Notes under the pieces: generated by a model
The model's database searches: none
The model's input: the letters and a program-made list of their open reading frames with translations, nothing else
Told to the model about the DNA's origin: nothing
Shown: one piece after another, positions 1 to 32,455 of the stretch
Layout: each line of letters begins with the position of its first letter
Numbering within the stretch: the first letter of the stretch is position 1
NCBI GenBank assembly: GCA_018650445.1
Contig: JABIFX010000163.1
Location: 1 to 32,455 of the forward strand
DNA from: Fidelibacterota bacterium
GTDB lineage: Bacteria; Fidelibacterota; UBA8477; JABMPR01
DNA length: 32,455 bases
Direction: 5' to 3'
Translations under genes and position numbers: made by a program

Positions 1-255
1 GAAGCGTATTAACATGAAATCGCAGCACCATGAGGTGTTTGCTTAATATGTTGGAGGCCCGGAAAGTGTCTCTTATTTTTTAAGCGATCTTGTCCGAATT
101 ACTTTGACGACTTACATGCGGCTTATACCCCTGGCAACGGAACCATCGGTAGTGCTCAGAATTTTACGCCCGTCTGGCTAGATGATTTTGATGATTATGA
201 TTCAATCAGGTGGGAAAAGAGTGATGGTTGGTCCTGGAATGGGAATAATGCACTA

Positions 256-1401
256 TTGGTAGCTGCAAACATTGTCTATGATGAGGGTCAAATGATTCTG
301 TGCCTGACCTTACCTGGTGAAGAAGGTCTGGTTGACATCCATCCACCACATGCCTTATGGGCCAGAGCGCATTATCCTGATTCTGTCGTGGTTCAGTTTA
401 GCGAAGAACTTGATTCAATAACTGCTGAATCCTTGACAACTTTCACCATCACGGGATCACCAATTCTTGCGGCTACCCTCCAACCAGACCACCGCACGGT
501 GAGTCTCAAGGTCCAGAATCTGAGTTTAACAGGCTCTGCAGTTCTGCAAGCGTTTGGAATAAGGGATCTGGCCGACCCGGTAAATACCCAGGAAAATACA
601 AGCGTGCCTATCAAAATACCAGCACCCCTGGACCTACCAATCAATATTGATTGTGGTGGGCCAGGCGCTCAGGGTTTTCTGGCGGACCAGGTGTGGGCAG
701 AATCCATGGAATATGGACATGAGGGGGGAGGTAATCAGACTGCAACCTGGTATCCGGATCTTGCAGGTACTGATCTTGATAGCGTAATGGCCACATCGCT
801 GAATCGCTATTCCAGATATCATGTCCGCTTGAATCCAGGGACATTCGATATCGAATTGTATTTCGCTGAACATTTTTACGATGAAATTGGTGATCGTGTT
901 TTCCAATTGTATGTTGAAGATTCACTCATTGTGGCTGAGTTAGATGTCTTCAATCAGGTTGGAAATACTGGCGTTTTTAGTATTAACCTCCCAGGAATTG
1001 AGATCAGCGATGGAAGTTTGGATATTATCGGATCTGCTTTGATTTATGGCCAGGGCTACGCCTACGCAGGTCCTCTGCTCAATGCCATCCAGGTTGATGG
1101 TGAGTATTGGGTGAATATTGAGAATAACACTAGACCAGATCAATATCAGTTCAATCATATTTATCCCAATCCTTTTAACTCTTACGCTTATTTTGAATTC
1201 ACCCTACCAGAACGGGCATGGGTTAAGGTTTCACTATATGATTTAAGAGGTTCACTTGTTCAAAAACCAGTATCGCGAAGTTATACACCAGGTAGTCACC
1301 GTCATGCTATTGAAGGGCAGGGTATGTCGAGTGGTGTTTACATCCTACAATTCGAATCCAGAAATATTGTAAGAAACTGGAAGATTCTGATGTTGAAATA
1401 A
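256..1401 (+). CDS. Secreted malectin-domain protein with T9SS C-terminal sorting domain, 5' end missing or decayed
   Basis: The best open frame starts at a TTG at 256, but the same frame is open from 34, and residues encoded at about 175-255 (WLDDFDDYDSIRWEKSDGW) already look like the first strands of a GH16/concanavalin-type glucanase domain. No ATG, GTG or TTG exists between 34 and 256, so TTG 256 is probably not the real start. From TTG 256, residues 35-125 resemble a bacterial Ig-like (SbsA-type) domain. Residues 128-285 resemble malectin, a carbohydrate-binding fold (INIDCGGPG at the start, FDIELYFAEHFY, FQLYVEDSL). Residues 295-381 form a T9SS type A sorting tail with the hallmark IYPNPFNS and SSGVYILQF. 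The protein would be an exported polysaccharide-binding or degrading protein. There is no visible signal peptide in frame. It may be a 5'-truncated or frameshifted gene. The tail is convincing; the GH16 assignment is weak. Confidence 0.65.
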   Translation: MVAANIVYDEGQMILCLTLPGEEGLVDIHPPHALWARAHYPDSVVVQFSEELDSITAESLTTFTITGSPILAATLQPDHRTVSLKVQNLSLTGSAVLQAFGIRDLADPVNTQENTSVPIKIPAPLDLPINIDCGGPGAQGFLADQVWAESMEYGHEGGGNQTATWYPDLAGTDLDSVMATSLNRYSRYHVRLNPGTFDIELYFAEHFYDEIGDRVFQLYVEDSLIVAELDVFNQVGNTGVFSINLPGIEISDGSLDIIGSALIYGQGYAYAGPLLNAIQVDGEYWVNIENNTRPDQYQFNHIYPNPFNSYAYFEFTLPERAWVKVSLYDLRGSLVQKPVSRSYTPGSHRHAIEGQGMSSGVYILQFESRNIVRNWKILMLK

Positions 1402-1420
1402 TTCCTACGGCTTGGCAGGT

Positions 1421-1458
1421 AAGCTCAGGAACCGCCCTTCGACAAGCTCAGGAACCGC
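1421..1458. repeat. Short direct repeat (two 15-bp copies) in the convergent intergenic gap
   Basis: The 15-mer AAGCTCAGGAACCGC occurs exactly twice, at 1421-1435 and 1444-1458, separated by CCTTCGAC (1436-1443). The composite CCTTCGACAAGCTCAGG resembles a short dispersed intergenic repeat that I recall from many unrelated bacterial genomes, where spurious ORFs read it as VPEPVEG-like peptides. That link is from memory. It lies between the convergent ends of the T9SS protein and the MATE gene. Confidence 0.5.
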
Positions 1459-1495
1459 ATATACATAATCACCAGGAGTGTTTTAAATCTTCAGC

Positions 1496-2911
1496 CTAAA
1501 CTTCAGGTCCAATAGGATTGGCGGGGTGTTGAGAGGGGAGGAATCCCGGAGTCTCAATGACACTCATGTTTTTCCACTTTCCACCATAAAACCTACCTAG
1601 AAAAGTGAGACCCATGGCAATAATAAAAAGAGCACAGAAGGTCCAGGGTAGGTAAAGGCTAGAATCAAATATATCTACTGCGATATAGGTTGGGATAATC
1701 AGCACAAAAATCGATAGTACCGTCGTTACTCGCATGACAAAATGGGTATCGCCAGCACCTTTGATAGCTGCAGAATACAGGATACTCAGAGCATCAAACA
1801 CTGCATAGACAGCCACAAAACGCAGCAATATGATGGTAACATTGAACGTTTCGGGAGTTGTATCAAAGGGAGCTATAAAGACATGCGGAATAACTACATA
1901 AAGAAAGGTACAAAAAATCATGTAGACCATACCCAGTTGAATTGCCGAGTTAGCCGCAAATTGGGCTGTCTTCGGATCGCCAGCGCCAATATTCTGGCCT
2001 ACGATCATGGATACCGCGATTCCCAGACCAAACATGGGCATAAAAGCCAGACTATTAATATTTATGGCGATATTTGTAGCAGCGAGTTCCATCTGTCCAA
2101 TCCGACCCAAAATGAGGATAAAGGCGGTAAAACCCATGATTTCCAGAAAATAGTGTCCACCACTGGGTAAGCCATATTTGAGGAATCGCTTCATAAAGGA
2201 CGTGTCCCAGGATCTGGATGACCAGATCTTGAATCGAATTTCATTTTGAGGTCTGAAAATCAGCAAGAGGTACATAATTATGGAGGAAAATCCTGCGATG
2301 ATAGTGGCAAGTGCAGCTCCAGCAATGCCCATCTCAGGAAAAATACCAATCCCAAATATCAGGAGATAATCCAAAATTAAATTGATCACCGTTGTAAATA
2401 CATTGACCCACATAACAGGCCAATTTCGACCTTGTCCAGTAAAGAATCCGGCAAATGCTGATGATAGAATTGGACCCAGACCACCAAAGCACAGAATTCT
2501 GAAATAGGTACTTTCCATAATTTGGAGTTTTTCACTATGCCCAACAATACTGAATAGCATACTAGAGAAAGGTGACACCATCAGGAGAATGGTTGCTCCG
2601 AAAAGGGAGAGGTAGAGACTGTGCCAGAGCACCGCTCCTACCTTTTGCTCCTCCTTTGCACCTACATATTGTGAGACGAAGGTACCTGCATAGCTAACAG
2701 TACCAATAAAGAGGCAGATAAACGCAAAATTAAGAATTCCCGCTGGAACAGCCGCTGCCAAAGCTTCCTCTGAGTGCCAACTTAGAAACATACGATCTAC
2801 AAATTGTTGAATTGACCAGGATCCAGTACTCAGGATCAGTGGAAAGGCCACTACCAGAACATGACGATAACCAAACTCTGAAGTCCACCTGGTTTTAATA
2901 CTGTCAAGCAA
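1496..2911 (-). CDS. MATE family efflux transporter (NorM/DinF type)
   Basis: This predicted inner-membrane antiporter would export cationic drugs or metabolites in exchange for Na+ or H+. The 471-residue length and about twelve hydrophobic segments match the MATE family. The N-terminal half has the typical WSIQQFVDRMFLS segment in helix 1 and the later QNIGAGDP motif, a hallmark of the second MATE half. The start is a TTG at 2911, supported by GAGGAG nine bases upstream; no nearby in-frame ATG fits better. The gene stands alone and is divergent from the SLC13-type permease, with 269 bases between them. The substrate cannot be read from sequence. Confidence 0.9.
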   Translation of the reverse strand: MLDSIKTRWTSEFGYRHVLVVAFPLILSTGSWSIQQFVDRMFLSWHSEEALAAAVPAGILNFAFICLFIGTVSYAGTFVSQYVGAKEEQKVGAVLWHSLYLSLFGATILLMVSPFSSMLFSIVGHSEKLQIMESTYFRILCFGGLGPILSSAFAGFFTGQGRNWPVMWVNVFTTVINLILDYLLIFGIGIFPEMGIAGAALATIIAGFSSIIMYLLLIFRPQNEIRFKIWSSRSWDTSFMKRFLKYGLPSGGHYFLEIMGFTAFILILGRIGQMELAATNIAININSLAFMPMFGLGIAVSMIVGQNIGAGDPKTAQFAANSAIQLGMVYMIFCTFLYVVIPHVFIAPFDTTPETFNVTIILLRFVAVYAVFDALSILYSAAIKGAGDTHFVMRVTTVLSIFVLIIPTYIAVDIFDSSLYLPWTFCALFIIAMGLTFLGRFYGGKWKNMSVIETPGFLPSQHPANPIGPEV

Positions 2912-3180
2912 ATCAATCAGCTCCTCTATTGTCCTGCAAAAGGTTGATCACCTCGTCACGACTGATAAAATTATTAGCAGAGCATACTAATAAGCATTAG
3001 CAAGCATATTGCATGAAATTATCAATCATTTAATAACAATATTGAGCAGAAAATGTTCTCAGGCGGTTTGCAATACCAGATTGATGAAGCCTTGCGCTAC
3101 AAGCGATTTACCCTTACCTTTCAAATATTCATAGTAGATTAGCAGATCAGTGTAAAGACGCGCAAACTGACAGGTACTAG

Positions 3181-5535
3181 ATGACTATATCCATGATATT
3201 TGTACTCGCCGTTCTCGGTGGAGCCGTAATTCTCTTTGTCACGGAGTGGATTCGCGTTGATCTCGTGGCTCTGTCCGTGTTACTGATTTTATCCATCTTT
3301 GGGGTTATCACCCATTCCCATGCTATTGCAGGATTCAGTAATACGGCCATTATCACCATCGCCTCAGTGCTGGTATTAAGCGCCGGACTGGTCAGAACGG
3401 GCGTGGCTCAAATCCTGGGCGGCCAGATACTCAAGCTTTCCGGGGACAGTGAAATTAAGCTATTGGTCATCATGATGGTGACTGTTGGAGCGTTGTCGGG
3501 AGTCATGAATAATATTGGGGTGGCAGCACTCATGCTTCCAGTTGTTATGGAAATTGCCCATAGGACAGGCCGGTCACCTTCAAAACTATTAATTCCCCTC
3601 GCATTCGCCTCTTTATTTGGTGGTCTAACAACGCTCATTGCAACCGCTCCCAACATTCTTATCAGCAATGCTTTGGAAATGGGAGGGCTTCAGCCCTTTG
3701 GTTTATTCGATTTTACACCAGTAGGTATCATTGCCATGTTGGTTGGAATTACCTACGTGGTCCTGTGGGGCAGGCATATGCTCCCAGATAGAGACCTGGG
3801 ACGCTCTACATCCATCGCTGATACTTTAAATGGACAGTATGAGCTCAATGATCGCCTCCTGACCATGAGCATCCCATCAGATTCAGCTTTAAAAGATAAA
3901 AATCTGGCCGAAAGTCGTCTAGGGTCGGCGCTAGGGTTTAATGTACTCGCTATTCTCAGGGGAGAGAAGACCCTGCTGGCTCCAGGACCTGATACTCAAC
4001 TACGAGCTGAAGATAAACTGCTCGTAGGCGGGAGAAGAGATCAGGTCGGTACCCTCCATGACTGGAAAACACTTACCCTGAAACATGGTTGGTTGGTGGG
4101 TGAGCATGAATTGAACGAGGCTCTCCGCTTTGCAGAATTCAAAATTTCACCTGACTCCAAATTTATCGGAAAAACGTTTAAGGAAGCAGGAACACGCAAT
4201 TCATTTGAGATAAATATCATTGCCGTTATTCAAAAAAACAAAGTGCGGGTCTCTCGCCTGAGAAATTATCGATTCAACGCTGATGATTTACTGATTGCCA
4301 TTGGTCAAACAGATAAGCTGGATACCATGGCAGCCAGTAAGCAGGTCAGCGAGTTCAAGTATGTTACGCCACGGAAAATTGCTCTGAAATACAAGCTACA
4401 TAGACATCTCATAGGAATTCATATCCCGGATGAATCCGCACTGGCAACTCGCAGCATTGCACGTAGTCATCTCAAGAGTGTCTTGGGTATCAATGTGTTG
4501 GGTATCAGAAGAGGTTCAGAAGTCATTTTTATGCCACCGGCTACCCAAGAACTTGAAGCCAACGATATTCTTATCGTGATTGGAGAGCCTGAAATTCTTG
4601 AGATTCTCAATTGCTTACAAAATCTGGAGTTGGAGGAACAATCTGAGAATGATCTGGAGCGTCTGGAATCTGATGAGGTGGGAGTGGCAGAAATCACCTT
4701 GTCGCCTCGTAATTCTGCAGCGGGAAAAACGATTGGTGAACTCTATTTTCGAGAAAAATTTGGACTGACTGTATTGGCGATCTGGCGAAGGGATAGAGCC
4801 TATCGTACCAATCTCAGGGATTTTGTGCTGGAACCTGGAGATGCTCTCATGGTTTACGGCTTACGACAAAATCTGGGAATGCTCCAGAAGGAGGATGATT
4901 ACCTTATCATCAGTGGTTTGGATCAGCCACTTTATAAAAAAGACAAGGTCATGATCGCTGCTGGAATTGAACTAGGCGTATTGTTGGCAGTGGCTGTTGG
5001 TTGGTTGCCCATTTTTATTGCCGCGCTGGCTGGTGCTGTCCTCATGGTGCTCACAAAATGTCTCACCATGGATGAAGCCTATGAAGCCATTGAATGGCGT
5101 GCAATCATGCTTATCGCAGGTATGCTGAGTCTTGGTGTTGCGATGCAGGAAACTGGAGTGACGACCTTGCTGGCAGATACTGTATTGGGGTCACTGGCTT
5201 TTCTGGGTCCACAGGGTATCATTGCCGGATTATATATTATCACCTGTCTTTTTGCCCAGGTCATGCCCACAGCTGCAGTGGCTGTTCTCATGGCGCCTAT
5301 GGCCATCGTCACGGCTTCAAATTTAGGGCTCTCACCCTACGCTCTCGCCATGGTGGTAGCCCTGGGAAGTTCGGCCAGTTTCTTAAGCCCGGTCGGGCAC
5401 CCTGTGAATCTATTGGTTATGGGAATTGGTGGCTATCGTTTTACCGATTATACCCGTGTAGGTTTGCCCCTGGTCATTCTTTTTGGCTTAATTGCGGTCT
5501 TTATATTGCCGCTATTCTGGCCACTTCACATTTAA
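3181..5535 (+). CDS. SLC13/DASS-type permease with four central TrkA-C (RCK-C) domains
   Basis: This is a predicted inner-membrane ion or anion transporter of the SLC13/ArsB-NhaD superfamily (sulfate, dicarboxylate, citrate and similar). Residues 1-205 are hydrophobic, with a conserved first half containing GVMNNIGVAALMLPV and TAPNILISNAL. Residues 589-784 supply the second half with MPTAAVAVLMAPMAI and LGSSASFLSPVGHPVN. Between them lie four tandem TrkA-C/RCK-C modules at roughly 227-290, 317-381, 409-474 and 501-568, each ending in a DxLLVxG-like strand (EDKLLVGG, DDLLIAIG, NDILIVIG, GDALMVYG). RCK-C modules usually bind small regulatory ligands. Many family members carry two, giving about 590-620 residues, so this 784-residue form is expanded. 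The ATG at 3181 has only a weak AGGT upstream. The gene appears monocistronic. Confidence 0.88.
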   Translation: MTISMIFVLAVLGGAVILFVTEWIRVDLVALSVLLILSIFGVITHSHAIAGFSNTAIITIASVLVLSAGLVRTGVAQILGGQILKLSGDSEIKLLVIMMVTVGALSGVMNNIGVAALMLPVVMEIAHRTGRSPSKLLIPLAFASLFGGLTTLIATAPNILISNALEMGGLQPFGLFDFTPVGIIAMLVGITYVVLWGRHMLPDRDLGRSTSIADTLNGQYELNDRLLTMSIPSDSALKDKNLAESRLGSALGFNVLAILRGEKTLLAPGPDTQLRAEDKLLVGGRRDQVGTLHDWKTLTLKHGWLVGEHELNEALRFAEFKISPDSKFIGKTFKEAGTRNSFEINIIAVIQKNKVRVSRLRNYRFNADDLLIAIGQTDKLDTMAASKQVSEFKYVTPRKIALKYKLHRHLIGIHIPDESALATRSIARSHLKSVLGINVLGIRRGSEVIFMPPATQELEANDILIVIGEPEILEILNCLQNLELEEQSENDLERLESDEVGVAEITLSPRNSAAGKTIGELYFREKFGLTVLAIWRRDRAYRTNLRDFVLEPGDALMVYGLRQNLGMLQKEDDYLIISGLDQPLYKKDKVMIAAGIELGVLLAVAVGWLPIFIAALAGAVLMVLTKCLTMDEAYEAIEWRAIMLIAGMLSLGVAMQETGVTTLLADTVLGSLAFLGPQGIIAGLYIITCLFAQVMPTAAVAVLMAPMAIVTASNLGLSPYALAMVVALGSSASFLSPVGHPVNLLVMGIGGYRFTDYTRVGLPLVILFGLIAVFILPLFWPLHI

Positions 5536-5845
5536 TAATAGACTCTAAGAGACACCAGGTGAAAATTTAATAGTTGTCCGGATCGGTCGGATCAGAAGTC
5601 CTTTGTAATTGAGAGTAATGAGATAAATGAGGAACCTGAAGGAGAGCTTGTTCCACCTCCGGGAGGTCGACTTATTCCACTATTGAGTATTGATTACTAA
5701 TAACAAGGAAGAAAAGAACTGCCAGATGGTGCTGGTCAGAAACATGCCCTTCACCTGTATTATTTTGGGGAGTAATATTTCTAGCGCATCGAGGAATTCA
5801 TGATTCGGTGCCAGCCACACTCTGGGCTGAAATACTTGAAGTTGG

Positions 5846-5889
5846 ATTCAACATGAGATCATAGAATTTTCATTGGACTCATGTTGAAT
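5846..5889. repeat. Perfect 12-bp inverted repeat with 20-nt loop
   Basis: ATTCAACATGAG at 5846-5857 is the exact reverse complement of CTCATGTTGAAT at 5878-5889, separated by 20 bases. No T-run follows, so it is not a standard rho-independent terminator. It could be an operator, an mRNA hairpin or the remnant of a mobile element end. Confidence 0.55.
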
Positions 5890-5945
5890 ATCACCTAATT
5901 TATTTGACATTTTTAGTTTAGGACAAAACTAATTTATCCGTTTAA

Positions 5946-6179
5946 CGGGGGACAACCATATCGGTATCAAATGTATCAGCTAATCGAATACAGGTTGAAA
6001 AAATTGATTTGAGAGGCCGAATAGCTTATAAATTCAATATTGATCGAATATACAGCAAGAGCCAAATTGTATGGAAGGGAGTGGATTCTAACGGAATGTT
6101 CATTCCAGAAGGTGCTTTTCTCTTTTGCCCATCAGCATGTGGCAAGCAGCAAGTCAGGGAAATGATTTATTCTCCATGA
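5946..6179 (+). pseudogene. Relic of a T9SS/FlgD-like C-terminal tail
   Basis: The frame from 5946 to the TGA at 6177-6179 reads as the end of a secreted-protein sorting domain: IDLRGRIAYKF, then SQIVWKGVDSNGMFIPEG, then AFLFCPSACGKQQVREMIY. The order YDLxGR, WxGxDxxG, xPxGxYxF, KxxKMI is the standard T9SS/FlgD-like Ig tail. It has no start codon, no YPNPFN segment before it, and a stop in the same frame at 5943. It is therefore best read as the 3' remnant of a lost secreted-protein gene. Confidence 0.55.
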
Positions 6180-6307
6180 TATTGATGGCGGTGAATTTAT
6201 AAATACCGGAGTTCATGATTTAAGTTTTAAGTAAATGAAATTTGAGATAACAGCGTCTCATCCTTTAGAAACTGATTTGAGCCAATTTTAAGGAATATGG
6301 TATCTAG

Positions 6308-7360
6308 ATGATTGTAAAGCACAAGCGGACAACCCCTTACATAGCAATCGCAGCAGTATTAATTGTGGTACTTTTGTTTGTGCCATTCCCACATAGAACC
6401 TCTCTGAAGGCTGTGGTCACTGCTTCAAATCAATTTCAGATTCTATCCAACGGAAATGGTGCCTACTCGACATTTCATAAAGATTTATGGAAGAATCTTA
6501 CGCTCAGTTCTAGAAGTTTAGTGCCAGATCGCGGTGGTTTAGTTATTTACAAAGCAAATCCCGATTTGTCTCAAGGTTTAGTATCAATAGGGGATACCCT
6601 CGCCTGGCTGTATTCATCAACAATTTCAGATAAGATTGTAAGCCTTGAAGGAAATGTTAATACACTTAAAGCCTCTCTTGAATTTGAACGGTCCGGTAGC
6701 AAGGAAACTGAGATTGAAGCTGCTAGACTCCAGTTAACCTATGCCAGGGCACGTCTTGAAGAACAGCAGAAAATTCTCGAGCGCTCTAAAAGTCTACTTG
6801 ATGGGAAAATAATACCGCAGCAAGAATATGATATTGAAATACGCAGGGAAAGACTTAATGCAATCAGGGTCTCAATCGCTGAAGCAAATCTGGGATCTGC
6901 CCTGAGCGGCGCTCAGTCCAGGAAATTAGATGTTTTTCGCGCTCAGATAGCAGATGAAGAAAAAAAATTAGCTCTGGCTCGTGATGTGTTGGCGCATATG
7001 ACCTTTGTGAGTCCACTTTCCGGAAAATTGCTATTTCCTCTTTCCGTAGATACCCTCATGAGCATTGAGCAAGTTGATACCTTAGTGGCCATGTTTCCAA
7101 TCCAGGGAGGATCGCTCAGTATGATTGAGTGGACATCCCAATTGACGTTAATAGGCCCTCATTTTGAATTGAATGTGAGTCAAGATCAAATGCAAGTTGA
7201 TGACCATATCCTCAGAGTGGGAAGTCAACAATTAATCCTGGTCCGTATTCGGATTGATAATACTGAAGGCTTATTGGTACCTGGTCAAACGCTGGAAGTC
7301 TCAGTAAAGTTTTCATCAAAAAGTGTATTTCAAATGTTGGCAGAATTGTTTCAGGATTAA
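6308..7360 (+). CDS. HlyD-like membrane fusion protein
   Basis: This is a predicted periplasmic adaptor anchored in the inner membrane. Residues 10-29 form one hydrophobic segment after a basic start (MIVKHKRT). A barrel-sandwich half follows. Residues about 108-235 form a long charged helical hairpin (coiled coil) with many E, R and Q residues. The second half-lipoyl strand (FVSPLSGKLLFPL) and a beta-barrel follow. Such adaptors normally link an inner-membrane exporter to an outer-membrane channel, but no ABC or RND pump is adjacent. The next genes are a VTC polymerase, which abuts directly (the TAA at 7358 is followed at once by TTGATG), and DUF4956, so it probably serves that system. AAGGA at 6290-6294 lies 13 bases before the ATG, a slightly long spacing. 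Confidence 0.82.
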   Translation: MIVKHKRTTPYIAIAAVLIVVLLFVPFPHRTSLKAVVTASNQFQILSNGNGAYSTFHKDLWKNLTLSSRSLVPDRGGLVIYKANPDLSQGLVSIGDTLAWLYSSTISDKIVSLEGNVNTLKASLEFERSGSKETEIEAARLQLTYARARLEEQQKILERSKSLLDGKIIPQQEYDIEIRRERLNAIRVSIAEANLGSALSGAQSRKLDVFRAQIADEEKKLALARDVLAHMTFVSPLSGKLLFPLSVDTLMSIEQVDTLVAMFPIQGGSLSMIEWTSQLTLIGPHFELNVSQDQMQVDDHILRVGSQQLILVRIRIDNTEGLLVPGQTLEVSVKFSSKSVFQMLAELFQD

Positions 7361-7363
7361 TTG

Positions 7364-8131
7364 ATGCCCGGTCGTCAAGAAAACAAGTATATCATCCCCA
7401 TGTACTCCATGGATGAGATTCGTCATGCTATAGCCCCCTACGTGATTGCGGACAATCATCATGCTCTACAGGAATCCAACATTTACGAGATTCGGTCCAT
7501 TTATTTTGACACTTTTATGTTAAAGGATTATTACGAGAAGCATGTCGGGCTGCAGATGCGTAAGAAATTGCGCTTGCGGGGCTATAATCAAGCGGGTGCT
7601 GCGAGTGAAGTGTTCCTGGAAATAAAGTGGAAAAATAACACTTATATTTCCAAAGATCGAACCCCTGTTAAATATGCCGATGTGGCCAAGCTTCTTGCCG
7701 GAGGAGATTTGGACAAAATCCTTCCATACAGAAAGGATTTCCCGAATTCCCAGGAAAAAGCCAGCAAATTTTTATTCTACTTGAAACGGAGTTCACGGGT
7801 CCCCGTGAATCTGGTGACCTATAGCAGGGAAGCGTATATTGGAAAATTTAACCATTCTGACCGAATAACTTTTGATAGCAATATTCGTTCTATGATGTTT
7901 CCGGGGTTGGGTGATCTTTTTGAAGAGAGCAAACTGATTCCATTTCTTGAACGTGAATTTGTTTTAGAATTCAAATCTGAGAATCCCATGCCTGAGTGGT
8001 TCAAACGTATTATTCGAAAGCATAATCTTAAAAAACAAGCTTACTCCAAATATGTGAGAGGAGTAGATGCCCATTATCGACATGTTGGGGATTGTAGCAA
8101 AGGTGAAATTATTTCCATGAGTCATTATTAG
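7364..8131 (+). CDS. VTC-domain polyphosphate polymerase family protein
   Basis: The family polymerises inorganic phosphate into polyphosphate from nucleoside triphosphate in a tunnel lined by basic residues, as in yeast Vtc4. Numbering from the ATG at 7364 (a TTG at 7361 is also in frame), the conserved charged positions are visible: K8 in ENKYIIP, R44 in IRSIYFDT, R66-R72 in MRKKLRLRGY, E87 and K89 in FLEIKWK, R155 in YSREAYIG, E202 in LEFKSE and the terminal YSKYVRG (227-233). At 255 residues it is a single soluble catalytic domain with no membrane segment. It follows the adaptor gene without a gap and precedes the DUF4956 gene by 11 bases. VTC and DUF4956 genes are commonly paired in bacteria. 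Family membership is well supported; the actual product is not. Confidence 0.85.
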   Translation: MPGRQENKYIIPMYSMDEIRHAIAPYVIADNHHALQESNIYEIRSIYFDTFMLKDYYEKHVGLQMRKKLRLRGYNQAGAASEVFLEIKWKNNTYISKDRTPVKYADVAKLLAGGDLDKILPYRKDFPNSQEKASKFLFYLKRSSRVPVNLVTYSREAYIGKFNHSDRITFDSNIRSMMFPGLGDLFEESKLIPFLEREFVLEFKSENPMPEWFKRIIRKHNLKKQAYSKYVRGVDAHYRHVGDCSKGEIISMSHY

Positions 8132-8142
8132 AAAGAGAAAGC

Positions 8143-8826
8143 ATGCAATTATTAGATATACAGTCGCTTATGGACATTAATATCCGCACCGGGGATGTTC
8201 TTCTGAACTTACTTGTAGCTTTTTTATGCGGTTTGGTCATTGCGCAAACTTACAAAATGACTTTTGGTGGTGCTTCTTACTCGAAGAGTATTTCCAACTC
8301 TCTTATTGTGTTGGCAATGATAACGACAGTCGTCATTATCGTCATCGGTAATAATCTTGCTCGTGCCTTTGGGTTGGTAGGAGCTATGTCAATCATCCGT
8401 TTTCGAACGGCGGTTAAAGACCCTATGGATATCGTCTTTATCTTCTTTTCTCTGACTATAGGTTTGGCAGCGGGTGTGGGACTTGCTCAGATAGCCATCA
8501 TTGGTACCTTGTCCATAAGCGCTGTACTGCTCATCATGAGTAAGATCGGTTACGGCTCGCACAGGAGTGATGAAAATTTGCTGCAGTTCGCTTATAGTGG
8601 AGATCATAATGGAGGAGAACCGCCCTACATCAATATCATCCAATCCCATTGTAGATCTTACACCATGATTAATGTCAGATCATTGGGAAGCAGCCTACAG
8701 TATGAAATTTCCTATTATGTGACACTTAAACATGCCTCGAGGGCAAATGAGTTTGTCAAGGAACTTTCCGGTCTGGATGATTTGGACAAAATTAACTTAT
8801 ACTCTGATGAATCCCTTTCAAATTAG
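8143..8826 (+). CDS. DUF4956 family integral membrane protein
   Basis: The protein has 227 residues with hydrophobic segments at about 18-38, 52-70 and 94-132, and a soluble C-terminal domain from about 155 to 227. The family signature lies at 77-94 (GLVGAMSIIRFRTAVKDP), where RFRT and the KDP turn are typical of DUF4956. These proteins usually sit next to VTC-type polyphosphate polymerases, as here, and are thought to act as their membrane partner; no biochemical activity is assigned. The purine-rich AGAAAGAGAAAGC before the ATG serves as ribosome binding site. It ends the three-gene operon; no hairpin terminator is visible after the TAG. Confidence 0.85.
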   Translation: MQLLDIQSLMDINIRTGDVLLNLLVAFLCGLVIAQTYKMTFGGASYSKSISNSLIVLAMITTVVIIVIGNNLARAFGLVGAMSIIRFRTAVKDPMDIVFIFFSLTIGLAAGVGLAQIAIIGTLSISAVLLIMSKIGYGSHRSDENLLQFAYSGDHNGGEPPYINIIQSHCRSYTMINVRSLGSSLQYEISYYVTLKHASRANEFVKELSGLDDLDKINLYSDESLSN

Positions 8827-8936
8827 CCAAAGCTTACCTTGATCAACTCTGTAGCTACGCCACCAATGAGATAGCCATCAATTGGAATGCAGTATTCGTT
8901 TATGTCTTTGTAGCTCTGATTGCTGAAGGATAAACT
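8823..8936 (-). pseudogene. Possible relic of the triosephosphate isomerase C-terminus
   Basis: On the minus strand a 37-codon frame ends at a TAA (8823-8825) and reads YKDINEYCIPIDGYLIGGVA near its end. IDGYLIGG matches the IDGxLVGGASL loop near the C-terminus of triosephosphate isomerase, and the preceding NINEY-like helix fits the NxKEL segment. The YGGS phosphate loop that should precede it is not preserved. There is no start codon and the rest of the gene is absent. It overlaps the stop of the DUF4956 gene in antisense. The match rests on a short segment. Confidence 0.38.
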
Positions 8937-9359
8937 TTATAGAAGTCATGTAATGCGCTGTGTGTCAGGGAGATAGTAGAGACTGATAATCTTCCATAGC
9001 CGAGCCTATTCATTCTTATAAATGGTGGTTCAGGGTGAAACCGGGACTTCTATTAATTCCATAATCTCAAACGTTACTCGGGCTGCAAAATCAGTCATAA
9101 TTGGATGAGTCCCATATATATTTGATATGCAATCCATATCGATATGAGTAATATCCTCATGTGTTACCATGCTCATCATATAAATAAATACCCATGTAAC
9201 CGCATAATAGACAACAAGATAGGGATTTCGATGACATTCTTGGCATAAGCCTTGTGATAAGTGCTGCCATGACATTTACTCGAACCTCGTACTCGAATCA
9301 TAGACGTATTGATCAAATTATGTCTGATGGGAAGGTACACATTGACTATTGGGGATATT
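8827..9359. other. 533-bp gap between two plus-strand operons, containing minus-strand gene relics
   Basis: The gap holds the two minus-strand relics listed separately (TPI-like and RidA-like). No rho-independent terminator and no strong promoter were found. The only regulatory feature I can point to is GGGG at 9351-9354, just ahead of the chosen start of the next gene. Confidence 0.4.
9030..9275 (-). pseudogene. Possible relic of a RidA/YjgF-family protein
   Basis: An 81-codon minus-strand frame ends in SNIYGTHPIMTDFAARVTFE followed by IMELIEV. This parallels the C-terminal part of RidA (enamine/imine deaminase), where the order is MxDFxxMNEVYGxxF, PARVTFEVAxLP and ALVEIEV. The key arginine of the PAR motif is present as AAR, but the proline is lost and the final LPxGALVEI stretch is shortened. 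The N-terminal half does not look like RidA. The start ATG has no ribosome binding site. It is either a decayed gene or an unrelated small ORF. Confidence 0.4.
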
Positions 9360-10616
9360 ATGGATCGCATAATTGAAAAATCTAAATGGAAAACATATAG
9401 ACCCTATGCCTTCGTGACTATTGCAGTAATGATTATTGTTTCTGCAATGGTTTTGAGTGCCAAGGGCGGTGATACTTTAAAAATTGACAATCGGCGTATT
9501 GGGATCAGTACAGTTGAGAAAGGTGATTTTCAAGAATTTATAGCTTTTAGTGGATCTGTGGTTCCCATCAAAACCTATTACCTGGATGCCATTGAAGGTG
9601 GGCGAGTAGAATCAAGATATATAGAAGCAGGAACTTTTGTGGAAAAGGGTGACAAAATTATCAGTCTGGCAAATACCAACCTGCTCCTCGATATCATGTA
9701 CCGTGAGGCTGAATTATTCCAACAGAGCAATAATTTGCGGAATACCAAACTCGCCATGCAGCAAAACCGTCTAAATATTCAATCCCAAATATTGGATTTA
9801 GACTATCAAATACTGCAATCAAAGCGTGTCTTTGATCGGAATGCAAAACTTTCAGACAAAGCAATGATATCTAACGAAGCTTATGAGTCTAGCCGGGACG
9901 ATTATCAATATTTAATCAAAAAACGCATGCTGACACTTCAGTCATTCGAGCAGGACTCCATCTATCGTGAAGTTCAGGTAGAACAGTTAGAGAGCGGCCT
10001 ACAACGTATGCAGGACAACATGGGAATCGTAAGGCAAAATCTGGATAACCTTGTAATCACCGCACCCGTATCGGGTCAACTGACGTCTCTCAATGCTGAA
10101 ATAGGCGAGGCGAAAGTCAGGGGGGAACGACTGGGACAGATTGATATTCTTGATGGATTTAAGATAATTGCTCCCGTGGACGAACACTTTATTACTCGAG
10201 TACAACTCAATCAACCTGCTCATTTTAGTATTGGCTCCAAAGCGTACAGCGTTCATCTAAACAAGATATACCCAGAGGTTGTCAACGGTCAGTTTCGAAT
10301 AGAACTCGGATTTGATGAAGTTGAGCCAGAGGACATCCGTCGTGGTCAAACCATACATATGCGCCTGGAGCTAGGTAACTCCTCACAAGCCATCTTATTG
10401 AGACGAGGAGGCTTTTATCAGGAAACGGGTGGACAATGGGTCTACGTTCTGGATGAGGGTGGTGCTAGCGCCAGTAAGCGAAAAGTCAAGCTCGGAAGAC
10501 AAAACCAAGATGTGTATGAAGTCCTGGAAGGACTTGAACCCGGCGATAAGGTTATTACCAGTAGCTACAGACAATTTGGTGATTACGAGCAATTATTTTT
10601 TAAAAGCGAATCATAA
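9360..10616 (+). CDS. MacA-like periplasmic adaptor of an ABC exporter
   Basis: This is a 418-residue membrane fusion protein. I place the start at the ATG at 9360, after TTGGGGATATT, because residues that follow (MDRIIEKSKWKTYRPYAF) give a basic N-terminus before a transmembrane segment at about 16-35. An in-frame TTG at 9309 would add 17 residues. The half-lipoyl strands flank a long coiled-coil hairpin (residues about 105-225), with the second lipoyl motif at VITAPVSGQLTSL. The C-terminal domain ends in VLEGLEPGDKVI, typical of MacA/HlyD_D23 proteins. It precedes the ATPase gene by 24 bases and the permease, forming a MacAB-type set that probably works with an outer-membrane channel encoded elsewhere. 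Confidence 0.9.
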   Translation: MDRIIEKSKWKTYRPYAFVTIAVMIIVSAMVLSAKGGDTLKIDNRRIGISTVEKGDFQEFIAFSGSVVPIKTYYLDAIEGGRVESRYIEAGTFVEKGDKIISLANTNLLLDIMYREAELFQQSNNLRNTKLAMQQNRLNIQSQILDLDYQILQSKRVFDRNAKLSDKAMISNEAYESSRDDYQYLIKKRMLTLQSFEQDSIYREVQVEQLESGLQRMQDNMGIVRQNLDNLVITAPVSGQLTSLNAEIGEAKVRGERLGQIDILDGFKIIAPVDEHFITRVQLNQPAHFSIGSKAYSVHLNKIYPEVVNGQFRIELGFDEVEPEDIRRGQTIHMRLELGNSSQAILLRRGGFYQETGGQWVYVLDEGGASASKRKVKLGRQNQDVYEVLEGLEPGDKVITSSYRQFGDYEQLFFKSES

Positions 10617-10640
10617 ACGAATGAATCCAAGGAGATCAAA

Positions 10641-11330
10641 ATGATAAAGACAGAGAAACTAAATAAAGTATTTCGTTCTGAAGAGATTGAAACCACAGCA
10701 TTGAATGAGATCGATCTAGATATTGGTGAAGGAGAGTTTGTATCCATCATGGGACCCTCTGGGTGTGGGAAATCCACATTGATGAATGTTCTTGGTCTTC
10801 TGGATAACCCAAGCTCCGGAAAGTTTCACTTCCTCGGTGAAGAAGTGAGTCAGTACTCGGAGCGTCAACGTGCAGATTTTCGCAAAGAGAATATTGGGTT
10901 TGTCTTCCAAAGTTTCAATCTTATTGATGAGCTAAGCGTTTATGAGAATGTCGAATTGCCCCTGCTGTATCTGGGAGTACCGGCATCAGAGCGGAAAGAA
11001 CGCGTCAGCTCCATGTTGGAAAAAATGGGTGTGGGACACAGAAGCAGCCATTATCCTCAACAACTCTCAGGTGGCCAGCAGCAGCGTGTAGCTGTTTCCA
11101 GAGCTCTGATAACCAATCCAAAAATCGTATTGGCAGATGAACCCACAGGAAATCTGGATTCGCAACATGGAGATGAAGTTATGAATCTCCTTAAGGATTT
11201 GAACTCCCAGGGAACAACTATTGTTATGGTGACTCACTCCCCAGCATATGCAGCATATGGAAATCGTACTGTGAACCTTTTTGATGGGAAAATTGCAGAT
11301 GAAACTTTGAATGGAAATTTTCATGTCTAA
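10641..11330 (+). CDS. ABC transporter ATP-binding protein (MacB/LolD type)
   Basis: This cytoplasmic ATPase powers the neighbouring FtsX-type permease. Walker A is GPSGCGKST (residues 38-46), the Q-loop is FQSFNL (89-94), the ABC signature is LSGGQQQRV (142-150) and Walker B is IVLADEP (162-168), followed by TGNLDS, which is diagnostic of the MacB/LolD branch. The H-loop histidine lies in VTHSP. The length of 229 residues is standard. A good AAGGAG precedes the ATG. In this branch the pump acts by mechanotransmission, moving lipoproteins, peptides or signals across the envelope. Confidence 0.95.
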
Positions 11331-11363
11331 GCCATTTGTTTTGCACCAAAAAGGAGTTGTCAT

Positions 11364-13793
11364 ATGTGGTTAAGCTATATAAAAGTGGCATTCAGATCCC
11401 TGATCAAGCAACGACTGTATGCCTTTATTAATATTGTGGGATTGGCTATTGGTGTAACCACCTGTATCCTGATCTTAATGTTTGTCGATTACGAAAAAGG
11501 TTTTGATCGATTCCACACCAATGCAGATAATATTTACCGTTTAAACCTGGAAGGTAAATTGGGAGACAATGAGTTTAGAATGACCAATTCAGCCGCTCCT
11601 GCTGGACCTACCATGTTGGAAGAATATCCCGAGGTTATTAGTTATACTCGTATTAGGAGTACCGGTTTTCCTGTTCTTCGTTATGAGGATAAGGTTTTCT
11701 CTGAAGAGAGATGGTTTCAGGCTGATTCTACAATCTTTGATGTCTTTACAATTCCTATGGTGTTAGGTGATCCTAAGACGGCCCTAACTCAACCATTTAC
11801 TGTTGTAATTACTGAGCGTATGGCCAAGAAATATTTTGGCGATGTAGATCCCCTTGGCAAAGTATTGAATTCTGACAATGCCTCAGATTTTACGGTGACA
11901 GGGGTTGTTAAGGAACTACCGGACAATTCACATTGGCATTTCGACTTTTTGGGATCGATGGCTACTTATAGAGATGAGCGTAATGCAAATTGGCTAAGTA
12001 ATAATTTCCAGACTTATTTACGCCTTAGCGATGGGGCAAGTGCTGCAGATTTTGAGGCAAAATTCCCAGATCTGATTCGGAAGTATGTGGGTCCTGAAGT
12101 ACAACAATTCCTGGGTGTATCATTTGACCAATTGGAAGAAAGAGGTGATGCATATGCCTATTTTCTAACGCCACTCACTGATATTCATTTGTATTCTCAT
12201 TTGCTAGGTGAATTTGAAGTGAATGGTGATGGTCAAACCGTTACGATTTTTGCTTACATAGCAATATTCATCCTTCTTTTAGCGTGTATCAATTATATGA
12301 ATTTGTCTACTGCCAGGTCCATGAGTCGTGCACGTGAAATTGGTATTCGTAAAACTTTGGGTGGTAATCGTCGACAAATTATCGTCCAATTCCTGGCCGA
12401 ATCCATTTTTGTGACCTTTATAGCCTTCTCATTAGCTGTATTGCTAGTTCAAATCATTTTGCCCTGGTTTGCACAACTGATCGATACGCCTTTAAGACTA
12501 ACTCTGGCTGATATCCCATTTATTCTACTCTGGGTCATACCAGTAGGCTTATTGGCGGGCAGCTACCCAGCTTTTCTATTGTCTTCATTTAATCCAGTTA
12601 AGGTATTAAAGGGAAGCAATGTATCAGGTAAAGGTGGAAATTGGCTTCGCAATGGACTCGTAATATTTCAATTCTCCGTATCTGTAACTCTGCTCATTTC
12701 TACAATGATCATCCGTGATCAGCTGAATTTTATTCAGACCAAGGATTTGGGTCTAAACCCTGAAAACCTGCTGATTGTAAAAAAGACTGATGATATAGGT
12801 CGAACAATTCAGGCTTTTAAATCCAGCATGAGAGATGATCCAGGAGCTATCCTGGTAAGTAATAGCACAGCTATTCCTGGCAACGAGGATGGATTGAATG
12901 GGAATGCTTCTACAATGGTTGTGGATGGCGTTGAAGAGACACGACTGGTAGCCGGCTTCCTCGTCGACTATGACTATGCAGAGGCTTATGAATTAAGCAT
13001 GGCAGACGGCCGGTTCTTCTCCAGAGAACGAGGGACTGACACCAATGGAGTTATTATTAACGAGGCGGCTGCTCGAGCCTTTGGTGTGGAGGATCCTGTT
13101 GGACAAGATCTCATAACATTCTTCCGTCGCAATCCAGTTCCCATCGAGATTATCGGTGTGGTGAAGGATTACCATTTTGAATCCCCTCAGAAAGAGATTC
13201 GTCCCATGGCAATGTTTCTATTGGGAGATGGAACCGCACAATTCAGACCCAATTGGGGAAAATTCGTAACTGTTAAGTATGATCCAAACCGTTTGGATGG
13301 GACCATGGCTCATCTAGAAACGACCTGGAAGAATTTTGCTGGAGAACAAGCCTTGGAATATATTCACTTCGATGAACTATATGGTGAATTGTATCGAACT
13401 GAACAACAGTCAGCAGATATCGTATTGATGTTTGCTGGATTGGCGATATTTATTGCCAGTCTTGGTTTACTTGGATTAGCCTCATTTAACGCACAGAGGC
13501 GTACCAAGGAAATTGGTATCCGCAAGGTATTGGGCGCTTCTGTTAGTGGTGTTTTGATGCTGCTTTCAAAGGATACGCTGAAACTTATGTTGATCTCAGT
13601 CGCTATAGCTGTCCCCGTTGCTTACTATGCCATGAGTGATTGGCTAAGGAACTATGCCTATCGGATTGATATCAGTGTGATGGTGTTCCTTGGAGCATCT
13701 CTGATTGCCCTGATGGTAGCTGTGATCACGGTTGCCTGGCAATCCTATCAGGCAGCTGTAGCTGATCCAGTTAAATCTCTGCGCTACGAGTAA
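11364..13793 (+). CDS. FtsX/MacB-like ABC transporter permease, duplicated form
   Basis: The protein has 809 residues and two tandem MacB units. A transmembrane helix at about 20-42 is followed by a periplasmic MacB_PCD domain. A three-helix FtsX bundle follows at about 290-415, with the conserved cytoplasmic segment AREIGIRKTLGGNRRQI. A second membrane entry (GLVIFQFSVSVTLLIS) occurs near 431, then a second periplasmic domain, then the last bundle from about 686 with KEIGIRKVLGAS. The chain ends DPVKSLRYE, a typical terminus for Bacteroidota-type permeases of this class. An AAAAAGGAG site precedes the ATG, 33 bases after the ATPase gene. The substrate is not evident. Confidence 0.93.
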   Translation: MWLSYIKVAFRSLIKQRLYAFINIVGLAIGVTTCILILMFVDYEKGFDRFHTNADNIYRLNLEGKLGDNEFRMTNSAAPAGPTMLEEYPEVISYTRIRSTGFPVLRYEDKVFSEERWFQADSTIFDVFTIPMVLGDPKTALTQPFTVVITERMAKKYFGDVDPLGKVLNSDNASDFTVTGVVKELPDNSHWHFDFLGSMATYRDERNANWLSNNFQTYLRLSDGASAADFEAKFPDLIRKYVGPEVQQFLGVSFDQLEERGDAYAYFLTPLTDIHLYSHLLGEFEVNGDGQTVTIFAYIAIFILLLACINYMNLSTARSMSRAREIGIRKTLGGNRRQIIVQFLAESIFVTFIAFSLAVLLVQIILPWFAQLIDTPLRLTLADIPFILLWVIPVGLLAGSYPAFLLSSFNPVKVLKGSNVSGKGGNWLRNGLVIFQFSVSVTLLISTMIIRDQLNFIQTKDLGLNPENLLIVKKTDDIGRTIQAFKSSMRDDPGAILVSNSTAIPGNEDGLNGNASTMVVDGVEETRLVAGFLVDYDYAEAYELSMADGRFFSRERGTDTNGVIINEAAARAFGVEDPVGQDLITFFRRNPVPIEIIGVVKDYHFESPQKEIRPMAMFLLGDGTAQFRPNWGKFVTVKYDPNRLDGTMAHLETTWKNFAGEQALEYIHFDELYGELYRTEQQSADIVLMFAGLAIFIASLGLLGLASFNAQRRTKEIGIRKVLGASVSGVLMLLSKDTLKLMLISVAIAVPVAYYAMSDWLRNYAYRIDISVMVFLGASLIALMVAVITVAWQSYQAAVADPVKSLRYE

Positions 13794-13817
13794 AACATTA
13801 ACTAAAGAATCCTACGT

Positions 13818-13855
13818 AAGCCCCTCATCATGTATGTGATGGGGGGCTTTTTTAT
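13818..13855 (+). terminator. Rho-independent terminator of the MacAB-like operon
   Basis: A 13-bp stem pairs 13818-13830 (AAGCCCCTCATCA) with 13837-13849 (TGATGGGGGGCTT), with one G-U wobble and a six-base loop, followed by a T-run. It lies 25 bases after the permease stop and includes the ATG nominally opening the next ORF. Confidence 0.9.
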
Positions 13856-14927
13856 TACTTGCGTTTTTGTACATCTCTTGTATAAGTCATCTAGTTGCTT
13901 AGATTTGCACCACTGTTTAGTAAAGCAGAGAAAACTAAAATTACACATTTCTGTGGCTTTATTAACTCGTCTTCCTGAGATGGAGAAATTGAACTACATC
14001 AATATGAATGGTATTTATGGTGATGTAGATCTCAATACCCTAGTCCAGGCATATGACGCTGGTTTAATCTTACAATACCTGGTGGATATGATAGATCTCA
14101 CCGAAGCGCAGCAACTGGTAGGTAATGTGAGTTTGGACGAAAGTCTATCTGCACTGGATGCCTCAATAATTCTTCAATATATGGTTCATCAAATAGATTC
14201 ACTACCCTATGATACGGCTCAGGGTGAATTGTTGGCAGCAGGTGGTCTGGGAATAGGTGGGGAATATTTCACACCTGGAACATCTACGATTATTCCTGTG
14301 CTTCTACAAGAAGGTCTCAACATTTACTCATTTGAAGGTGAAATCGATATGAATATCGATCACTTTACCCTCGATAGTATCGGGTGGAGCGCCAATGTAG
14401 ATAGTTACGCAGTAGAGGCGATGGTCGATAGCAACAATCATATCGTGTTTGCCGGTGCAAGTTCGCACGGTTATGACTTCTCCGGTTCATTAATGCAACT
14501 CTATGGGACCGTAGAAATGGGTTTCGAAGGCGATTCACTTGTCATCTCTGTTGATAAATTAATGCTCAATGAAAATCTGGAGTTTATCGATTATCAGATC
14601 GGTGTACTAATCAACACAGTATCACTGGATCAATTTGCACTGATTCCTGAGCATTTTTCAGTGAAACCAAACTACCCGAATCCCTTCAATCCAGTTACAC
14701 ATCTTGATTATGGGATACCGGCATCCGGAGATATACAAATCCGAATATATGATGTGACAGGTCGGATTGTGCAGGAGCTCAAGTTCATTGATCAAGCTGC
14801 TGGATGGTATACATATACCTGGAATGGAACCAACTTCGCTGGCGAAGCTGTCAGTTCGGGTTTATACCTTTGCCAGATTCAATCAGGTCGTGAATTTGAG
14901 GTGGAGAAAATGTTGTTCATCAAGTAA
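13830..14927 (+). CDS. Dockerin-like repeat protein with T9SS sorting tail, start uncertain
   Basis: The body is clearly a secreted protein. A dockerin-type Ca-binding pair lies at about 64-130 (GDVDLNTLVQAYDAGLILQY and a second copy with SALDASIILQYMVHQID), a middle beta-rich region follows, and a T9SS tail starts at YPNPFNPVTHLDYGIP and ends SSGLYLCQIQ...EKMLFIK. The longest frame begins at an ATG at 13830 that sits inside the upstream terminator hairpin and has no ribosome binding site. Its first residues are hydrophobic (GGFFITCVFVHLLY) but not a good signal peptide. The next ATG at 13979 also lacks a Shine-Dalgarno sequence and any signal peptide. In related proteins this dockerin-tail unit comes at the end of a larger protein, so the gene may be the 3' part of one. 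Confidence 0.7.
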   Translation: MYVMGGFFITCVFVHLLYKSSSCLDLHHCLVKQRKLKLHISVALLTRLPEMEKLNYINMNGIYGDVDLNTLVQAYDAGLILQYLVDMIDLTEAQQLVGNVSLDESLSALDASIILQYMVHQIDSLPYDTAQGELLAAGGLGIGGEYFTPGTSTIIPVLLQEGLNIYSFEGEIDMNIDHFTLDSIGWSANVDSYAVEAMVDSNNHIVFAGASSHGYDFSGSLMQLYGTVEMGFEGDSLVISVDKLMLNENLEFIDYQIGVLINTVSLDQFALIPEHFSVKPNYPNPFNPVTHLDYGIPASGDIQIRIYDVTGRIVQELKFIDQAAGWYTYTWNGTNFAGEAVSSGLYLCQIQSGREFEVEKMLFIK

Positions 14928-14946
14928 CAGATATCGAAAGAACCAC

Positions 14947-14990
14947 AATAGTCTAGGCCATTCTGTTTAATAAGGGTGGCCTAGGCTATT
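14947..14990. terminator. Bidirectional hairpin terminator between convergent genes
   Basis: AATAGTCTAGGCCA (14947-14960) pairs with TGGCCTAGGCTATT (14977-14990) over 14 bp with one wobble, around a 16-nt loop. T-rich sequence follows on the plus strand, and A-rich sequence on the left arm gives a U-run on the minus strand. It ends both the dockerin/T9SS gene and the electron-transfer operon. Confidence 0.78.
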
Positions 14991-15009
14991 TTAGGAGATT
15001 AGATAAATA

Positions 15010-16626
15010 TTACAGGTGCCTGGAGGCACTAAGACTAAAGCGGTAGAGTAATTCCCCATTTTCATGTTCAAAGCGTGTGCGAAGTCTAAGTCGCTGAAGC
15101 CCAGGAACCTTGGCAGAAAAAGAGATTTCAGGTAAGTGACGGGTTCTAAAACTGGATTCCCCCAGAATACGATAGAGAAAAACTTCATCATACAAATCTA
15201 CATCCAACCAGGGGAGGATGTTTCTACCTACAGATGCATACACACGTCCACCCTCACTAAGATAGGAGAACATGGCCATCCCACCGGCATTCAGTGAAAG
15301 AGACTGCGATGTGAAGCTACGGTGACTGAGCGAGACTCCATATATTTGGATTTGCCGGCTTGTTCCATCTCCTCGGAAACTGGCTTGCCCTGTAATGGTA
15401 ATCCTCGAGCCCAACATGAGAGTCAAATTGGTGTTGAAGGTGTGTCGTGCAGCTTTCTCATATTCCGTTTCAGCGGTATCGAGCAAATCAACTACGTTCT
15501 CTCTATAACTGTAGCGTGATGTACTGGTAAGGAAGCGCCAGGGTCTCCAATTTACTGAAGCACGAAAGCGCGTAAGAGAGACCCCGCTCTGAAATTGAGA
15601 TTGATCCAGCAAATCGAGATCAAATTCACTGTACCCCCTTATTCTAAGACCTGAACTCAATTTAGCGGTGGATCCCAACAGGAGATAATTTCTGGAAAAT
15701 GCTCCTGATTCCGTTTCTCCGATGACGCCAAACTGCACCTTTCCCCATTTATATCTTTCTTCATCAAGAAGACCAAATTTATTGCGCTGAACGTGGTCTT
15801 GAATGCCATTGATCTCTGACTTGAGACCGGCGGCAACGGCCAGAACCCTTCGATCTGATCTCCAGGTAACACCCAGACCATCTATAGTACCTAGCACAGA
15901 GAACTGAGGGTGATACATTCGACCCAGTAAATAACTGAATCGACTTCCAGGATTATCATAACTCAACATGATTGAGTAAATACTGGTTTGGGAACTAGAA
16001 TCTCTGGAGGAACGATTGCTGCGTAAATAGGTACTCATATCCAGATGCCGAATTCCCAGATCCAGAACTTTGAATTGACCAGAGATGGAGCCCCTGGATT
16101 CCCTGACCCCACTGCTGTCACCTCCTCGATCAGAAAAGCGCGTTGAAACATAACCAGTAAACGTAGGGGCAAACCGATCTGAATCCAGACTCATGTTACT
16201 GGGTGTTCGTGGAGCGTATGAACTGCTGTCCAGGAAGACCTGAACTTCTGGCTTTGATATAGAAGGGCTCTCCAGTCCAGCGGTAGGAGCGGGCTGAATA
16301 GGTGTTGGTAATGCGATTTCAATCTGAATTTTATTCCCAATTTCCCAGCTCATATCCACAGGTGCTTTTGCCACTATGGAAGAAGAAGCTCCGCTGGTCT
16401 GTGCAACTTGTGCAATACCTAATAATTCACTGTTTTGAAATACATAAACACGATCACCAGCTTGTATACCTGCTTTCTTCCCGAGGTCAATATATGCTTG
16501 ATCTCTGCTGATATAGGTGATAGAACCCGTAAGCAGTTCTTGCCCAAAGCCAGAACTCGTGAGTAGCAACATCACAGTTAAAAATTGCAAAATATTTTTA
16601 TCGAATTGTCGCATCACTCTCCGCAT
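15010..16626 (-). CDS. Predicted outer-membrane beta-barrel protein with N-terminal SH3/FlgT-C-like domain
   Basis: I place the start at the ATG at 16626, one base after the stop of the upstream cytochrome gene and ten bases after AGAGGA; earlier in-frame ATGs at 16665 and 16635 lie inside that gene. The 538-residue product begins with a signal peptide (FLTVMLLLTSSGFG, cleavage near residue 28). Residues 30-85 form a small beta domain with GSITYISRDQAYIDLGKKAG and IQAGDRVYVF, resembling the FlgT C-terminal fold. A Pro/Ser-rich linker follows. From about residue 160 to the end there are many alternating amphipathic strands rich in Tyr, Arg and Ser, typical of a porin-like barrel. It is the last gene of the multiheme operon, so it could be the outer-membrane sleeve or anchor for the cytochromes. 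No homology to MtrB/PioB is recognisable by eye. Confidence 0.72.
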   Translation of the reverse strand: MRRVMRQFDKNILQFLTVMLLLTSSGFGQELLTGSITYISRDQAYIDLGKKAGIQAGDRVYVFQNSELLGIAQVAQTSGASSSIVAKAPVDMSWEIGNKIQIEIALPTPIQPAPTAGLESPSISKPEVQVFLDSSSYAPRTPSNMSLDSDRFAPTFTGYVSTRFSDRGGDSSGVRESRGSISGQFKVLDLGIRHLDMSTYLRSNRSSRDSSSQTSIYSIMLSYDNPGSRFSYLLGRMYHPQFSVLGTIDGLGVTWRSDRRVLAVAAGLKSEINGIQDHVQRNKFGLLDEERYKWGKVQFGVIGETESGAFSRNYLLLGSTAKLSSGLRIRGYSEFDLDLLDQSQFQSGVSLTRFRASVNWRPWRFLTSTSRYSYRENVVDLLDTAETEYEKAARHTFNTNLTLMLGSRITITGQASFRGDGTSRQIQIYGVSLSHRSFTSQSLSLNAGGMAMFSYLSEGGRVYASVGRNILPWLDVDLYDEVFLYRILGESSFRTRHLPEISFSAKVPGLQRLRLRTRFEHENGELLYRFSLSASRHL

Positions 16627-16627
16627 G

Positions 16628-17449
16628 TTATTCATTTCCTCTGGGATGACAGAAGTAACAGTCATTTGAGGTCACTCCAGTGCGTGGGTATGTTAACCCA
16701 TTGCGTTGCTCACAATCATTGCCATCACAATGCTCATCATTCATATCATCTTCATCGTGACACCCCGATCCAAAGCAGGTAAATATCTGATACTCGCCAG
16801 CTTGCTCATGGCAATCCGAGCAGGCGTCCCATTCACCACGATGTTCTCCACTATAAATGGGGAAGAAGACATCATGGTTGATGGCCAGTATTTGATCCCA
16901 GCGCGTCGGTGCATGACAAGTTGAACAATCTGCTCGAGGAGCAAGTTCAACATGAGCCGGTAAGTCAAGATCGAAGTCTGATTCATGACACTCCTGACAA
17001 TCCAAAGAGGGCACCATTCCAGGCGTTGTATGACAAAAATAACAACTCTGGGACTGGTGGGCAGCCAATAGTGGAAACAGGGTCTCATTGTGCCGACGAT
17101 AGGCCATAGCGGGATCCCAGTTCTGAGGGCTATGGCAAGTCTCGCAATCATCACCCCAATAGTTCTGGTGGATATCCTGATGACAATTCACACAATCCAG
17201 GCCCTTAGCGGAGAAGCTATGGAATTCATCGATTGTATTTCCTGAATGACATTGGGTGCAAGTCAGATCAGCGTGCTTGTAAAGCAGTCTGAAATCTGTG
17301 GCTTGATTGTGATCAAAACGTGGTGTCTCAGATAGGGGAAACCAGGATCTGGATAGATGACAATCCAGGCAGGAGCGATCTTCCACCATTTGAGAGTGAG
17401 CATAGAAGGGTAGCAGAACTAACAATAATTTGAGACTAATTAGTTTCAT
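16628..17449 (-). CDS. Exported multiheme c-type cytochrome, about 10 haem sites
   Basis: The 273-residue protein starts with a signal peptide (MKLISLKLLLVLLPFYAHSQ). It has nine CXXCH motifs (CLDCH, CTQCH, CVNCH, CETCH, CYFCH, CQECH, CSTCH, CSDCH, CYFCH) and one CX4CH motif (CFGSGCH at residue 225; bases 16757-16777). Histidines between motifs, such as FDH and HRG, are likely distal ligands, giving bis-His haems as in c3/c7-type cytochromes. The last 85 residues closely parallel the C-terminus of the 33-haem protein encoded just upstream. The two genes overlap by 14 bases, implying coupled translation. It would act in the periplasm or at the outer membrane as a short electron carrier or terminal connector. 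Confidence 0.93.
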   Translation of the reverse strand: MKLISLKLLLVLLPFYAHSQMVEDRSCLDCHLSRSWFPLSETPRFDHNQATDFRLLYKHADLTCTQCHSGNTIDEFHSFSAKGLDCVNCHQDIHQNYWGDDCETCHSPQNWDPAMAYRRHNETLFPLLAAHQSQSCYFCHTTPGMVPSLDCQECHESDFDLDLPAHVELAPRADCSTCHAPTRWDQILAINHDVFFPIYSGEHRGEWDACSDCHEQAGEYQIFTCFGSGCHDEDDMNDEHCDGNDCEQRNGLTYPRTGVTSNDCYFCHPRGNE

Positions 17450-20081
17450 CAGGTTTCTTCTCAGTTGGCTGTGGTAGCGTTCTCAACTTGAAAAAATTCA
17501 GAAGATCACCATCGCAATCATCTTCATCGCCAGTGGGATGGCAGGTAAAGCAGTCTGTGGAAGTTACACCCGTTGCTGGATAAGTATGACCATCGCAGCT
17601 CTCACAATCAGCTCCCTCACAGTGCTCATCATTCATTTCGGACACGTTATGACACCCCCCGCCAAAGCATGTGAAAACAGCAAAATCATTGGCATCTACA
17701 TGGCACTGCGAACAATCATTCCATTCATTGCGATGTTGACCACTGTAAATGGGGAAATATTGTCCATCATGATTAAAGGTCGCAGGCTCCCAGGCAGTCA
17801 TGGCATGGCAGATTTCGCATTCCAGAGGAAAAGAAGCAGAGGCATGATTTGGATCTGTTGCAGAATTATAATCCGGTAAGTGACAGCTGCCATCAGCACA
17901 GGTCCTGACCTCAGCAATAATTTGCCAGGGGGAGTGGCAGCTTTGACATGCAGTATTCGCATGTGCACCCTCAAGAGGATATCCAGTATTAAGCTCGTTA
18001 TGTTGGAATGAAGAGGGCTCCCAGGCTGTGGTGGTGTGACAATCCACGCAATTCTGGGAAAATCCCATTGCTTCGTGGGGAGGATTGCTCGATGCTGAGT
18101 AGCTGTCTTGATGACAAGAAGCAGAGGCACAGGTTCTGATCTCGCTTGGAGGATTATAGGACTCATGACAGCTACTGCAATTGATGTTCAAGTGAGCACC
18201 ATCGCTGAGAAAACCTGTTGCTTCAACATCATGTACAAAACTACTTGGTGACCATGCGTCCTGGGAATGGCAGGTCTCACAATCTGTTGGGTAGGCCAAC
18301 TCAGTATGGGGCGGATCGGTAGTCGCTGTATACTGCACCATATGACAGGTCACACAGCTGATTGATGTGGCTGCATGATCAAAGATGGCAGGTTCCCATA
18401 CATCTTGAGAGTGGCATGTTTCGCAAAGATTCTGAGGATATCCATAAGCATCATGATCCGGTTCACTAGTACTCTCGAAATTGCTCTGATGGCAGGAGAA
18501 GCAATCCGAAGAGAGTCCCGTCCATTGTGCCGTCTCATGACAGGTAAAACAATTTTCTGGAAGAAGAGCGAGATGAGCACCCTGTATAGCAAAACCTGTC
18601 AGATCGGCATCATGGTCGAATGATGAAGGTTTCCAGCTCACCTGACCATGGCAAGTCAGACAATCCTGACTGAATCCATATTGGGCATGATCAGGACTGG
18701 GAGTATTGGTTGTTGAGGAGTAATCAGGGAGGTGGCAACCCTGGCAATCCGTCGGCAAATCATAGCCGTTTGCATGGCATGTTGTGCATTCAATTTCAGT
18801 ATGAGCCCCCTGTAGTGGAAAGGCAGTCTGGGTATGATCAATTTCTTCTGAAATCCAATTCTCTGTCGTATGGCATACCTCGCAAGTCGTTGGCATATCG
18901 CTGATTACATGATTAGGTTCAAGCGATTCATCATAATTTGATTGATGACAATCTACGCATTCAGAGGGTTGCGCTGAGTATGGAGCAACCGTATGACAGG
19001 TCTCGCAGCTCGGTTCAATGTGAGCACCTGTCAGGGGATACTCAGAATCTATATCATGATCCCATATACTTGGCAGCCAGGCTATAACAGTGTGGCAATC
19101 TTCACACGCCTCACCAAATTCTGCATCCTCATGTGGTGGTGCTTCACTGGATTCCCATTCTGTCTGATGACACCCATTGCATAGCTCTGGTGTTTCATCA
19201 TAACTCTGTTCAGAATGACAATCAGAACAAATCGCCAACTCATGTGCGCCTTCGAGTAGAAATCCTGTTTGATCATGAAGGAAGCTAGAGTTCCAGGTAA
19301 AACTGTCATGGCAGGATTGACAATCCAGTGGATAGCCTTCTGCCAGATGGGGAGGTTCAGTACTGGCATCAAAATCATCCATATGGCAAGCCACACATTC
19401 TACGGGTGTGTTATCGGCACTTTGCATATGACAACTCGCACAACTCGCTGTATTGTGCATTCCCAGTAAATAGTAACCTGTATCATTGTGATTAAATGTA
19501 GAATTTGTCCAATGGTTGCTCTGGGGGGCATGACAGGACTCGCAATTGTTTCCAAGATTTAGAATTTGGTGAGATGGTTCATCACTTTCGTTATAGTCTG
19601 CGGAATGGCAACCAGCACAATCCAGGGGCAAGGTGGCTCCTGAACCAGGATTGCTAAGGTGACAACCCTCACAGCTCAAACTTCGATGCGGTCCCTGGAG
19701 CGGAAAATTAGTCAGATCATGGTTTTGCTGTTGAGTCGATAGAGTCCATGTATCAGGACTATGGCAGCGCTCACAATCCTGTCCCCATTGATCATTGTGA
19801 ATATCTTCGTGACAGGTCACGCAATCAGAGGATACCTGGCCAAAATTGTGCTTCTCAGCTGGTGTAGAGCCCGTATGGCATAATCCGCAATCTATTTCCG
19901 CGTGGGTTCCCTTTAACTCATATCCTGTCATGATATGATCAAAATTCTGACCGACATCAGAGCTCCAATCACCACCAGCATGACAAACTTCGCAGGTTAA
20001 ATCTGTTTCAATCTCCGAATCATCCTGGGCAAAGGTAAGATTGCTTATGAGGAAGAGGACAAGGGCAAGTAGCAATTTCAT
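17436..20081 (-). CDS. Giant multiheme c-type cytochrome with 33 candidate haem sites
   Basis: The start is the ATG at 20081, which overlaps the upstream stop as ATGA and begins a clear signal peptide (MKLLLALVLFLISNLTFAQ); an in-frame ATG at 20117 lies inside the upstream gene. The 881-residue protein has 30 CXXCH motifs and three CX4CH motifs (residues about 651, 728 and 805). The chain is built from eleven tandem units of roughly 60-80 residues. Each opens with FxHxxTGFxLxGAH and contains three haem motifs, then WxPSxFxHD leads to the next unit; unit 8 is short and has only two. One haem motif precedes unit 1. The family is cytochrome c3/c7-like. Such a chain could form a continuous haem wire across or beyond the periplasm. 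The C-terminal 30 residues (after CHPTGDEDDCDG) are a polar tail without haem motifs. Confidence 0.93.
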   Translation of the reverse strand: MKLLLALVLFLISNLTFAQDDSEIETDLTCEVCHAGGDWSSDVGQNFDHIMTGYELKGTHAEIDCGLCHTGSTPAEKHNFGQVSSDCVTCHEDIHNDQWGQDCERCHSPDTWTLSTQQQNHDLTNFPLQGPHRSLSCEGCHLSNPGSGATLPLDCAGCHSADYNESDEPSHQILNLGNNCESCHAPQSNHWTNSTFNHNDTGYYLLGMHNTASCASCHMQSADNTPVECVACHMDDFDASTEPPHLAEGYPLDCQSCHDSFTWNSSFLHDQTGFLLEGAHELAICSDCHSEQSYDETPELCNGCHQTEWESSEAPPHEDAEFGEACEDCHTVIAWLPSIWDHDIDSEYPLTGAHIEPSCETCHTVAPYSAQPSECVDCHQSNYDESLEPNHVISDMPTTCEVCHTTENWISEEIDHTQTAFPLQGAHTEIECTTCHANGYDLPTDCQGCHLPDYSSTTNTPSPDHAQYGFSQDCLTCHGQVSWKPSSFDHDADLTGFAIQGAHLALLPENCFTCHETAQWTGLSSDCFSCHQSNFESTSEPDHDAYGYPQNLCETCHSQDVWEPAIFDHAATSISCVTCHMVQYTATTDPPHTELAYPTDCETCHSQDAWSPSSFVHDVEATGFLSDGAHLNINCSSCHESYNPPSEIRTCASASCHQDSYSASSNPPHEAMGFSQNCVDCHTTTAWEPSSFQHNELNTGYPLEGAHANTACQSCHSPWQIIAEVRTCADGSCHLPDYNSATDPNHASASFPLECEICHAMTAWEPATFNHDGQYFPIYSGQHRNEWNDCSQCHVDANDFAVFTCFGGGCHNVSEMNDEHCEGADCESCDGHTYPATGVTSTDCFTCHPTGDEDDCDGDLLNFFKLRTLPQPTEKKPDETN

Positions 20082-21715
20082 CGCTTGAAATCCCCAAAGC
20101 TGTGACAGTCCTGACACTTATGAGGTATGGGTTTAAAGCGGATGGTATTCAGCTGCAGCTCAAATTTATGACATTGGCCACATGCCAGATCTTGATGTTG
20201 GCCATCCAGCGGGAACGCTGTCAGACTGTCATGATCAAATTCTGGAATTTGCCAGTTATGAGTAGAATGACAATCCTCACAAATTTCATCCTCGAATTGC
20301 TTCGAATGGACATCACGATGGCATTCATTACAACTGTAGTCAGTGTCCTCGTACTGGGTAATTTCTACATTGCTTTTGTGACAGGCAGAACAATCCAGGT
20401 CTTCGTGTTTCCCGGTGAGAGGGAAGAAGGTAGAGTTATGATCGAAGGATAAATCAACCCAATCCGACGTCTTATGACAATTCTCACACCAGGTCCCATT
20501 CTGTTGATAGCGAGAGAACTGGTCTCCATGAATGGTGGTATGACAAGACTGACAGCTCAGGGGCTCCCACCGATATACTGGTTCATCATTTTGCTCATGG
20601 CAAAAGATGCAAGGTTGAGCAAGATGGGCTCCGTCGATGGCAAATCGAGTATTCCGATGTTCAATCACACCAAATAATGGAGGAAAGAAGCCTCGGATAC
20701 TATGGCATTGATCACAAGGATTATCACGATCTGGTTTCTTAAAGATGCCATCATGGTTATCTGCATGACAATCAGAACATTGATCAAAGCTTGAAGCCAG
20801 CTTAAACCGATCTTTCCTGGTGTGGCACAATTCGCAGTCGATGCTGACATGTTTGCCAACCAGTGGGTACCGTGTCACCTGGTGATTAAATGCTCCAGCC
20901 ACATCTGCCTGTTTAAACGTGCTTTCAGTATGACATTTGAGACAATTTGAGCCAAATGATCCTTTGTGCTCATCGCGATGACAATTGGTACAGAGATTAT
21001 ATTCGAGACCAGTAAATTGTTGCGCATGGAACTCACCTACCACGTCCTGGGATGCTGTGTGGCATTTTTCACATTCAAGTTGTTTATGAGCTCCACGGAG
21101 AGGGAAATTGGTCTCAAAATCGTGATCGTAGTCATTTCTCGCATCGGTCCAATTATTTTCATTGTGGCAATCGTCACAGGTCTGGTCTACGAATTCGTTA
21201 GCATGTACTTCCACATGACAATTAGCGCATTCAGTTCCCAAACCCAGGAATGTGGATGAGAGGACATCACTTGCTTTTTGGGATTTGGCATATTCCAGGA
21301 TATCATCTGATACGATGAATTCACTTTGATGGCATTCATTACAATTCAGCTTGAGGTGCTTCCCCTCGAGCTCATAACCCGTCTGTAAATGATCGAAATC
21401 CTTTTGAGAGGGCTCCCAGTGGATCATTTCAAAATTCCTATCCATGTGATCAGAATGACAGGCAAGACACTCGTTTTCCTCGAGATTACCATGGAAGCCG
21501 AGTTCATCTGCAATTCTGGTTTGGATTGGTGTATGACATTCCAGGCATTTTGGACTTAAATCTTTGCTACCCCAGGTATGGCAAGTTAGACAATTGGTGA
21601 ATCCTGAAAGATGTGCATGAGGCTCTGCCAATGGTCCAGGGCTCAGTTGAGCCTTCAGGGTCAGAGGGTAAATAAGGAGGAAAAATAATCCGAAAGTGGA
21701 AAGCTTCAAGTTCAT
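20078..21715 (-). CDS. Exported multiheme c-type cytochrome with 20 haem sites
   Basis: The 545-residue protein has a signal peptide (MNLKLSTFGLFFLLIYPLTLKAQ) and 20 CXXCH motifs, from CLTCH near residue 42 to CQDCH near the C-terminus. The repeating pattern FDHxxTxFPLxGxHxxLxCxxCH followed by CxxCHxDxHxxxF and CxxCH is that of tandem three-haem c3/c7-like modules. The ATG overlaps the stop of the oxidoreductase gene (ATGA), and its own stop overlaps the start of the 33-haem gene in the same way. As the first cytochrome after the inner-membrane pair, it is the natural candidate to receive electrons from, or pass them to, the cytochrome b-like protein. No CX4CH motifs occur here, unlike in the two downstream cytochromes. 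Confidence 0.94.
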   Translation of the reverse strand: MNLKLSTFGLFFLLIYPLTLKAQLSPGPLAEPHAHLSGFTNCLTCHTWGSKDLSPKCLECHTPIQTRIADELGFHGNLEENECLACHSDHMDRNFEMIHWEPSQKDFDHLQTGYELEGKHLKLNCNECHQSEFIVSDDILEYAKSQKASDVLSSTFLGLGTECANCHVEVHANEFVDQTCDDCHNENNWTDARNDYDHDFETNFPLRGAHKQLECEKCHTASQDVVGEFHAQQFTGLEYNLCTNCHRDEHKGSFGSNCLKCHTESTFKQADVAGAFNHQVTRYPLVGKHVSIDCELCHTRKDRFKLASSFDQCSDCHADNHDGIFKKPDRDNPCDQCHSIRGFFPPLFGVIEHRNTRFAIDGAHLAQPCIFCHEQNDEPVYRWEPLSCQSCHTTIHGDQFSRYQQNGTWCENCHKTSDWVDLSFDHNSTFFPLTGKHEDLDCSACHKSNVEITQYEDTDYSCNECHRDVHSKQFEDEICEDCHSTHNWQIPEFDHDSLTAFPLDGQHQDLACGQCHKFELQLNTIRFKPIPHKCQDCHSFGDFKR

Positions 21716-23025
21716 GACAGGGTTGAGGTCCCGAATTGGATGCCGATTGAACTCATCAGTTTGAAGGGTGGGATTCCTCCAGCAAAGATGAATACATAAT
21801 CATTTTTAACCTGTTTTTTTTGATGAGCATGATTGATAATTACATGTTGCTCATGGATTGAATCCACGGTGGACTCATACATGATATTAATCCATCCGTT
21901 TTTGACTGCTTTGGCGACCTGCTCATCGTTTCTGGTCTTAATCCTGGCAAAACCATTCTTGCGATATGATAGGGTAACAATATTGCCTATTTGCTGACCC
22001 AGCCCCACGGCAGCTTCTACTGCAGAATCGCCACCACCGACTACCAGGATATGTTTATTCTGATAGGTTTCTGCATCCATCAATTTATAGGCGACCTTAC
22101 TTAAATCTTCTCCTGGAATTTCAAGCTTCCGGGGTGTACCTCTGCGACCTAGAGCGAGAACAACATATTCGCTGGTGAATTCATCTGCACTGGTGGTAAT
22201 TCTATACCCATCGCCATTTTTTTCAATGGCCTGCAATTGATGACCACTACGAAAATCAGGAGAATGACTTTCAAATATTTCGTCCCATATCTCCAGCAGC
22301 TCTTCCTTTGAGTATTCAGAGTTGCTCATTTCACCATAACCCGGCATCTCTATGGGCTGTACCATGACCAGTTTCCTTCTGGGGTATTGAAGGATCGTTC
22401 CACCTGGTTCACTTTGGTCAAGTAGAACAACAGGTAGCCCCATTTCCATAAGAGAAATGGTGCATGAAAGCCCTGCAGGTCCAGCACCAATTACCACGAT
22501 GGGTTGAGAGGGGGTTGAGCCATTCAACTTTGATTGTATGGATTTAGCTACCCTAGCTCCCTGATTCACAGCATTTCTAATCAAGGCTAGACCACCGAGT
22601 TCCCCAATGATGTAAATGTTCTCAAAATTACTTTCAAGTTCTGAACTGAGTTGAGGAATATCCTCTCTGCTGGATATATCGCCCAGGCCTACCTCAATGC
22701 CACCCACGGGGCAACTCTCCATGCAGACCTCGTGTCCTACACATTTGCTCCCATTGATGAGAACGGCTTTACCACCTACCAGTCCAAGTACCTCACCTTC
22801 CGGGCAGACTTTTGTGCAAATACCACAACCAATACATCTGGATAAATCGATGATTGGGTGTTGCATGAGTGCTTTATTTGCCCCAATTCGTGTTGCCTCA
22901 TTCAGCTTTTCTACGGTCTGATTCTGTTTACGCTTCCACCTGATGAGATAGGGCACAGTGAAAGCAAAAATGAGCACAGCTCCCAATAACCAGGATAATA
23001 CCGATTCGTTGTTTAGAATATCCAT
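21712..23025 (-). CDS. Membrane-anchored ferredoxin-FAD-NAD(P) oxidoreductase
   Basis: The 437-residue protein has an N-terminal transmembrane segment at about 10-28 followed by KRKQN, suggesting a cytoplasmic catalytic part. A ferredoxin domain follows: the first cluster site is CIGCGICTKVCP (C64, C67, C70, C74); the second is CVGHEVCMESCP, where the expected second Cys is His98 between C95 and C101. The rest is a thioredoxin-reductase-like flavoprotein with an FAD loop GAGPAG (170-175) and an NAD(P) loop VVGGGDSAVEAA (from 318). The redox-active CxxC of thioredoxin reductase is absent. It would exchange electrons between NAD(P)H and the membrane via FAD and Fe-S clusters. It overlaps the cytochrome b-like gene by 13 bases and the 20-haem gene by 4, so the pair probably forms one inner-membrane module. 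Confidence 0.88.
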   Translation of the reverse strand: MDILNNESVLSWLLGAVLIFAFTVPYLIRWKRKQNQTVEKLNEATRIGANKALMQHPIIDLSRCIGCGICTKVCPEGEVLGLVGGKAVLINGSKCVGHEVCMESCPVGGIEVGLGDISSREDIPQLSSELESNFENIYIIGELGGLALIRNAVNQGARVAKSIQSKLNGSTPSQPIVVIGAGPAGLSCTISLMEMGLPVVLLDQSEPGGTILQYPRRKLVMVQPIEMPGYGEMSNSEYSKEELLEIWDEIFESHSPDFRSGHQLQAIEKNGDGYRITTSADEFTSEYVVLALGRRGTPRKLEIPGEDLSKVAYKLMDAETYQNKHILVVGGGDSAVEAAVGLGQQIGNIVTLSYRKNGFARIKTRNDEQVAKAVKNGWINIMYESTVDSIHEQHVIINHAHQKKQVKNDYVFIFAGGIPPFKLMSSIGIQFGTSTLS

Positions 23026-23888
23026 GTGAATCCAAAACTTAAGGTGAGAATGATATGCAGGGTTAAAACGATAAAGATCGCATAGGCGAAAGGTTTATGA
23101 ATGACATGCCACCAGTGAAATACTTTGCTTACGGCATCAAGTACGATGACACGCTGACTCATAATGAGCTGTTTCTCAACGGTCGCTTTGAAGAAAACCA
23201 GGTTCTGTTTGCTCACTCCGTATCGAACCTCAAAGTCTTTGAGAATCTGATTTAGTTGATAGCGACGTTTTATATCAAACACTGCAAGGTGATAAAGTGA
23301 AACCAGTGTTCCTGCACCACTTAATTGGGGGGTCAAGCCTTGTAGCTTATTGATATCATCAGGTAAAATCCCGAATTCCATCTGGAGTGAACGCAGTTTC
23401 GAAGCCTTCTCAGTATTAATTTGTTTCATGCTCATTTCGTGACCATCCCGGCGACGTGGGATGTGACCATATAAATACCTCCCCACGATGCCGCTCAGCA
23501 TGACAGCAATCATGGCCCAATACATCACTCCAATGAGACCCTCGAATTTGAAAGTTGCATGGTATCCAGCCAGGAGGGGAGCCACAATTCCAAACCACAT
23601 GTGATACTTGAGCCACTGGCTCAGGCGACCAACACCCCGTAAACGGTTCCAGCGCTTGCGAATAATATATAACCAGAGTAAAAACATAAAAAATGCGGCG
23701 AGGAAGCCAACACCATGCCCATATAGACCTGAAGGACCATATAAACCGTCTAGTTCTTTTAACAGATAGCGTTCTTCAACAGGGGTATTCAAATAGCTTG
23801 AGCTCTGGACAGAATAGAGCACCAGGAATGTGATGGTAAGCAGGGATAAGAGAATGATCACATAATTATGCAATTTTGCTTTAATCAA
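23013..23888 (-). CDS. Cytochrome b-like integral membrane protein
   Basis: The 291-residue protein has about five hydrophobic segments (near 8-28, 57-77, 93-112, 118-138 and 265-289). Histidines sit in membrane helices as expected for b-type haem ligation: H58 in YGHGVGF, YHMW and GYHATF in the middle, and a C-terminal HWWHVIHKPF followed by TLHIIL. A soluble helical loop of about 110 residues separates the last helix from the others. The start is TTG at 23888, with AGGAAG about 12 bases upstream. It heads the six-gene operon. I infer that it passes electrons across the inner membrane between the overlapping flavoprotein and the periplasmic cytochromes. The exact family is not certain; haem b is inferred from histidine placement. 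Confidence 0.75.
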   Translation of the reverse strand: MIKAKLHNYVIILLSLLTITFLVLYSVQSSSYLNTPVEERYLLKELDGLYGPSGLYGHGVGFLAAFFMFLLWLYIIRKRWNRLRGVGRLSQWLKYHMWFGIVAPLLAGYHATFKFEGLIGVMYWAMIAVMLSGIVGRYLYGHIPRRRDGHEMSMKQINTEKASKLRSLQMEFGILPDDINKLQGLTPQLSGAGTLVSLYHLAVFDIKRRYQLNQILKDFEVRYGVSKQNLVFFKATVEKQLIMSQRVIVLDAVSKVFHWWHVIHKPFAYAIFIVLTLHIILTLSFGFTWIF

Positions 23889-24100
23889 TTTTGAAAGTCA
23901 CTTCCTACATTTATTGAATAATAATTGAGAAATATTAATTTCTAGACCGACTCAATTATAAATTATTAATCATATATACACATGTTCTGGATCAACTCCT
24001 ACAAATGCTGTAAATAAGGGTTGTTCAAACCTTCGTTGAAAATAGTTTTCTTCTGAAGCCAGACCCATTAAAAAGTAGGGTCCATACTCTAGGAGAAGCT
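23889..24100. promoter_or_regulatory. AT-rich divergent intergenic region upstream of the cytochrome operon
   Basis: This is the only gap in which the promoter of the six-gene minus-strand operon can lie. A TATAAT-like hexamer on the minus strand is seen at 23955-23960 within strongly AT-rich sequence, but no good -35 box sits 16-18 bases upstream of it. AGGAAG on the minus strand near 23901-23906 is the likely ribosome binding site of the first gene. On the plus strand AGGAGA (24091-24096) serves the DUF1207 gene. Confidence 0.3.
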
Positions 24101-24145
24101 CTGATCAAATTTTTACAGATTCGTATTATACTTGTCCTCTTAAGC

Positions 24146-24964
24146 ATGCTGCTCGGAGGCAAACTCTCGGGTTCTGAGACCAGTTGGTTGCCCCAAGGGT
24201 CATTCTTCCCATCTCGATATCTGGATCCGGCAGCCGGTCAACAAAGTATAAGTGTTCTAAGCTATGAGGTTGAAGGGGAGACCCAGCAGCTTATGTATGT
24301 CCCAATTTCATTGAGCATGCACCAGCAATTTGTCCGCTCAATACAGTCCGAGACCAGGCAATGGGAACTGGGAATGGAGTTTACAATCTATTCACAGTTT
24401 TCAATCGTTGACGTGGGTGAGGCATTTATGGGAGGACTTCAGAATGCAGATTACCGGATATCCTCAGTTTTTCATTATCAGCGCAATTCCAACACACTGT
24501 ATAGAGTAAGTCTCTTTCACCAATCCTCACACCTGGGAGATGACTACATCATTCGCAACTTCGTAGTGACTCCCACACTACGATCTCAAAATTATGAGCA
24601 GCTCGATCTCACCTTATTTAAAAAATTTGATGGTTGGAATCTCTATGGAGTAGCTGGATACAATGTTTCCCCCAATACCGTCCGAAAACGTCTCCTGCTT
24701 CAACTGGGTGTAGATTGGTATCATCCACTTTCAAAACAGCCCAAATATGCCCTGGTGGTAGGGATGGATGTGAAAATTTATGAGCACAATGAATATGTCC
24801 CCAATATAAGAATTGGCACAGGGATTGAGTTCGCGAGTGGGAGCCAAACACCGGTGAAACTTTTACTCAGCTATTATCAGGGGCATTTACCTTATAGCAC
24901 ACTCGAGTATCAAAAAGTGAGACTGACCGGACTAAGTCTTATCTTCGATTTTCCCCATCGGTAA
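24146..24964 (+). CDS. DUF1207-like outer-membrane protein, probable non-ATG or lost start
   Basis: The 272-residue ORF from ATG 24146 is rich in amphipathic strands and contains YRVSLFHQSSHLGDDYIIRN, matching the DUF1207 signature (RxxxYHxSSHLGDE) of small exported proteins that are probably barrels. The true start is probably upstream: the frame stays open and adds LIKFLQIRIILVLLS before the ATG, completing a signal peptide. AGGAG at 24091-24095 lies five bases before CTG (24101) and eight before ATC (24104), ideal positions, while ATG 24146 has no Shine-Dalgarno sequence. So translation starts at CTG/ATC, or an original ATG has mutated. It is divergent from the cytochrome operon and precedes the transglutaminase locus by 28 bases. 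Function is unknown. Confidence 0.72.
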   Translation: MLLGGKLSGSETSWLPQGSFFPSRYLDPAAGQQSISVLSYEVEGETQQLMYVPISLSMHQQFVRSIQSETRQWELGMEFTIYSQFSIVDVGEAFMGGLQNADYRISSVFHYQRNSNTLYRVSLFHQSSHLGDDYIIRNFVVTPTLRSQNYEQLDLTLFKKFDGWNLYGVAGYNVSPNTVRKRLLLQLGVDWYHPLSKQPKYALVVGMDVKIYEHNEYVPNIRIGTGIEFASGSQTPVKLLLSYYQGHLPYSTLEYQKVRLTGLSLIFDFPHR

Positions 24965-24992
24965 ATTCTAAATCAGTTTAAGGAATAACTGT

Positions 24993-26054
24993 ATGTCTCT
25001 GAGTAACAGGTTATTACGTTTATCAACTATATTGCTAATATTGCTTATAGGTGCATGTAGCCATCATAGTGTTCGCCCAGATTCTGAGGAAAAAATACTT
25101 CTCCAAAATGCTTTGGAAAATATGTCCAGCGAGTATTCAAATCCCCGTTTGGTGACTGGTGAACTCATTGTCAGTGTGAAAAATATTGAGCTATTGTCAA
25201 GCGATGTTCTGATCGAATCGAACCAGGCAAATGGCATCAACGCTGAGCAACCTCCGTCATTACATATATGGAGTTCTGGTATCAGGGATTACCCAACTCA
25301 GCAGATGTTGTCAGAATCCACCATCAATCCACTGTCTGATCACAGTTTCGTTGATTCTGAATACGGGAATCAAATTTCATAATCACTCGAAAATTCAGAT
25401 ATATCACCTTTGATTATCGACCCGAGATTGATAAAGCCGCTGAGCGCCTGCATTGGGATCAAATCCCTGAAGATATTTTGGAGAAGTATGCGCGATCCGA
25501 GCGCTTTCTGGAGCATGAAGCTGGTCTGATAGATACAGTTTTCCAGCTTCTGGAGAACATTGCAGATCCCATCAGCCAGGCTGAAGCAATTTACAACTGG
25601 GTTCAGGCGTCCATGACCTACGTATTTCCTCCTGCAGCGGGGTGTAAAAAATGCCCTTAAAACATGGAGAGGAGATTGTGGTCAATACTCAGCTCTCTTT
25701 ATGACAATGTGTAGAATTGCCGGTATTCCAGCTCGTCAGCAATCTGGCTTCAATTTTATGATCGATAATACAGGGGCGCATGTCTGGTCTGAGATCTATT
25801 TACCTGTCAAGGGATGGGTCCCAATTGATCCCACACGCAAAAATGGCTTTCTATTTCTGGACAACAAGCGACTTATCACGTCCATTGGCTTAAATATTCC
25901 TCTGGAGCATACACCTGCTTGGGCAAATTTCGAGAATTCAGAAGTTGAGCACGGCAAGACCGATTTTATGCAGATGTACACACTGGCAAGCAGTGGAATC
26001 AAGGCTGATTTTAGTAGCAAGCGTAAGGTGATTCGCTCGGTAGAACTCCCATAG
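24993..26054 (+). pseudogene. Transglutaminase-like lipoprotein interrupted by two frameshifts
   Basis: Three consecutive frames together make one 353-residue protein. The first (24993-25382) has a lipoprotein signal with lipobox LIGAC and a good AAGGAA site. The second frame, open before 25379 to 25663, continues RKFRYITFDYRPEIDKAAER. The third (ending 26054) has the transglutaminase-core triad: Cys in RGDCGQYSALF, His in GAHVWSEIYLP and Asp in PIDPTR. The first shift needs one missing base near 25371-25378 (runs AAATTT). The second needs one extra base in GGGG at 25639-25642: with three Gs the frame reads AAGVKNALKTWRGDCGQ. The two indels compensate each other. This is either a decaying gene or assembly error in homopolymers. 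A periplasmic cysteine protease/transglutaminase-fold role is the family expectation. Confidence 0.8.
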
Positions 26055-26167
26055 TTTAAAGGATGTTGGGGCGGCAAAAATATCTGCCTTAAAAATATTC
26101 TTGAAGACTATCTAGATCGATTCTCGGTTCTTAATGAAAAAATAATGCCCTAACTTCAATATATCTT

Positions 26168-26196
26168 TTGACATAGCTACTGCCGAAAATTATACT
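26168..26196 (+). promoter_or_regulatory. Strong sigma70-like promoter for the yicC-gmk-rpoZ operon
   Basis: TTGACA at 26168-26173 and TATACT at 26191-26196 are separated by exactly 17 bases. Transcription would begin near 26203, about 77 bases before the yicC start. AGAGGA at 26271-26276 gives the ribosome binding site. No terminator is visible between the promoter and the first gene. Confidence 0.75.
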
Positions 26197-26279
26197 ATGC
26201 GGCTTTGCCACAGCAATTCATGTGATCGCATGAAATAATGTGCATAAGTACTATGAAATGTTGGTATTAGAGAGGACCT

Positions 26280-27167
26280 ATGCTAATAAGTATGACCGGC
26301 TATGGCCGTGCCGAAGAAAAAATTGGTGATTTGAAGGTGGTTATCGAGCTGAGAGCTGTGAATAGTCGGTTCCTTGAATTCGTTATGCGTCTACCTCGTG
26401 GCTATGAAAAAGTAGAAGATGGAGCCAGAACCCATTTACAATCAATAATGACCCGTGGAAGAGTGACTATAACCATGAATATGGGGACGGATCAATCTGC
26501 CATTGGTAAGCCGCGGATGAATGAAGGATTGCTCCAACATTACCAACAAATTGCTATCAATAGCGCCCAGATTTTGGGTCGTGAAAGTGAATCATTATCT
26601 ATTGCTGAGTTACTGCGATTCCCTGATGTAATCACTTACGACACAGACGCGGAAGATCAGGTCAAATTTAATGATGCCGTTTTAAACCTTATTAAAAAGG
26701 CTTCAGAACAATTACAGGCCATGCGGCTGCGTGAAGGTGAATTACTTGAGCAGGCCATCCTTGAGCAATTAGATAATATTATTGAGATTATTTCCAGAAT
26801 TCAAGCTGAGGATAGTGGCCGTCTGGAACTCATCGCAGAAAAAATGCGCAAGAAGATAGCTGATAGCAGTTTACGGGGTGAGTCTCAAATTGATGAGAAA
26901 CGTCTTGAACAGGAAATTGTGCTCTGGAGCGACAAGCTGGATATTGCTGAAGAATTGACCCGTCTGGATGCCCATATTCAACATTTCCGAGAGTTAATGG
27001 TGGAGAATGGTGATGCCGGTAAGCGTTTAAATTTTTTGCTGCAGGAGATGAATCGCGAAGCAAATACCATTGGCAGCAAAGCTAACTCGACTCCCATTGG
27101 ACATGCTGTTGTAGAATTGAAAAATGAGATTGAACGCATAAGAGAACAGGTGCAAAATATTCAATGA
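26280..27167 (+). CDS. yicC: YicC/YloC-family endoribonuclease
   Basis: The 295-residue length and the N-terminal signature SMTGYGRAE followed by ELRAVNSRFLEFVMRLPRGY identify the YicC/YloC family. The C-terminal DUF1732 region contains KRLNFLLQEMNREANTIGSK, the best-conserved block of the family. YicC proteins are endoribonucleases implicated in mRNA or small-RNA turnover and in stationary-phase growth. The gene is first in the operon under the promoter at 26168-26196 and its TGA overlaps the gmk start as ATGA. The pairing of yicC with gmk is common across bacteria. Confidence 0.96.
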   Translation: MLISMTGYGRAEEKIGDLKVVIELRAVNSRFLEFVMRLPRGYEKVEDGARTHLQSIMTRGRVTITMNMGTDQSAIGKPRMNEGLLQHYQQIAINSAQILGRESESLSIAELLRFPDVITYDTDAEDQVKFNDAVLNLIKKASEQLQAMRLREGELLEQAILEQLDNIIEIISRIQAEDSGRLELIAEKMRKKIADSSLRGESQIDEKRLEQEIVLWSDKLDIAEELTRLDAHIQHFRELMVENGDAGKRLNFLLQEMNREANTIGSKANSTPIGHAVVELKNEIERIREQVQNIQ

Positions 27168-27760
27168 CATCCCAAAAAGGAAGATTGATCATTGTGGCTG
27201 GGCCTTCGGGTACAGGCAAGGGGACGGTTGAAAATGCTATTATGGAAAAATTTCCTGAGATTCAATTCTCAGTCTCTGTTACAACACGTCCACGAAGAGA
27301 TTACGAAATAGAAGGCCAGCATTACTTCTTTATCAGTAAGGCCGATTTTCTGCAGCGTATTGAACGCGATGAATTGGTTGAATGGCAGGAAGTGTATTCA
27401 AAAAATGGACATTACTATGGAACCTTGCGTTCCTATGTGGATTCCGCTCTTGAGCAGGGGAAGCAGCTACTCATTGATATTGATATCAAGGGTGGGATTA
27501 ATCTGAAAAAGGCATACCCTGATAACAGTGTATCAATTTTCATCAAACCGCCTTCAGTTGAGGCTTTGGAAGAAAGACTCATCAATCGAAACACTGATAG
27601 CCCGGAACAGATCAGGATTCGTCTAGATCGCATGCCGGAAGAAATGCTATTGGGAAAACAATTTGACTATAACATCGTTAACTCTGAATTAAATGAAGCA
27701 GTTAACGAGTTTACCAAAATATTAGAAAATGAAATGTATCAACAACAAAGGAGTATATAA
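27164..27760 (+). CDS. gmk: Guanylate kinase
   Basis: This cytosolic enzyme phosphorylates GMP to GDP with ATP, an essential step in guanine nucleotide synthesis that also supplies precursors for (p)ppGpp made by the Rel protein encoded downstream. The 198-residue length is typical. The P-loop is GPSGTGKGT (13-21). The GMP-binding motif TTRPRRDYEIEGQHYFF and the YGT segment (HYYGTLRSYVD) are intact, as is the lid-region IDIDIKGG. The start overlaps the yicC stop by four bases. Confidence 0.97.
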   Translation: MTSQKGRLIIVAGPSGTGKGTVENAIMEKFPEIQFSVSVTTRPRRDYEIEGQHYFFISKADFLQRIERDELVEWQEVYSKNGHYYGTLRSYVDSALEQGKQLLIDIDIKGGINLKKAYPDNSVSIFIKPPSVEALEERLINRNTDSPEQIRIRLDRMPEEMLLGKQFDYNIVNSELNEAVNEFTKILENEMYQQQRSI

Positions 27761-28108
27761 ATGGGTTTACAGACAGTACCGTTCAGGAAAATCGAAGAGC
27801 ATACCGAAGATATTTTTGAAGCAGTGACTGTGATCGCTAAAAGAGCGAGACAGATCATTGGTGATCGCTATGTCATCGAAGAAGAACGCCGTCGGGAAGA
27901 AGAAAACCTTGAAGAGATCAGTGGTGAAGATGAAATGGCACCAGCAGCCTACGAAGTGGACACTGAAATTGATAGAGAAGCATATGATGCTGTTGTGAAG
28001 CCCACAACTGTAGGCCTTACAGAATTCCTATCCGGTGATCTCAAGTGGGAAAAGCAGGCCATGTTTGATGATGGTCCCGCTGAAGAAGAGGAAACTGAAA
28101 AAGCCTAA
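27761..28108 (+). CDS. rpoZ: RNA polymerase omega subunit
   Basis: The ATG follows the gmk stop directly (TAAATG), with AAAGGAG upstream inside gmk. The 115-residue acidic protein has the omega/RPB6 core EDIFEAVTVIAKRARQIIGD (residues about 16-35), in which the AxxRArqI helix contacts the beta-prime subunit. The C-terminal tail with LTEFLSGDLKWE is of the type found in Bacteroidota-like omegas. Its position after gmk is the classic location of rpoZ, supporting the assignment. Confidence 0.9.
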   Translation: MGLQTVPFRKIEEHTEDIFEAVTVIAKRARQIIGDRYVIEEERRREEENLEEISGEDEMAPAAYEVDTEIDREAYDAVVKPTTVGLTEFLSGDLKWEKQAMFDDGPAEEEETEKA

Positions 28109-28131
28109 CTGACCAGGATTTCTTTCAGGTG

Positions 28132-28821
28132 ATGAATAAGCATGATCAGATAAAAGCCTTCGTTAAAGAAGAGTTAGAGATTTTTGGTGGACCATTATAC
28201 ATGCCTGAAACAGTTCTGGAAACTGATATGGAGAAAACCTCTGTGAGTAGTGATGTAAAGACACTCAGCGAATTCAATAATGTGATTGAGAACTGCATGA
28301 ACTGTCCTCTTGGTGCTACCCGCACAAACTTTGTGTTTGGTGCAGGCAATCCCGACGCAGATGTCATGTTTGTAGGAGAGGCTCCTGGTGAAAAAGAGGA
28401 TCTTGAGGGCCTGCCCTTTGTCGGACGATCAGGCAAATTGCTCACAGATATCCTCAAAGCCATCGATCTCACTAGGGATGATGTCTATATCGCCAACATA
28501 CTCAAGTGTAGGCCACCAAAAAACCGAGATCCAAATAAAGCAGAGATTGAAGAGTGTGAGCCTTATCTCCTCAAACAGATCGAGATGATTAAGCCTAAAC
28601 TTCTGGTAGCCCTGGGACGTATCTCAGCAACCACTCTGCTTCGGACCAAGGATTCTCTGACATCAATGCGAGGTCAGGTCTTTGACTATCATGGTACCGA
28701 TATGGTGGTTACCTATCATCCTGCTGCACTCCTGAGAAATCCCAATTGGAAACGTCCTGCCTGGGAAGATTTCAAGAAAATTCGTGAGATGTATCTAGAG
28801 AAGAGAGGGGAGCAGGCGTGA
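28132..28821 (+). CDS. Type 4 uracil-DNA glycosylase (4Fe-4S)
   Basis: The enzyme removes uracil from DNA to start base-excision repair. The start is ATG 28132 (GTG 28129 is also in frame). After an N-terminal extension of about 45 residues the catalytic core contains NCPLG, GEAPGEKEDLEGLPFVGRSG (motif A with the water-activating Glu of the GEAPG loop), ANILKCRPPKNRDP, and the uracil-binding TYHPAALLRNP motif. Cysteines in CMNC, LKCRPP and EECEPY are placed as the four cluster ligands of family 4 enzymes. The last four bases overlap dnaB (GTGA). The N-terminal extension is longer than in some homologues but common in Gram-negative members. Confidence 0.95.
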   Translation: MNKHDQIKAFVKEELEIFGGPLYMPETVLETDMEKTSVSSDVKTLSEFNNVIENCMNCPLGATRTNFVFGAGNPDADVMFVGEAPGEKEDLEGLPFVGRSGKLLTDILKAIDLTRDDVYIANILKCRPPKNRDPNKAEIEECEPYLLKQIEMIKPKLLVALGRISATTLLRTKDSLTSMRGQVFDYHGTDMVVTYHPAALLRNPNWKRPAWEDFKKIREMYLEKRGEQA

Positions 28822-30212
28822 GTGAAACCAGTCAAAATTTAAGACTACCACCCCACAACGAAGAAGCCGAACAAAGCGTCATTGGATCAATGATGCTGGA
28901 TCGCATGGCACTTTCTTCAGCTATGGAATTCCTAGAACCAGAAAGCTTCTATCGTCCAGCACATGCGAAAATATTTAATGCCATCCTTAATCTGGATGCA
29001 CGTGGTGAACCCGTTGATCAGATTTCCGTTGTCGATGAATTAAAAAGAAGCGGTGATCTCCAGGCAGCTGGTGGTGCCTATTATATCACTGAGTTGACTG
29101 AAAAAATTCCGTCGACTGCCAATGCTCGTTATTATGCTCGTCTCGTTATGGAAAGTTCAGCCCTGCGTGCGTTGATTCAACTTTCAGCAGAACTATCAAC
29201 GGAAGCCTATGAAACCCGTGAACGAGTTGACGATCTCCTTGAGAAAGCAGAAAGCAAAATATTCGAACTCTCAGAAAAACGCTTCAAAACAGCTGATTTT
29301 GTAAGAATCCGCAGTGCGTTGGATGAGGCTTTTGCCCAGGCTGATAAATTTCATGAAAATCCAGGTGGTATCCGTGGTGTGGCAACGGGTTTTGATGCAC
29401 TTGATGATATTACCTCAGGTTTCCAAAAATCTGATTTAATCATTGTCGCAGCCAGGCCATCCATGGGAAAAACAGCCCTGGCTTTGTCTCTGGCTCGGAA
29501 TGCATCTGTAAAATTTGGTACCAAGATTGGCATTTTCTCATTGGAGATGTCAAACTATCAATTGGCCATGCGATTACTCTGCAGTGAAGCCAAAGTTGAT
29601 GCTCACCTTGTCCGCACAGGGCGTCTTCCATCCAATTTATGGCCTAGACTGAGTACTGCTGCTGGAAACCTGGCTGAAGCCGAAATTTATTTAGATGATT
29701 CTGCCTCTCTTAACATCACCGAACTCCGGGCCAAGGCTCGACGTTTGAAAGCTGATAAGGGTATCGACCTGATCATTGTTGACTATATGCAACTCCTACA
29801 GGGGACTGGGAGAGTAGAATCCCGACAGCAGGAAATCAGTCAAATTTCCCGTTCTTTTAAAATGTTGGCAAAGGAACTTGACCTACCCATTGTTGCTCTG
29901 TCACAGCTTTCAAGGGCCGTTGAAACAAGGGGAGGGGACAAACGCCCCATCCTCTCAGATTTACGTGAATCTGGTTCCATTGAGCAGGATGCTGATGTTG
30001 TCATGTTTATTTATCGTCCAGAAAAATACGGTGTCCTCGATGATAATGGAAATACTCAGGAGGGTCTTGCTGAACTTATCGTGGCCAAACAGCGTAATGG
30101 TCCAACTGGAACCGTGAGGCTCAGTTTTATTGATAAATTTGCCTCCTTTGAAAACCTTTCTGCCTATACACCATCTGCACCACCAAATGAAGGAGCTCCT
30201 GAACCTTTCTAA
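28818..30212 (+). CDS. dnaB: Replicative DNA helicase DnaB
   Basis: This hexameric helicase unwinds DNA at the replication fork. The 464-residue protein starts at a GTG inside the udg stop, with GAGAGGGGAG upstream. The N-terminal domain (about 8-110) opens with PPHNEEAEQSVIGSMMLD, the DnaB hallmark. The RecA-like domain has Walker A ARPSMGKTA (212-220), Walker B LIIVDYMQLLQG, and the C-terminal DLRESGSIEQDADVVMFIYR block with the arginine finger region. No intein is present at the usual insertion sites. It sits between udg and rel in the housekeeping operon. Confidence 0.98.
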   Translation: MSETSQNLRLPPHNEEAEQSVIGSMMLDRMALSSAMEFLEPESFYRPAHAKIFNAILNLDARGEPVDQISVVDELKRSGDLQAAGGAYYITELTEKIPSTANARYYARLVMESSALRALIQLSAELSTEAYETRERVDDLLEKAESKIFELSEKRFKTADFVRIRSALDEAFAQADKFHENPGGIRGVATGFDALDDITSGFQKSDLIIVAARPSMGKTALALSLARNASVKFGTKIGIFSLEMSNYQLAMRLLCSEAKVDAHLVRTGRLPSNLWPRLSTAAGNLAEAEIYLDDSASLNITELRAKARRLKADKGIDLIIVDYMQLLQGTGRVESRQQEISQISRSFKMLAKELDLPIVALSQLSRAVETRGGDKRPILSDLRESGSIEQDADVVMFIYRPEKYGVLDDNGNTQEGLAELIVAKQRNGPTGTVRLSFIDKFASFENLSAYTPSAPPNEGAPEPF

Positions 30213-32416
30213 TGGCCGCGGCAATACTAGATCGAATCCTGAACACGGACGGGGCTAAGTACCCCAATGACTTCCAGAACATCATCGAATTGATGGGTGG
30301 AAGCAATTCAGTGGGTCCCAGTGGGGAAGATTTTGTCTGGCGCGCCTACATCTTTGGGAAAAAAGCCCATCAGGGGCAGCTCAGAAAATCAGGCGAACCC
30401 TACTTTACTCATTGTGTTGAAGTGGCAACGATTCTGGCAGAAATGAAGCTGGATCCAGTGACCGTTTCAGCAGCATTGCTACATGATGTTATTGAGGATA
30501 CTGGCTACACACACAAGGATGTGGAGCAGGAATTCTCAGAAGAGGTCGCCCGCCTCGTCGATGGTGTTACTAAGCTTTCGGATATAAAATTCCGCAGTGA
30601 AGAGGACAAACAGGCAATCAACTTTAGAAAAATGCTCCTTTCTGTGGCCGATGATATTCGTGTCATCATCATCAAATTTGCAGATAGGCTTCACAATATG
30701 CGCACCCTTCAGCATCTCCCTGCTGTAAAGCAGAGACGCATCGCTCGAGAGACTCGGGATGTGTATGCCCCCCTGGCTCATCGTCTGGGGATGTATAGAA
30801 TAAAGTCCGAAATGGAAGATTTAATCTTCGATGTTTTGGAGCCAAAAGCATCTCAGGAACTCAATAAACTCATTCCCAAACGACAGGCATTTTTTGAGAA
30901 ATATGTACAGAAATTTCTGGAACCTGTTAAGGAGAAGATGGATGCCACAGGATTTGAAGCCGTTTATAAAAGCAGATTCAAATCTCACTATTCCATTTTT
31001 CGCAAAATGCGGGATCAGAACCGACCTTTTGAAGATGTTTTCGATATTTATGCGGTCCGTATTATCGTCGACAAGGTTGAAGCCTGTTATAGCGTCTTAG
31101 GGCTCATTCATGCATTCTATACGCCTATCCAGGAACGCTTTAAGGATTTTATAGCTCAACCCAAATCCAATGGATATCAGAGTATCCAGACCACTGTCGT
31201 AGGTCCTGAAGGCTTTCCAGTTGAAGTCCAGGTCAGAACAAAGGATATGGATGATACTGCTGAAGAAGGTGTTGCAGCACACTGGCAGTATAAAGAGCAG
31301 GATTCAAAATCAACCCAGGATGATATTGATCAGCAGGTAACCTGGTTGAGAAATTTGGTCGACATTCTACAGACCGAAGATAAAACCACCTCTCATCAAT
31401 TTATGGATCTATTGAAAATTGATCTCTACAAAGATGAAATATTTGTCTATACCCCAAAAGGTGAGGTTCGAATTTTACCCCTGGGGGCTACTCCCCTTGA
31501 TTTTGCCTTTGATGTGCACTCTCAGGTGGGATTGCATTGTATCGGTGCTAAGGTAAATGGACGCATTAAGCCACTTAATAGTGAATTAGAGAGCGGGGAT
31601 AAGGTTGAGATCATCACCAGTGATTCTCAAAAGCCCAATTCCTCCTGGTTAAAATTTGTAAAAACTTCCAAAGCCAAATCCAATATCAGAAAATGGGTCA
31701 AAGGTCAAGAGTTTGAGCAAAGCGTGCGACTTGGTAAAGAGATTCTTGAACGAGAATTACGCAAGATTAAGAAAGCCAAGGAATGGAAACATCTTAAAAA
31801 TCCGTATATCACACTAAAATTTGAATCAGAGGAGAAAATGATAGCCTCAATTGGTTCAGGTCATCGAACCATTTCATCCATTCTTGGCAAATTTTTCCCT
31901 GATGAATATTCCAAGCCCCGGAAAGAAAAACCAGATAGCTATTACGCCGAATCATTTCTCAATCGAGCCAGAAGGAATACCAAAGGGGTTTCCATCCAGG
32001 GTATCGACAACATGATGATCAGCTTTGGCAAATGTTGTAATCCAATTCCGGGTGATCCCATTCTGGGTTTTATCACGCGGGGTAGGGGAATTACTGTTCA
32101 TCATAAAGATTGTGATACTGTCGGGACTAACCTGCCAGAAGAAGAACGTATTATTGATGTGGATTGGGCTGCCGCCCGTTCACAGAAATTCCTAGTCCGC
32201 CTCAAGATACTATCACAGGAGCGGAAACATTTAGTTCGAGACGTCACGGAGACGATCTCTTCCTATGATATTAACATTGATACTCTATCCATGAAGGTCG
32301 ACGGTGATGTTGTTACCGGTCTGGTCATTATTGAGGTAGAAGGTGTCAAACAATTAGATCGATTAAAAGCAAAACTACTGGCGTCAGAAGGCGTGATAAG
32401 CGTAGAACGCGAGTAG
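30212..32416 (+). CDS. Bifunctional (p)ppGpp synthetase/hydrolase (Rel/SpoT type)
   Basis: This enzyme makes and degrades the stringent-response alarmone (p)ppGpp. The ATG overlaps the dnaB stop by one base (TAATG). The HD hydrolase domain has HCVEVA with H67 and ALLHDVIEDT with H91-D92, so hydrolysis should be active. The synthetase domain has RFKD at 309-312 followed by QPKSNGYQSIQTTV; the RxKD form is characteristic of bifunctional Rel rather than RelA (ExDD). A TGS domain (from about residue 410, FVYTPKGEV), a conserved Cys motif (GKCCNPIPGD and HHKDCDTV) and a terminal ACT domain complete the 734-residue long-form architecture. It lies in the same operon as gmk. Confidence 0.96.
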   Translation: MAAAILDRILNTDGAKYPNDFQNIIELMGGSNSVGPSGEDFVWRAYIFGKKAHQGQLRKSGEPYFTHCVEVATILAEMKLDPVTVSAALLHDVIEDTGYTHKDVEQEFSEEVARLVDGVTKLSDIKFRSEEDKQAINFRKMLLSVADDIRVIIIKFADRLHNMRTLQHLPAVKQRRIARETRDVYAPLAHRLGMYRIKSEMEDLIFDVLEPKASQELNKLIPKRQAFFEKYVQKFLEPVKEKMDATGFEAVYKSRFKSHYSIFRKMRDQNRPFEDVFDIYAVRIIVDKVEACYSVLGLIHAFYTPIQERFKDFIAQPKSNGYQSIQTTVVGPEGFPVEVQVRTKDMDDTAEEGVAAHWQYKEQDSKSTQDDIDQQVTWLRNLVDILQTEDKTTSHQFMDLLKIDLYKDEIFVYTPKGEVRILPLGATPLDFAFDVHSQVGLHCIGAKVNGRIKPLNSELESGDKVEIITSDSQKPNSSWLKFVKTSKAKSNIRKWVKGQEFEQSVRLGKEILERELRKIKKAKEWKHLKNPYITLKFESEEKMIASIGSGHRTISSILGKFFPDEYSKPRKEKPDSYYAESFLNRARRNTKGVSIQGIDNMMISFGKCCNPIPGDPILGFITRGRGITVHHKDCDTVGTNLPEEERIIDVDWAAARSQKFLVRLKILSQERKHLVRDVTETISSYDINIDTLSMKVDGDVVTGLVIIEVEGVKQLDRLKAKLLASEGVISVERE

Positions 32417-32441
32417 AGCCATGGCTAAGAAAGGATAACCC

Positions 32442-32455
32442 ATGTCAATCACATA
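32442..32455 (+). CDS. Start of a further gene, cut by the window edge
   Basis: An ATG at 32442 follows AAAGGATAACCC, a good ribosome binding site, and the frame stays open for the four codons left. It begins 25 bases after the rel stop, so it is probably the next gene of the operon. The product cannot be inferred. Confidence 0.4.

Follow-up and report, generated by a model that had tools for sequence, protein, structure and literature searches.

A PCC3-like six-gene locus in a marine Fidelibacterota genome, with a candidate NAD(P)H module at its inner-membrane end

PCC3, which consists of a porin, an inner-membrane protein (IMP) of about 300 residues and large multihaem cytochromes, both periplasmic and extracellular, was first described in iron oxidisers, and in the portions of that description available to us its model has an extracellular donor feeding the quinone pool, the proposed inner end of the conduit (He et al., 2017, PMC5566968). 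The same portions note the likeness of the IMP to NADPH oxidases and ferric reductases, and mention "another redox protein" beside related IMP genes as well as redox and Fe-S genes in PCC4. A ferredoxin/FAD/NAD(P) flavoprotein is not mentioned in the main text of that paper as available, and may be in its supplement. PCC3 is widespread but functionally unverified, the latter being how it is termed in the accessible part of PMC12442390. A full-text literature search found no paper on cytochrome/porin extracellular electron transfer in Marinimicrobia.

We analyzed a stretch of 32,455 nucleotides (the window) whose source organism is a marine bacterium of the Fidelibacterota/Neomarinimicrobiota. 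Six ORFs at 15010-23888, all on the minus strand, resemble a complete electrical cable from the cytoplasm to the cell exterior, with an outer part that is PCC3-like:

CytB, 23013..23888, minus strand: 291-residue di-haem b-type inner-membrane protein of the PCC3 IMP type, TTG start
FDX, 21712..23025, minus strand: 437-residue membrane-anchored ferredoxin plus TrxR/YpdA-type FAD/NAD(P) oxidoreductase
MhcA, 20078..21715, minus strand: exported 20-haem cytochrome of the PCC3 periplasmic multihaem type
MhcB, 17436..20081, minus strand: exported 33-haem cytochrome with tri-haem modules of about 74 residues, presumed extracellular
MhcC, 16628..17449, minus strand: exported 10-haem cytochrome
BAR, 15010..16626, minus strand: 538-residue predicted outer-membrane beta-barrel that also has a small beta domain and, at its N-terminus, a signal helix

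With the ATG of the 33-haem gene placed at 20081 and that of the barrel gene at 16626, neighboring genes overlap by 13, 4, 4 and 14 bases and are then separated by a one-base gap; the single-strand six-gene operon proposed in an earlier, sequence-only reading is confirmed. Neither promoter-like sites (16 vs. 17.6 expected) nor terminator-like sites (1 vs. 6.4) were above chance. The three cytochromes together carry 63 haem sites (20, 33 and 10), in agreement with the roughly 63 claimed in that reading, and composition-preserving shuffles of the 20-, 33- and 10-haem proteins gave means of 0.23, 0.39 and 0.13 CX2CH motifs (below 0.4 per protein), the 33-haem protein being run from an earlier GTG start (893 residues).

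By the signature defined in the text of PMC5566968 available to us, CytB is of the PCC3 IMP type: it has about 300 residues, two WX3HX13H motifs (W92/H96/H110 and W260/H264/H278) and SGXXG at 132, and its motif histidines are invariant among 16 aligned sequences. The PCC3 IMP has five transmembrane helices, with the haem motifs on helices 3 and 5 and SGXXG on helix 4; a simple hydropathy scan of CytB showed four segments, the first haem-motif segment falling below threshold. The Pfam family Ni_hydr_CYTB scored 21.7, below its cut-off of 30.1. FDX has a hydrophobic segment at residues 6-30 and matches Pfam Fer4 (4Fe-4S) and Pyr_redox_3, and the closest solved structures in a sequence search were TrxR/YpdA/ferredoxin-NADP reductases. 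Its first cluster motif comprises Cys 64/67/70/74, the second of these being absent from 2 FDX sequences in an alignment of 16 and from 4 in one of 14. Its second motif comprises Cys 95/101/105, with the position of the second Cys taken by His98, and this cluster is possibly a [3Fe-4S].

The description of the cytochromes as c3/c7-like held for MhcA (Pfam Cytochrome_C7) and MhcB (c7/c3 family), both over cut-off, with MhcC narrowly below (c7/c3, 24.1 vs. 24.8). MhcA contains 20 CX2CH motifs and 25 other histidines. In an alignment of 37 sequences, that of the window among them, 20 of these 25 are conserved in 92% or more of the sequences and the remaining five in no more than 57%; because the number of conserved non-motif histidines equals the number of haems, one conserved distal His per haem is predicted. 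An N-terminal SPG...H motif is present in 37/37 aligned sequences, and a like pattern occurs in proteobacterial PCC3 multihaem cytochromes. With its 20 haems and an N-terminal spacing like that of the cytochromes adjoining proteobacterial IMPs, MhcA corresponds to the large PCC3 cytochrome, and a periplasmic site is predicted for it. Among its homologues, haem number shifts in steps of three, as tallied from the best MhcA-labelled ORF per locus, with four ORFs cut by contig ends dropped and the window uncounted; an earlier tally omitted 21 loci without its N-terminal pattern, and in these tallies at least two contigs, recognised by their equal lengths, were counted twice (L028/L050 and L041/L051). 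The predicted structure of MhcA was weak (pTM 0.40), a fold search with this model gave no PDB match, and a sequence search of solved structures gave one marginal match to NrfH (E 0.00099). MhcB carries 30 CX2CH and 3 CX4CH motifs at a density of 26.7 residues per haem, and 27 of its 30 three-haem steps span 71-82 residues; its gene is positioned as that of the PCC3 extracellular cytochrome, where the location is presumed. Uncut homologues from the same phylum have 23-48 haems and differ in length between species, and a sequence search found no match to MhcB among solved structures. MhcC, with 9 CX2CH and 1 CX4CH motifs, resembles the C-terminal region of MhcB (alignment of 16; the two translations have a C-terminal stretch in common). 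The N-termini of MhcB and MhcC are Sec-like only, and their locations are predicted.

The last gene had been read as a barrel, and its AlphaFold2 model (pLDDT 80, pTM 0.61) bore this out with about 22 strands within residues 155-537. The top Foldseek matches were FimD/PapC ushers, then chitoporin, OprD/Occ-type porins and BtuB; by model and fold search, BAR would be the porin of a PCC3 cluster. It had no Pfam match, and at E 0.01 neither Pfam nor NCBIfam, libraries that may lack an MtrB model, assigned it to the MtrB/PioB family. Homology to PCC3 porins is suggested by an hhalign comparison with candidate PCC3 porins (96.7%, 385 columns, 12% identity), in which the control families are not proven barrels and the ten candidates were chosen by length and position, at least one (L102) being without a barrel-like end. 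Planctomycete barrels gave no match to the PCC3 porins (5.9%); the ten used were chosen by their match to the BAR profile, so that their 99.9% is partly circular.

Synteny in relatives was also found. Of 100 genomes of the phylum, 24, among them that of the window, have FDX, and the same 24 have CytB; the six genes are complete and in order at 17 of 24 Neomarinimicrobiota loci (the window plus 16, of which five contain additional ORFs). At another Neomarinimicrobiota locus, on a 5-kb contig (L045), the genes that come after CytB and FDX are others, none of them a cytochrome. CytB was not seen in the examined stretch of 20 of the 80 FDX loci, which were the best 80 of more. Among the matches listed, CytB and FDX form a single polypeptide in 15 of 74 FDX ORFs; the record titles name Planctomycetota, Phycisphaerales or Phycisphaeraceae in 13 of these 15 and no phylum in two. 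A BAR-family match was present, again among the matches listed, in 32 of 35 non-proteobacterial loci with at least two large multihaem ORFs. These ORFs come from a simple caller in which genes can hide, as FDX does in L068, L075, L076, L083, L086 and L128. At the 32 loci where CytB, FDX, MhcA and BAR are all present, the tree distances of the four proteins are correlated (Pearson 0.90-0.95, Spearman 0.76-0.90), a measure that mixes shared species history and co-evolution. Outside this set, 100 genomes from the family of one Gallionella MAG included 41 with an IMP, 40 of which have FDX; the remaining one lacks FDX, and three further genomes carry FDX but no IMP, two of these at contig ends. FDX lies within 1.5 kb of an IMP gene in 36 of 44 cases, all 36 on the opposite strand. 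Conversely, 36 of 54 IMP matches adjoin FDX, the other 18 have none within 1.5 kb, and several genomes combine a single FDX with two or three IMP genes. In what is taken to be the S. lithotrophicus ES-1 genome, FDX is missing beside one of the PCC3 copies and a second FDX stands alone; a literature search for the expected ES-1 locus tag of the FDX by PCC3 copy 1 found no paper.

Because CytB bears the IMP signature, the N-terminus of MhcA is PCC3-like and BAR is remotely like PCC3 porins, we consider it fairly likely that the operon is an FCB-group variant of PCC3 whose inner end is an NAD(P)H module, that is, a trans-envelope NAD(P)H:extracellular-acceptor oxidoreductase. The sequence-only reading held that no known system combines these parts, which overlooked PCC3; the flavoprotein is indeed the unusual part, and FDX looks new. 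Its proposal of a haem wire from inner to outer membrane stands in part, as one that fits the synteny, the barrel model, the dense cytochromes, the distal histidines of MhcA and a b-type membrane cytochrome. We infer the following path. FDX, anchored at the cytoplasmic face, would take electrons from NAD(P)H onto FAD and relay them via its [4Fe-4S] cluster and the Cys-to-His second cluster to CytB, whose two b haems would conduct them across the inner membrane. MhcA would bridge the periplasm to BAR, and MhcB, of adjustable length, together with MhcC would hand electrons on to an external acceptor by a route through the barrel or past it. In NADPH oxidases, electrons flow outward, downhill and along the membrane potential. 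Flow here is probably also outward, since the redox potential and the membrane potential would both favor this direction, and since the host looks like a respiring heterotroph from its gene content. Its genome has haem-copper oxidases, one complex I 49-kDa-type gene, one NrfA-type gene and cytochrome c assembly genes, the last being of the maturation kind that the sequence-only reading had advised looking for elsewhere in the genome; no RuBisCO match was found in this 87% complete genome. We extend this only tentatively, and with some doubt, to PCC3 as a whole, which might be a trans-envelope NAD(P)H:extracellular oxidoreductase and not primarily a system of quinone-linked iron oxidation: an NADPH-oxidase-like exporter with its wire extended by tri-haem modules, in at least Neomarinimicrobiota, Calditrichota, Zixibacteria, Ignavibacteria, Planctomycetota and Gallionella relatives.

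The conduit could instead carry electrons inward: a reduced metal, a mineral or a partner cell would act as external donor to CytB, and FDX would make NAD(P)H. TrxR-type ferredoxin-NADP reductases can run toward NADPH, which would allow this, and the iron oxidisers in which PCC3 was described have a donor-to-quinone-pool model in the available text of PMC5566968. However, inward transfer from Fe(II) or Mn(II) to NADP+ would oppose both the redox potential and the inside-negative membrane potential, RuBisCO was not matched in the host's own genome, and in ES-1 both PCC3 clusters are down-regulated on Fe(II), according to the accessible part of PMC8788666; we regard inward flow as unlikely. CytB may hold a quinone site. 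Another alternative is a quinone-linked PCC3 as first proposed, with CytB exchanging electrons with the quinone pool and FDX a helper or side branch. Such exchange is the original model of He et al. in the portions available (PMC5566968), and it accords with the Gallionella-family IMP matches that have no nearby FDX and with the significant up-regulation of one PCC3 inner-membrane gene where cells could oxidise iron, as given in the part of PMC12442390 at hand. The CytB-FDX fusions, and the presence of FDX with the IMP in 24/24 and 40/41 genomes, argue against it, and we judge a quinone-linked role improbable.

A periplasmic electron store (capacitor), or an intracellular respiratory module, would involve no extracellular exchange. 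A capacitor role has been suggested for such cytochromes (available parts of PMC10734462 and PMC7399161), and the locations of MhcB and MhcC are predicted from Sec-like N-termini; against this stand the frequency of BAR-family matches in multihaem loci and the modeled 22-strand barrel, which leave such a role quite improbable. We think it very improbable that FDX acts against redox stress as a YpdA-like thiol/disulfide reductase, with no tie to the conduit beyond its place in the operon. The bacillithiol reductase YpdA is its top NCBIfam match, but at 155.5 vs. a cut-off of 339.9, and membership among thioredoxin reductases was rejected likewise (84.2 vs. 343.45). A single Cys lies outside the two cluster motifs, so the FAD domain has no CxxC pair; the fused ferredoxin, the membrane anchor and the fusion with CytB elsewhere also speak against a thiol reductase.

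If outward NAD(P)H oxidation through a PCC3-like conduit, our preferred reading, is true, the locus would provide uncultured marine Neomarinimicrobiota with redox disposal that bypasses quinones, and a periplasmic wire growing in three-haem steps would be a natural ruler for the periplasm. The conserved NAD(P)H module, which in Planctomycetota forms one polypeptide with the PCC3-type cytochrome b, is a testable alternative to quinone input and would explain why PCC3 need not track iron oxidation.

Compared with PCC3 of Sideroxydans, Gallionella and Leptothrix, as described in the available portions of PMC5566968 and PMC10734462, the locus shares the IMP motifs, a large multihaem cytochrome with a similar N-terminal pattern adjoining the IMP gene, a long one of variable haem number, a large barrel and clustered genes. 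It differs in the NAD(P)/FAD/Fe-S protein inside the operon, a second, short multihaem cytochrome (MhcC), the barrel N-domain, a host phylum in the FCB group, and a first wire of 20 haems vs. 21, 24 or 27 in Gallionellaceae PCC3 (criterion median 21). PCC4 has a common IMP motif layout and a cluster that also contains redox/Fe-S genes, unlike the window in having three periplasmic multihaem cytochromes and no extracellular one, its redox genes being known by description (He et al., 2017, as available). Membership in the Hmc and Ext conduits was rejected (HmcA 29.0 vs. 400; ExtN and ExtO 21.4 and 22.2 vs. 200), as was membership in Mtr/Mto/Pio by the MtrA/DmsE decahaem family (TIGR03508 at 40.9, 33.9 and 26.7 bits vs. 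192.2). MtrCAB, MtoAB and PioAB, whose quinol input is via CymA-type proteins, resemble the locus in their trans-outer-membrane barrel and multihaem cytochromes. The GSU1996-type tandem c7 dodecahaem cytochromes are polymers of tri-haem modules of about 70 residues; set beside this general description, MhcA and MhcB are longer and lie in a conduit operon. In NADPH oxidases and ferric reductases a cytoplasmic NAD(P)H-FAD module feeds a di-haem b membrane protein, an arrangement that the FDX-CytB pair resembles, except that a TrxR-type flavodomain with Fe-S clusters replaces the FNR-type domain and the output would be a multihaem wire.

The minus strand from 15010 to 23888 carries six ORFs, encoding a b-type inner-membrane protein (CytB), a ferredoxin/flavoprotein (FDX), three multihaem cytochromes (MhcA, MhcB, MhcC) and a predicted barrel (BAR). 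The spacing proposed in the sequence-only reading (overlaps of 13, 4, 4 and 14 bases, then a one-base gap) was recovered by taking the ATG codons at 20081 and 16626 as starts, and its haem-site numbers were reproduced by motif counting: 20 in MhcA, 33 in MhcB (30 CX2CH and 3 CX4CH) and 10 in MhcC (9 CX2CH and 1 CX4CH). Shuffled sequences held on average 0.23, 0.39 and 0.13 CX2CH motifs, respectively. The window's features are:

15010-23888, minus strand: the six-gene operon
6308-8826: a VTC-domain gene, a DUF4956 gene alongside it, and a 350-aa ORF without a Pfam match
256-1401 and 13830-14927: proteins with type IX secretion C-terminal sorting domains (Malectin; FlgD_ig)

MhcA, MhcB and MhcC have 27.3, 26.7 and 27.3 residues per haem. 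In a 37-sequence MhcA alignment that includes the window, 20 of the 25 non-motif histidines reach at least 92% conservation, against a maximum of 57% for the remaining five, which gives every haem site a conserved candidate second ligand of its own. Within MhcB, 27 of 30 three-haem steps span 71-82 residues, matching a putative tandem tri-haem (c7-like) module. Among the loci listed, 57 of 61 intact non-proteobacterial MhcA ORFs (at least two contigs being counted twice) carry a haem number of 2 modulo 3 (17, 20, 23, 26 or 29), and the other four have 19, 21, 40 and 57; all five proteobacterial MhcA ORFs have 21 or 24, and all nine obtained by a different selection have 21, 24 or 27, the series published for Gallionellaceae (PMC10734462). 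Because these counts move in steps of three, MhcA, the first wire, seems to grow or shrink by whole modules. In the larger multihaem cytochrome (MHC) of such clusters, CxxCH domains are reported to have been inserted or deleted (PMC7399161).

The last gene, read earlier as a barrel, indeed modelled as one of about 22 strands (pLDDT 80, pTM 0.61), and its structural matches (50 shown) were headed by pilus ushers, followed by chitoporin, OprD/Occ-type porins and BtuB. Against ten candidate proteobacterial porins of porin-cytochrome c complex 3 (PCC3), the BAR profile scored 96.7% (385 columns, 12% identity), while five neighbouring gene families, controls that are not proven barrels, scored at most 0.9%. 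Planctomycete barrels scored 99.9% against BAR, a partly circular value since they were chosen by the BAR profile, and only 5.9% against the candidate PCC3 porins. Where a locus among the best 80 listed had at least two large multihaem ORFs, a BAR-family match was present in 32/35 non-proteobacterial and 1/12 proteobacterial cases.

Of 100 genomes from the lineage and phylum, the operon's own genome among them, 24 have FDX (E <= 1e-40), and CytB was found in the same 24 (alignment A2, E <= 1e-15). The six genes were expected to keep together in related genomes, and the full ordered set stands in 17 of the 24 (the window and 16 other loci, five of these with extra ORFs inserted). Contig ends cut five loci (L032, L034, L044, L047 and L049), and L048 has a 12-haem gene at the MhcC position. 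Haem numbers across the phylum are mostly 20 for MhcA (23 or 17 in three loci), mostly 10 for MhcC (9 in two) and 23-48 for MhcB in ORFs uncut by contig ends.

Six same-genus genomes lack the operon, and the flanking yicC gene was detected in five of them. One of them, G017 (L140), retains the flanks; another, G001, has an 83-residue BAR-like fragment at the site of the missing operon (L141:5022-5258), a putative remnant that suggests loss. The other three yicC stretches cover little flank. Three additional MHC genes (4, 8 and 12 motifs) lie near BAR in a same-genus genome (L036:12943-15455). A TPR/zinc-ribbon protein gene separates FDX from MhcA at L041:9918-10604, with similar-length ORFs at that place in L040 and L042. 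Two loci from more distant Neomarinimicrobiota have an FNR-type NAD-binding flavoprotein gene after FDX: L045, the remaining locus of the 24, a 5-kb contig on which further ORFs but no cytochrome accompany CytB, FDX and this gene, and L046, which also has a Haem_bd protein gene.

FDX itself comprises a single N-terminal hydrophobic segment (residues 6-30), a ferredoxin part with two clusters and an FAD/NAD(P) domain of the TrxR/YpdA type; apart from the cluster motifs it contains just one Cys. In cluster II, His98 takes the place of the second Cys in 15/16 rows of alignment A1 and 14/14 of A6 (window in both); in cluster I, the second Cys is absent in 2/16 and 4/14. Ferredoxins with such altered motifs exist, and some hold [3Fe-4S] clusters.

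A profile search of genome contigs with the FDX alignment returned at least 80 loci (the best 80 of more). Those listed include Neomarinimicrobiota, Calditrichota, Zixibacteria, Ignavibacteria, Bacteroidota, Acidobacteria, Gemmatimonadetes, Planctomycetota, Nitrospirae, Proteobacteria (including Gallionella) and others, and 60 of the best 80 have a CytB-type gene or domain within the stretch examined. FDX and CytB domains share one polypeptide in 15 of 74 FDX ORFs among the loci listed (13 in Planctomycetota, Phycisphaerales or Phycisphaeraceae records, two naming no phylum). Many FCB loci have the order CytB-MhcA-MhcB-(MhcC)-BAR-FDX and planctomycete loci FDX/CytB-MhcA-BAR-MhcB; in proteobacterial loci, FDX is often divergent from CytB-MHC-MHC-large ORF. 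In related clusters, one ORF of Bacteroidetes B8_G4 (L121, 4513-9540) carries 67 haem motifs and one of a deltaproteobacterium (L095, 12746-16663) carries 57.

We sampled 100 genomes from the family to which G100 belongs (a Gallionella MAG, going by the title of locus L125) and found the PCC3 inner-membrane protein (IMP) in 41, FDX in 43 and both in 40. Of 44 FDX genes, 36 have an IMP gene no more than 1.5 kb away, always on the opposite strand; conversely, 18 of the 54 IMP matches lack an FDX at that range, several genomes combining a single FDX with two or three IMP genes. Genome G151, a single contig, has two clusters with 17 + 21 and 24 + 28 CX2CH motifs, the numbers published for S. lithotrophicus ES-1 (PMC8788666). 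FDX adjoins the large (porin) ORF of its first cluster, 5.6 kb from the IMP; its second cluster has no adjoining FDX, and another FDX stands alone.

The source genome (3.9 Mb, completeness 86.75%, contamination 4.56%) has Candidatus Neomarinimicrobiota MAGs as its closest named kin, and the closest FDX among the matches listed from the named collection, 95% identical, belongs to a MAG labelled BS150m. The cytochrome maturation genes sought after the sequence-only reading are present, as cytochrome c assembly genes at two places matching PF01578. The genome also has haem-copper oxidases (two full matches, plus a split one in a third frame), a gene of the complex I 49-kDa type and a gene pair that we take to be ACIII-like. 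RuBisCO, the sole CO2-fixation route examined, had no match in this 86.75% complete genome; from this and the respiratory genes, the host looks like a respiring heterotroph. At L155:648-2566, a gene of the NapC/NirT type precedes one for an NrfA-type cytochrome c552; the pair probably serves reduction of nitrite to ammonium. A second multihaem cluster, L151 (G000:C107:34000-52320), includes a cytochrome b561-type gene, an NHL-repeat gene, several MHCs (with 7, 18 and 12 motifs in three of them) and a possible barrel, a 549-aa gene that has no Pfam match; L153 on C162 is a partial stretch similar to it. The PCC3-type conduit is therefore not the host's only candidate.

Most likely, electrons would pass from NAD(P)H through FAD to the Fe-S centres of FDX, then to the two b haems of CytB, and through MhcA and BAR/MhcB/MhcC, at their putative locations, to an external acceptor. 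Gene fusion and co-occurrence support the proposed FDX-CytB step, and we infer the other steps from the architecture. Such export would run downhill from NAD(P)H and along the membrane potential, whereas inward flow, from external Fe(II) to NADP+, would oppose both the redox gradient and the membrane potential. Published expression data include down-regulation of both PCC3 clusters of ES-1 on Fe(II) (PMC8788666) and, in Sideroxydans sp. CL21, an increase of one PCC3 inner-membrane gene with iron oxidation activity (PMC12442390); neither proves the direction for the window operon, for which we favour export.

The PCC3 cluster layout described by He et al. (2017; PMC5566968) is that of the proteobacterial CytB-MHC-MHC-large ORF loci. 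Window CytB carries the IMP motifs (W92-H96-H110, W260-H264-H278 and SGIVG at 132), and the S-P-G plus following His of MhcA, found in 37/37 aligned sequences, resembles the pattern of PCC3-type MHCs adjoining proteobacterial IMPs (PG, then HA or HK, then CxxCH). As whole words, ferredoxin, flavoprotein, FAD and pyridine are absent from the He et al. (2017) main text, although its authors do mention a further redox protein next to IMP genes of related type, as well as redox and Fe-S genes for PCC4; PCC3 is given as four components in PMC12442390, PMC8788666 and PMC10734462. The flavoprotein thus goes unmentioned in these PCC3 descriptions, and may be reported elsewhere, for example in supplements. 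The earlier view that recognised systems do not combine these parts appears to stand for the flavoprotein partner, absent from those PCC3 descriptions, but not for the remaining parts: compared with PCC3 as they present it, the operon is a real, conserved variant with a flavoprotein partner rather than a categorically new system.
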